Of a stretch of 45,260 bases of DNA, positions 1 through 45,260 are shown piece after piece; position 1 is the stretch's first letter, and each line of letters begins with the position of its first letter. This stretch comes from Bacillota bacterium. Lineage in GTDB: Bacteria > Bacillota > Clostridia > Acetivibrionales > DUMC01. Location of the stretch: positions 1-45,260 of the forward strand of contig JABUEW010000020.1 in the NCBI GenBank assembly GCA_013314855.1, in the 5' to 3' direction. A program made the position numbers and the translations under genes. The notes beneath the pieces were generated by a model. The model made no database searches. It saw only the letters and a list, made by a program, of their open reading frames with translations, and was not told where the DNA came from.

Positions 1-201
1 GAATTTAATAATATTTCAATGTAATTATTTTGCTCATACAGTTGATTTGCTTATCCCTCGTCGGATTAACAGGCTCTATAAGACTTTCCGCAATGTTACT
101 TCCAGCATTTTCTTCAAAATTTGAAAATGCGCCCTATATAGCAATAGAACTTGACGGTATTATATAGCAGAATTATAATAGTATGTAAGGAGGTGTGTGG
201 T

Positions 202-1824
202 TTGGCATACAAGGTACTGATAGTTGATGATGAGTATCTAATTCGTCAAGGACTTTCAGAAGGAATACCCTGGAGTGAAATCGGATTTGAGGTATCCGGT
301 ACTGCTGCAAACGGCAGGGAAGCTCTTGCTCATATCAGAGAAACTGTTCCAAATGTCATAATTACAGACGTGAAAATGCCTGTTATAGACGGTATAGAGC
401 TAAGCAGAATAGTTAAGCAGGAATATCCTGATATTAAAACTATAATTTTAAGCGGCTATGGAGAGTTCGAATATGCTCAAAAGGCTATTGAATACAATGT
501 ATGCTCCTACATCTTAAAACCTTTGAATGAAGAGGATTTAATAAAGCTTTTTAAGAACATATACAATGAACTGGAAATCCAAAGTAAAATTAAGAGTAAA
601 ATGAAGGAAAGTGGGTCGGCATCAGGTAATTTCTTTAACGGCCGCAGGGATGAAATTATAGATTACGTTTTTATGAAGCTTATCAGCAGGGATTTTGAAG
701 AAGAGGGTCAGTATGAGAAAGATCTCATGAGTGTTGGATTTAATACTAGAAATAAATATTTTTACATAGCCGCTTTTAACTGCAGCAATATTAGTAAAAA
801 TAATGGAAAAAAAATATCTTCTGAAGAATTATTTCAATTATCAAGTAAATATTGCAAGCAGTTAGGTTATCAGGTTTTGTATCTGAATAGGGTTTTTTAC
901 GTAGTAGCACATTGTGAAAATAAAATTCTGCGGAGAGACCAGGAATATTTTGCAATGGGGATTAAAAACCATATTGAAAATACACTAAACTCAGAATATA
1001 ACGGCAATTATGTTATAAGTATCGGCATAGGAAGGGTATGCAAGGAACTTTTAAATTTACGGGATTCTGCTAACGAAGCTGGTATTGCATTAAATTACAA
1101 GTATTATAGCGGCGAAGGAAATATAATTTTTTATGATGAAATTAGACTTAATCAAAATGTAAGTATAAATAAAAGCCAGATAGAAGCTGTTACTAAAGAA
1201 CTTATTGCCGGAATTCTAAACGATAATGATGGACTTTTAGTTCCTTTGCTTAAAAAGCTGTTTTTGCATATTTCATCATTAAACTTGCTGGATATTAATA
1301 AATTATGTATAAAGTGTACACAAATATATTTATCAATAGTTGAGGAAATAAAAAAAGAGTACATTTTTATAACGGCTTTAACAGAAGAAGAATTTTTTAA
1401 TAGGATTGCCAAATATGAAACCTTTAAGGATATGACCGAAGAATTTAAATGGGTTGTTCTTGATTTGAAGAAACAAATAAAATACTACAATCAAACCAGC
1501 GACAGACACCAGTTCATATTAAAAATTAAAAAACATATCAATGAAAATTACCATAATAATTTAACTCTGGATAAACTATCCCGTGACTTTTTTATAAATC
1601 CCTCATATTTAAGCAAGATTTTTAAAGATGAAACAGGAGAAAACCTATCAGATTACATATTGGGTGTACGCATGAAAAATGCCGAAAGGCTTCTTAAAAC
1701 CTCTAATGCAAAGATACAGGAAGTATCAAAGCAGGTTGGATATGAAGATTACAGGTATTTCTGTACAGTTTTTAAAAAAGTCATGGGTGTGACACCTCTC
1801 CAGTATAGAATTAAGTCAACTTAA
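202..1824 (+). CDS. YesN-type response regulator, AraC-family output
   Basis: This is a two-component response regulator that would control transcription of the adjacent sugar-uptake genes on receiving phosphate from the kinase encoded next. The receiver domain covers about residues 1-120, with the acidic pair D9-D10, phosphoacceptor D56 in ITDVKMP and conserved K106 in YILKPL. A middle region of about 300 residues of the YesN type follows. Two helix-turn-helix motifs of the AraC/XylS class lie at about 440-538 (DKLSRDFFINPSYLSKIFK, then VSKQVGYEDYRYF). I chose the TTG at 202 because AAGGAGGTG ends 7 bases before it and the protein then begins AYKVLIVDDE, as receiver domains do; an upstream TTG at 151 has no ribosome site. 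It ends 8 bases before the kinase gene. The sugar inducer is unknown. Confidence 0.93.
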   Translation: MAYKVLIVDDEYLIRQGLSEGIPWSEIGFEVSGTAANGREALAHIRETVPNVIITDVKMPVIDGIELSRIVKQEYPDIKTIILSGYGEFEYAQKAIEYNVCSYILKPLNEEDLIKLFKNIYNELEIQSKIKSKMKESGSASGNFFNGRRDEIIDYVFMKLISRDFEEEGQYEKDLMSVGFNTRNKYFYIAAFNCSNISKNNGKKISSEELFQLSSKYCKQLGYQVLYLNRVFYVVAHCENKILRRDQEYFAMGIKNHIENTLNSEYNGNYVISIGIGRVCKELLNLRDSANEAGIALNYKYYSGEGNIIFYDEIRLNQNVSINKSQIEAVTKELIAGILNDNDGLLVPLLKKLFLHISSLNLLDINKLCIKCTQIYLSIVEEIKKEYIFITALTEEEFFNRIAKYETFKDMTEEFKWVVLDLKKQIKYYNQTSDRHQFILKIKKHINENYHNNLTLDKLSRDFFINPSYLSKIFKDETGENLSDYILGVRMKNAERLLKTSNAKIQEVSKQVGYEDYRYFCTVFKKVMGVTPLQYRIKST

Positions 1825-1832
1825 GCCGGGAG

Positions 1833-4616
1833 ATGGAAATGAAAGTTAAATTAATTGGCAGTAAGAGCTTCAAAATGCATTATAAGGACGTAATTCTTGT
1901 TACGTCTATCCTTCTAGCTGCTATTTTCCTGATATCAGTAGCAATACACTCGTATTACAACACAGTAGGGTATATTAATAATAAACTGGATAGCATTAAT
2001 ATTAGTATAATAGAACAGACAGCAAACATAATTGAGAACAATTTAAGTCAAATAAGGAAAATAGCTGAATATATTGCAACCGATGAAATACTGATAAGTT
2101 ATATTGAACAGTATGAATCCGGCTCTCCCGGAAATAAACCACTATTACTGAGAAATATTGTCTCGAGAACAGGTATTATGAAGCAATTCAACAAGTATAT
2201 CTATAATATAGTTATTGTTACGAATAGCAGTATTATGGCACCAGGTGTGGATCTGGGAGTATATGACCTGAATTATGAAGCCATCAAACAGTCGGATTAT
2301 ATGGAGTACATAAAAAAGACTTTATGTGGTGAAGCTGCGTTCGTTCCTCCTTTTGAGAATAGCCTAACGGAGAATTTAAATTATAAGTTCGAATATATAC
2401 GGTATAAGTATAATTTTGCCAGTATAATTAAAAAAGATGAAAAAGAGTATGGTTGTGTTTTCATACTGTTAAAGCCTGAGATATTTAGGGAACTTTTGAG
2501 TCCTAATACTTTTTTGATAAACCAAAAAAAGGAAGTTGTTGCTGTTGGTGCGGGTTTAACTGATGAGCAAATAAATCCGGTAGTCCAAAATTGTATACTA
2601 AATACAGGTAATAAAACGATATGTAATGAAACAGACAGCTATAAAATGTACCTGAAGAATCTCGAGTCTGTAAAGATGAATATTGCATATATTCAGAGGA
2701 ATTCATATTTTATTAAAGATATTAAAGAGTATAGGTTCTACCTGCTTGTTACTTTAGTTCTTATCATTCTACTGGCGGTTATTATGTCGAGAATAATTTC
2801 TACAAAAATTATATCACCCTTACAGCAGCTTACAAACAGTGTTAAAAGTTATGTTTATGGAAGTAATGTAAAACTATATAAAAAGAACATTAAAGAAGCG
2901 AAACCCGGTTTATCCTTAAGGGAGAGTATACTGGTGTATCTAATTGGAGTAGTAATAGTACCCGTAAGTATCTATTTGGTTATTTCATATTATGTAAGTT
3001 ATAATATTATTGAATCATACATTATCAATTCATATTCCAATGTTTTTAACCAGGCAGTTGAGAATATTAATTATTTTATTGATACTAAAGAAAAGATTAT
3101 AAAAAATATCGCTTTCAATCTTACTGTGCAGAAATTACTGAGTGGGAAAACTTCTGAGGGAGATATATCTAAAATAGTTGACAGGGCGCTTAAACTGGGG
3201 AATGGAAGAGATGATGTATTTATTTACACAAGTACTAAAGATATTTTCTTTACAAATTCAAATGTCAACTCAAATACTACAGTTAAAAAGGAAATGCTGG
3301 AGGAAAGCCAGAATAAAAGAATAATTACAACGTGGGTTGATACTGTAAAAGATGAATACGGGAGAACGTTATTTAATCTGTTGATAAAGGTTAACAGCCT
3401 TGAAGAGTTTAATAATATAGGATTTATTCAATATCAGATTGGGGAATTTGAACTGGAAAATATATATAAGAACATAATAAAAGATAATACAAGCATTTTT
3501 ATAGTAAACAAAAATGGACAGATTATTTCACATCCGGCTAAGAATATGATCTTAACAAGCCTTGAAGAAGAGAATATTGCTTTTGAAACAGAGAATTACG
3601 GAAGAGACAGGAACAAGCTTATTTTTATGAAAGAAATCAGAAATACTCCATGGTATCTAGTAGGCCAATACTCCTTTGACTTGCTTAATATTGACAAGCG
3701 CACTTTAATATATGAAAAAATTTATATTTTTGCATTATTCTTACTTTTAACTATTATTATTGCATTCATATTCGCATTTGGCCTGACCAGGTCGCTTGAC
3801 AGGATAAATAAGCTGATTAAAAAAATGAGGATAGACAAATTCAATGTTGAATTTCCCCATAATACTATATTCAGCGAGATAAATGAATTAGGACAAGCTT
3901 TCAATGAAATGGTTGCTAGAAACGAGCAGCTTATTTACCAGCTTCTTAACTCAACTAAAAAACAGGCTGAACTGGAAAGCAAAAAAAAGAAATCGGAGCT
4001 TACTGCTTTACAGTTTCAGATAAATCCACATTTTCTTTATAATACTTTTGAAAGTATAAACTGGCTCATTAAACGCGACTGTAAAAAGGAAGCGATAAGT
4101 ATGGTAAAATCCTTAAGTCAGTTTCTAAGGCATGTTGCTAGGTCAGACGACCCTATAGTTTTAATATCTGAGGAAATACAACATGCAAAACATTACATAA
4201 ATATAATGAAAATAAGATATGGTGACCAGATAGATTTTATATGGGACATTGATGAAAAACTGATGTCCTCAAAGACCATAAGGCTGACACTGCAGCCGGT
4301 AATCGAAAATGCAATATATCATGGTATTCGTCCCAAGCAGAGTGAAGGGATTATAGAAATTAGCTGCAGAACGGATGAAAGTGGAGAGGTTATTATATTT
4401 TCGGTAACAGATAACGGTATTGGAATTCCGGAAAATATTCTTCAAAAGATTATTGAGGAAATAAACACTGATGAAGCCGGGGGGAGTATAGGGCTTCACA
4501 ATATTCAGAGCAGAATAAAGCTATATTTTGGTGAAGAGTATGGTATAAGCATTTTCAGTAAGGAAAGTGAGGGTACAACAGTAGAAATCAGGATCCCAAA
4601 CACACAAAAAAAATAA
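1833..4616 (+). CDS. YesM-type sensor histidine kinase with two sensor modules
   Basis: This membrane histidine kinase is the partner of the preceding regulator. The C-terminus is the LytS/YesM type: HAMP-like region at about 650-705, phosphorylated His at about residue 733 in INPHFLYNTF, N-box ENAIYHG near 826, G-box DNGIGIP near 860 and a final GSIGLHNIQSRI. What is odd is the front. YesM kinases usually have two membrane segments around one extracellular sensor, but this 927-residue protein shows four: about 20-40, 300-320, 364-388 and 630-651. They enclose two extracellular segments of about 260 and 240 residues, with a short cytosolic linker of about 45 residues that begins like a HAMP stem. 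Start: ATG 1833 is the longest; ATG 1839 has better spacing from CGGGAG. The ligand is probably a sugar or glycan fragment, by context only. Confidence 0.92.
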   Translation: MEMKVKLIGSKSFKMHYKDVILVTSILLAAIFLISVAIHSYYNTVGYINNKLDSINISIIEQTANIIENNLSQIRKIAEYIATDEILISYIEQYESGSPGNKPLLLRNIVSRTGIMKQFNKYIYNIVIVTNSSIMAPGVDLGVYDLNYEAIKQSDYMEYIKKTLCGEAAFVPPFENSLTENLNYKFEYIRYKYNFASIIKKDEKEYGCVFILLKPEIFRELLSPNTFLINQKKEVVAVGAGLTDEQINPVVQNCILNTGNKTICNETDSYKMYLKNLESVKMNIAYIQRNSYFIKDIKEYRFYLLVTLVLIILLAVIMSRIISTKIISPLQQLTNSVKSYVYGSNVKLYKKNIKEAKPGLSLRESILVYLIGVVIVPVSIYLVISYYVSYNIIESYIINSYSNVFNQAVENINYFIDTKEKIIKNIAFNLTVQKLLSGKTSEGDISKIVDRALKLGNGRDDVFIYTSTKDIFFTNSNVNSNTTVKKEMLEESQNKRIITTWVDTVKDEYGRTLFNLLIKVNSLEEFNNIGFIQYQIGEFELENIYKNIIKDNTSIFIVNKNGQIISHPAKNMILTSLEEENIAFETENYGRDRNKLIFMKEIRNTPWYLVGQYSFDLLNIDKRTLIYEKIYIFALFLLLTIIIAFIFAFGLTRSLDRINKLIKKMRIDKFNVEFPHNTIFSEINELGQAFNEMVARNEQLIYQLLNSTKKQAELESKKKKSELTALQFQINPHFLYNTFESINWLIKRDCKKEAISMVKSLSQFLRHVARSDDPIVLISEEIQHAKHYINIMKIRYGDQIDFIWDIDEKLMSSKTIRLTLQPVIENAIYHGIRPKQSEGIIEISCRTDESGEVIIFSVTDNGIGIPENILQKIIEEINTDEAGGSIGLHNIQSRIKLYFGEEYGISIFSKESEGTTVEIRIPNTQKK

Positions 4617-4651
4617 ACAATACAAAAAAAATTAAACATTTTTATCTTCTG

Positions 4652-4657
4652 TATAAT
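4652..4657 (+). promoter_or_regulatory. possible -10 box ahead of the sialidase-like gene
   Basis: A perfect TATAAT lies in the 150-base gap after the kinase gene. No good -35 hexamer is seen 16-18 bases upstream, so it may need the response regulator as activator, which would suit an AraC-type controlled operon, or it may be chance in AT-rich DNA. Confidence 0.3.
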
Positions 4658-4766
4658 GTTAAAATAAAACTAGAGTTGGCTATAAATCTATGATAGCAAT
4701 ATAAATCTGTGATCTCGAAAATGTTATTTAGATAGAAACAGTCTTTTGAAAAAGGAGGAATATCTT

Positions 4767-5891
4767 CTGGAGAATGTAAATTGTAGAATTTATTCGAGTA
4801 GAATTTATTCGAGTGGAGAATCTGATTATTTTGTAGGTAAAAGAGGAAGACTAAAAAGGTACTTGGTTTGTTCTATGCAAGGGTATTTTCCAGTGCTTGT
4901 AAAGACAGGTCCGCAATCTCTTGCTGTTATTTACAGGACAGGGGGGACGCATGTAAGTATATCTGCTACACTTGCTGTATCAACATCTAGTGATGGAGGG
5001 AAAAGCTGGTCTGACCCTGTTGAAATATACCCAAGATGGGAAGATGTGAGGAATCCTGCGTTTGGCGTTAATAGCAGAGGTGAACTTGTTGCTGCATTCT
5101 GGAAAGGCAAGCAGTGCTATGAAGTAGCTGATGGGGAAGCCAAAGGCTTTAGTATAAAGTATGCGAAAAAAGGGGATTTTACATTCACAACAATTAGTTC
5201 TGACGGTGGTAAGACATGGAGTAAACCAACACCATTAAACATTGAAAATCTCAGGCTAATTTCTCCTTACGGTAGAATTATAACAGCCCCTGATGGTACT
5301 CTTCTGATGAGCGTATATGGGGTTCCTGCAGGTGATGATGAAGCAAAAGATAATGTGGTATACCTTATAAGAAGCAGAGACGGTGGAAGGACTTGGGGGA
5401 ATGAATCCGTTGTTGCCCATGACTACAACGAAACCTCTTTTGCGTTTATGCCTGACGGGACTCTGATAGCTGCCGCCAGAAACTGGAGCAAGGGTCAGTT
5501 TGTTTCCATACTTTTTAGTAAGGATATGGGGTATACCTGGAGTGAACCAAAACAGGTGACGCGAAATTCAGAGCATCCTGCTGATTTGACGCTGCTTCAG
5601 AGCGGAAAGCTTCTTCTTACATTTGGAAGAAGGGTAAGGCCTATGGGATGTGGAGCCTTAATCAGTGAAGACGGGGGTAAGACCTGGAGGCATGACAAGG
5701 AAATTTTACTTGCAGGAGATGGTATAGAAAATGGTGACCTTGGATATCCTTCAACAGTACAACTTGATGACGGGACTATAGTTACTGTTTTATATTATGC
5801 GAGCGGTTCGGAAATGGCGAAAGGGACTTGTGGATGGGGAGATGTATCCTGCCAGGCCATACATTATAGAGAAGAAGATATTGCTTTTTAG
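4767..5891 (+). CDS. BNR/Asp-box sialidase-like glycoside hydrolase
   Basis: This is a six-bladed-propeller enzyme of the sialidase/neuraminidase superfamily, shown by five Asp boxes of the form S-x-D-x-G-x-T-W: SSDGGKSW, SSDGGKTW, SRDGGRTW, SKDMGYTW and SEDGGKTW, spaced about 50-70 residues apart. It has no signal peptide, so it should act in the cytosol on imported oligosaccharide. Family members cut sialic acids or other glycans; I could not verify the Arg triad, so the substrate is open. The start is uncertain: AGGAGG at 4753-4758 sits 8 bases before a CTG at 4767, while the TTG at 4746 lies upstream of that ribosome site and the only nearby ATG (4774) is out of frame. A perfect 15-bp duplication gives RIYSSRIYSS near the N-terminus. 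It lies upstream of the permease genes in the same direction. Confidence 0.85.
   Translation: MENVNCRIYSSRIYSSGESDYFVGKRGRLKRYLVCSMQGYFPVLVKTGPQSLAVIYRTGGTHVSISATLAVSTSSDGGKSWSDPVEIYPRWEDVRNPAFGVNSRGELVAAFWKGKQCYEVADGEAKGFSIKYAKKGDFTFTTISSDGGKTWSKPTPLNIENLRLISPYGRIITAPDGTLLMSVYGVPAGDDEAKDNVVYLIRSRDGGRTWGNESVVAHDYNETSFAFMPDGTLIAAARNWSKGQFVSILFSKDMGYTWSEPKQVTRNSEHPADLTLLQSGKLLLTFGRRVRPMGCGALISEDGGKTWRHDKEILLAGDGIENGDLGYPSTVQLDDGTIVTVLYYASGSEMAKGTCGWGDVSCQAIHYREEDIAF
4784..4814 (+). repeat. 15-bp tandem duplication inside the sialidase-like gene
   Basis: Bases 4784-4798 (TAGAATTTATTCGAG) are repeated exactly at 4799-4813. The length is a multiple of three, so the frame is kept and five residues (RIYSS) are doubled. 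The exactness suggests a recent slippage event. Confidence 0.95.
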
Positions 5892-5893
5892 CT

Positions 5894-5959
5894 CATATAA
5901 TGATCATATAATGATCATATAATGATCAGATAATGATCAGATAATGATCAGATAATGAT
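5894..5959 (+). repeat. six-unit 11-bp tandem array
   Basis: Six head-to-tail 11-bp units fill the gap between the sialidase-like gene and the first permease gene: three copies of CATATAATGAT, then three of CAGATAATGAT. The unit is close to one DNA helical turn, and each junction makes the palindrome TGATCA, so five equivalent sites lie on one face of the helix. Units also contain TATAAT-like strings. It could be a slippage product, a protein-binding array or a spacing element. Confidence 0.95.
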
Positions 5960-6023
5960 ATAATGCCGATTTGTTTATTGCTTTGCTCTTGAGTATAAAT
6001 GTTAAATGGGGGGAAGAAAACGA

Positions 6024-6980
6024 TTGCCGGAAACCACCAATATAAGCAACCTATATAGCAAAAGAAAATTTCAAAAGACCCTACTGCTTATGTATAAGCA
6101 TAGATATTATTATCTGCTCTTGCTTCCTGTTATTGCTTATTTTATTATATTTCATTATATCCCTATGTATGGGGTAACCCTTGCATTTAAAGATTTTAAT
6201 ATGAGGCTTGGGATTTTGAAGAGTCCATGGGCAGGTTTAAGTTATTTTCAAAGGTTGTTTGGAAGTAATAAGTTTTGGGAGGTATGTATAAATACACTCG
6301 TAATAAGTACTATGAAGCTTGCTTTTTGTTTTCCGGCACCGATAATACTGGCACTGCTTATAAACGAGATAAGAAATCCGAAGTTTAAAAAAATTGTTCA
6401 GACTGTATCATACATGCCGCATTTCATATCATGGGTAGTACTCGCAGGAATAATTATTGAACTGCTGTCTCCCAGCAGAGGTGCAGTAAATTATATTGTT
6501 ACATTTTTTGGTGGCAAACCTATATATTTTCTTACAGAACCCTCCATGTTCAGATGGATTGTTGTTATAACTGCCATGTGGCAGAGTGTCGGGTGGGGAA
6601 CAATAATTTATCTAGCGGCAATAGCAGGAATAGATATAACCCAATATGAGGCAGCTTATATTGATGGTGCCAACAGGTTCCAGATTATAAGAAGAATAGT
6701 GCTCCCGTCAATACTTCCTGTTATATCAATAGTATTTATCTTGAATCTGGGAGGAATTTTAAACGCTGGGTTTGACCAAATATTCAACCTTTATAACCCA
6801 ATGGTATACAAGACAGGTGATATAATTGATACCTATGTTTACAGGGTGGGGCTTGTAGATATGGAATACAGTTTTTCAACAGCAGTGAATCTTTTCAAAA
6901 ATGTTATTGGACTTATACTTGTTCTTTCTACTAATTTTGTGGTAAGAAGAATTGGTGATGGTGAAAATGCATTATGGTAG
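6024..6980 (+). CDS. ABC sugar transporter permease, LplB/CUT1 type
   Basis: Inner-membrane permease of a binding-protein-dependent sugar importer. The N-terminus, with LLLLPVIAYFIIFHYIPMYG followed by a six-helix membrane domain, is typical of the LplB branch of the CUT1 family. The EAA loop that docks on the ATPase is visible as YEAAYIDGANRFQIIRRIVLP. It pairs with the next permease, whose coding region it nearly touches. The likely start is TTG 6024, 7 bases after GGGGGGAAG; an ATG at 6006 would overlap that ribosome site. It lies downstream of the 11-bp repeat array. No ATPase gene is nearby, as is common for this family, which borrows a shared MsmX-type ATPase. Confidence 0.93.
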   Translation: MPETTNISNLYSKRKFQKTLLLMYKHRYYYLLLLPVIAYFIIFHYIPMYGVTLAFKDFNMRLGILKSPWAGLSYFQRLFGSNKFWEVCINTLVISTMKLAFCFPAPIILALLINEIRNPKFKKIVQTVSYMPHFISWVVLAGIIIELLSPSRGAVNYIVTFFGGKPIYFLTEPSMFRWIVVITAMWQSVGWGTIIYLAAIAGIDITQYEAAYIDGANRFQIIRRIVLPSILPVISIVFILNLGGILNAGFDQIFNLYNPMVYKTGDIIDTYVYRVGLVDMEYSFSTAVNLFKNVIGLILVLSTNFVVRRIGDGENALW

Positions 6981-6991
6981 GAGGTGCATGG

Positions 6992-7876
6992 GTGTACAGA
7001 CCTAAAAGAACTAGATGTGATATAATATTTGATGTATGTTTATACTTTTTAATGGTAATACTGCTTGTAATATTCCTGTATCCTATATGGGATACTATTG
7101 TCGTATCCTTGTCAAGTCCTAAATTTGTAAAAAAATTGGGGTTCCGTTTACTCCCTGATGATTTTACTTTAGCTTCCTATAAGGAAGTATTTAAAGACGA
7201 TATTATTGCTATAGGGTATATGAATACACTAATAAGAGTGATAATTGGTACTACTTTGACGGTTCTTATCACATACTGTGGAGGGTATGCTCTTACCAAA
7301 AAGAGTTTACCATTCAGAAGGACGATTTTGCTTTTCATACTGTTTACCATGTTTTTTAGCGGCGGTTTAATACCATCGTATCTACTGATGAAAAAGCTTG
7401 GATTAATTGGGTCCCGGTGGGCTTTGATTCTGCCAATGACTACATCAGCATGGAATCTGATTATTGCAAGGAATTTTATTAAGACAATTCCTGAATCACT
7501 TGAGGAATCGGCATTTATTGATGGTGCCCATCCGTTAATAGTAGTGTTCAGAATAATGATGCCGCTGTCAATGCCTATAATTGCAGTCCTGGCACTGTGG
7601 TCGGCAGTTGGACACTGGAATTCCTGGTTTGATGCGCTGATATATGTAAGGTCTAGAGATAAAATGGTACTTCAGCTTGTATTAAGGAAAATACTTATCG
7701 ACCAGGATGAAGAATTAATGAAAGGCGGGGCACTGGTTTTTATGCAGGATGATACATCTCCTGAAACTGTTAAAGCAGCTACTATTATAGTGTCTATAGC
7801 ACCAATTATATGTTTCTATCCATTCCTTCAGAAATATTTTGTCAAAGGTGTATTGATAGGTTCAGTAAAAGGTTGA
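6992..7876 (+). CDS. ABC sugar transporter permease, LplC/YtcP type
   Basis: Second permease of the CUT1 importer. Predicted helices begin with VCLYFLMVILLVIFLYPIWD. The EAA loop reads LEESAFIDGAHPLIVVFRIM, and the C-terminal KYFVKGVLIGSVKG is the usual ending of this branch. Start is uncertain: ATG 6974 overlaps the previous gene and precedes the ribosome site, while TAGGAGGTG at 6978-6986 is 5 bases from GTG 6992, which I prefer. The stop of the preceding gene lies inside this ribosome site, so translation is probably coupled. It works with the lipoprotein encoded after the following hairpin. Confidence 0.93.
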   Translation: MYRPKRTRCDIIFDVCLYFLMVILLVIFLYPIWDTIVVSLSSPKFVKKLGFRLLPDDFTLASYKEVFKDDIIAIGYMNTLIRVIIGTTLTVLITYCGGYALTKKSLPFRRTILLFILFTMFFSGGLIPSYLLMKKLGLIGSRWALILPMTTSAWNLIIARNFIKTIPESLEESAFIDGAHPLIVVFRIMMPLSMPIIAVLALWSAVGHWNSWFDALIYVRSRDKMVLQLVLRKILIDQDEELMKGGALVFMQDDTSPETVKAATIIVSIAPIICFYPFLQKYFVKGVLIGSVKG

Positions 7877-7900
7877 TAAGGTAAATGCGGCATAAAAAAT

Positions 7901-7941
7901 AAAATGCTAAAACCCGCCTCTTTTAAGGGTTTCAGTATTTT
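7901..7941 (+). other. intercistronic hairpin between permease and binding-protein genes
   Basis: AAAATGCTAAAACCC pairs with GGGTTTCAGTATTTT (13 of 15 positions) around an 11-base loop. There is no clean U-run directly after it. In binding-protein transport operons such hairpins often stabilise one mRNA end and raise binding protein over permease; a leaky terminator is the other reading. Confidence 0.65.
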
Positions 7942-7980
7942 ACAAATAATTAAAAAAATATAAAAATAGGAGGTATTTGT

Positions 7981-9573
7981 ATGGGTATGAACTGTATTAA
8001 TAGGGGTATTTTAAAGGTATTTGTACTTATCCTGATTGCAGTGATGGTATTTACCTTGGGCTTCACAGGATGTATCAAGAGTGATACTTCCGGCCAAACT
8101 GTAGAGGATACTAAATCTACCGGTAGCACAAAATTTGATAAGAAACTAAAAATCACATGGATTGTCTACAACCAGTTTGACAACCCTGTCAAGGAAGGCA
8201 CGGAAACTCAGAAATTAATAGAGGAAAGGTTTAACGTAGAGCTGGATATTCCGGAACTTGATGTTCACAGTGAAGACCAGTGGACTGTTTTCTGGGCTTC
8301 AGGGAACACTGCAGACCGGATCCAGTCAAACAACATGAGCAAATACTTCAAAAAATTTGCAGATCAGGGCATCTTAAGGCCTATTACCAAGGACATGCTT
8401 TATAAGAATGCTCCAAACTGGATGAAAGCTGTAGAATCTTTGATTGACCCTAAGGTTTTCATGCCCCAGATTACGTATAAAGGCCAGGTTTGGGCAATCC
8501 CGTATACAAATATGGCACAAGCCAAGGTGAGCTTTGTTACGGCTGCAAGAAAGAGCTATATGGATAAGGTTGGGATTACTAAGCCTCCGGAAACACTGGA
8601 TGAGTATTATAACTTGATTTATAAATTTACCAAGGATGACCCGGATGGAAACGGCAAAAACGATACTTACGGACTTCACTACCAGTTTGGATATGTATGG
8701 GGTACATTTGGTATTTACCCGCATTCCTGGTATGATATTAACGGTAAGGTAACTTATACAAGTACTACTGAAGAGTATAAGGAGGCTTTAAAGCTATTAA
8801 ACAAGTGGTATAAAGAAGGACTCATAGACCCTGAATTTGTTACTGATAAAAGAGATATACAAAGGGCTAAATGGGCTGAAGGCAAGCTTGGAATGCTCGA
8901 AGACCATCCCTGGTGGTTTGCATCTTCAACACCAAACAACGTAAGCGCAATGGTGCTTGATAAATATCCGGGGGAGGAACTGGTATTTTTCCCGGCCGTC
9001 AAAGGTCCTAACGGTAAATCCGCTTCATACGCATACTATCCGAATGTTGTCAACAACGCTATATACTTTGGGGCTGAAACCAGTGATGAAAAAGTAGAAA
9101 GAATCATGGCTATAGAAGACGCAATTGCAGCGGATAGAGACCTGTATGTAAGACTATGGTTTGGTGAAAAAGGAAAAACATATGAAGTGAATGAGGATGG
9201 GATTATTATACCCAATAAAGACCTGTTAACAAAAGAAAAGATATCAGAGCTTGGCTTAATGCAGACATTTGCTCTTAAGCCGACTACTGAAGAAGACTTC
9301 AAGAAGGAGACGCTTAAGTCAGACATGCCGCCGTATGAAACTGCATTCAAAAATAATCGGATATACAGCGGTATTGTATTCCCGGTAGACGGAATTAACA
9401 AGGCTTATAACGAGAAGTCAGCGGACATAAGCTCAATATCGCAGGAATTCTATTTTAATGCCATTACCGGAAAGATTGACATTGATGCAGAATGGGATGC
9501 ATACATTAAGAAATTGAATGATGCAGGACTGCAGGAAATCCTGAAAGGATTTGAAGAAATTATAGTCAGATAG
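7981..9573 (+). CDS. sugar ABC transporter substrate-binding lipoprotein
   Basis: Extracellular solute-binding protein of the LplA/CUT1 class that would deliver oligosaccharide to the two permeases. A lipoprotein signal is plain: basic N-terminus, hydrophobic stretch at about residues 11-28 and lipobox FTGC with the lipidated cysteine at 31. A mature domain of 500 residues follows, with the family's long two-lobe layout. The start ATG at 7981 has AGGAGGT 7 bases upstream. It sits at the end of the operon and is followed by a strong terminator. The ligand cannot be read from sequence; neighbouring GH2 and sialidase-like enzymes suggest a galactose- or similar hexose-containing glycan. Confidence 0.93.
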   Translation: MGMNCINRGILKVFVLILIAVMVFTLGFTGCIKSDTSGQTVEDTKSTGSTKFDKKLKITWIVYNQFDNPVKEGTETQKLIEERFNVELDIPELDVHSEDQWTVFWASGNTADRIQSNNMSKYFKKFADQGILRPITKDMLYKNAPNWMKAVESLIDPKVFMPQITYKGQVWAIPYTNMAQAKVSFVTAARKSYMDKVGITKPPETLDEYYNLIYKFTKDDPDGNGKNDTYGLHYQFGYVWGTFGIYPHSWYDINGKVTYTSTTEEYKEALKLLNKWYKEGLIDPEFVTDKRDIQRAKWAEGKLGMLEDHPWWFASSTPNNVSAMVLDKYPGEELVFFPAVKGPNGKSASYAYYPNVVNNAIYFGAETSDEKVERIMAIEDAIAADRDLYVRLWFGEKGKTYEVNEDGIIIPNKDLLTKEKISELGLMQTFALKPTTEEDFKKETLKSDMPPYETAFKNNRIYSGIVFPVDGINKAYNEKSADISSISQEFYFNAITGKIDIDAEWDAYIKKLNDAGLQEILKGFEEIIVR

Positions 9574-9591
9574 ATATATATGAGTCCTTTT

Positions 9592-9637
9592 AAAAAGCTG
9601 GGATTCCCGGTTGTTCCGCGGATTCCAGCTTTTTTTT
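9592..9637 (+). terminator. rho-independent terminator of the sugar operon
   Basis: AAAAAGCTGG-ATTCC pairs with GGATTCCAGCTTTTT around a GC-containing loop, followed by a run of T. It lies 18 bases after the binding-protein stop and also faces the 3' end of the GH2 gene on the other strand. Confidence 0.88.
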
Positions 9638-9684
9638 GTAAATAATAGAGTATTTACCTACTAGGATATATTTCCGCATTACTG

Positions 9685-12048
9685 TCATTTCACGGTGATC
9701 CACCTGGAAACGGGAGGAAGATTATCAACTTGTACTGTCAATACGGCAATACCTGGCTTATGGCCGGACTGTATGACAGCCATACATCTGCCGCGGAAAA
9801 TTCTACGGCTGTTACCCTTATAGGATTCATTGGAGGTAAGGTCACCATTATCAACCCCTGCAATGAAAGCAGGCCCTGTTACTAAAAATTTGGCCATCGG
9901 CTCCGCAAATGGGACTTTATTTCCTTCTTTGTCTAACAAGGCGACAACTGCATGTATTACGTCATGACCGTCTGCACGAAGCTCCTGTTTATCAATATCA
10001 AGCTGTATTTTGGCAGGAGAACCTGCAGTGCGTAGTTCACAGATAGCAGCCATTTTTCCATTAACATAGCATTCTGCCTTGAGGATGCCAGGTTCATAGG
10101 GTATGAAAAACATGGCTATCCTGTCTGCGGTTTCCTTAGGGGAAACTTCGCCAAAATATTTACCATTCAAATACATTCGGACTTTATCACAGTTTGTAAA
10201 TGCAGCTACACGCATCATATCTCCTTCACGTCCATCGAAATTCCAGTGGTCGGCGAGCTTGGGAAATCCCCAAAAAACAGGCTCCATGTCATGCCTAACA
10301 GTTTCATCCATCACGCACACATATATAAACGGATTATCATTTCCAACCCAAAGAGACTTTAGATGGTACCCACGTGGTTTGATGATGCCACAGGTATCAA
10401 TGGGACATGCAGCCCATCCTTTGCTTGGGAAGGGTCTTGCCTCACCAAGATAATCTATCCCTGCCCAGATGAAACCGCCAGCAACCCATGGACGGTCTTC
10501 TACATCAAGCCACGCTGGACGCGCCATATAGCGTTCGCCTGTTTCCCCGGTTGAGCGGTAATAAGGGACAATCTCACTGCCGATAATTGCTTTACGCAGT
10601 CCAAGTTTGCGGTAGTCATCATACCATTCTTCCTGGTAATTCAGCATGGCTACATCGACAAGTTTCAAAAATTCCATTACATATTTAACCATCTGTTCGC
10701 GAGTATACTCTCCACTGGACCCAGGTATAGCGTAGGGCATTAGTGCGCAACTGATAGGACGCGAAGGATCCTTTTTACGTGCATAATTAACAAGCATTTC
10801 CATAGTACGTAGAGTTATTTGCTCTGTTGGATCTTCACAACGATTGACTTCATTACCGACCGACCAGACAATAACGCAAGGGTGGTTATAATCCCTATCC
10901 ATCATAGAATCAATGTCCTGTTTCCACCATTCTTCAAAAAACTTGTAATAATAACCGGATTTCCAGTGCCACTTGTCAAATGCCTCATCGATCACGAGAA
11001 AACCAAGTTTATCACAGAGGTTTAAAAGCTCGGGAGCAGGAGGGTTATGGCTTGTCCGAATGGCATTACATCCTAATTCCTTTAAGGTTTTCAGCCTTCT
11101 TTCCCACATGGCAGGTGATGGAACAGCAGCACCAACACAACCACAGTCATGATGCAGATTGACGCCTTTAAGCTTAAGATTTCTGCCATTAAGCCAAAAA
11201 CCCGTATCACCATCAAATTTAAAATATCGTATACCAAATTTTTCTTCAGTTAAATCGATTTCCTTCTCATCTTTTACCAGTATGGCTTGGAGCGTGTAGA
11301 GGTTGGGAGAATCAATATCCCAAAGTATTGCATTTTCTATCAAAATATCAAGGTTTACAACAGTATGAGAATTTGATTCCACACTAAATTGAGTCTTTTC
11401 ACAAGCAACCACACATCCGCTTGGGGCTTTGATTAAAAATTTAGCTGTACCGTTGACTGAAGACATTCCGGCATTGAATATTTTTGCTTCTATATGTACT
11501 TTTGCTGTTTTAGATTCAAGGACAGTAGAAGAAATATGAACTCCCCAAGGTATCATATGAAGTTTGGGGGTAATAATAAGGCTGACATGGCGGTAGATAC
11601 CGGCCCCGGAATACCATCTGCAGGCCACAGGCTCAGAATTATCAACCTTTACGGCGATAACATTTTCTTCCCCGAAATTCAGATAAGGGGTTAAATCATA
11701 GAAATAGCTGGCATAACCATAGGGTCGTGTCCCAAGCAAATGCCCATTAATCCAGCAGGATGCGCACCTCTGGATACCTTCAAATAAAATCCTTACAATT
11801 TTTCCATCCCACTCTTGAGGGACATGAAGTTTCAATCTGTACCAGCCGACGTGCCATCTGGGCATATAGCCCTGACTTGAGCCTGAAGGCGTTTCTGCAT
11901 CAAAAGGCTGCTCGATCTGCCAATCATGCGGAAGGTCAAGTTTCCTCCATGTGCTGTCATCAAAACAAGGATTTTCAGCGCCGGCAACATCTCCTAAATT
12001 AAAACGCCAATTGTTGTCAATAGGAATTATGTTTCTTAAAAAACCCAT
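9685..12048 (-). CDS. glycoside hydrolase family 2 (beta-galactosidase-like)
   Basis: A 787-residue GH2 enzyme. The N-terminal jelly roll (NWRFNLGD, LPHDWQIEQPF, GWYRL), an immunoglobulin-like domain and a TIM barrel are in the usual order. The acid/base Glu is about residue 400 in WSVGNEV, and the nucleophile Glu about residue 492 in IIGSEIVP. The C-terminus after about 590 has the extra beta-sandwich domains seen in beta-galactosidase-like members. There is no signal peptide, so it acts inside the cell. On the minus strand AGGAG sits 9 bases before the ATG. It converges on the importer operon and probably degrades what that operon brings in. The exact sugar (galactoside, glucuronide, mannoside) is unresolved; beta-galactosidase is the best guess from the motif set. 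Confidence 0.9.
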   Translation of the reverse strand: MGFLRNIIPIDNNWRFNLGDVAGAENPCFDDSTWRKLDLPHDWQIEQPFDAETPSGSSQGYMPRWHVGWYRLKLHVPQEWDGKIVRILFEGIQRCASCWINGHLLGTRPYGYASYFYDLTPYLNFGEENVIAVKVDNSEPVACRWYSGAGIYRHVSLIITPKLHMIPWGVHISSTVLESKTAKVHIEAKIFNAGMSSVNGTAKFLIKAPSGCVVACEKTQFSVESNSHTVVNLDILIENAILWDIDSPNLYTLQAILVKDEKEIDLTEEKFGIRYFKFDGDTGFWLNGRNLKLKGVNLHHDCGCVGAAVPSPAMWERRLKTLKELGCNAIRTSHNPPAPELLNLCDKLGFLVIDEAFDKWHWKSGYYYKFFEEWWKQDIDSMMDRDYNHPCVIVWSVGNEVNRCEDPTEQITLRTMEMLVNYARKKDPSRPISCALMPYAIPGSSGEYTREQMVKYVMEFLKLVDVAMLNYQEEWYDDYRKLGLRKAIIGSEIVPYYRSTGETGERYMARPAWLDVEDRPWVAGGFIWAGIDYLGEARPFPSKGWAACPIDTCGIIKPRGYHLKSLWVGNDNPFIYVCVMDETVRHDMEPVFWGFPKLADHWNFDGREGDMMRVAAFTNCDKVRMYLNGKYFGEVSPKETADRIAMFFIPYEPGILKAECYVNGKMAAICELRTAGSPAKIQLDIDKQELRADGHDVIHAVVALLDKEGNKVPFAEPMAKFLVTGPAFIAGVDNGDLTSNESYKGNSRRIFRGRCMAVIQSGHKPGIAVLTVQVDNLPPVSRWITVK

Positions 12049-12141
12049 CGATTCTTCACTCCTATTTAGATTTTGAATTTTTATTAATGTGATTTATTTC
12101 GGCTTCATTGTAAAATCATCCTGATTTATATATATTTTTTA

Positions 12142-12169
12142 TATATATAATAATATAACATAGTTACAA
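12142..12169 (-). promoter_or_regulatory. possible promoter of the GH2 gene
   Basis: On the minus strand TTGTAA (12169-12164) is followed after 16 bases by TATATA (12147-12142), about 95 bases before the ATG. Both boxes are partial and the area is very AT-rich, so this is tentative. No clear catabolite-response element was seen in 12049-12328. Confidence 0.3.
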
Positions 12170-12269
12170 TTAGGATTAAATTCGTTTTTAAAAAATTTTT
12201 TGCTTTATATTATATCCTTTATTTTTATCTTTTGGGTAAAGAATTTAAAATATATTATTGTTATTTTAA

Positions 12270-12298
12270 TTGAATAAGTTTATAATTAATACAATAAT
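12270..12298 (+). promoter_or_regulatory. SigA-type promoter of the ParB-like gene
   Basis: TTGAAT (12270-12275), a 17-base spacer and AATAAT (12293-12298) lie 30 bases before the ATG, giving a very short leader with CGGAGGG as ribosome site. Confidence 0.6.
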
Positions 12299-12328
12299 AA
12301 AACCAAGAAAACGGAGGGAAAATTTAAC

Positions 12329-13516
12329 ATGGCAGAATCAAAGATTACAATCAAAGGAATTCCGCAGAAAAAACCCCAGATAGTTGCTAAAGAAGGTGTT
12401 ATATTAATTTTTAAAATAATTCCGGGCAAAACCCAAATAAGTGGTATGCCGGCTTATGAATCATATTGCAGAGTTTCTATAAATAAAAATTTATGGAAAA
12501 AGGTTTCAAAAGAAATAAAAGAGACAACCTACTATATACTCGAAGGTGTACCCAAAGCAAATGTGAATCCAAAAGGAATGCCTTTCATATCAGTATTATG
12601 CTCTGACATTAAGGTTGTAAACGGTCTTGTGGAGGATGAAAAAAATCCGGGTTCTTTTAAGTTCCCCGGCAGTCTTCCGGAAGATACTGATGAGGTCATC
12701 CCTATTTCATCTATAAGGATACCTGAAAATCTAAAAGAACCTAAAACCGCAAAAAAGAAGGCACTAGACTATTTTAAAAAACATGGGACTTTCAAGAGTC
12801 CTGTTGTTGTTAAAAAGGATACTATGACTCTCGTCTCAGGTTATGCAAACTATTTAATAGCTAAAGACTTGAACATTGAAATGGTGCCTGTGTCGTATAA
12901 CCTTTTAACAGGAGCTAAATCTAAAGATGAGATAAAAATAAAAAATATAAAATGGTATATGCTTGAAGAGGTTACGGAAATCAATGTGAAAGACATTATA
13001 TTAACAGAGGATATCCATCTTAATGTTCAAAATTTTATATTCAGTATTAATTTAAAAGAAATAGCTAAAACAATGGAAATAACTACTCCAATTGCCGTAA
13101 GACCTTTAGAGGGAGGAAAATATAGTCTAGTTATTGGTGCTGCAAGGTATTTTGCTGCCAAAATACTTGATATAGAAAAAATACCTGCAGTAATAACTGA
13201 CATGTCACATGACGAATTTATGGGAGCTAGACTTTTGCGGTACCATAAAGTTGGAGGTAACAATAAAGCAAGGGCTCCAAAAGGGATTGAAGGTGAAACT
13301 CCTATTTCGTTAATAAAAGTTCCTGAATCCTTTTTAAAGACAAAGCCTAACCCTGCAAAGGTAAAAGAGACCATTGAGTATTATAGAAAACATGGCAAAT
13401 TTGACAAACCGGTGGTTATTAGGGGGGATAATAATCTTTTGGTTGATGGATATAAAAGATATATCGCTGCAAAGGAAATGAACCTTACTTCTGTATGGAC
13501 GGTAAAGTTGAAGTAA
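12329..13516 (+). CDS. OB-fold-like plus triple ParB/Srx-like repeat protein
   Basis: I do not recognise a named family for the whole 395-residue chain. Residues 1-105 read like an OB-fold single-strand-binding domain: alternating strands, then WKKVSKEIKETTYYILEG and a closing ISVLCSDIKVV. Three ParB N-terminal/sulfiredoxin-like repeats follow at about 125-190, 218-292 and 324-395. Each has an entry strand (IRIPENL, IILTEDIHL, IKVPESF), a helix, a 'PVVV/PIAV' strand and the G-x-x-R-like core helix (SGYANYLIAKDL, IGAARYFAAKIL, DGYKRYIAAKEM). The first repeat has lost the core Arg (Asn instead). There is no HTH DNA-binding domain, so it is not a plasmid-type ParB. It stands alone with its own promoter between a sugar locus and the rpsF operon. 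Possible roles include DNA binding or nucleotide-dependent clamp-like activity, by inference only. Confidence 0.75.
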   Translation: MAESKITIKGIPQKKPQIVAKEGVILIFKIIPGKTQISGMPAYESYCRVSINKNLWKKVSKEIKETTYYILEGVPKANVNPKGMPFISVLCSDIKVVNGLVEDEKNPGSFKFPGSLPEDTDEVIPISSIRIPENLKEPKTAKKKALDYFKKHGTFKSPVVVKKDTMTLVSGYANYLIAKDLNIEMVPVSYNLLTGAKSKDEIKIKNIKWYMLEEVTEINVKDIILTEDIHLNVQNFIFSINLKEIAKTMEITTPIAVRPLEGGKYSLVIGAARYFAAKILDIEKIPAVITDMSHDEFMGARLLRYHKVGGNNKARAPKGIEGETPISLIKVPESFLKTKPNPAKVKETIEYYRKHGKFDKPVVIRGDNNLLVDGYKRYIAAKEMNLTSVWTVKLK

Positions 13517-13568
13517 ATGTTTGATGACAATTCAAATATAAGTTGCCACCCCAGTATTAAATCAGTTT

Positions 13569-14234
13569 TTACTCTAATATTAAATCACCAAAGAACTCGG
13601 GTCTATGAAAATCCGGGGATTCTACTTTAATGGGATTCCAGCAGCCGAAATGGGGAAATTTTGTTTCGTCACCGCATTTATAAAAATTCCCTTCAAGTCT
13701 GTAGCCTGGCCTGATGTTCAACTTACCAAAGTATCTTTCTATAAAGGTAAAGGGTATGGAATATTCCACAGCCCAAAATTTATTCTGTGATTCGCTATTA
13801 TTGTAACTTTCGACTATATCTTTGGTTACTGATGTAGAAATTCCAAATATTTCAAAAGGGTTATCGAGTATTATTCTTTCCCTATCATACCTGTTATCAC
13901 CTAATCCTAATAAAAGAGTACCTATAGAATTCATTTCAAAGTTAAAATACCTGCTGTCGGAATCAGGCTTTGGTTTTATGAAAAACTCAACACAACTATC
14001 TTTATATACATCATCATTCATGTTATGGTATGTAATTTTAATTTCATTCTCCCATGATTTGAAGAAAATATGGAAATGAGTATCTGTATAAAACAGCTTT
14101 GCTTCTGTTTTCGGCCTGTAACCGTTATTATCCCACGGGAAATTATCAATGTTTATTACCGGTACATTTTTCCAAGCTTCCTGTAAAGGTTTTACTTGAA
14201 GGTTTATCTTTTTAACTGTATATATTTTTTTCAT
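13569..14234 (-). CDS. CBM9-like carbohydrate-binding family protein
   Basis: A 221-residue cytosolic protein resembling the carbohydrate-binding family 9 / DOMON-like beta-sandwich: an early WKNVPVINIDNFPW, then AKLFYTDTHFHIFF, a central DSCVEFFIKP and a late WAVEYSIPFTFIERYFG. The D-S-C-V-E-F-F-I motif and the aromatic W near the start are typical of this group. No signal peptide is present, unlike xylanase-borne CBM9, so it may be a free-standing sugar-binding or catabolic accessory protein. The ATG at 14234 is preceded by TAAGGAG; upstream TTG codons in frame lie too close to it. It converges with the ParB-like gene and is divergent from rpsF. Function is not proven. Confidence 0.72.
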   Translation of the reverse strand: MKKIYTVKKINLQVKPLQEAWKNVPVINIDNFPWDNNGYRPKTEAKLFYTDTHFHIFFKSWENEIKITYHNMNDDVYKDSCVEFFIKPKPDSDSRYFNFEMNSIGTLLLGLGDNRYDRERIILDNPFEIFGISTSVTKDIVESYNNSESQNKFWAVEYSIPFTFIERYFGKLNIRPGYRLEGNFYKCGDETKFPHFGCWNPIKVESPDFHRPEFFGDLILE

Positions 14235-14400
14235 AATCAACAACTCCTTATTGTTTCCCTTGTTCAGTGAGGGATTTCAGGATTTCCGCTTAAATCCCTT
14301 AGGCCAAGCAAATTTACTTATACTGCTACTTGTGCTATTATCTTATCATATTATATATTATACTTATTATTATACATATGCAAGAGGTATATAGACCTGG

Positions 14401-14440
14401 GGGCGCATTTTCTTCATAAAAATAAAATGCGCCCGTTTTA
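14401..14440 (+). terminator. strong hairpin with T-tract upstream of rpsF
   Basis: GGGCGCATTTT (14401-14411) pairs perfectly with AAAATGCGCCC (14424-14434), followed by GTTTTAATTT. It is plus-strand oriented and lies upstream of the rpsF promoter, so it probably insulates rpsF from read-through, although no plus-strand gene lies directly before it. The rest of 14235-14400 holds only AT-rich DNA with no gene I can support. Confidence 0.7.
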
Positions 14441-14450
14441 ATTTCCCCCC

Positions 14451-14479
14451 TTGTATTATAAAAAGCAATATGGTAAAAT
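14451..14479 (+). promoter_or_regulatory. SigA-type promoter of rpsF-ssb-rpsR
   Basis: TTGTAT, a 17-base spacer and TAAAAT place the transcription start near 14486, just upstream of the structured rpsF leader. Confidence 0.6.
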
Positions 14480-14485
14480 AACTTG

Positions 14486-14552
14486 TCAAAGAAATCCTTG
14501 CTCTGTACTCCGGTTACAGGGCCGTTTAGTCCGGGAGGAGGTGAATATCGGA
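14486..14552 (+). ncRNA. rpsF leader, candidate S6:S18 autoregulatory RNA
   Basis: In the predicted 67-nt leader, CTCTGTA (14501-14507) pairs with TACAGGG (14515-14521) and the 7-base loop is CTCCGGT, which exposes CCG. The known S6:S18 leader RNAs found before rpsF in many bacteria also present a conserved CCG beside a stem, mimicking the 16S rRNA binding site. The match is by eye, and the rest of that consensus was not verified. Autorepression by the S6:S18 complex would be the expected control. Confidence 0.42.
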
Positions 14553-14837
14553 ATGGCAAGAGATTATGAAGCGCTTTATATTATTAATTCTCAGCTTGAA
14601 GAGGAAACAATAAAGGGGATTGTAGAAAAATTTAAGAACCTTGTTGAAACTTCGGCACAGTTGAAAAATATTGATGAATGGGGTAAGAGAAAGCTGGCCT
14701 ATCCTATTAACAAGTTGAATGAAGGATATTATGTGCTCATAGAATTCAGTGCTGACCCAGGTTTTCCACAAGAACTTGAGAGAATATTCAAGATTACTGA
14801 CGGAGTAATTAAGTATTTAATTGTAAAAAAAGAATAG
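14553..14837 (+). CDS. rpsF: 30S ribosomal protein S6
   Basis: S6 of 94 residues, beginning MARDYEALYIINSQLEEE and ending KYLIVKKE, with the conserved core DEWGKRKLAYPINKLNEGYY. It binds S18 and the central domain of 16S rRNA in the small subunit. The ATG at 14553 has AGGAGGTG 9 bases upstream; in-frame upstream codons run back to the promoter and are not translated. It heads the conserved rpsF-ssb-rpsR operon. Confidence 0.98.
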   Translation: MARDYEALYIINSQLEEETIKGIVEKFKNLVETSAQLKNIDEWGKRKLAYPINKLNEGYYVLIEFSADPGFPQELERIFKITDGVIKYLIVKKE

Positions 14838-14879
14838 ACAATACAAAAATTGGTAAATATTTATATAGGGTGATATTTT

Positions 14880-15326
14880 ATGAATAAAGCTATATTGATG
14901 GGGAGACTTACCAGGGACCCCGAATTAAGGTACACAAGTAATACTAACACGGCTGTATGTAATTTCACACTAGCGGTAGACCGGAGGTTTTCAAGGCAGG
15001 GTGAAGAAAAACAGACAGACTTTATACCTATTGTTGTCTGGGGGAAGACGGCTGAATTTTGCAGCAGGTATTTCCAAAAAGGACAACAGGTAGCAGTAGT
15101 TGGAAGAATTCAGACCAGGACATGGGATGATAATGAGGGTAAAAGGCATTATGTAACTGAAGTGATTGCCGAGGAAGCATATTTTGCCGATAGCAAACGT
15201 GATGAAAGCAGTATGCATCGTCCTGCCGATAATATGATGGATGGCAGTGGCCAGGAAAGTAATGCCGAGCTAGCCAAGGAAGACGGTTTTTACCAGATAG
15301 AAGATAATGATGATCTGCCCTTCTAG
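14880..15326 (+). CDS. ssb: single-stranded DNA-binding protein
   Basis: SSB of 148 residues: an OB fold over residues 1-105 (MNKAILMGRLTRDPELRYT, FIPIVVWGKTAEFCSRY, GRIQTRTWDDNEGKRHYVT), then a flexible acidic tail ending in DDLPF, the docking tip for partner replication and repair proteins. It binds single strands at forks. It sits between rpsF and rpsR, the standard position in Bacillota, though here 211 bases separate it from rpsR. Confidence 0.98.
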   Translation: MNKAILMGRLTRDPELRYTSNTNTAVCNFTLAVDRRFSRQGEEKQTDFIPIVVWGKTAEFCSRYFQKGQQVAVVGRIQTRTWDDNEGKRHYVTEVIAEEAYFADSKRDESSMHRPADNMMDGSGQESNAELAKEDGFYQIEDNDDLPF

Positions 15327-15350
15327 CGGTAAGTAACCGGATCTTTTGGG

Positions 15351-15423
15351 GAAGCCCGATGGTTATTTCGGATATTTTCGGACAGATGATTTTCTGTTGG
15401 AGTTTTTCGGATAAGCGGGCTTT
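15351..15423 (+). other. structured spacer between ssb and rpsR
   Basis: AAGCCCG (15352-15358) pairs with CGGGCTT (15416-15422), extendable by a G-U pair, closing a 57-base domain that contains a smaller ACAGA/TCTGT hairpin at 15382-15397. No U-run follows, so it is not a normal terminator. It may be a processing or translational control element for rpsR. Confidence 0.4.
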
Positions 15424-15537
15424 AAGAAGCATGTTGTCGTCAAGATAAAGATAACCTCGGTAGGCCACAGGCAATGAAGGCAGGCTATGATTTGAATAAT
15501 TAGCTGATTGATTCGATTGAAAGGAGGTTTATAGGAT

Positions 15538-15828
15538 ATGCCGGGTCAGAAGAAAGAAAAAAGCAGCGGAAAAGAAAATTATGATAAGGCCGATGCTAAA
15601 GGCGGTTATAAGGTAAGAAGACAAAGAAAAAAAGTATGTGTTTTTTGTGTTGAAAAAGTTGAAAATATAGATTATAAAGATATTGCAAGATTGAAAAAGT
15701 TTATCTCTGAGAGGGGTAAAATCCTTCCAAGAAGGGTTTCCGGGAATTGTGCAAAACATCAACGGCAACTTACCAGGGAGATAAAACGTGCAAGGCACAT
15801 CGCATTATTGCCATATATAGCTGATTAG
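15538..15828 (+). CDS. rpsR: 30S ribosomal protein S18, zinc-type
   Basis: S18 of 96 residues. The conserved core begins [11 protein letters not shown] and continues with [19 protein letters not shown] and [14 protein letters not shown]. The Cys-x-x-Cys plus C-x-x-H set is the zinc-binding (C+) form. An N-terminal extension of about 20 lysine-rich residues precedes the core. AAAGGAGG lies 11 bases before the ATG. S18 pairs with S6 on the ribosome and possibly on the rpsF leader. Confidence 0.97.
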
Positions 15829-15869
15829 TTTATAATGATGTAATAGATGAATTAGGGGAATATAGTACA

Positions 15870-15929
15870 AAATAATGAGCCGGTATTATACTTCATAGCA
15901 AGTTTATAAAGGATGACCGGCTTATTTTA
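15870..15929 (+). terminator. terminator after rpsR
   Basis: An AAAATAA(TGA)GCCGGT arm pairs with ACCGGCTTATTTT, leaving a three-base bulge; the loop is long (about 30 bases) and the tail is T-rich. Confidence 0.65.
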
Positions 15930-15968
15930 TCTAAAACTTATGACTACTGGTGGACCAACACAAAAGTA

Positions 15969-15997
15969 TTGAATAATTTATTGAATAATTTTATGAT
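15969..15997 (+). promoter_or_regulatory. SigA-type promoter of pheA
   Basis: TTGAAT, exactly 17 bases, then TATGAT. Transcription would start near 16004, which excludes the in-frame ATG at 16000 and supports the start at 16021. A near-repeat of TTGAATAATTT overlaps the -35 and spacer. Confidence 0.65.
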
Positions 15998-16020
15998 TTA
16001 TGAGGTGGGCGGCAGGTATT

Positions 16021-16887
16021 ATGCGAAAAATAGGATTTTTAGGGCCAAAAGGGACATTTTCCCAGGAAGCGGTGAAAACTTACCTTGACATTTTAGGGCG
16101 GGAAACTGAAGTTGAAGAGTATAAAGAATGTGATTACAGTACAATACGTGATATGCTTGTTGAGGTTGAGAAAGGTGAGATAGAAGAGGCTTTGGTACCT
16201 TTAGAGAACTCTTTAGAAGGTGCTGTAAGTGAAACTTTGGATATGATGGCAACTGAAGTAAATTTAAAAATTAAGGCAGAAATAATTATTGCAATAAGGC
16301 AGAACCTTTTAATTAAAAAAGAAAGCTGCCCGGAAAACATTAAATACATCATTTCCCATCCTCAGCCTATTGGCCAGTGCAGAAAATATATTTCTAATAA
16401 TTTCCATAAAGCAGAGATTAAACTTGTTTACAGTACGGCAGGAGCTGCAGAGATGGTAGCTGCAGGAGAAGGCGATTCGGCAGCTATAGGGTCTGCAATT
16501 GCTGCAGAAGCTTATGGTCTGGATATTTATGCACGAGATATTCAAGATGGTGAAAATAATTTTACGAGGTTTGCAGTTGTATCTAAATGTGACAGCCAAA
16601 GGACAGGTTTTGATAAGACCTCAATAGTGTTTTCCACTGAGGATAAACCGGGAAGTTTATACAGGATCCTTGACATTTTTAATTTATGGGATATAAATAT
16701 GACCAGGATTGAATCCAGACCGGCTAAAAAACAGCTTGGAAGTTATATTTTTTTTGTTGATATAGAAGGGCACAGGGATGACGATGATGTACGTGACGCT
16801 TTAACTATGGTAAAAAGGAAAACATCATTTTATAAATTTTTAGGTTCTTATCCTAAATATGGGTTGTACCGGGCTATACATCCCTAA
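16021..16887 (+). CDS. pheA: prephenate dehydratase
   Basis: Converts prephenate to phenylpyruvate, the committed step to phenylalanine. The catalytic domain covers about residues 1-185, starting MRKIGFLGPKGTFSQEA and carrying the essential Thr-Arg-Phe at about 182-184 (ENNFTRFAVVSK). A regulatory ACT domain at about 195-275 contains the phenylalanine-binding ESRPAK-type motif (IESRPAKKQLGSYIFFVDIEG), which implies feedback inhibition. At 288 residues it is a stand-alone, non-fused PheA. I used the ATG at 16021 because the family starts here and the promoter lies just upstream. Confidence 0.96.
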   Translation: MRKIGFLGPKGTFSQEAVKTYLDILGRETEVEEYKECDYSTIRDMLVEVEKGEIEEALVPLENSLEGAVSETLDMMATEVNLKIKAEIIIAIRQNLLIKKESCPENIKYIISHPQPIGQCRKYISNNFHKAEIKLVYSTAGAAEMVAAGEGDSAAIGSAIAAEAYGLDIYARDIQDGENNFTRFAVVSKCDSQRTGFDKTSIVFSTEDKPGSLYRILDIFNLWDINMTRIESRPAKKQLGSYIFFVDIEGHRDDDDVRDALTMVKRKTSFYKFLGSYPKYGLYRAIHP

Positions 16888-17008
16888 CAATGTTGAAAAG
16901 TGGTCGAATAATAAAACAGTAGATTAAAATACAAGTAAGTAGGCGGATATTGTAGGTAAACAGCCGTTGATATAGAGAAGTGGTTAGCGATAGAGGGAAG
17001 TGGTTAAT

Positions 17009-17347
17009 ATGGGTTTATATGATAAGGAAATTGATATAACGAGAAACATTAAGATAATTGAGTGGCTGAAAAGTGAGCTTTTAACAGATATTGCCAATTT
17101 GTTTAGGACTTTGGTCAATGGAGCCAGGGAAGAATTACATGAGTCTATTTCCGAAACATTATCCAATATTATTTTAATATGTTATTTATTAGGAAGGCGA
17201 TTAGGTATCAGTTATAATGCTATTGAAATGAAAATAGAAAGTAAAATAAGGCTAGGCCTTATAGAATCCCATGATGTGGAAAAACATTATGGTGACCTTT
17301 CAGAATTGGCAAAGCACCTGAACAGCTCAAGAGCTAAGATGAAGTAG
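17009..17347 (+). CDS. MazG-like protein
   Basis: A 112-residue all-alpha protein of the small MazG-like family found next to gdpP/rplI/dnaB in clostridia. Helices carry the acidic pattern of the MazG fold (ITRNIKIIEWLKSELL, HESISETLSNIILICYLLG), and ELHES-x5-N is reminiscent of the metal site, but the full E-x-x-E-x12-E-x-x-D set is not evident, so pyrophosphohydrolase activity is uncertain. ATG 17009 follows GAGGGAAG by 11 bases; a GTG at 17000 overlaps that site. A near-repeat (TAGAG-AAGTGGTTA) lies directly upstream at 16973-17007. It precedes gdpP by 44 bases, in the same direction. Confidence 0.7.
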   Translation: MGLYDKEIDITRNIKIIEWLKSELLTDIANLFRTLVNGAREELHESISETLSNIILICYLLGRRLGISYNAIEMKIESKIRLGLIESHDVEKHYGDLSELAKHLNSSRAKMK

Positions 17348-17391
17348 TTCAGGGACAAAAATGAAATAACCCCGGGGGAAGAGGAGTTTAG

Positions 17392-19398
17392 ATGAATAAT
17401 AAGAAATATTCACGAATCTTTATACCACGGACAAGCTCTTATCTTTGGATAATATTAATTTTGTTGGTGGTAATAACTTGGCTGGACTGGCGAATAGCCA
17501 TACCGGGGTATTTACTGTTTATAGCTCTGGTAATATATAATTTCAGGGCTAACTGCAGAAGGCAAAGAGACATTGCAAAGTATATAGAAAATCTCACCTT
17601 TAATATAGATTCAGCCTCAAAAGACACTTTGCTAAATTTTCCTATGCCCCTTGTCGTAGTTGAACTTGACGGTACAATAATCTGGTATAACCAGAAATTC
17701 AGGAAGATATTTAATGGAGAGCAACTACTGGAAAACACCATCAGTTCCTTTGTTGCCGAGCTTCATCCTTACAGCCTGTTAAATAACCAGACAAATATTT
17801 TAAGAGAAATAAAAATAAATGAAACCTATTACAAAGTGATGGGGAATTTTATTAAAATACAGGGAAGGACCGATGTTACAGACTATATACTTCTTTTGTA
17901 TTTTTTAGATAATACGGAAATTGTAGAGCTAAAAACAAAATATAATGAAGAAAAGCCTGTTACAGGGATTATAATTATAGATAACTATGATGAACTTATG
18001 CAGAGCATGGAAGACGTGGCGCGTCCCCAAATACTTGCTGAAATAGATAAAAAAATTGTGCAATGGATGGGTTTTACCGGAGGAATTCTAAAAAAATTTG
18101 AAAGAGACAAGTATTTATTTTTGTTTGAATATAAATATCTGAAGGACTTTGAGGATAAAAAGTTTGAGATTCTTGATACTGTAAAAGAGATAAATGTGGG
18201 GAATAAAATCCCTGTGACTCTTAGTATAGGTTTAGGCATAAATAACGGAACCCTGTCCCAGAACCTGGCTGCAGCAAGTGCAGCTATAGACCTGGCTCTT
18301 GGAAGGGGAGGAGACCAGGTTGTTCTTAATAACAAAAATAGTTTCAAGTTTTATGGTGGTAAGACGAGAGAACTTGAAAAACATACCCGTGTTAAGGCAA
18401 GGGTTATATCTTATGCCTTAAGAGAGTTAATAGACCAATGTTCACAGGTTATGATTATGGGTCACGAAAACCCGGATATAGATGCTATAGGTGCTGCATT
18501 GGGAATATACAGGATTGCTAAAAGCAGAAATAAAGACGCATATATTGTTTTAAGCCAATCAAACCCTACAATTGACAGTATGTTGGCCAGGATAGAAAAA
18601 ACCCAGGAGTACAATAATTTGTTCCTGGAAAGAGGTGAGGCCCTTAACAGGATTAACGGCAAAACTTTGCTAATTATTGTGGATACTTACAGGACAAAAT
18701 ACACAGAATACCCTGAACTTCTTAAATATACCAACCAGGTGGTGGTTATTGACCATCACAGGAGAGGAACAGATTACATCCAAGATGCCACGCTTGTTTA
18801 CCAGGAGATTTATGCATCTTCTACATGTGAACTTGTAACAGAGATAATCCAGTATGTAGATGAAAAGTTAAAACTGAAACCTGTTGAGGCTGAAGCTTTA
18901 TATGCCGGTATAGTAATGGATACAAAATGGTTTACCTTCAAGACAGGGATCAGGACTTTCGAAGCTGCCTCATTCTTAAAGAAGCAAGGTGTCGACCCTT
19001 TATCGGTAAGACAACTGTTTCAAAATGATTTATCAACATTTTTAAATATTTCCGCTATCGTAAGAGATGCAGAGATAATGGAGAATAGCATTGCCATATC
19101 CATTTGTCCGCCCAATATAAAAAATACTTTACTTACAGCTGCTAAAGCTGCCGATGAGCTGTTGAGCCTTTCAGGCATAATAGCTGCATTTGTGTTATGT
19201 TCTGTTAATAATGGTGTATCTATAAGCGGGAGGTCTCTTGGTGAATTAAATGTACAGGTTGTACTGGAAAAACTGGGCGGGGGAGGGCATCAGACTGTAG
19301 CGGGGGCGCAACTTCAAGATATTTCTGTTAATGAGGCTAAAGAAAAACTAAAACATGCTATAATAGAGTATATAAGCGAAACGAATAACAACGGGTAG
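17392..19398 (+). CDS. gdpP: cyclic-di-AMP phosphodiesterase GdpP
   Basis: Membrane-bound enzyme that hydrolyses c-di-AMP. The order is as expected for the 650-670-residue family: two N-terminal transmembrane helices (about 12-50), a PAS-like domain (about 75-165), a degenerate GGDEF domain (about 180-315; GGDQV in place of GGDEF), then DHH (HENPDIDAIG at about 358, DHH at about 454) and DHHA1 with GGGGHQTVAG near 630. All visible metal-binding residues of the DHH part are kept, so it should be active. It stands in the conserved gdpP-rplI-dnaB cluster. RBS is AGAGGAG. Confidence 0.97.
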   Translation: MNNKKYSRIFIPRTSSYLWIILILLVVITWLDWRIAIPGYLLFIALVIYNFRANCRRQRDIAKYIENLTFNIDSASKDTLLNFPMPLVVVELDGTIIWYNQKFRKIFNGEQLLENTISSFVAELHPYSLLNNQTNILREIKINETYYKVMGNFIKIQGRTDVTDYILLLYFLDNTEIVELKTKYNEEKPVTGIIIIDNYDELMQSMEDVARPQILAEIDKKIVQWMGFTGGILKKFERDKYLFLFEYKYLKDFEDKKFEILDTVKEINVGNKIPVTLSIGLGINNGTLSQNLAAASAAIDLALGRGGDQVVLNNKNSFKFYGGKTRELEKHTRVKARVISYALRELIDQCSQVMIMGHENPDIDAIGAALGIYRIAKSRNKDAYIVLSQSNPTIDSMLARIEKTQEYNNLFLERGEALNRINGKTLLIIVDTYRTKYTEYPELLKYTNQVVVIDHHRRGTDYIQDATLVYQEIYASSTCELVTEIIQYVDEKLKLKPVEAEALYAGIVMDTKWFTFKTGIRTFEAASFLKKQGVDPLSVRQLFQNDLSTFLNISAIVRDAEIMENSIAISICPPNIKNTLLTAAKAADELLSLSGIIAAFVLCSVNNGVSISGRSLGELNVQVVLEKLGGGGHQTVAGAQLQDISVNEAKEKLKHAIIEYISETNNNG

Positions 19399-19488
19399 TA
19401 ATAGACAGTACAGTGCAGTGTGGTAGATAAATAATGGATGAATGATAATGAATAAATGAATAATGGATAATTGAGGAGGGGTTTCACG

Positions 19489-19935
19489 ATGAAGGTTATT
19501 TTAAAACAGGATGTAAAAAGCCTGGGGGAGAAAGATAGCATAATTGAAGTAAAGGACGGTTATGCCAGAAATTATCTCCTGCCAAAAGGTCTGGCGGTGG
19601 AAGCTACTGAAGGTAATCTCAGTATTATTAGAAATAGAAAGGAAGCAGAAAAACTAAAAAAAGATAAGGAATTGGAGAATGCAAAAGCCCTGGCTGGTAA
19701 ACTCAATAATACGGTTATTACAATAAAAACCAAGGCAGGAGAGAGCGGAAAGCTTTTTGGCTCAATTACATCCATGGATATTGCGGAAAGTCTGCAAAAA
19801 AGCATGAAAATTAATATTGATAAAAAGAAAATTCATCTGCCTGAAGCTATAAAAAGTTTAGGAACTTATGAGGTTGAAGTAAAATTTTATGCAGGGGTAA
19901 GTGCATTATTAAAGGTGAATATAGAACAGGAATAG
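19489..19935 (+). CDS. rplI: 50S ribosomal protein L9
   Basis: L9 of 148 residues: N-terminal domain MKVILKQDVKSLGEKD with the signature GYARNYLLPKGLA, a long connecting helix at about 42-75 and the C-terminal domain with KLFGSIT. ATG 19489 has TGAGGAGGGG 9 bases upstream; the in-frame TTG 19471 is inside that site. A stretch of AATGAATAATGGATAA-like near-repeats fills the gap after gdpP. It is 13 bases ahead of dnaB. Confidence 0.98.
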   Translation: MKVILKQDVKSLGEKDSIIEVKDGYARNYLLPKGLAVEATEGNLSIIRNRKEAEKLKKDKELENAKALAGKLNNTVITIKTKAGESGKLFGSITSMDIAESLQKSMKINIDKKKIHLPEAIKSLGTYEVEVKFYAGVSALLKVNIEQE

Positions 19936-19948
19936 AGAGGTTTTAGCA

Positions 19949-21286
19949 ATGGCAACAGAGTTAAATATATTGGGAAGGATACCCCCACAGAATATTGAAG
20001 CAGAACAGTCTGTCCTGGGGTCTATGCTCCTGGATAAGGAAGCCATACCTGTTGTTGCTGAAATACTAAGAAGTGACGATTTTTATAGGGATGACCATGG
20101 TGAAATATATGAAGCTATAATGGACCTTTTCAATAAAGCGGAGCCTGTGGATCTTATAACAGTTACAGAGCAATTGAAAGCAAGAGGGACACTGGATAAG
20201 GTAGGGGGCCTGGAATATATCACTAACATAGCTACTTCAGTACCGACAACAGCTAATGTAAAGCATTATGCCAATATTGTAGAAGAAAAGTCGATCTTAA
20301 GAAAGCTTATCAAAGCCTCTTCCAAAATTATAGATATGAGTTATGAGGCCTCTGATGAGATTTCCGTAATCCTGGATAATGCAGAAAGAAATATTTTTGA
20401 TATACTCCAGAAACGCAGCTCCAAAGGATTTTACCATGTAAAGGAAATATTGGTAGAAACCTTCAACCGCCTGGAAGAATTATACAATAAAAAAGAGTTT
20501 ATTACGGGAGTGCCTTCCGGTTTTATAGATTTAGACTATAAAACCTCCGGATTCCAGGATTCGGATTTAATACTCATAGCCGCCCGGCCGTCTATGGGAA
20601 AAACTTCCTTTGCCCTTAACATTGCCCAGTATGCAGCTATATATAAAAAGATACCTGTTGCTATCTTTAGCCTTGAAATGTCCAGAGAACAGCTGGTCAA
20701 CAGGATATTATGCAGTGAGGCCCTGATTGACAGCCAGAAAATGAGGACCGGGAACCTGGATGATGAAGACTGGGACAAAATTGCCCATACTCTTGGCCCT
20801 TTATCTGATGCTCCTATTTATATTGATGATACTCCTGGAGCTTCAGTTATGGAAATTAGGGCAAAATGCAGGAGGCTTAAGCTTGAAAAAAATTTGGGAC
20901 TTGTAATTATAGACTATTTGCAGTTGATGCAGGGAAGAGGAAGAGTTGAAAACAGGCAACAGGAAATATCGGAGATTTCCAGGTCATTGAAAATATTGGC
21001 AAAAGAAATAAAAGTGCCCGTGATAACTTTGTCCCAGTTAAGCCGTGCTCCTGAAACCAGGTCGGACCACCGCCCTGTCCTCAGTGACTTGAGGGAGTCG
21101 GGAGCTATTGAACAAGATGCTGATATGGTAATATTTATATATAGGGATGACTATTATAACCAGGATACGGATAAGAAGAATATAGCTGAAATAATAATTG
21201 CCAAGCATAGGAACGGCTCTACAGGAACTATAGAGTTGGTATGGCTAGGTCAATATACGAAATTCGGCAATTTAAAAAGAACATAA
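19949..21286 (+). CDS. dnaB: replicative DNA helicase DnaB/DnaC type
   Basis: Hexameric 5'-3' helicase at the replication fork, 445 residues. The N-terminal domain (about 1-150) begins with PPQNIEAEQSVLGSMLL, followed by a linker and a RecA-like domain with Walker A ARPSMGKTSFAL at about 212, Walker B LGLVIIDYLQLM near 312 and the QLSRAPETR sensor/arginine region near 360. No intein or insertion is seen. In the Bacillus nomenclature this is dnaC. It is translated from AGAGGTTTT close behind rplI. Confidence 0.98.
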   Translation: MATELNILGRIPPQNIEAEQSVLGSMLLDKEAIPVVAEILRSDDFYRDDHGEIYEAIMDLFNKAEPVDLITVTEQLKARGTLDKVGGLEYITNIATSVPTTANVKHYANIVEEKSILRKLIKASSKIIDMSYEASDEISVILDNAERNIFDILQKRSSKGFYHVKEILVETFNRLEELYNKKEFITGVPSGFIDLDYKTSGFQDSDLILIAARPSMGKTSFALNIAQYAAIYKKIPVAIFSLEMSREQLVNRILCSEALIDSQKMRTGNLDDEDWDKIAHTLGPLSDAPIYIDDTPGASVMEIRAKCRRLKLEKNLGLVIIDYLQLMQGRGRVENRQQEISEISRSLKILAKEIKVPVITLSQLSRAPETRSDHRPVLSDLRESGAIEQDADMVIFIYRDDYYNQDTDKKNIAEIIIAKHRNGSTGTIELVWLGQYTKFGNLKRT

Positions 21287-21325
21287 ATAGTCGAAACATA
21301 GAATAAAAATTCGGGAGTAAGCGAA

Positions 21326-22897
21326 ATGCAGTGGGAAAATACGAAAGCAAGAGAAATACAGGAGAAGGTACTTAAAACAATAAAAAAGCATAGTCTTATT
21401 GAACCCGGGGAGTCAGTTCTTGTAGGAGTTTCAGGAGGGCCGGACTCTGTCTGTCTCCTTCATGTCCTTTATTCCTTATCCCTGTCTCACCAACTTAAGA
21501 TAGAAGGGATATTTGCTGTCCATATAAATCATATGCTGCGGGGTAGGGAATCGGACATGGATGAAGAGTATGTAAAGGAGCTTTGCAACCAACTGGGCAT
21601 CAAATTGTTTTCTGTATCTTTAAATATCAGGGAAATATCAGATAAAAAAGGCATTTCAATAGAAGAGGCTGCAAGGGAGGAAAGGTATAGCCAGTTTGCT
21701 TTACTTGCCGGCCAAATAGGTAATTGTAAAATTGCGGTAGCCCACAACAGAAATGACCAGGCTGAAACAATAATAATGAATATAATCCGGGGCACAGGCC
21801 TTGACGGGCTTAGGGGAATGGATTATAAAAGGGGAAAAGTAATAAGACCTCTACTGGACATTGGAAGGAATGAAATAGAAGAATATTGTATTATGAATAA
21901 TCTAAATCCACGTACTGACAGTACGAACCTAAAAAGCATTTATACCAGGAATAAAGTGAGGCTGGAACTAATACCTTATATATCTAAGAGTTTTAGCATA
22001 GATATGGTGGAAAGCACTAATAGAATGGCAGATTTAATAAGAGATGACTACTGTTATCTTGAAGAAGTGGCCACGGAGCAATATAAAGAATGTGTATTGA
22101 ATGAGCATTTGTTGGAAGCATACGGTAATGCAATTGAGTTGGACAATGCAAAGAAGTTGGATGACCAAATGAATTTAGTTAATGGAATAGAACTGGATAT
22201 AAAAAAAATAATGAATTGCCATAACGCCATCAGAAAAAGGGTTATAAGGAAGGCAATAGAAAAAGTTAAAGGAAATTTGATGTCTATAGAAAGTGTCCAC
22301 ATTGAAAAAATACTTGGGTTATGCCTGGAAGGAAGGACAGGTTCCCAAATCTGCCTGCCCCATAATATTCGTGTAGCGAAATCCTACAATATTTTAAAAA
22401 TATATATGTATGACAAGCTTTCTAATGAACTGCCCTGTGAATTGTCCCGGGAAACTGCAGGAGAAAATAGAGAAGCTAAATTTACTTATTTTAACAAAAA
22501 GCTTGAAATACCGGGGATTACACCTATAGAAGTCCTGGATGCTTACCTGGAAGCAACTGTTATTGATAGAAATTCATTTGATGTTGAGATATTTAAAAAT
22601 TTGAGCTATAATTCACTAGTACAATTTTTTGATTATGATAAACTAAAAGCAGGGATAAATATAAGGAATAGGGAAGAGGGAGACATAATTGCTCCCTATA
22701 AATGTAAAGGTACAAAAAAATTAAAAGAATACTTTATAGACAATAAGATACCCAGGGAAATCAGAAATCGCATACCTCTGATTGCTAAAGGGAAAGAAAT
22801 AGTGTGGGTTATTGGGTACAAGATAAGTGATAAATTCAAAATAACTGAAAACACTAAAAGTATATTAAGGTTGGAATTTAGAAAAAGCAAGAATTGA
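21326..22897 (+). CDS. tilS: tRNA(Ile)-lysidine synthetase
   Basis: Makes lysidine at C34 of tRNA-Ile(CAU), essential for AUA decoding. The PP-loop SGGPDS is at about residues 36-41 and the catalytic core continues through HINHMLRGRESDMDE, AVAHNRNDQAET and RGTGLDGLRGM. The C-terminal substrate-recognition domain is seen in the last 75 residues (IRNREEGDIIAPYKCKGTKK, then IPLIAKGKEIVWVIGYKISD). At 523 residues it is longer than most homologues (about 430-475), mainly through the middle segment at about 240-330. Followed by hpt, the usual clostridial tilS-hpt-ftsH order. Confidence 0.96.
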   Translation: MQWENTKAREIQEKVLKTIKKHSLIEPGESVLVGVSGGPDSVCLLHVLYSLSLSHQLKIEGIFAVHINHMLRGRESDMDEEYVKELCNQLGIKLFSVSLNIREISDKKGISIEEAAREERYSQFALLAGQIGNCKIAVAHNRNDQAETIIMNIIRGTGLDGLRGMDYKRGKVIRPLLDIGRNEIEEYCIMNNLNPRTDSTNLKSIYTRNKVRLELIPYISKSFSIDMVESTNRMADLIRDDYCYLEEVATEQYKECVLNEHLLEAYGNAIELDNAKKLDDQMNLVNGIELDIKKIMNCHNAIRKRVIRKAIEKVKGNLMSIESVHIEKILGLCLEGRTGSQICLPHNIRVAKSYNILKIYMYDKLSNELPCELSRETAGENREAKFTYFNKKLEIPGITPIEVLDAYLEATVIDRNSFDVEIFKNLSYNSLVQFFDYDKLKAGINIRNREEGDIIAPYKCKGTKKLKEYFIDNKIPREIRNRIPLIAKGKEIVWVIGYKISDKFKITENTKSILRLEFRKSKN

Positions 22898-22936
22898 AAC
22901 AGAGGAAGGGAAATACTTAACGCGGGGGTGTAGAAC

Positions 22937-23527
22937 TTGATATGCAGCAATAATGAAGTTAATAATCAATTTAATAATGATCAATTTAATAATGAGGTTG
23001 AAAGGATACTGGTACCGAGAGAGAAAATTGCCGAAAAGGTAAAGGAATTAGGCAAAAAGATTTCGGAAGATTATAAAAATTGCGAGCTGGTATTAATAGG
23101 TGTATTGAAAGGTGCTTTTATATTTCTTGCAGATCTCATGAGAGAACTTACTATCAATGCAGATATGGACCTGATATCGGTTTCCAGTTATGCGAATGAT
23201 ACGGAATCTTCCGGAATTGTACGTATAATAAAGGATGTGGATATAAATATCTCCAATAAACATGTCCTGATAGTTGAGGATATTGTGGATACAGGTCTCA
23301 CGCTAAAACATTTAAAGGAGCTTTTTAGGACAAGGGGCCCCAAAAGTGTGAAAATATGTGCAATATTTGATAAACCTTCTAGAAGAAGGGTAAATATAAC
23401 TGTAGATTACAAGGGGATAGAGATACCCAATGAATTTGTTATAGGCTATGGCCTTGACTATAAAGGAAGATACAGGAATCTTCCCGATTTATGCGTCTTG
23501 AATCCTGAAGTTTATAAGAAAAAATAG
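22937..23527 (+). CDS. hpt: hypoxanthine phosphoribosyltransferase
   Basis: Purine salvage enzyme forming IMP/GMP from hypoxanthine/guanine and PRPP. The PRPP loop VEDIVDTGLTL is at about residues 113-123; VLKGAFIFLADLMREL and FVIGYGLDYKGRYRNLP are also typical. The start is TTG 22937, 6 bases after GGGGGTG; the nearby ATG 22942 is out of frame. The first 20 residues are an asparagine-rich extension not usual in the family, partly made by a 15-bp tandem duplication (NQFNN DQFNN). The catalytic part starts at about residue 20 (VERILVPREKIAEKV). Confidence 0.96.
   Translation: MICSNNEVNNQFNNDQFNNEVERILVPREKIAEKVKELGKKISEDYKNCELVLIGVLKGAFIFLADLMRELTINADMDLISVSSYANDTESSGIVRIIKDVDINISNKHVLIVEDIVDTGLTLKHLKELFRTRGPKSVKICAIFDKPSRRRVNITVDYKGIEIPNEFVIGYGLDYKGRYRNLPDLCVLNPEVYKKK
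22966..22995 (+). repeat. 15-bp tandem duplication in the 5' end of hpt
   Basis: TCAATTTAATAATGA occurs twice in direct succession, 22966-22980 and 22981-22995. It keeps the frame and adds five residues to an N-terminal tail. Confidence 0.95.
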
Positions 23528-23558
23528 CGAGAAAATGATGAAAATAAACAACAATTTA

Positions 23559-23587
23559 TTGTATTTTAATTATATATATGCTAATAT
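23559..23587 (+). promoter_or_regulatory. extended -10 promoter of ftsH
   Basis: TTGTAT, 17 bases, TAATAT, with TG placed one base before the -10 (23579-23580), an extended -10. It is 66 bases before the ftsH start. Confidence 0.5.
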
Positions 23588-23652
23588 AAAATAACGGGAA
23601 AAAGCACTGCTGCAAAGACTATATTTTGTACTGCAGGCAGGGAGGGAGATAT

Positions 23653-25467
23653 TTGAAATATTTGAAAGGTTTAAGCTTTTATATAGTATTATTTGTGATA
23701 ATATTATTTATATTGGCTTTGTCCCAAGGTACTGATAATCCTATAAATATGGATTATTCGGATTTAATAAGGGAAATTCATAACAATAATGTAAGTGAAG
23801 TTGTCTTAGAAGGACAAAAGGCTACGGTTGTTTTGAAAAAGCCGTATATTACCGATAGGGTTAATAAATATGTTATATATATACCTGATGTAGGGACTTT
23901 TTTATCTGAAGTTTCCGAGCAGATGAAAAACGGTCAGATAAGGGTAAGGACGGAGTTTCCGCCTACAGCTCCATGGTGGGTTGCAATATTGCCAACTGTA
24001 GGGCTTATTGTTATTTTTGTGCTTTTCTGGGTGTTTTTCCTTCAGCAATCCCAGGGAGGCGGCGGTAGCCGGGTTATGTCTTTTGGTAAAAGCAGAGCAA
24101 AAATGAGTACCGATGAGAAGAGGAAAGTAACTTTTAATGATGTTGCCGGTGCAGATGAAGAAAAGGAAGAATTAGCGGAAATTGTAGAATATCTGAAAAT
24201 GCCGAAGAAGTTTATTGAGCTTGGTGCAAGGATACCAAAAGGTGTGCTGCTTGTAGGACCTCCGGGTACAGGTAAAACTTTGCTGGCAAGGGCGGTATCG
24301 GGTGAAGCAGGTGTTCCGTTTTTCAGTATCAGCGGTTCCGATTTTGTAGAGATGTTTGTTGGTGTAGGTGCCTCCAGGGTAAGAGACCTTTTTGAGCAGG
24401 CAAAGAAAAATGCACCATGTATAGTTTTTATCGATGAAATAGATGCTGTTGGTAGGCATAGGGGTGCAGGACTGGGAGGAGGACACGACGAGAGGGAGCA
24501 GACACTAAACCAGCTGCTCGTTGAGATGGATGGGTTTGGTATAAATGAAGGAGTCATTGTCCTTGCTGCCACGAACAGGCCAGATATACTTGACCCGGCT
24601 TTATTAAGGCCCGGGAGATTTGACAGGCGGATATTTGTGGGTTTGCCGGACATAAAAGGAAGAGAAGAAATATTAAAGGTGCATGCAAGAGGAAAACCTC
24701 TATCCCCCGAAGTAAAATTAAACGAACTTGCCAAGAGCACTCCAGGGTTTACCGGAGCTGACCTGGAGAATTTACTGAATGAAGCGGCTCTTCTTGCGGC
24801 AAGGAAGAATAAGAGGAAAATTGAGCCGGAGGAAATTAAAGAAGCTACATTTAAAGTTATAATGGGTCCGGAGAAGAAGAGCAGGGTAATGAGTGAAAGC
24901 GAGAAACGGCTTACTGCTTACCATGAGGCAGGTCATGCTATTGCTGTCAAACTTATATCAACTACTGATAAAGTAGACAGGATTTCAATAATACCTTCGG
25001 GTAGAGCAGGCGGGTATACCGCATTTAAACCTGAGGAGGATAAAACATACCTTACCAGGTCACAACTCATGGAAAAGATAGCAATAGCGTTAGGTGGAAG
25101 AGCTGCCGAAGAAATAGTCCTTGGGGAAATAAGTACAGGAGCCTACAATGATCTGAAAGAAGCAAACAATGTAGCAAGAAACATGATAACAAGATATGGT
25201 ATGAGTGAAAGACTCAGCAACCTTATATTCGGTAGTGAGACAGATGAAATTTTCCTGGGTAGGGATTTTGCCCATACAAGAAATTATAGTGAGCAGATAG
25301 CTGCGGAAATTGATATGGAAGTTAAGAATATAATTGATAATTCCTATCAAAAGATAGTAAATATACTCAAAGAAAATATAAACAAGCTCCATACTATTGC
25401 AGCTACACTAATAGAAAAAGAGAAGTTGGAAGGGCAGGAATTTGAAGAACTGTTTGTAAGTGCGTGA
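23653..25467 (+). CDS. ftsH: ATP-dependent zinc metalloprotease FtsH
   Basis: Membrane-anchored AAA protease for quality control of membrane and regulatory proteins. 604 residues from the TTG at 23653, which GGAGGGAG precedes by 5 bases; a TTG 27 bases upstream overlaps no ribosome site. Two transmembrane helices are at about 5-24 and 104-128. The AAA module has Walker A GPPGTGKT at about 202-209, Walker [13 protein letters not shown], and the second region of homology [20 protein letters not shown]. The zinc site HEAGH is at about 424-428 with the third ligand in the later DLKEANN. The C-terminal tail is short. Standard tilS-hpt-ftsH order. Confidence 0.98.
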
Positions 25468-25488
25468 GATTGCAGTTTTTTCATAAAC

Positions 25489-25517
25489 TTGACTTAAGTT
25501 TGTGAATGTGTTAAATT
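25489..25517 (+). promoter_or_regulatory. SigA-type promoter of the metK riboswitch transcript
   Basis: TTGACT, a 17-base spacer and TAAATT place the start near 25524, about 23 bases before the first riboswitch helix. Confidence 0.6.
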
Positions 25518-25546
25518 AATTTGTAACAAAATAAATATAGTTTTGC

Positions 25547-25691
25547 CTTATCAAGAGAGGTGGAGGGACTGGGCCCGATGAAACCCGGCAACCGGCATTT
25601 TATATGCATCGGTGCCAATTCCTGCAGGATGTAATCCTGAGAGATGAGGAGCAAAATTAAACCTCTTCATTGTTTAAGAGGCTTTTTATTT
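25547..25691 (+). ncRNA. SAM-I (S-box) riboswitch with terminator, controls metK
   Basis: The aptamer shows the class signatures CTTATCAAGAGAGGTGGAGG, GATGAAACCCGGCAACC, GGTGCCAATTCC and GAGAGATGAGG. Helix P1 is CTTATC (25547-25552) with GATGAG (25643-25648). The switch can be read directly: ATGAGGAG (25644-25651) can instead pair with CTCTTCAT (25663-25670) as antiterminator, while CCTCTT (25662-25667) with AAGAGG (25676-25681) plus CTTTTTATTT is the terminator. SAM binding holds P1, frees the terminator and stops metK transcription. Confidence 0.97.
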
Positions 25692-25730
25692 GTTCCGGAA
25701 AACAATAAATTGAAGAGGGGAGATATTAAA

Positions 25731-26933
25731 ATGGAAAGAAAACTATTTACATCTGAATCAGTTACTGAAGGCCATCCTGATAAAATTTGCGACCAGATCT
25801 CTGATGCAGTGCTGGATGCAATTATAGAAAAGGATCCTATGGCAAGAGTTGCATGCGAAACAGCTGTTACAACCGGATTAGTGCTTGTAATTGGTGAAAT
25901 CACGACAGACTGCTATGTTGATATTCCAAAAATCGTTAGGGAGACAATAAGGGAGATTGGTTATGACAGGGCAAAATATGGTTTTGACTGTGATACATGT
26001 GCTGTTATTACATCAATTGACGAGCAGTCTCCTGACATAGCTATGGGGGTTAACCGTGCTCTGGAAGCTAAAAGAGGAGAAATGGTTGACAATGGCATCG
26101 AAGCTATAGGAGCTGGAGACCAGGGTATGATGTTTGGGTTTGCCTGTGACGAAACTCCCGAACTTATGCCCATGCCCATATCACTTGCCCATAAGCTGGC
26201 GAAAAGGCTGAGCGTAGTTAGAAAAGAGGGAATTATTCCATATTTAAGGCCTGACGGGAAATCACAGGTAACTGTGGAATATGAGGGGGATAAGCCTGTA
26301 AGGGTGGATACCGTTGTGGTATCAAGCCAGCATAGTCAGGATGTTGACCACGATACTATAGAAAGGGACATTATCCGCTATGTTATTAAACCAACAATTC
26401 CAGGGGAGCTTATGGATGATAACATGAAAATATATGTTAACCCGACGGGCAGCTTTGTGGTTGGAGGGCCTCAGGGTGATTCAGGATTGACGGGGAGAAA
26501 AATTATTGTTGATACTTATGGAGGATATGCCCGTCATGGAGGTGGAGCGTTTTCCGGGAAAGATCCGACAAAGGTTGATAGGTCAGCTTCCTATGCGGCC
26601 CGTTATGTTGCTAAGAATATTGTTGCTGCAGGACTTGCCCGCAAATGTGAGGTGCAGCTTGCATATGCCATAGGGGTAGCAAAACCTATATCAGTTTCTG
26701 TTGATACCTTTGGTACAGGGGTAATTCCTGATACACATATTGTTAAGCTGATAAATAAGCATTTTGATTTAAGACCTGCGGCCATTATTAAAATGCTGGA
26801 TTTAAGGCGACCAATATATAAGCAGGTTGCAGCTTACGGACACTTTGGAAGGACAGATTTGGATTTAACATGGGAGAAAACCGACAAGGCGGAAATATTT
26901 AAAAAAGAGGTTATGAGTGCGGTGACAATATAG
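25731..26933 (+). CDS. metK: S-adenosylmethionine synthetase
   Basis: Makes SAM from methionine and ATP; 400 residues starting [20 protein letters not shown] at the ATG 25731, 11 bases after GAGGGGAG. Catalytic and binding motifs are all present: [16 protein letters not shown], the [12 protein letters not shown] loop near 120, [20 protein letters not shown] and [17 protein letters not shown]. Upstream in-frame codons lie in the riboswitch expression platform and are not coding. A direct feedback circuit on SAM level is implied by the riboswitch. Confidence 0.98.
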
Positions 26934-26959
26934 TATATAATTGGGTCTTAAAAATAACG

Positions 26960-26997
26960 GCTGCCCTGAATTAACAAATTTCAAGGCAGCTTTTTTT
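26960..26997 (+). terminator. terminator after metK
   Basis: GGCTGCC..TGAA pairs with TTCA..GGCAGC(C-like) around a short AT loop and is followed by seven T. Clear intrinsic terminator. Confidence 0.85.
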
Positions 26998-27062
26998 ACA
27001 ATTGCCAATTGACTGTAACAAAATACACCTCACAGCATATTATAAATGAGGGGTGTTTTCTA

Positions 27063-27431
27063 ATGTTGGCACAAATATTTCGTTTAATCATGTACATATT
27101 GGCGTTATATGGTTTTATATCAATAATTGCAACGATAGTAAGGCGTTTTTACCGTAATATCAACCTGAGAAATTCTAATATGAGAATGGCATTAATAGTA
27201 AAGAACCAGGGGGAAATAATTGAAGGAGTGGTAAGAAGTATTTTTTCAGGGGGAATTCTGGAAAGTATAATACAGGGAGACAACTTTTATATAGTAGACA
27301 TGGGTTCAACTGACAAAACAGTGGAAATTTTACAACGGCTTAAAAATACCTACCACAATATGGAAATTTTATCTGAAAAGGATAAGGATAAAATTTTTGA
27401 TGATTTTAGTGAAGAAGGGACAAAAACTTAA
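27063..27431 (+). CDS. small membrane protein with GT2-like motif
   Basis: A 122-residue protein that I cannot name. One hydrophobic segment at about residues 4-26 (FRLIMYILALYGFISIIATI), a basic stretch, then a fragment like the start of a GT-A glycosyltransferase: a strand RMALIVKNQGEIIEG and a strand FYIVDMGSTDKTVEILQRL, which has the nucleotide-sugar-binding D-x-G-S-T-D-x-T pattern. The chain stops before any DxD catalytic motif, so it cannot be a complete transferase. The ATG at 27063 follows GAGGGGTG by 8 bases. Such short proteins may be regulators or degenerate transferases. It lies between metK and recD2. Confidence 0.6.
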   Translation: MLAQIFRLIMYILALYGFISIIATIVRRFYRNINLRNSNMRMALIVKNQGEIIEGVVRSIFSGGILESIIQGDNFYIVDMGSTDKTVEILQRLKNTYHNMEILSEKDKDKIFDDFSEEGTKT

Positions 27432-27474
27432 AAACACGGCGGGTAAAACGGGCCCATTTTTTTTGAAGAATGGA

Positions 27475-27503
27475 TTGGATATATTGTAAATATATTGTAT
27501 ACT
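27475..27503 (+). promoter_or_regulatory. SigA-type promoter of recD2
   Basis: TTGGAT, 17 bases, TATACT, placed 26 bases before the longest ORF start. A GC-rich stretch with eight T at about 27437-27464 upstream may be a weak terminator of the preceding gene. Confidence 0.55.
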
Positions 27504-27528
27504 AAAAATAATAATTAGTTTCAAAATA

Positions 27529-29856
27529 ATGCTAATACGGTGGGGTGCAGCGGATATAGTGGTTGTTATCGAAGGTACGGTAGAAGAAATTATTTTTTCC
27601 AACGAGGCAAATGGTTACGTTGTATGTGAAGTGGCTTGTGAAAACGGCGTAGTGACGGTTGTAGGTTATATGCCCTTTTTATCCGAAGGTGAAATACTGA
27701 GGATAAGGGGTGCATGGGTAACCCATCCTGACTACGGAGACCAGGTGCAGGTAGAGTATTACGAAAAGATTATGCCTGAAACGGCGGAAGCAATTGAAAA
27801 ATATCTGGCAGCTGGGGTAATCAAGGGCATAAGGAAAGCTACAGCAAAAAAAGTTGTCAGAAAATTTGGGGATGACACTCTCAAAATCATATTGGAGCAA
27901 CCTGAAAGATTAACTGAAATAAAAGGCATAGGACTTCCAAAAGCCCTTGAAATCGGAAAAGCCTTTGCAAAACACAGACAATTTACCGGAATTGTATCCT
28001 TTCTGCACGAATATGGCATAAGTCCTGCATATACCGCAAAAATATATAAGATTTTTGGAGACAGTACTATAGAAGAGATAAAAAAGAATCCGTACAGGCT
28101 TACCGATGAGATAACGGCTATTACTTTTAAAATTGCAGATCGTATTGCAAAAAGTCTGGGGATTGACCCTTCTTCGGAACTTCGTATCTGCAGCGGTATA
28201 AAATATGTATTGTCCCAGGCTGCTCTTAACGGCCATACGTATCTTCCTCTGGAAAAATTAGAAGAATATTCCTTAGAACTTTTGGAAGTTGATATTGAGA
28301 ATATAAGCAATGCTTTAGCATCTATGGTATTCAAGGGTTCTATATATATGGAAAGGGAAGAAGGGAAAAAGGACAAAGTCTATTTAAGTCAGCTATACCA
28401 GGCTGAAATTAGTGTAGCTTCAAGGCTTTTGGCTTTGTCAAAATATGGTTCATTATCAGACAAAAAGGATGTGTATAAAGCAATAAATGAAAGAATAGAC
28501 AAAACGATAAAATATGTGCACGAAAAGGACGGAATTACGCTTGCCGAAGCGCAGAAATATGCCATAAAAGAGGCACTTACAAATGGAGTGCTGGTTATTA
28601 CCGGAGGACCGGGAACAGGTAAAACAACAATAATAAAAAGCATAATTAAGCTTCTTAAAAAGGAGGGCTACGAAATAGCGCTGGCAGCGCCAACGGGGAG
28701 AGCTGCAAAGCGGATGACGGAAGCTACAGGTTTTCATGCGAAAACCATACACCGGCTTCTTGAAACGGGGTACCTTGGTGAAGATGAGGAGCCTTCATTT
28801 GGAAGGACTGAATTAAACCCCATAGATGCAGATGTGATAATTGTAGACGAAATGTCAATGGTAGATATATTCCTCATGGATTCCCTGGTTAAAGCTGTAA
28901 AACCTGGTGCAAAGCTTATACTTGTGGGAGATGTGGACCAGTTGCCTTCTGTAGGCCCCGGCAATGTGCTCAAGGATATTATTATGAGCGGGTCGGTTAA
29001 GACTGTAAGGCTTACAGAGGTGTTCAGACAGGCAGAAGAAAGCATGATTGTTGTAAACGCCCACAGGGTAAACAGGGGAGAAAAACCCATATTTAATATC
29101 AAAAATAAAGATTTCTTTTTTGTCTCACGTGAAAATGCGGATAGCATAGTAAAAACAGTAGTAGAGTTGTGCAGCAGGAGGATCCCCGCCCAATTCGGGT
29201 ACGACCCCATTAAGGATATACAGGTGTTGACTCCTACTAAAAAAGGCCATGTTGGGGTAGCAAACTTGAATATAGAACTCCAGAAGGAACTAAACCCTAA
29301 GGGCCGAAATAAGAAGGAAAAAGCCTTCCCGAACTTTTTATACAGGGAGGGTGACAAAGTAATGCAAATTAAGAACAATTATAATATTAAATGGGTGAAG
29401 GTTAAAGACAGTCATAATGTTAAGGACTTAAGCATCACTGGAACAAATGATACAAATGATACAAATATAGAGGGTATGGGGGTATTTAACGGTGATACAG
29501 GCATCATACACAGTATAGATGAAGAAGATGAAATTATAACGGTAGTGTTTGACGATGATAAGATTGTAGAGTATTCCTTCGATGCTTTTGATGAAATAGA
29601 GCCTGCTTATGCGATAACAATACACAAGAGCCAGGGAAGCGAATTTCCCGTAGTAATATTGCCTGTGTTTTCCGGCCCGCCGGTATTAATGACGCGGAAC
29701 CTTTTATATACGGCAATAACAAGAGCCAGAGACCTGGTGATTATTGTGGGAATGGAAAAAGTATTGTACAATATGGTGCAAAATGACAGGGAAACATTAA
29801 GATATTCCGGATTGGGGGACAAGCTTGCAAAATGTGGAAAGATAGATAGATACTAA
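27529..29856 (+). CDS. recD2: RecD2-type DNA helicase
   Basis: Superfamily 1B 5'-3' helicase of the RecBC-independent RecD2 class, 775 residues. The N-terminus has the family's IEGTVEEIIFSNEANGYVV; helix-hairpin-helix-like repeats (KATAKKVVRKFG, EIKGIGLPKALEIGKAFA) follow. Motor motifs: Walker A TGGPGTGKTT at about 357-366, Walker B DVIIVDEMSMVD, motif III LVGDVDQLPSVGPGNVL, motif V TIHKSQGSEFPVVI and motif VI LYTAITRARDLVIIVG. Residues 622-650 carry a low-complexity insert including a 9-bp duplication (TNDTNDTN). Start is uncertain: ATG 27529 has no ribosome site, GTG 27559 follows GGTGGGGTG by 12 bases and matches the family N-terminus. Confidence 0.95.
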   Translation: MLIRWGAADIVVVIEGTVEEIIFSNEANGYVVCEVACENGVVTVVGYMPFLSEGEILRIRGAWVTHPDYGDQVQVEYYEKIMPETAEAIEKYLAAGVIKGIRKATAKKVVRKFGDDTLKIILEQPERLTEIKGIGLPKALEIGKAFAKHRQFTGIVSFLHEYGISPAYTAKIYKIFGDSTIEEIKKNPYRLTDEITAITFKIADRIAKSLGIDPSSELRICSGIKYVLSQAALNGHTYLPLEKLEEYSLELLEVDIENISNALASMVFKGSIYMEREEGKKDKVYLSQLYQAEISVASRLLALSKYGSLSDKKDVYKAINERIDKTIKYVHEKDGITLAEAQKYAIKEALTNGVLVITGGPGTGKTTIIKSIIKLLKKEGYEIALAAPTGRAAKRMTEATGFHAKTIHRLLETGYLGEDEEPSFGRTELNPIDADVIIVDEMSMVDIFLMDSLVKAVKPGAKLILVGDVDQLPSVGPGNVLKDIIMSGSVKTVRLTEVFRQAEESMIVVNAHRVNRGEKPIFNIKNKDFFFVSRENADSIVKTVVELCSRRIPAQFGYDPIKDIQVLTPTKKGHVGVANLNIELQKELNPKGRNKKEKAFPNFLYREGDKVMQIKNNYNIKWVKVKDSHNVKDLSITGTNDTNDTNIEGMGVFNGDTGIIHSIDEEDEIITVVFDDDKIVEYSFDAFDEIEPAYAITIHKSQGSEFPVVILPVFSGPPVLMTRNLLYTAITRARDLVIIVGMEKVLYNMVQNDRETLRYSGLGDKLAKCGKIDRY

Positions 29857-29949
29857 TGCAAGTATTGCAATCGACTAATCGACCACTTGAATGTTACATT
29901 ATAGTATCAAAAATTTAATCCGATATATTATACGGTAGGAGTGATTAAA

Positions 29950-30648
29950 CTGGATGGTGGTATTCTTGAATTTGTAGAAAGGCTGATTTTTCCGCCTAAA
30001 TGTATATTTTGCTCAGAATTGTTGGGATATAAGGTTGAAATGGAAATATGCAGCAAATGTTTTAACAAAATACCGTTAATAACTGACCATTTGGCTTTTG
30101 TAGAGGAGTTTATGCATGGTACTGATCCTGGATCTACATGGTTTGACGGAGTATTTTGCGTATGTGAATATAGTGGAATTATTAAAGAGGCAATAATGAG
30201 ATACAAGTACTTTGGGAAATACTCTTATTACAGGGCTTTTGCAAACCTTATGGCCGATATGTTAAAGACAATGATAAACGTAGCGGAATTTGATATAATA
30301 ATTAGTGTGCCTTTACATAAACAAAGGGAAAGGAGGAGAGGATATAATCAATCTCTGCTTATATCCAAAGAATTGGGCAAGATTATTGGTATACCTGATA
30401 AATCCGGACTTCTGACAAGATTGAGATATACAGATACCCAGAGCCTTCTCCATAAAAACGAAAGGTACCTTAATGTAAAAGGTGCCTTTAAGGTAACTAA
30501 TGAAAAGGAAGTGGAGGGTAAGGTTATTTTACTTATTGATGATGTACTAACTACAGGCTATACTCTGAACGAATGCAGCAGGATGCTTAAAAAAGCCGGT
30601 GCAAGAGAAGTTTATGCTGCGGTTATTGCAGCAGCTTTACATATATAA
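29950..30648 (+). CDS. comFC: ComF-family phosphoribosyltransferase-like protein
   Basis: ComFC-type protein linked with natural transformation in Bacillus and here placed, as there, just upstream of yvyF and flgM. An N-terminal zinc knuckle (CIFC at about 16-19, CSKC near 35) is followed by a PRTase fold with the loop LLIDDVLTTGYTLN at about 194-206 and RRRGYNQSLLISKEL before it. No ComFA helicase gene is next to it. The start is unclear: GTG 29941 overlaps GGAG (29938-29941) and cannot use it; the in-frame CTG 29950 stands 8 bases after it. The usual length is about 230 residues, which agrees with either. Confidence 0.88.
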   Translation: MDGGILEFVERLIFPPKCIFCSELLGYKVEMEICSKCFNKIPLITDHLAFVEEFMHGTDPGSTWFDGVFCVCEYSGIIKEAIMRYKYFGKYSYYRAFANLMADMLKTMINVAEFDIIISVPLHKQRERRRGYNQSLLISKELGKIIGIPDKSGLLTRLRYTDTQSLLHKNERYLNVKGAFKVTNEKEVEGKVILLIDDVLTTGYTLNECSRMLKKAGAREVYAAVIAAALHI

Positions 30649-30676
30649 AACCTTTAGCTAATATCAAGGGTTTTAT
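30644..30676 (+). terminator. weak hairpin after comFC
   Basis: ATAAAACCTTT pairs with AAGGGTTTTAT allowing a mismatch or G-U pair; T-rich 3' arm. Could be a partial terminator or attenuator ahead of the flagellar genes. Confidence 0.45.
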
Positions 30677-30745
30677 GTAGGACCGAAGTTTCTATACTAT
30701 AACTATAATAAAATATAAAATAGTATTTATCGGGAGGGTTTTATT

Positions 30746-31177
30746 ATGGCTGAATTGAAAAATTGCAAAAGGTGCGGGAAATTGTTCAACTACATTGGAG
30801 GTATCCCCATATGCCCTGCTTGTAAAGATGAGGAGGAAGCGGATTTCCAAAAGATAAAGAAATATCTTTATGAAAATCCGGGGGCATCCATTTCCCAGGT
30901 TGCCAGTGACCTTAATATGGGAATAGATAAAATAAAAAAGTTTTTACGGGAGGGAAGGTTGGAGATTATTGGGGATGATGGGATACCCATACTGCGATGT
31001 GAAAAATGCGGTGAACCTATAAAAACCGGTAGGTTCTGTGATGAATGCAGCCGAAGTATGTCTACGGAGTTTTCAATGGCAGCAAATAAAATGAAGGGTA
31101 AAAAATCTTTTCAAGGGGAACGTCCCAGTGTTGGGATGAGGTACCTATCAGTGGGGGATAAGAAAAAAGAAAAATAA
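30746..31177 (+). CDS. yvyF: flagellar operon protein, YvyF family
   Basis: Protein of 143 residues with two zinc-ribbon halves: CKRCGKLFNYIGGIPICPAC at residues 7-26, and CEKCGEPIKTGRFCDEC at about 90-106. Between them is a MerR/DeoR-like winged-helix segment (ASISQVASDLNMGIDKIKKFLREGRL). This arrangement is typical of the YvyF family that stands before flgM in Bacillota. Its function there is not settled; a regulatory DNA- or protein-binding role is inferred. RBS GGGAGGG. Confidence 0.88.
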   Translation: MAELKNCKRCGKLFNYIGGIPICPACKDEEEADFQKIKKYLYENPGASISQVASDLNMGIDKIKKFLREGRLEIIGDDGIPILRCEKCGEPIKTGRFCDECSRSMSTEFSMAANKMKGKKSFQGERPSVGMRYLSVGDKKKEK

Positions 31178-31211
31178 TTTTTACTGGAAAGATAATATTC
31201 AAATAATGATA

Positions 31212-31238
31212 TTAATATTTATTTATATTTACCGATAT
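31212..31238 (+). promoter_or_regulatory. SigD (sigma-28) type promoter of flgM
   Basis: TTAA (31212-31215), a 15-base spacer and ACCGATAT (31231-31238) match the flagellar sigma consensus TAAA-N15-GCCGATAT with two changes. The start near 31245 lies just before flgM and gives a leader with AGAGGTG. It would let SigD drive its own antagonist. Confidence 0.7.
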
Positions 31239-31267
31239 TATTATTGAAAAGAGGTGAAAAAGAGGTT

Positions 31268-31555
31268 ATGAAAATATGGGGAGATATTTCCGGTATCCCC
31301 GGGATATACGGTAAGAATAAGAGTGTGAATAAAATAAGAGAAATTACGGAAGTAAAGCCTAAAAAGGATGTAGTATCAATATCCGATAAAGCTAAAGATT
31401 ATCAATTGGCCATGAAGTATTTAAAAGACATCCCTGACATTCGGAAGGATAAAGTGGAAGAAATTGAAAAAAAACTACACTTAGGGAATTATAATGTAAA
31501 GGGAAGCGAAATAGCCGAAAAAATTATAAAATCGGTTTTTGATAAAAAAGTGTAG
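31268..31555 (+). CDS. flgM: anti-sigma-28 factor FlgM
   Basis: Small inhibitor of SigD that is secreted after hook completion. The 95-residue chain has the disordered N-terminal half and C-terminal helices of the family: VVSISDKAKDYQLAMKYLK at about 37-55, IPDIRKDKVEEIEKKLHLGN and GSEIAEKIIKSVFD. The start is ATG 31268, supported by a promoter whose start site is near 31245; an ORF extension to 31244 would have no leader. Confidence 0.92.
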   Translation: MKIWGDISGIPGIYGKNKSVNKIREITEVKPKKDVVSISDKAKDYQLAMKYLKDIPDIRKDKVEEIEKKLHLGNYNVKGSEIAEKIIKSVFDKKV

Positions 31556-31578
31556 AACCATGGTTTGGAGGAATATTT

Positions 31579-32082
31579 ATGTTGGACTCTCAGTTGGTGG
31601 AAAGACTTTCTGATGTCCTTGAAAAAGAGGATGAGATCTATTGTAGTTTCCTGGATCTATCAAGGCAAAAGACTGAAGTTATTATAAATGGCAACGTGGC
31701 GGAATTGGAAAATATCACAAAAAACGAGCAGGTTCTGGTTAACAGGATAGGGAAACTTGAAGGAATGAGGGAACAGATTGTAGCAGAAATAGCTTCGTAT
31801 ATACAGGTAGCTCCTTCTGCTCTTACCATTACGTCAATTATAGAAAAGCTGGATACAGTACAGCGAGAAAAACTTAAAAAGACAAAAGAAAGTATTATAA
31901 ATACCGTTGAAGAAATTAAAAAAATAAACCAGTTGAATAAAACTTTGATAAATAATTCACTGGAATATATAGATTTTTCAATAAACCTTATGACTTCAGC
32001 AAACAGCCGGGGTGTTAAGTATAGAAAAGATGGAAAAGAGGGAAATGGAGAGCATTACAGCCTTTTTGACGTAAAGTTATAG
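31579..32082 (+). CDS. flgN: FlgN-family flagellar export chaperone
   Basis: Chaperone for the hook-filament junction proteins FlgK and FlgL. A 167-residue, almost wholly helical coiled-coil protein (VERLSDVLEKEDEIYCSFLDL, LENITKNEQVLVNRIGKLE, then QLNKTLINNSLEYIDFSINLM), the last being the substrate-binding helix of the family. It lies between flgM and flgK, as in Bacillus. RBS TTTGGAGG. Confidence 0.92.
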   Translation: MLDSQLVERLSDVLEKEDEIYCSFLDLSRQKTEVIINGNVAELENITKNEQVLVNRIGKLEGMREQIVAEIASYIQVAPSALTITSIIEKLDTVQREKLKKTKESIINTVEEIKKINQLNKTLINNSLEYIDFSINLMTSANSRGVKYRKDGKEGNGEHYSLFDVKL

Positions 32083-32170
32083 AAAGCTGTAGAATGTTAG
32101 GATGGTAGGATGAGCGGCATTATACATTAAAGCACGTATTGAAACATATTCTTAAGGAAGGCGGATCTTT

Positions 32171-33604
32171 ATGGCAGTTGGATTTGGAAGTTATGAAATA
32201 GCAAAATCAGGTTTGTTTGTAAATGAACGGGCCCTTAATGTAACAGGCCATAACATATCAAACTTGAATACGCCGGGCTATGTAAGGCAACAGGCGATGA
32301 TTGCGAATGCACCGTACCAAACACTCCAAGGTAAAAGCGGCCTGTACCAGTTGGGCTTAGGGGCTGATGTACAGCAGATAAGACAAATAAGGAACCGCTT
32401 TCTTGACATCATGTACAGGAAGGAAAACATGTCTTTTGGTTACTGGGAGGCCAAGTATAAAACAATCCAGGACATAGAGGCCATATTGGGTGATCCTATG
32501 AAAGAAGGACTACAGAGTGTTATGAACCAGTTTTGGGATTCATGGCATGAACTGGCCAAAGAACCTGAGAGTTTAACAGTAAGGGCTATAGTAAGGCAGA
32601 GGGGAGAAACATTGATAAACACCGTCAACCATATAGGAGAACAGTTGGACAAGTTACAAAGGGATTTAACCTCGGAGATTAGTGTACGCGTTAATGAAAT
32701 AAATAATATAACTTCACAAATAGCTCAACTTAATGCTGTTATTTATAAGTACGAGGTATCAGGGGGTACCGCTAATGATTACAGAGACCAAAGAAATCTT
32801 CTTGCAGACAGGTTAACAAGGCTTGTAAATGCGGAAATAACTGAAACACCGGAAGGTTATTTCCTTGTGACAATTGGAGGTTATGCAGTAGTAAACAGAG
32901 AAAAGAGTACCAAGCTATATGTGGAAGAGGGTATGGGGAACGGAATAATGGGCCTGCCAAAGCCAATAATAAAGCTGGAAGGCTCAGAAATAACATCTCC
33001 CTTGAAGAGTGGAACTTTAAAAGGATTGATAGATTCAATAAGTGAAGTTGAAGAAACAAGAGAAATGCTGAACAACTTGATTAGTGCCATGGTTTCAGAA
33101 ATTAATAAACTGCATAGAAGCGGGAAGACCATGGGACAACCTCCGGAAGATGGGGATGACTTCTTTAAGCCGATTAAAAATGGATTACCTATGGTTCTGG
33201 GAAATATTAAGCTAAATGATAACCTAGCGGACTTGAACAATATTGTGGCATCAAATATGGAAAAATCAGGGGATAATACTATAGCATTAAAGATTTCAAA
33301 CTTAAGGAATGAGCCTTTAATTCCGGATGAGACGGGAATATTAAGCATTGATGAATATTATCAGAGTATAATTTCAAAAATCGGACAGAAGGGAGACCAG
33401 GCTGCAAGTATCGCTGAGAACCAATATAACCTGCTTATGGCAGCTGATGCCAAAAGGGAGGCTCTTTCAGGAGTTTCCTTAGACGAAGAAATGACGCATA
33501 TGATGAGGTTTAAATTTGCATATGACGCTTCTTCAAGGGCGTTTAATGCTATAGATGAAATGATGGAAACAATTATTAACCGTATGGGTTTAGTTGGAAG
33601 ATAA
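32171..33604 (+). CDS. flgK: hook-associated protein 1 FlgK (first copy)
   Basis: Junction protein between hook and filament, 477 residues. The N-terminus carries the rod/hook signature NERALNVTGHNISNLNTPGY, then a coiled coil (about 160-230) and a middle domain; the C-terminus GVSLDEEMTHMMRFKFAYDA with SSRAFNAIDEMMETIINRMG is the second coiled-coil half. It is followed by a second FlgK gene 30 bases later. This is the shorter of the two and nearer to ordinary FlgK. Confidence 0.94.
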   Translation: MAVGFGSYEIAKSGLFVNERALNVTGHNISNLNTPGYVRQQAMIANAPYQTLQGKSGLYQLGLGADVQQIRQIRNRFLDIMYRKENMSFGYWEAKYKTIQDIEAILGDPMKEGLQSVMNQFWDSWHELAKEPESLTVRAIVRQRGETLINTVNHIGEQLDKLQRDLTSEISVRVNEINNITSQIAQLNAVIYKYEVSGGTANDYRDQRNLLADRLTRLVNAEITETPEGYFLVTIGGYAVVNREKSTKLYVEEGMGNGIMGLPKPIIKLEGSEITSPLKSGTLKGLIDSISEVEETREMLNNLISAMVSEINKLHRSGKTMGQPPEDGDDFFKPIKNGLPMVLGNIKLNDNLADLNNIVASNMEKSGDNTIALKISNLRNEPLIPDETGILSIDEYYQSIISKIGQKGDQAASIAENQYNLLMAADAKREALSGVSLDEEMTHMMRFKFAYDASSRAFNAIDEMMETIINRMGLVGR

Positions 33605-33634
33605 TAAACAAGGCAATGAAGAAGGTGAAAGTTT

Positions 33635-35281
33635 ATGAGCGGATCCTTTTTCGGGTTTAATACTGCAGTAAGGGGGCTTTTTACCGCCCAAAAACATCTT
33701 GATATAATCAATCATAATATAAACAATGTGAATACTCCAGGGTATTCCAGGCAAAAAGCGACACAAGTTGCTGCTAGACCCTATCCTCTACCGGGAATTG
33801 CCGGTATGATAGGTACGGGTTCTGAAATTGTTTCAATAAACAGGATAAGGGATGAGTACTTAGATTACAAGTATTGGAGTGAAAACAAGGCTTATGGAGA
33901 ATGGTCAGCCAAAATGGAACTTCTTGCAGATATGGAAGTTACTTTTAATGAGCCCTCTGAAAGTGGTTTTACCACTATAATGAACGAGTTTTTCAATGCA
34001 CTTCAGGAACTGTTAAAAGACGCTTCATCTGCGCCAAATAGGACTTTGGTACAGCAGAAAGGAGTCACCCTGGCAAAATATTTCAACAGTATGGCTAACC
34101 ATTTTGAAAAACTTCAAGCTGATGTTAACCAGAGGATAAGGCTTAAGGTTGAAGAAATAAACTCGCTCGCAGTGCAGATTCAGCAGTTGAACAAGCAAAT
34201 CTATACAGCAGAGCTGGATGGAAGCGTAGCCAATGATTTAAGGGATAGAAGGACCCTTTTGGTTGATGAGTTGTCTAAAATAGTAAATATTGAGGCAAAT
34301 GAGGTAATCACAGGCAAAATGCCCAACGGAATGCCTGAAAAGCATTTTATTATTACTATAAACGGCAAATCTCTTGTAAATCACTTTAATGTGACTCAAT
34401 TGAAGCTAACCCGCAGAGATGATACCATGAAACTGAATGAGGAGGATATCCCGGATTTGTATGAAATAAGCTGGGAAGACGGAAACAAGTTTGAGGCAAA
34501 AGGCGGTGAATTGAAAGGGTACCTTGATATAAGAGACGGTAATGACGGAATGCTGGGAATTGACGGAAAAACTGCCAGCCCTAATTTTAAAGGAATTCCC
34601 TATTACATAAGGCAGATGAATACCTTTGTAAGGATATTTGCAATGGCTTTTAACGAGGGCTATATTGATAAAAACGGTGACGGTGTAATTGACCCTGGCG
34701 AAGATGGAATAGGACATGCAGACGGGTACGGTTTGGATCCTGATGGTGACGGAGCTCTTTCGGCTAAGACAGGTATCAGGTTTTTTACAATAATAGGCGA
34801 TGACGGAAAACCCCTTGATAGTGAAGCTTTTATTGATGGGGCAGGGGATATTTCCAGTATAATAGAAAGGTATAAGAATGTAACTGCCAAGAATTTTACT
34901 ATAAGCAGAGATGTATTGGAGGATTATAACAATATTGCCACTTCAGATGTTGAGGGTGAAGTTGGCAATATAAAGGTGCTTTATGAACTTATTAAAATGA
35001 GGCACAATACCAGTATGTTTGCAGAAGGGGCACCGGAAGATTTTATGAAGTCACTTATAGCAACCCTTGGCATAGATTCACAGCAGGCAGTAAGGCATTC
35101 CGAGAATAGGGAGAACATTATAAAACAGATAGAAAACAGGAGGCTTGCGTATTCAGGTGTATCACTGGATGAAGAAATGGCTGATATGGTAAGATACCAG
35201 CACGCATACAATGCAGCAGCAAGGATGATTGTAACAATGAGCGAAGTTTATGATACCTTAATAAACAAGCTTGGGGTGTAA
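33635..35281 (+). CDS. FlgK paralogue with EF-hand-type calcium loops
   Basis: A second FlgK-type protein, 548 residues, with HLDIINHNINNVNTPGYSR at the N-terminus and GVSLDEEMADMVRYQHAYNA at the C-terminus. The difference from its neighbour lies in the exposed middle domain: residues 345-356 read DKNGDGVIDPGE, a textbook 12-residue EF-hand loop (ligands at 1, 3, 5, 9, 12), and residues 368-379 read DPDGDGALSAKT, a second DxDxDG loop lacking the final Glu. Such loops are typical of secreted clostridial calcium modules (for example dockerins), but no dockerin helix pair is seen. It may be a specialised junction protein, or FlgK of this strain with the shorter copy taking another role. RBS GAAGGTG. 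Confidence 0.92.
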   Translation: MSGSFFGFNTAVRGLFTAQKHLDIINHNINNVNTPGYSRQKATQVAARPYPLPGIAGMIGTGSEIVSINRIRDEYLDYKYWSENKAYGEWSAKMELLADMEVTFNEPSESGFTTIMNEFFNALQELLKDASSAPNRTLVQQKGVTLAKYFNSMANHFEKLQADVNQRIRLKVEEINSLAVQIQQLNKQIYTAELDGSVANDLRDRRTLLVDELSKIVNIEANEVITGKMPNGMPEKHFIITINGKSLVNHFNVTQLKLTRRDDTMKLNEEDIPDLYEISWEDGNKFEAKGGELKGYLDIRDGNDGMLGIDGKTASPNFKGIPYYIRQMNTFVRIFAMAFNEGYIDKNGDGVIDPGEDGIGHADGYGLDPDGDGALSAKTGIRFFTIIGDDGKPLDSEAFIDGAGDISSIIERYKNVTAKNFTISRDVLEDYNNIATSDVEGEVGNIKVLYELIKMRHNTSMFAEGAPEDFMKSLIATLGIDSQQAVRHSENRENIIKQIENRRLAYSGVSLDEEMADMVRYQHAYNAAARMIVTMSEVYDTLINKLGV

Positions 35282-35313
35282 GGTAGTTTAAAAATGGATG
35301 GGAGTGATTATGA

Positions 35314-36225
35314 GTGAGAGTTACCAACAATATGCTCATAAACAATATGGTAGGCTACATAGGAAAGAATTTGAACAGGATGAGTAAATACCAGTATCAG
35401 CTTGCTACGGGCAAAAAGATAGCGGTACCTTCAGATGACCCGATTGTGGCTGCAAGGGCATTGAAACTGCGGACAGATCTGGCGGAAGTGGCGCAGTACA
35501 AGAGAAATGTAGAGGATGCCCAGTCCTGGATGGAAATAACAGAAGATACAATTGCAAAATTAGGTGATGTGCTCCAGAGAGCAAGGGAACTGGCAGTGGA
35601 TGCAAGCAATGGGACAAAAACGCCGGATGATTTGCAGAAGATAAGGGAAGAAATAAAACAGCTCAGGGAGCAGGTAATCCACCTTGCAAATACCACCTAT
35701 GCGGGAAGGTATATATTTTCAGGATTTAGCACAAACAAGCTGCTGATAGGAGATGATGGTTCTTTCAATATTGATGTTGTGAATGCTAATGAACAAATAA
35801 GGTTTGAAATAGGAATAGGCGATGATATTAATGTAAATGTCCCGGGAGGAGATTTGTTTAATAACGGGGCTGACGCTGTAAAAGGTAACGTCCCTGCATT
35901 TATAAAGGTTTTTGATGATTATCTTGCTGCCCTGGATTCAGGAAAAAATGAGGAAGTAGGGAAGATGATAGGAGTTATGGACAGTGCCCATGATAATCTC
36001 TTGAGGGTGAGGGCTGATGTGGGAGCCAGGTTGAACAGGCTTGAGCTTACCTCAAACCGTCTGAGTAATGATACCATAAACTTTACAAAATTGATGAGTT
36101 TGAATGAAGATATAGATGAAGTGGAGGCAATAATTAACCTTAAAAATGAAGAAAATGTTTACAGGGCGTCATTGGCGGGCGGGGCAAGGATAATAATGCC
36201 CACACTGCTGGACTTTTTAAGGTGA
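35314..36225 (+). CDS. flgL: hook-associated protein 3 FlgL
   Basis: Second junction protein, 303 residues; the flagellin-like N-terminus MRVTNNMLINNMVGYIGKN with LATGKKIAVPSDDPIVAARAL is diagnostic, and the region ANTTYAGRYIFSGF is typical FlgL. C-terminal helix: MSLNEDIDEVEAIINLKNEE. Starts at GTG 35314, 9 bases after GGGAG. Standard position after flgK. Confidence 0.95.
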   Translation: MRVTNNMLINNMVGYIGKNLNRMSKYQYQLATGKKIAVPSDDPIVAARALKLRTDLAEVAQYKRNVEDAQSWMEITEDTIAKLGDVLQRARELAVDASNGTKTPDDLQKIREEIKQLREQVIHLANTTYAGRYIFSGFSTNKLLIGDDGSFNIDVVNANEQIRFEIGIGDDINVNVPGGDLFNNGADAVKGNVPAFIKVFDDYLAALDSGKNEEVGKMIGVMDSAHDNLLRVRADVGARLNRLELTSNRLSNDTINFTKLMSLNEDIDEVEAIINLKNEENVYRASLAGGARIIMPTLLDFLR

Positions 36226-36250
36226 TAAAAAAGAAAGGGAGGTTGGAATT

Positions 36251-36793
36251 GTGATAACTCCCGTAGAAAGAATAAACCCTGTTAAAGAGAATTACCGTAT
36301 TTCAGAAAAAATGCGGTTTTTAAAAGGAATAAAAAACACAGCAGCAGGAATTGACGGGAAAAGCAGTGCGGAGAAGAATAGAACACAAAAGAGTGTAGGT
36401 ACCTGGGATGACAGCATAATAGAATGGAATAAAACAGAAAGCAAAACGATAACCAAAAGCAGGGAGGCAGTGTTGGAAATTGACCAATACGAAGCCTTTG
36501 CAAGTGTTGGGTATAAAAATACGATGGATTTGCTGAGGGAGTCGGCTCAGAGGGCTTACCAGCATGTAATGGAGTATATCGGTAAAACAGCAGAAGATGG
36601 GGATAGGCTTGCAGCTATTGAGTTGGGGGGAAATCCATTAGCTGATATAGCTGAAAGGGATGCTTTCCCTGAAAAGGAATTTGGCATAGATTTTATACCA
36701 AAGGCAAGGCCTAAGTACGATGTAAAATATATAACCAGGATGTACAGGATGAACGGTACAATAGCAGGGACAAAAGTGGACAGGTTTATATAA
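36251..36793 (+). CDS. DUF6470/YviE-family flagellar operon protein
   Basis: A 180-residue protein of unknown function in the place of Bacillus yviE between flgL and fliW. The recognisable part is at about 77-155: AVLEIDQYEAFASVGYKN, helices that end in EDGDRLAAIELGGNPLADIA, and FGIDFIPKARPKYDVKY. The first 70 residues are polar, lysine-rich and probably disordered. It starts at GTG 36251 after GGGAGG. A role in filament assembly is inferred only from position. Confidence 0.78.
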   Translation: MITPVERINPVKENYRISEKMRFLKGIKNTAAGIDGKSSAEKNRTQKSVGTWDDSIIEWNKTESKTITKSREAVLEIDQYEAFASVGYKNTMDLLRESAQRAYQHVMEYIGKTAEDGDRLAAIELGGNPLADIAERDAFPEKEFGIDFIPKARPKYDVKYITRMYRMNGTIAGTKVDRFI

Positions 36794-36865
36794 CTCGAAA
36801 GGGATTGTTAGAAGGCGTATTTTTGTTTACTATTAAAATTATCCGCCATTAAAATGACGTAACCT

Positions 36866-36881
36866 CTGCACTTTAGTGCAG
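36866..36881 (+). other. 16-bp palindromic hairpin upstream of fliW
   Basis: CTGCACT-TT-AGTGCAG, 69 bases before the fliW start. It has no T-run, so is not a terminator. It may be an operator or an RNA hairpin that sets fliW-csrA expression apart from the upstream genes. Confidence 0.5.
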
Positions 36882-36949
36882 GTGTTGTTAAGTATAAGAA
36901 AGTTAAGGAAGAAATATGTCAATATACTGGAATACTGGGGGAAAATCTA

Positions 36950-37462
36950 ATGGTGCTTAATACGAGGCATTTTGGAGAAATTATTGTTCAGGAAGAAGCA
37001 ATAATAACCTTTGAAGAGGGATTACCGGGCTTTGAGAATGTAAGAAAATTTATAATATTAGATACGCAAAATCCTGAAGAAGAGGGAAATGAATCCCCTT
37101 TCAAGTGGCTCCAATGCGTAGATGATCCAATGCTGGCCTTTGTAATAGCTAACCCTTTTGTATTCAGACCGAACTATGACATAGAGCTGAACGATGAAGT
37201 TGTAGAGCTGTTGGGAATAGAGAAAGAGGAAGATGTAGTGTTATATGCTATTGCAGTGGTACCTGAGGATATCAGGAAAATAAGCATAAATCTAAAAGCC
37301 CCCCTCGTAATAAATGTAAGGAATATGAAGGGTATGCAGGCTATACTTGATACCGATAAATATAGCATAAGGCATTATATCATGGATGAAATTGCCAGAC
37401 AGGAGGTAGGGGCAAATGCTTGTTCTGACAAGAAAGAAGGACCAGTCTATTGTAATAGGTGA
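36950..37462 (+). CDS. fliW: flagellar assembly factor FliW
   Basis: FliW binds CsrA and flagellin in turn, so that cytoplasmic flagellin frees FliW from Hag and controls CsrA. 170 residues including the family's [20 protein letters not shown], the [15 protein letters not shown] core and [22 protein letters not shown] 36950 follows CTGGGGGA by about 9 bases. Its last 47 bases overlap csrA in another frame, which makes the C-terminus about 20 residues longer than the core fold and may couple translation. Confidence 0.95.
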
Positions 37463-37691
37463 TAACATAGAAATAACAGTACTGGAAATACAGGGAGATC
37501 AGGTACGTATCGGAGTTAAAGCTCCGAAAAATGTAGTTATCCACAGAAAAGAAATATACCTTGAAATACAGGAGGAAAACCGGAGGGCGGCAGAAATACA
37601 GAATAATTTATCAACTGATGTTTTAAAGCAGGCTTTAATGATGGGAAAAGGACAAGGTAGAAACAAAAAAGGTGAAGATAAGGATAAATAA
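37416..37691 (+). CDS. csrA: carbon storage regulator CsrA
   Basis: RNA-binding dimer that represses translation of flagellin mRNA in Bacillus-type systems. [20 protein letters not shown] and the core [19 protein letters not shown] are diagnostic; R44-type residue (VHR/IHRKE) is kept. 91 residues, longer than the usual 60-75 because of a charged tail [15 protein letters not shown] 37416 lies inside fliW after AGGAGGTAGGGG. Target sites are apparent in the hag leader downstream. Confidence 0.96.
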
Positions 37692-37734
37692 AGACAAGTA
37701 AAAACAAAAAAGAAGAAAAAAATTATTTTTCCTA

Positions 37735-37761
37735 TAAAGTTTCCGCAAAAAATATCGATAT
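37735..37761 (+). promoter_or_regulatory. SigD (sigma-28) type promoter of flagellin
   Basis: TAAA (37735-37738), exactly 15 bases, ATCGATAT (37754-37761); consensus is TAAA-N15-GCCGATAT. The start near 37768 gives a leader of about 150 bases. Confidence 0.8.
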
Positions 37762-37783
37762 AATAGATAAGATGTGATAAAGT

Positions 37784-37812
37784 GTATTTCATAGCGGCCG
37801 CATGAAAAATAC
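37784..37812 (+). other. 5' hairpin of the flagellin leader
   Basis: GTATTTCAT pairs with ATGAAAAATAC (two-base bulge) and encloses the palindrome GCGGCCGC. It sits near the 5' end of the predicted hag mRNA, where a hairpin commonly lengthens transcript life. Confidence 0.55.
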
Positions 37813-37879
37813 ATTATATTATATTGCAAGAATTATAATTAACCAAAAGCAATTCAAACAAAAAAACAAAAACAAACTG

Positions 37880-37911
37880 CGGGCAGGGAGGCCCGGAAAA
37901 AAACAAGGAGG
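37880..37911 (+). promoter_or_regulatory. two candidate CsrA sites at the hag ribosome-binding site
   Basis: Site 1: CGGGC (37880-37884) and GCCCG (37891-37895) form a hairpin whose loop AGGGAG shows GGA. Site 2: ACAAGGAGG (37903-37911) is the Shine-Dalgarno and matches the CsrA consensus ACARGGAUG closely. The two GGA cores are about 20 bases apart, suited to one CsrA dimer blocking ribosome access. Confidence 0.7.
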
Positions 37912-37919
37912 TAGTTTTT

Positions 37920-38732
37920 ATGAGAATTAACAACAACTTAATGGCAATGAACACCTACAGGCAGTTATCCATTACTAATAGTGCTAGTGCACGTTCAATG
38001 GAAAAATTAAGCTCAGGTTATAGGATTAACAGAGCAGGTGATGACGCAGCAGGCCTTACTATTTCAGAAAAAATGAGATCACAGATTAGAGGTTTAAATC
38101 AGGCTTCAAGAAATGCTCAAGATGGTATTTCCCTAATTCAGACAGCTGAGGGGGCATTAAATGAATCCCATGCTATTCTTCAGAGAATGAGAGAACTGGC
38201 AGTACAGTCTTCCACTGATACAAACACAAATGATGATAGAGCTGAACTTCAGAAGGAAGTTACTCAGTTAATTGCAGAACTGGATAGAATCGGAAACAAT
38301 ACGGAATTTAACACTCAAAAACTATTGGATGGAAGTTTCTCAACTAAACAGATCCATATAGGTGCAAATTCAGGACAAACGTTGACTATTAGTATTGGTA
38401 ACATGACAGCTAGTGGATTAAGTGTAAGTGGAGTGAATATTTCTACTCAAACTGGTGCAGATGCTGCTATAGAAACCATAGATAATGCCATTAAGTCACT
38501 TTCTTCTGAACGGTCCCAGTTGGGTGCATGGCAAAACCGTCTAGAACATACCATTAAAAACCTGGATAATGCGGCAGAAAATCTACAGGCAGCAGAATCC
38601 AGAATCAGGGATGTAGACATGGCAAAGGAAATGATGGAATTTACAAGACAGAATATTCTGCAGCAAGCAGCAACAGCAATGCTTGCCCAGGCAAATCAGG
38701 CTCCTCAGGGAGTGCTTCAGTTATTAAGATAG
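37920..38732 (+). CDS. hag: flagellin
   Basis: Filament subunit of 270 residues. The D0/D1 N-terminus ([36 protein letters not shown]) and C-terminus ([30 protein letters not shown]) are complete; the central variable part, about 140-190, is short and rich in Ser/Thr/Gly/Asn ([30 protein letters not shown]), which leaves several surface-exposed Ser/Thr for O-glycosylation. It has its own SigD promoter and CsrA control and a strong terminator. The next genes encode glycosyl- and phosphotransferase activities. Confidence 0.98.
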
Positions 38733-38750
38733 TATATGAAAAGATAGTAT

Positions 38751-38792
38751 TTTTAATAAAGGGAGTCAGTATACAGACTCCCTTTATTAAAA
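38751..38792 (+). terminator. long perfect terminator after flagellin
   Basis: A 17-bp perfect stem, TTTTAATAAAGGGAGTC with GACTCCCTTTATTAAAA around an 8-base loop. T and A runs on both flanks make it usable in either direction. It separates hag from the following glycosyltransferase gene. Confidence 0.9.
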
Positions 38793-38889
38793 TTGTGTGC
38801 AAATAAAATTTTAATAAATATAGATATTTTGGAAGTTTTATGTTTATACAGCTGCAATAAAATCAAAAAATAGAAAAGGATATCGGATT

Positions 38890-41800
38890 ATGAAACTTAG
38901 CATTGGTATGATGGTTAAAAACGAATCAAAGCATTTAGAAAAATGCCTTGAAAGTTTAAAGCCAATTATGAATAAAGTAAAGTCGGAACTGATTATTATA
39001 GATACTGGGTCAGAGGATAATACAGTAGAAATTGCAAAAAAATACACCGACAAAGTATATTATCATAAGTGGAATAATAATTTTTCGGAAATCAGGAATA
39101 TGACCGTAAAATATTCAAAAGGAGAATGGTTTTTTTTTATAGATGGGGATGAAATTCTGGAAAATCCAGGAGAAATGATTCATTTTTTAAATTCTAATAT
39201 ATGTAATAAATACAATTCTGCCTGCGTTTTATTAAAAAATATTATGCAAGATAAAGATGATGCTAGTTATGCTGTGACCATGATTTTACGATTGTTTAAA
39301 AAGGATAAAGATTTTCGATTTAAAGGGGCTGTCCATGAACAACCACAGTACAAAAATCCTATATATGCCTTAAATACTACATTGGTTCATTATGGATATA
39401 TATCGACGGACAAAGTTTTAATGGAGAGAAAATTCAGGAGAAATACAGAAATACTCAAAAGTGAGCTAAATAAAGAACCGGATAATATTTATATCTGGTA
39501 TCAGATATCCGCCAGCTATGGGATGTATAAAAATTATGAAAAAGCATTGGAATATGCGTTAAAGGCTTATGAAATCGCGAAAAAGAAAAACATGACCTTA
39601 CATAATAGGATGTATATATATACCCATTTAATGATGATGTATTATGCAAATGAAAAATATGATAAGGTAGAAGAAATATGCAGGGAAGCCTTATCTGTAA
39701 AAGACGGATATATAGACTTATACTTTTATATGGCAAGTGCGCAAAAGATGCTTATGAAAAATGAAGAAGCCATAAGAAGTTATTATAAATATTTGTCACT
39801 GTTAGATTTGTATAGAAAGAAACAACTTGATACAATAAAGGACAATGCTGTTGCCCATTATTCGTTAGATAAAGCAAATTATGCCTTTGGTGACTTATGT
39901 GTTTTATATGAAAGAACAGCTAATTACGAAAAAATACTAGAATATGCAAAAAAAATAGATGATATAAACGTTTTGAGTTCTGTTTTTTATCAAATTATTT
40001 CAGCTTACTTAAAGTTAAATTCCATTCATGATTTAAAAATTTATTATGATGAAAAAGTATCCAGGAGGGACGATAAAAGCATTATTCATAAATTTGAAGA
40101 AACATTAGAAAATTATATGAAGAATTTAGATTTGGAAGAGCAAATAAGAATAATAATGGAATTTTCTACTGGAAGTACAGCTTACAGCTTATTAAATAAA
40201 ATAAGGATTAATCTAAAAGAAGATATCTTCGAAATTAATGAAGATATGCTAAAAAATATTTCTGAAATTGATTACAATGAAATTCCGCCATTTTATGGAG
40301 ATATAATTTACTATTTAATTAAAGCAAAGATTCCATTGGAAAAAATAATTCAAAAAGTAAGTGAAAACAAGCTCATGCAGTTTTTAGGGCATTGTTATAA
40401 AAAACATGAAGGGTTTATAAAAACTATTGTAGAATATTTAGAAAATATTAAGGTTATCAGTAATAATTTAATTCAAGTAAGAATTAGTAAGGAGATAGAT
40501 AAATTCCTATTGTTATCAGAGGAATTAGATGAAGTCCAATACAAGCAAATATTTAGAAGATATTTAAATGATGGTATTTTTTATATCAGTAAACTTTATA
40601 ATAAAGAAATTATAGAAAAGGAAATGGTTTGTGATGTAAAAAACGAAGAGCATACATTTTTAATGTACATTTATCTGGCTAATAATATAAAAGTTCGGGA
40701 CAAAAGAAGTTATATTGGTTACTTAAGAAAAGCTCTCAATGCATATCCTTTTATGAAAAAGGGCATACAAATTTTGTTGGATGAATTACAGGAAAACGAG
40801 AATATTGAAAACGAAAGTTTACAACAATATCAAACAAAAGTAAAAGAACATATTATACATTACATTAATTGCGGAGAATTAAATAAAGCAAAAACTCTCA
40901 TTGATGAGTATGAAAGAATAATAAAAACAGATGCAGATATATATTCCATGAAAGCAGTTTTAGCCATGATGGAAAATAGATTAGAAGATGCTGAAAAAGC
41001 ATTAGAGGAAGGTCTTAAAATAAATCATCGAAACTGTGATTTATTGTATAATAAGGCTTATTTGTATAAACTTAGAGGACAAATTGAAAAAGCTGTAGAA
41101 ATTTATAATAAAATTTTAGAAACAACAGATGATGTTGAGCTCAAAAAAGAAATAGAAGAAGAATTGTCAAGCTTTTTATGTGAGAAGCATTCTCCCGACT
41201 CAAATTATATTGTGACTAAAATGGAGCAACAAGGAATTGTGGGTAAAGAATTGAGTGATAATTGGAATAGTAAAAATTCATCAATGAATAAAGATACGTT
41301 TAACGAAGAAAGTGTTTCTATTACTAATGTTGAAATGGAAGACTATAAAAGACAGTTCAAAAGTAATATCGAGTCATTAATAGAGCAAAATTTACTTCAA
41401 GAAGCTAAAGAACTGATAAAGGAATATGAGGATATTGTAAAAGATGATATAGATATTTACTCCATAAAAGGAGTTATAGCCATAATGGAAGGGGATATGG
41501 ATGAGGCGGAGGAGATATTAGGAGCCGGGTATAAAATAGACAATAATAATTCTGATATTCTTTATAATATGGCATGCCTTTACTTTAATAATGGCCAATT
41601 TGGGCTAGCTAATCACCTTTTTAAAAGATTATATAATCGAACGAATGATATAAATTTGAAAAAAGAAATAGAAAAGACGGTTGGAGTTTCTATCAAAAGC
41701 TGTAAAAACAAAGTGCTAATAGGAAGTCCTATATATCAAAAACCCCAAATTCTAAGAGAGTTTTTACGGTCATTAGAGGAATTGGAAAAAGATGTAATGA

Positions 41801-43584
41801 AAGTAGACTATTATTTTATTGATGACAACAAAATTGAAGAATCGAGTGATTTATTAAAGCATTTTGCTGAAAAATTAAAAAATGTTTTCATTTACAAAAC
41901 TCAAAATGAGGATGATTATAGATGTGATAATCATACACATCATTGGAAGGAAAACTTAGTATGGAAAGTAGCGAAATTTAAAGATATGATAATTAAGTAT
42001 GCCAAAAGGAATGATTATGATTATGTGTTTTTTGTAGATTCTGATATAGTATTACATCCAAATACATTAAAACATCTACTATCAACGGGTAAAGACATAA
42101 TTTCAGAAATATTTTGGACTAAATGGGAACCGAATTTGCCCGAGTTACCACAGGTATGGTTAATGGATGCTTATACTCAATATAATACTAGACGCGGCGA
42201 ACAACTAACCAAAAATGAAATAACAAATAGAAGGCAGGCATTTATTAATCAATTAAAAATACCTGGCATATATAAGGTAGGAGGATTAGGAGCATGTACA
42301 TTGATTAGCAAGTATGCAATCGAAAAAGGTGTTAATTTTAAAGAGATTGAAAACCTATCATTTTGGGGGGAAGATAGGCATTTCTGTATTCGAGCTAAAG
42401 CGTTAGGGCTCGATCTTTATGTTGACACACATTATCCTGCTTATCATATTTATAGAGAATCAGATTTGGCAGGAGTTAATGACTATAAAAAAAGAGCAAC
42501 ATCAAAGGTTATAACACTAGTAAATACTAATTATTCTGGTTCTAACAATATTGCAATGTATAAGCTTATACCGGAAAAGATAAAGGATAAATATTATGTT
42601 GAACTAGTTAATCAAGATAACAGCTACAGTTTTTTTTATAAAATTATTACAAGTAATGTAGTAATTACAACTGAAGGAAATTATCATTTTAATAAAGAAC
42701 TATTTAATAGAAAACAATTAGTGATAGATTTATGGCATGGATTTCCTATAAAATCTATGGGATATGTGGATAAAGGAGAAAAATTTAAAGATAATATTGA
42801 GAAAATATGGACTAATATAGATTATATAGCGTCTTACTCAAAGTTATTCAATGAGATTATGAATCAATGTATACAAGTAGAGAAAAATAAATATAAAATT
42901 CTGGGTGCACCAAGGAATGATTTTTTATTTGTAACTAATGGAAGAGAAAATTTATCGAATTTATTACAAATTGATTTAATTAATAAGAATATTGTTTTAT
43001 ATGTTCCTACATATAGGTATACCGCTAGAGGAAATAGGGAGGATGGAAATAGAAAGTGGAATAATTACTTTGGTTTTGAGTCTTTCGATAATAAAGGTTT
43101 TAGTCAGTTTTTGCAGATGAATAATATAGTTTTAATATTGAAACTACATCCGGCAGAAGAGCATATTGTAATTGATAGTTTAAAAGAGAGTAAAAATATA
43201 CGAATTATTACTAATAATATGCTTTTTGAGAAGCAACTGGATTTGTATGAAGTTTTAAATGGATGTGATGTTTTAATAACAGATTATTCCTCCATTTACT
43301 TTGATTTTTTATTATTAGATAGACCGATTATATTCACACCTGTAGATTTAATTGAGTATAGGAAAAATCGGGGGTTTTTATTGGAACCTTATGAGGATTG
43401 GACGCCTGGACCTAAATGCTTAAGGCAAGTTGAACTTGAGAAAGAAATAATAAATTGTTTAGCTAACACTAATTATTACCAGGATAAAAGGAAGATTGTT
43501 CTAGACAAGGTTCATGAATTTAAAGATGGATTTTCAACGAAAAGAACATGGGAATTTATTGATAATTGCCTGAGTAGCATGTAA
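38890..43584 (+). CDS. GT2 / TPR / GT-A / TagF-like multidomain transferase
   Basis: A 1564-residue cytosolic protein with no signal peptide. (1) Residues 1-230 are a GT2 transferase: [33 protein letters not shown] and the DxD as FFIDGDE near 81. (2) About 200-930 is TPR-rich, including two related ~110-residue blocks at about 650-760 and 818-930. (3) About 938-1220 is a second GT-A domain ([24 protein letters not shown] near 1047, [20 protein letters not shown] near 1160). (4) About 1225-1564 is a CDP-glycerol glycerophosphotransferase-like (TagB/TagF) domain with [13 protein letters not shown] near 1277, LKLHPAEEH near 1417 and [15 protein letters not shown] near 1462. GT2-TPR proteins next to hag usually glycosylate flagellin. 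The composite suggests transfer of sugars and of a phospho-polyol or similar group to flagellin. It lacks an obvious promoter of its own. Teichoic acid or capsule work is the alternative. Confidence 0.85.
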
Positions 43585-43623
43585 TTATTTTATGAATACT
43601 TTTAAAGTGAGGTTTTAGAAATT

Positions 43624-44346
43624 ATGAAAGCGGTAATTTTAGCGGCAGGAATAGGTTCAAGATTACGTCCTATAACTGATAATACACCAAAAACACTCGT
43701 AAAAGTAAATGGCAAGCCAATAATTAATTATATTCTTGATGCTATACAATCGGTTGGTATTTATGATGTAATTATATGTAATGGATATAAAGCAGCAAAA
43801 TTAGTGAATCATTGTAGAACATACTATCCTGATATTAATTTCATATTTGTAGAGAACAAGGAATATGATAGTACGAATAATATGTATTCTTTTTATCTTG
43901 CAAAAGATTACTTAGATGATGACATTATACTAATGAATGCAGATGTGGTTTTTGATAAAGATATTTTAAAGGGTATGATATTACAACACAATACAATGGT
44001 TGCGGTAGAAAGGGGTAGATATTTGGGAGAATCTATGAAAATAATTGTAGAACAAGGAATAATTAAAGGAATATCTAAAGAGTTTTCTGCAGAACAGTCT
44101 TACGGAACATCTATTGACATATATAAAATTATGAAGGATGATTTAGAATGTATCAAAAATGAAATGTATGAAATCATAGAAATAAAAAATGAAAAAACCC
44201 GTTGGACAGAAGTAATGTTGAACAATCTCTTCAATAATGGTGAATTAATAGCATTTCCATATGATATTTTTAATAAAAAATGGGTTGAAATTGATAATTA
44301 TATGGACTTGATGGAAGCAGAAAAATTATTTGGAGAAGAAATATGA
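43624..44346 (+). CDS. LicC-like nucleotidyltransferase
   Basis: A 240-residue GT-A-fold nucleotidyltransferase. The signature ILAAGIGSRLRPITDNTPKT is intact and KPII follows the catalytic lysine. The segment EYDSTNNMYSFYLAKDYL, with NADVVFD as metal site, resembles LicC (CTP:phosphocholine cytidylyltransferase) and related sugar-phosphate enzymes more than RmlA. It should activate a phospho-compound as its CDP- or NDP-derivative. It follows the big transferase by 39 bases, and that protein's C-terminal domain uses CDP-activated donors, so it plausibly supplies them. Which acceptor (choline, glycerol, ribitol, sugar phosphate, amino alcohol) is not visible. RBS GAGGTTTTAGAAATT-ATG, spaced about 11. 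Confidence 0.85.
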   Translation: MKAVILAAGIGSRLRPITDNTPKTLVKVNGKPIINYILDAIQSVGIYDVIICNGYKAAKLVNHCRTYYPDINFIFVENKEYDSTNNMYSFYLAKDYLDDDIILMNADVVFDKDILKGMILQHNTMVAVERGRYLGESMKIIVEQGIIKGISKEFSAEQSYGTSIDIYKIMKDDLECIKNEMYEIIEIKNEKTRWTEVMLNNLFNNGELIAFPYDIFNKKWVEIDNYMDLMEAEKLFGEEI

Positions 44347-44479
44347 AATGACGTAATTTATAACGATTATAATAAGAGTTTTGTAATCTTTGCAGATTAA
44401 ACATGTTAAGCAAGAATATGTTACTATTTTTCAAATACGTTCTATATTATATGTAGCAAATAAAATTGAAGGTGATACT

Positions 44480-44788
44480 ATGCGTATAATATGGCAGAAT
44501 ATTTGTAAAATTATAGAAAGAGAATTGCAAGTTGATATCATTAAGACTGATAATATAGTAATAGAAGAATTTAATTACCAGACCGGGAAATGGAGTCCAG
44601 GAACACTCCCTTTAGTAAAAAAGATAATTGTTAGAGATCCTTTATCTAAAAATGGCGTAAGCTATTTAATTGTAGCTATTGAAGTACTTGACGGTGATAT
44701 ATGGGAAATAAAAGTACGTGGGTTACGGAACAAAAGAAATTCAGAATTTACTAAAACTGTTTCTCAGAGCGACATTATTGAACTGTAA
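44480..44788 (+). CDS. hypothetical protein, 102 residues
   Basis: Not recognised. Begins MRIIWQNICKIIERELQVD after GAAGGTGAT, 6 bases upstream; an in-frame extension upstream to 44390 lacks a ribosome site. It is predicted mixed alpha/beta: one N-terminal helix, then strands (KKIIVRDPL, SYLIVAIEVLDGDIWEIKV), ending in charged GLRNKRNSEF. No transmembrane segment, signal or known metal motif. It is co-oriented with the transferase and nucleotidyltransferase genes, 133 bases behind the latter, so it may belong to the same unit. Confidence 0.6.
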   Translation: MRIIWQNICKIIERELQVDIIKTDNIVIEEFNYQTGKWSPGTLPLVKKIIVRDPLSKNGVSYLIVAIEVLDGDIWEIKVRGLRNKRNSEFTKTVSQSDIIEL

Positions 44789-45014
44789 TTTGAAATGCTT
44801 AAATTTTGCTTTTTTAGATAGTTTTTAGAGGATGTTATTACGGTCATTAGAGGACAGACATGTATGTCTTGTAAAATTGGTATAGTTCTATTTAAAACAA
44901 AGCTTGGATTAAATGAAAGAATTTTCAAGTCTTATGGAATCGCTTTGAAGAATTGTCACAATATATTGCGCTAATATTGTTCTACCTGTACTTTACACAA
45001 GTAGTTGTAAATCA

Positions 45015-45043
45015 TTGAATTTTGTGTAAAATTAGTATATAAT
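45015..45043 (+). promoter_or_regulatory. strong SigA-type promoter in the terminal non-coding region
   Basis: TTGAAT, 17 bases, perfect TATAAT. Transcription would start near 45050 and run into the leader-like sequence to the window end. Nothing else in 44789-45014 is supported except a 12-bp inverted repeat AGACAT-GT-ATGTCT at 44856-44869. Confidence 0.7.
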
Positions 45044-45115
45044 ATGTCACATAAGATAATGACATATAGTAATATGCATTATGGTGCAATATTGTTCCTT
45101 TAAAAGGATGATTTT

Positions 45116-45151
45116 ATGATAGATTTATTGGTGGGTGAAATGAAAAAGTAA
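45116..45151 (+). CDS. possible 11-residue leader peptide
   Basis: ATG 45116 follows AAAGGATGA by 4-5 bases and reads MIDLLVGEMKK before TAA. It starts about 66 bases after the predicted transcription start and its end overlaps a two-tier hairpin (GGGTG 45133-45137 with CACCC 45176-45180; AATCC 45152-45156 with GGATT 45165-45169). It could be a leader peptide or chance. Confidence 0.35.
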   Translation: MIDLLVGEMKK

Positions 45152-45260
45152 AATCCACTTTGTAGGATTAAATTCCACCCAAATATATAGTTAATTAAAA
45201 AATGTGATATAGTGTTCACTTATATTAACTATTTTATAGAAGATTTTGCTGTAACAGCAA
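45130..45260 (+). repeat. cluster of nested inverted repeats at the window end
   Basis: Three stem systems in 130 bases: GGGTG/CACCC enclosing AATCC/GGATT; ATAGTTAAT (45187-45195) with ATTAACTAT (45224-45232) enclosing GTGA/TCAC; and TTGCTGT-A-ACAGCAA (45246-45260), cut by the window edge. No coding sequence. Could be a structured leader, a MITE-like remnant or an operator series. Confidence 0.55.

Follow-up and report, generated by a model that had tools for sequence, protein, structure and literature searches.

The window, the entire 45,260-nucleotide stretch of Bacillota DNA that we analyzed, carries a flagellar locus with the gene order FlgM-FlgN-FlgK-FlgK-FlgL-DUF6470-FliW-CsrA-flagellin, followed by a gene encoding a 1564-aa transferase. 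The transferase ORF starts 157 bp past the flagellin stop codon, a gene for a LicC-like nucleotidyltransferase lies 39 bp 3' of the transferase gene, and the contig ends 914 bp past this last gene. The relevant features are as follows.

37920..38732, + strand: flagellin, 270 aa, presumed substrate (Flagellin_N, E 9.7e-49; Flagellin_C, E 4.6e-32).
38751..38792, + strand: strong RNA hairpin in the flagellin/transferase gap (MFE -24.7 kcal/mol for 38733-38815).
38890..43584, + strand: multidomain transferase, 1564 aa, uninterrupted ATG ORF (ORF call, translation, Pfam).
43624..44346, + strand: LicC-like nucleotidyltransferase, 240 aa, probably for CDP-donor synthesis (PF00483, E 1.2e-15).

The hairpin region 38733-38815 had a stability z of -6.0, and none of 200 shuffled sequences was equally stable. 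The hairpin is possibly a flagellin terminator or attenuator; it was not flagged in a terminator scan. FliD is encoded on a separate contig (C31). A continuation of the cluster beside FliD was rejected since no sugar genes were found among the recognizable ORFs next to it.

A preliminary description of this DNA had claimed that three transferase modules are joined on one 1564-residue chain behind flagellin. This was confirmed by the ORF, Pfam, phmmer, and a structural model, and the sequence motifs that it quoted are present in the translation. The chain is organized as follows.

38899..39579, + strand: GT2 domain, residues 4-230, predicted to place the first sugar on flagellin (PF00535, phmmer).
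40810..41169, + strand: TPR module copy A, residues 641-760 (42% identity to copy B; 151 bits, profile search).
41185..41334, + strand: linker, residues ~766-815, probable gene-fusion junction (alignment of Met816 with the G176 second gene).
41320..41667, + strand: TPR module copy B, residues 811-926 (157 bits, profile search).
41710..42495, + strand: second GT-A domain, COLGALT-like, residues 941-1202 (56-61% identity to stand-alone homologues).
42613..43560, + strand: PF04464 CDP-alcohol phosphotransferase domain, residues 1242-1557, with His1283 and His1420 (Pfam).

The GT2 domain was assigned by Pfam (Glycos_transf_2, PF00535, residues 4-90, E 1.3e-23). In a phmmer search with residues 1-237, the best solved relative was the Listeria flagellin O-GlcNAc transferase GmaR (22ao; E 6.2e-28 over residues 5-196). 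The S-glycosyltransferase SunS was nearly as close (E 2.9e-23), so the GmaR match does not prove GlcNAc or an O-linkage.

Pfam gave no call for the second GT-A domain (residues ~941-1202; PF13641, E 0.037, under the cut-off). It matched procollagen galactosyltransferase 1 by phmmer (E 2.3e-4 to 3.3e-4), and two of its homologues, L104 and L105, matched Pfam Anp1 (E 2.6e-7 and 1.4e-7). An AF2 model of modest confidence (5 sequences, mean pLDDT 58.1, pTM 0.62) had COLGALT1 (9evj) as its best Foldseek match in the PDB (E 3.6e-8, TM-score 0.52 by query length, 17% identity), and a DxD-like VDSD motif was invariant in five of five sequences. We tentatively assign this domain a GT-A fold of the collagen-galactosyltransferase type. 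A PHROGs search returned two GT-type matches, weak to moderate, and ORFs of phage-borne homologues of this domain matched poorly.

The preliminary description had placed the C-terminal third in the CDP-glycerol glycerophosphotransferase family, and it indeed matched Glyphos_transf (PF04464) with 207.2 bits against a cut-off of 22.1 (E 4.7e-61). The TagF-type histidines His1283 and His1420 were kept in all 13 aligned relatives and correspond to the TagF residues replaced by Asn in 3l7j and by Ala in 3l7m. A further 46 near-invariant columns, some possibly overlapping with the histidines, were also kept.

Numerous Pfam TPR models matched the chain, with the best stretches between residues 189 and 913. 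This region contains two copies of one ~115-aa module that are 42% identical; these copies and the LicC-like gene at 43624-44346 had been missed in the preliminary description. A profile of the module matched 21 of 398 genomes. Counting flagellar genes within the fetched stretch, the module was in a flagellar locus in 19 of these 21 genomes, and in 16 of the 18 genomes that had not contributed to the profile. Its carriers include glycosyltransferases, methyltransferases, an ATP-grasp enzyme, and phosphotransferases. Against the PDB, the best 60 of 121 matches (E <= 0.001) were generic TPR matches only, eukaryotic O-GlcNAc transferase among them. From this distribution, we read the module as a putative docking tag. 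The TPR part of FlmG binds flagellin by two-hybrid (PMC7591256), and Maf-1 is cited as another flagellin GT with a flagellin-binding TPR part (PMC13317340). That the module is instead a mutual scaffold between enzymes, or a regulatory part, seems rather unlikely to us. Its presence on several enzymes of one locus would suit a scaffold, and the C-terminal part of GmaR is described as an antirepressor (PMC9638930). However, direct flagellin binding by the FlmG TPR part (PMC7591256) argues against the scaffold, and the occurrence of the module on methyltransferases and an ATP-grasp enzyme argues against regulation.

The same parts were found in a two-gene version in the flagellar loci of four relatives, followed by tagD in three of them. 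In G496 the order is flagellin, GT2, [module-GT-A-PF04464], and tagD; in G176 it is FlgL-FliW-flagellin, GT2, [module-GT4-PF04464], tagD, and FlaG-FliD-FliS; in G125 it is flagellin, GT2, and [module-GT4-PF04464]; and in G281, where the upstream gene is cut by the contig start, it is [module-GT-A-PF04464], tagD, and FlaG-FliD-FliS. The TagD proteins of G176 and G496 exceeded the TIGR01518 cut-off. From Met816 onward, the 1564-aa protein aligned with the N-terminal end (MEIYKKQFKDNIKILIEK) of the product of the stand-alone second gene of G176, and copy B shared 54-56% identity with the module that the stand-alone second gene carries in G496, G077, and G281. As judged from these alignments, the chain looks like a fusion product of two neighboring genes, which remain separate in relatives. 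No other genome examined had the complete four-part chain; that of G077 is cut by the contig start. The same-genus genome G001 (89% complete) had no match to the protein and a same-family genome had only GT2-type matches, indicating that the system is patchy. A plasmid search matched 196 records, none spanning 80% of the protein, and a genome contig scan found four loci, each matching the second GT-A domain only.

Neighborhoods were fetched for 19 of the 54 matching genomes, plus the G018 region, and stretch counts omit L113 (a repeat of L044) and L110 (which shares a contig with L002). Flagellin or FliD/FliS was present in six of seven stretches with a PF04464-type domain and a TPR module on one chain, the seventh being the 3.7-kb contig of G077; such homologues are therefore not confined to teichoic acid loci. 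Ten of 12 PF04464-type stretches lacking the module had no flagellar gene. Just two of 16 distinct stretches with the second GT-A domain and no TPR module were flagellar loci, so this domain alone is not flagellin-specific.

Nine genomes have PF04464 in a flagellar locus: the window's, G281, G125, G176, G332, G496, G438, G391, and G604 (the last by Pfam). Six have tagD, one (G332) has an IspD/TarI-type gene, and the window alone has a LicC-like gene; none of these was seen in G125, where the contig ends. The LicC-like product matched CTP:phosphocholine cytidylyltransferase (1jyk, E 6.2e-20) and probably makes the CDP donor, judging by this similarity. In the window's own genome (96.6% complete), the 1564-aa protein was the only PF04464 match and TagD (TIGR01518, E <= 0.001) had no match. 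TagD-made CDP-glycerol is therefore unlikely as the donor, and was rejected unless tagD lies in an assembly gap; another route is possible.

The nearest relatives of the nucleotidyltransferase (40-43%; one in G648 and two in G363) are in polymer-type loci, not flagellar ones. Among eight non-self loci (E <= 1e-30), a G1P-dehydrogenase-like Fe-ADH gene adjoins six (G648, G363 twice, and G455, G382, and G420 of one genus). An HAD-IIA gene adjoins two of these six and a PF04464-type gene three. The loci in G520 and G464 had no Fe-ADH, HAD-IIA, or PF04464-type neighbor. The S. pneumoniae gtp1-3 pathway is a CDP-glycerol route, and contig C7 of the window's genome has adjacent Fe-ADH and HAD-IIA genes in an apparent glycerol catabolic locus. 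We keep a gtp1/gtp2/gtp3-like CDP-glycerol route as a lead only, and the nature of the donor for the PF04464 domain is a guess.

Overall, domains and loci support a flagellin-modifying glycosyltransferase plus a phospho-transfer step. The domains, the kept catalytic histidines, the gene order, the duplication of the module, and its association with flagellar loci are all plain in the sequences; from them we infer the acceptor, the order of steps, the second sugar, the docking partner, and the donor. We consider it likely that the protein works in the cytoplasm and modifies flagellin in three transfer steps carried out on one chain. The GmaR-like GT2 domain would place a first sugar on flagellin Ser/Thr, the COLGALT-like GT-A domain would add a second, and the PF04464 domain would move a phospho-alcohol onto the glycan from a CDP donor supplied by the product of the next gene, giving a phosphodiester cap. 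The two TPR modules would keep the chain, itself presumably born from fusion of two adjacent genes, on flagellin or partner enzymes so that the steps run in succession. Analogy to C. difficile suggests a phospho-amino-acid cap, and tagD in relatives would rather point to a glycerophosphate-type cap. Provided that the remainder of this reading holds, the cap has a little under an even chance of being glycerol phosphate or something closely related; another CDP-alcohol product is conceivable, and a phospho-amino acid is unlikely. We further propose, tentatively, that many Bacillota have a modular flagellin assembly line of GTs, methyltransferases, ATP-grasp enzymes, and CDP-alcohol phosphotransferases with a shared ~115-aa TPR docking module that would recruit them to flagellin. 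One branch would end in a teichoic-acid-like glycerophosphate cap, and the window's line would be fused into the one 1564-residue chain, with two modules and two sugar-transfer sites.

A C. difficile type A-like system proper, with phosphate-linked threonine or a similar amino acid as the cap and CDP-threonine made by a CD0242-like enzyme, is improbable. C. difficile 630 and P. aeruginosa PAO1 likewise have a GT, a nucleotidyltransferase, and a PF04464-like phosphotransferase encoded behind flagellin (PMC10714395, PMC11833859). However, the window has no CD0241-like (phosphotransfer to threonine) or CD0243-like (methyltransferase) neighbor in the 914 bp left before the contig end, and tagD, which relatives use, does not fit a threonine route. 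We think it very improbable that the phosphotransferase part serves a teichoic-acid-like wall or surface polymer and lies near flagellin incidentally. PF04464 takes its name from teichoic acid enzymes, and the module-less PF04464 stretches and the nucleotidyltransferase relatives described above fit that role, but here the domain is fused to a GmaR-like flagellin GT, six of the seven stretches with its module-bearing counterparts are flagellar, and the genome lacks a TagD match or a second PF04464 match. A role in wall teichoic acid was largely rejected on the latter grounds. Least probable is partial inactivity of the fused domains, with the GT2 step alone yielding a plain sugar, as in Listeria, where GmaR adds GlcNAc only (PMC9638930), given the conservation of the PF04464 histidines and near-invariant columns and of the VDSD motif.

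Two general questions are still open: how cytoplasmic flagellin GTs recognize flagellin that is folded or bound to a chaperone, and how a glycan can be assembled on it in several steps with no lipid carrier. A tag marking enzymes of differing chemistry in flagellin loci would be a direct handle on them and predicts new members. Flagellin phospho-capping has been worked out in detail for two species; tagD-type (glycerophosphate) caps would widen its range to several lineages of Bacillota, with a bearing on motility, phage receptors, and flagellin recognition.

Several known systems resemble parts of the proposed enzyme. Listeria GmaR, the closest solved GT2 relative, also has a GT2 domain followed by TPRs; unlike the window's protein, it is described with an antirepressor part and has no second GT or phosphotransferase (PMC9638930). 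Caulobacter FlmG and Maf-1 likewise join a GT to a TPR part, which in them confers flagellin recognition (PMC7591256, PMC13317340), but as described they are other GT types with a single activity and no phosphotransferase. TagF, TarL, and Cps3D share the PF04464 family and both TagF-type histidines; they build teichoic acid or capsule polymers, whereas the window's PF04464 is one domain of a flagellin-locus protein. As in the window's relatives, tagD occurs in the flagellin glycosylation island of Geobacillus thermoglucosidans DSM 2542; the authors read tagD and a Pgs gene there as a possible lipid modification, and the passage on tagD mentions no PF04464 protein (PMC5109656). The parallel to C. 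difficile type A drawn in the preliminary description is borne out by published accounts: CD0240-CD0244 include a GT, a nucleotidyltransferase, and the PF04464-annotated CD0244 behind fliC, likened here by description, and CD0244 is required for the cap (PMC10714395, PMC11833859). Unlike the window, that system is described with separate proteins (CD0240/CD0244), a single sugar (GlcNAc), and CDP-threonine as the proposed donor. P. aeruginosa FgtA (PA1091) has a similar layout: this flagellin-modifying protein, encoded next to flagellin, joins a GT2 to a CD0244-like phosphotransferase, and a nucleotidyltransferase gene (PA1090) lies nearby (PMC10714395, PMC11833859). By its published description, FgtA has no second GT between these domains and no repeated TPR module, and the modification is a deoxyhexose capped with N,N-dimethylthreonine phosphate, unlike the cap proposed here. 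Likened by description to PA1088-PA1091, the window shows no visible methyltransferase or PA1089-like gene up to the contig end. Fusion of a GT with phospho-transfer at flagellin, which domains and loci support, is thus less novel than first suggested, being already known from FgtA, with separate proteins in C. difficile; new to us are the extra GT, the doubled module, the shared putative docking tag, and the predicted glycerophosphate-type cap.

The window is one entire contig of 45,260 bases, taken from a 4.43-Mb draft assembly in 252 contigs (completeness, 96.6%), and its transferase ORF encodes 1564 residues with no interruption. Genomes searched are designated by G-numbers (the window's own genome is G000), and stretches fetched from genomes, plasmids, or viral contigs by L-numbers. 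The surroundings of the transferase ORF are as follows:

Upstream, in order: FlgM, FlgN, and two FlgK-type proteins (Pfam)
Next: flagellin-like protein (Pfam), whose best BLAST matches are FlgL relatives
Then: DUF6470, FliW, and CsrA (Pfam)
37920-38732: flagellin (Pfam)
38751-38792: strong RNA hairpin in the flagellin-transferase intergenic region (-24.7 kcal/mol, z -6.0)
38890-43584, forward strand: transferase ORF
43624-44346: nucleotidyltransferase gene (PF00483), 39 bp after the transferase ORF

Flagellin and the transferase ORF lie 157 bp apart, and the hairpin between them is perhaps a terminator or attenuator, holding the transferase level under that of flagellin, although a terminator scan made no call there. 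Behind the nucleotidyltransferase gene comes one further ORF of 132 aa, which matched no Pfam model, and then the contig ends. The FlgK-type genes stand in tandem (32171-33604 and 33635-35281); L037 of G004 has a pair of consecutive ORFs (3393-5450 and 5457-7112) that are FlgK-type by eye.

The preliminary description saw a GT2-TPR-GT-A-phosphotransferase fusion behind flagellin, and the ORF together with Pfam, phmmer, and Foldseek data bears this out:

Residues 4-90: GT2 domain (Pfam, E 1.3e-23)
Residues ~941-1202: second GT-A domain (Anp1 matches of homologs, phmmer, and Foldseek of an AF2 model)
Residues 1242-1557: PF04464 phosphotransferase domain (Pfam, E 4.7e-61)

The GT2 domain matched GmaR over residues 5-196 (E 6.2e-28), with SunS second (E 2.9e-23), and the TPR repeats fall in two zones. 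Pfam did not call the second GT-A domain in the window protein; its homologs matched Anp1 in Pfam, the domain itself matched procollagen galactosyltransferase 1 in phmmer (E ~3e-4), and COLGALT1 was the top Foldseek match of a modest AF2 model. The PF04464 match places the C-terminal third inside the CDP-glycerol glycerophosphotransferase family, as anticipated. His1283 and His1420 of this domain are kept in 13/13 aligned relatives; in the TagF alignment, both correspond to His in 3l7i, while the first is Asn in 3l7j and the second Ala in 3l7m, two entries that we take to be active-site mutants. We consider it reasonably probable that the window protein is a three-step flagellin-modifying enzyme, in which GT2 would add a sugar, GT-A a second sugar, and PF04464 a phospho-alcohol cap.

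Searches with the C-terminal part matched 10 of 291 genomes of the class at E ≤ 1e-25 (own included), and at the order level two of 58 genomes (own included). A query of the second GT plus phosphotransferase matched 54 of 398 phylum genomes at E ≤ 1e-30, where nearly all of the best rows matched the GT-A part alone. GT-A and PF04464 share a single chain in four genomes, namely the window's own, G496 (56%), G077 (61%), and G281 (54%); in G125 and G176 a GT4-type domain replaces GT-A. The gene order in G496, G176, and G125 is flagellin, a GT2/TPR gene, and a TPR/GT/phosphotransferase gene, with the full set from FlgL through FliS visible in G176; in G281 the contig start cuts the gene upstream of the phosphotransferase gene. 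TagD comes next after the phosphotransferase gene in G496, G176, and G281. From Met816, preceded by a Ser/Asn-rich linker, the window protein resembles the N-terminus of the G176 second gene (MEIYKKQFKDNIKILIEK). Judged by these sequences, the window protein appears to be the relatives' two genes joined in one frame. The complete four-part chain was not seen elsewhere in the class, order, phylum, and same-genus/family searches, the G077 chain being open at the contig start. Distribution of the system is patchy, since nothing matched in G001, from the same genus, and the matches in G002, from the same family, were of GT2 type only. Beside flagellin, G004 encodes a GT2-TPR-GT2-TPR fusion of 1496 aa, and G009 (L038:10013-15214) a GT2-TPR-GT4-two methyltransferases fusion of 1734 aa, which is another assembly-line fusion.

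The TPR zones contain two copies of a ~115-aa putative docking module, A (residues 641-760) and B (residues 807-926), with 42% identity. Copy B is nearer to the modules that G496, G077, and G281 encode in their separate second gene (54-56%) than it is to copy A, indicating that each copy stayed with its own enzyme. By BLAST at E ≤ 1e-8 among 904 locus proteins, the module was confined to proteins from 12 genomes, and in 11 of them flagellar genes lay within the stretch or elsewhere on its contig (the same 35-kb contig in G012; the G077 contig is 3.7 kb long). Those loci had been found with the window protein, and a search of 398 phylum genomes was therefore made with a 15-row module profile, A2. 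It matched 21 genomes at E ≤ 1e-15. Up to 20 kb was examined around each of the 18 matches in genomes outside the profile sources, and flagellin, FliD, FliS, or FliW lay near the module in 16 (exceptions, G606 and G560), or in 19/21 once the profile sources G000, G496, and G438 are counted in; the 18 genomes are partly non-independent, several sharing a genus (17 genera among the 21). By rough estimate, flagellar clusters occupy no more than a few per cent of genomes like these, and the association is thus far beyond chance. Module-bearing proteins carry GT2, GT4, SAM methyltransferase, FkbM methyltransferase, ATP-grasp, or PF04464 domains, and two, both from G357, had no Pfam match. In a flagellar locus of G390 (L174:9626-11866), the module is fused to a sugar-transfer-associated ATP-grasp domain, a hint of amide-type chemistry on flagellin.

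Flagellar association follows the module rather than the catalytic domain. Where a single chain combines a PF04464-type domain with the module, flagellar genes accompany six of seven stretches, so that homologs are not confined to teichoic acid loci, whereas they accompany 2/12 distinct stretches with a PF04464-type protein lacking the module (G332 and G391) and 2/16 with the second GT domain lacking it (G531 and G412), none of these 16 stretches containing the module. The last two (L104:5585-9082 and L105:5826-9314) encode ~1165-aa chains beside flagellin, in which GT2 and TPR come after the second-GT domain. Several other second-GT stretches adjoin collagen-like or spore-type genes by eye; annotation for such neighbors exists only on Priestia megaterium plasmid pBM500 (L045, collagen-like protein), where they fit the collagen-galactosyltransferase resemblance and suggest a spore-surface role of the GT-A domain. 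Nine viral contig pieces (L183-L191) encode distant GT-A relatives (24-42% identity).

A wall teichoic acid role of the window protein was largely rejected, as in the 96.6%-complete draft of its own genome PF04464 matched just once and TagD (TIGR01518) not at all at E ≤ 0.001.

The probable donor enzyme of the window is unlike that of the tagD branch. Among nine genomes with PF04464 in a flagellar locus, six have tagD (G281, G176, G496, G438, G391, and G604), for which a glycerophosphate-type cap would be the simplest reading; G332 has instead an IspD/TarI-type gene (150 bits against ribitol-5-phosphate cytidylyltransferase NF001183, under the 166-bit cut-off), no donor-synthesis gene was seen in the G125 locus, and only the window has a LicC-like gene. 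The closest solved relative of its product is CTP:phosphocholine cytidylyltransferase LicC (1jyk, E 6.2e-20), and no NCBIfam model scored above cut-off. Its nearest relatives (40-43%) lie in polymer-type loci with G1P-dehydrogenase-like and PF04464 genes, neighbors that hint at a glycerol-derived donor. Cassettes of a PF04464 protein, a G1P-dehydrogenase-like Fe-ADH, and a LicC-like nucleotidyltransferase occur in G363 (L117 and L132, with an added HAD-IIA protein) and G648 (L103), and are possibly a TagD-less CDP-glycerol route.

FliC of C. difficile 630 carries GlcNAc capped by phospho-N-methylthreonine, with CD0242 the proposed maker of CDP-threonine and CD0244 the proposed transferase, and in P. 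aeruginosa PAO1 a GT and a phosphotransferase share a single protein, PA1091/FgtA (PMC10714395, PMC11833859, PMC4441256). The TPR part binds flagellin in FlmG (PMC7591256) and Maf-1 (cited in PMC13317340) and is proposed to do so in GmaR (PMC9638930); GT2-TPR proteins of C. sporogenes are predicted flagellin GTs (PMC13317340), and a tagD sits in a flagellin glycosylation island (PMC5109656). Among the papers listed by our searches of a literature set that leaves out most subscription journals, none dealt with glycerophosphate-capped flagellin or with a TPR module common to flagellin-modifying enzymes. The earlier reading of a phospho-linked flagellin glycan largely holds, but its core idea has a precedent in FgtA, a GT-phosphotransferase fusion already known at flagellin. 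Four features go beyond FgtA: a second GT inserted into the chain, the apparent merger of two genes into one, a branch of the tagD type, and, most notably, the putative docking module, which marks flagellin-locus enzymes of differing chemistry.
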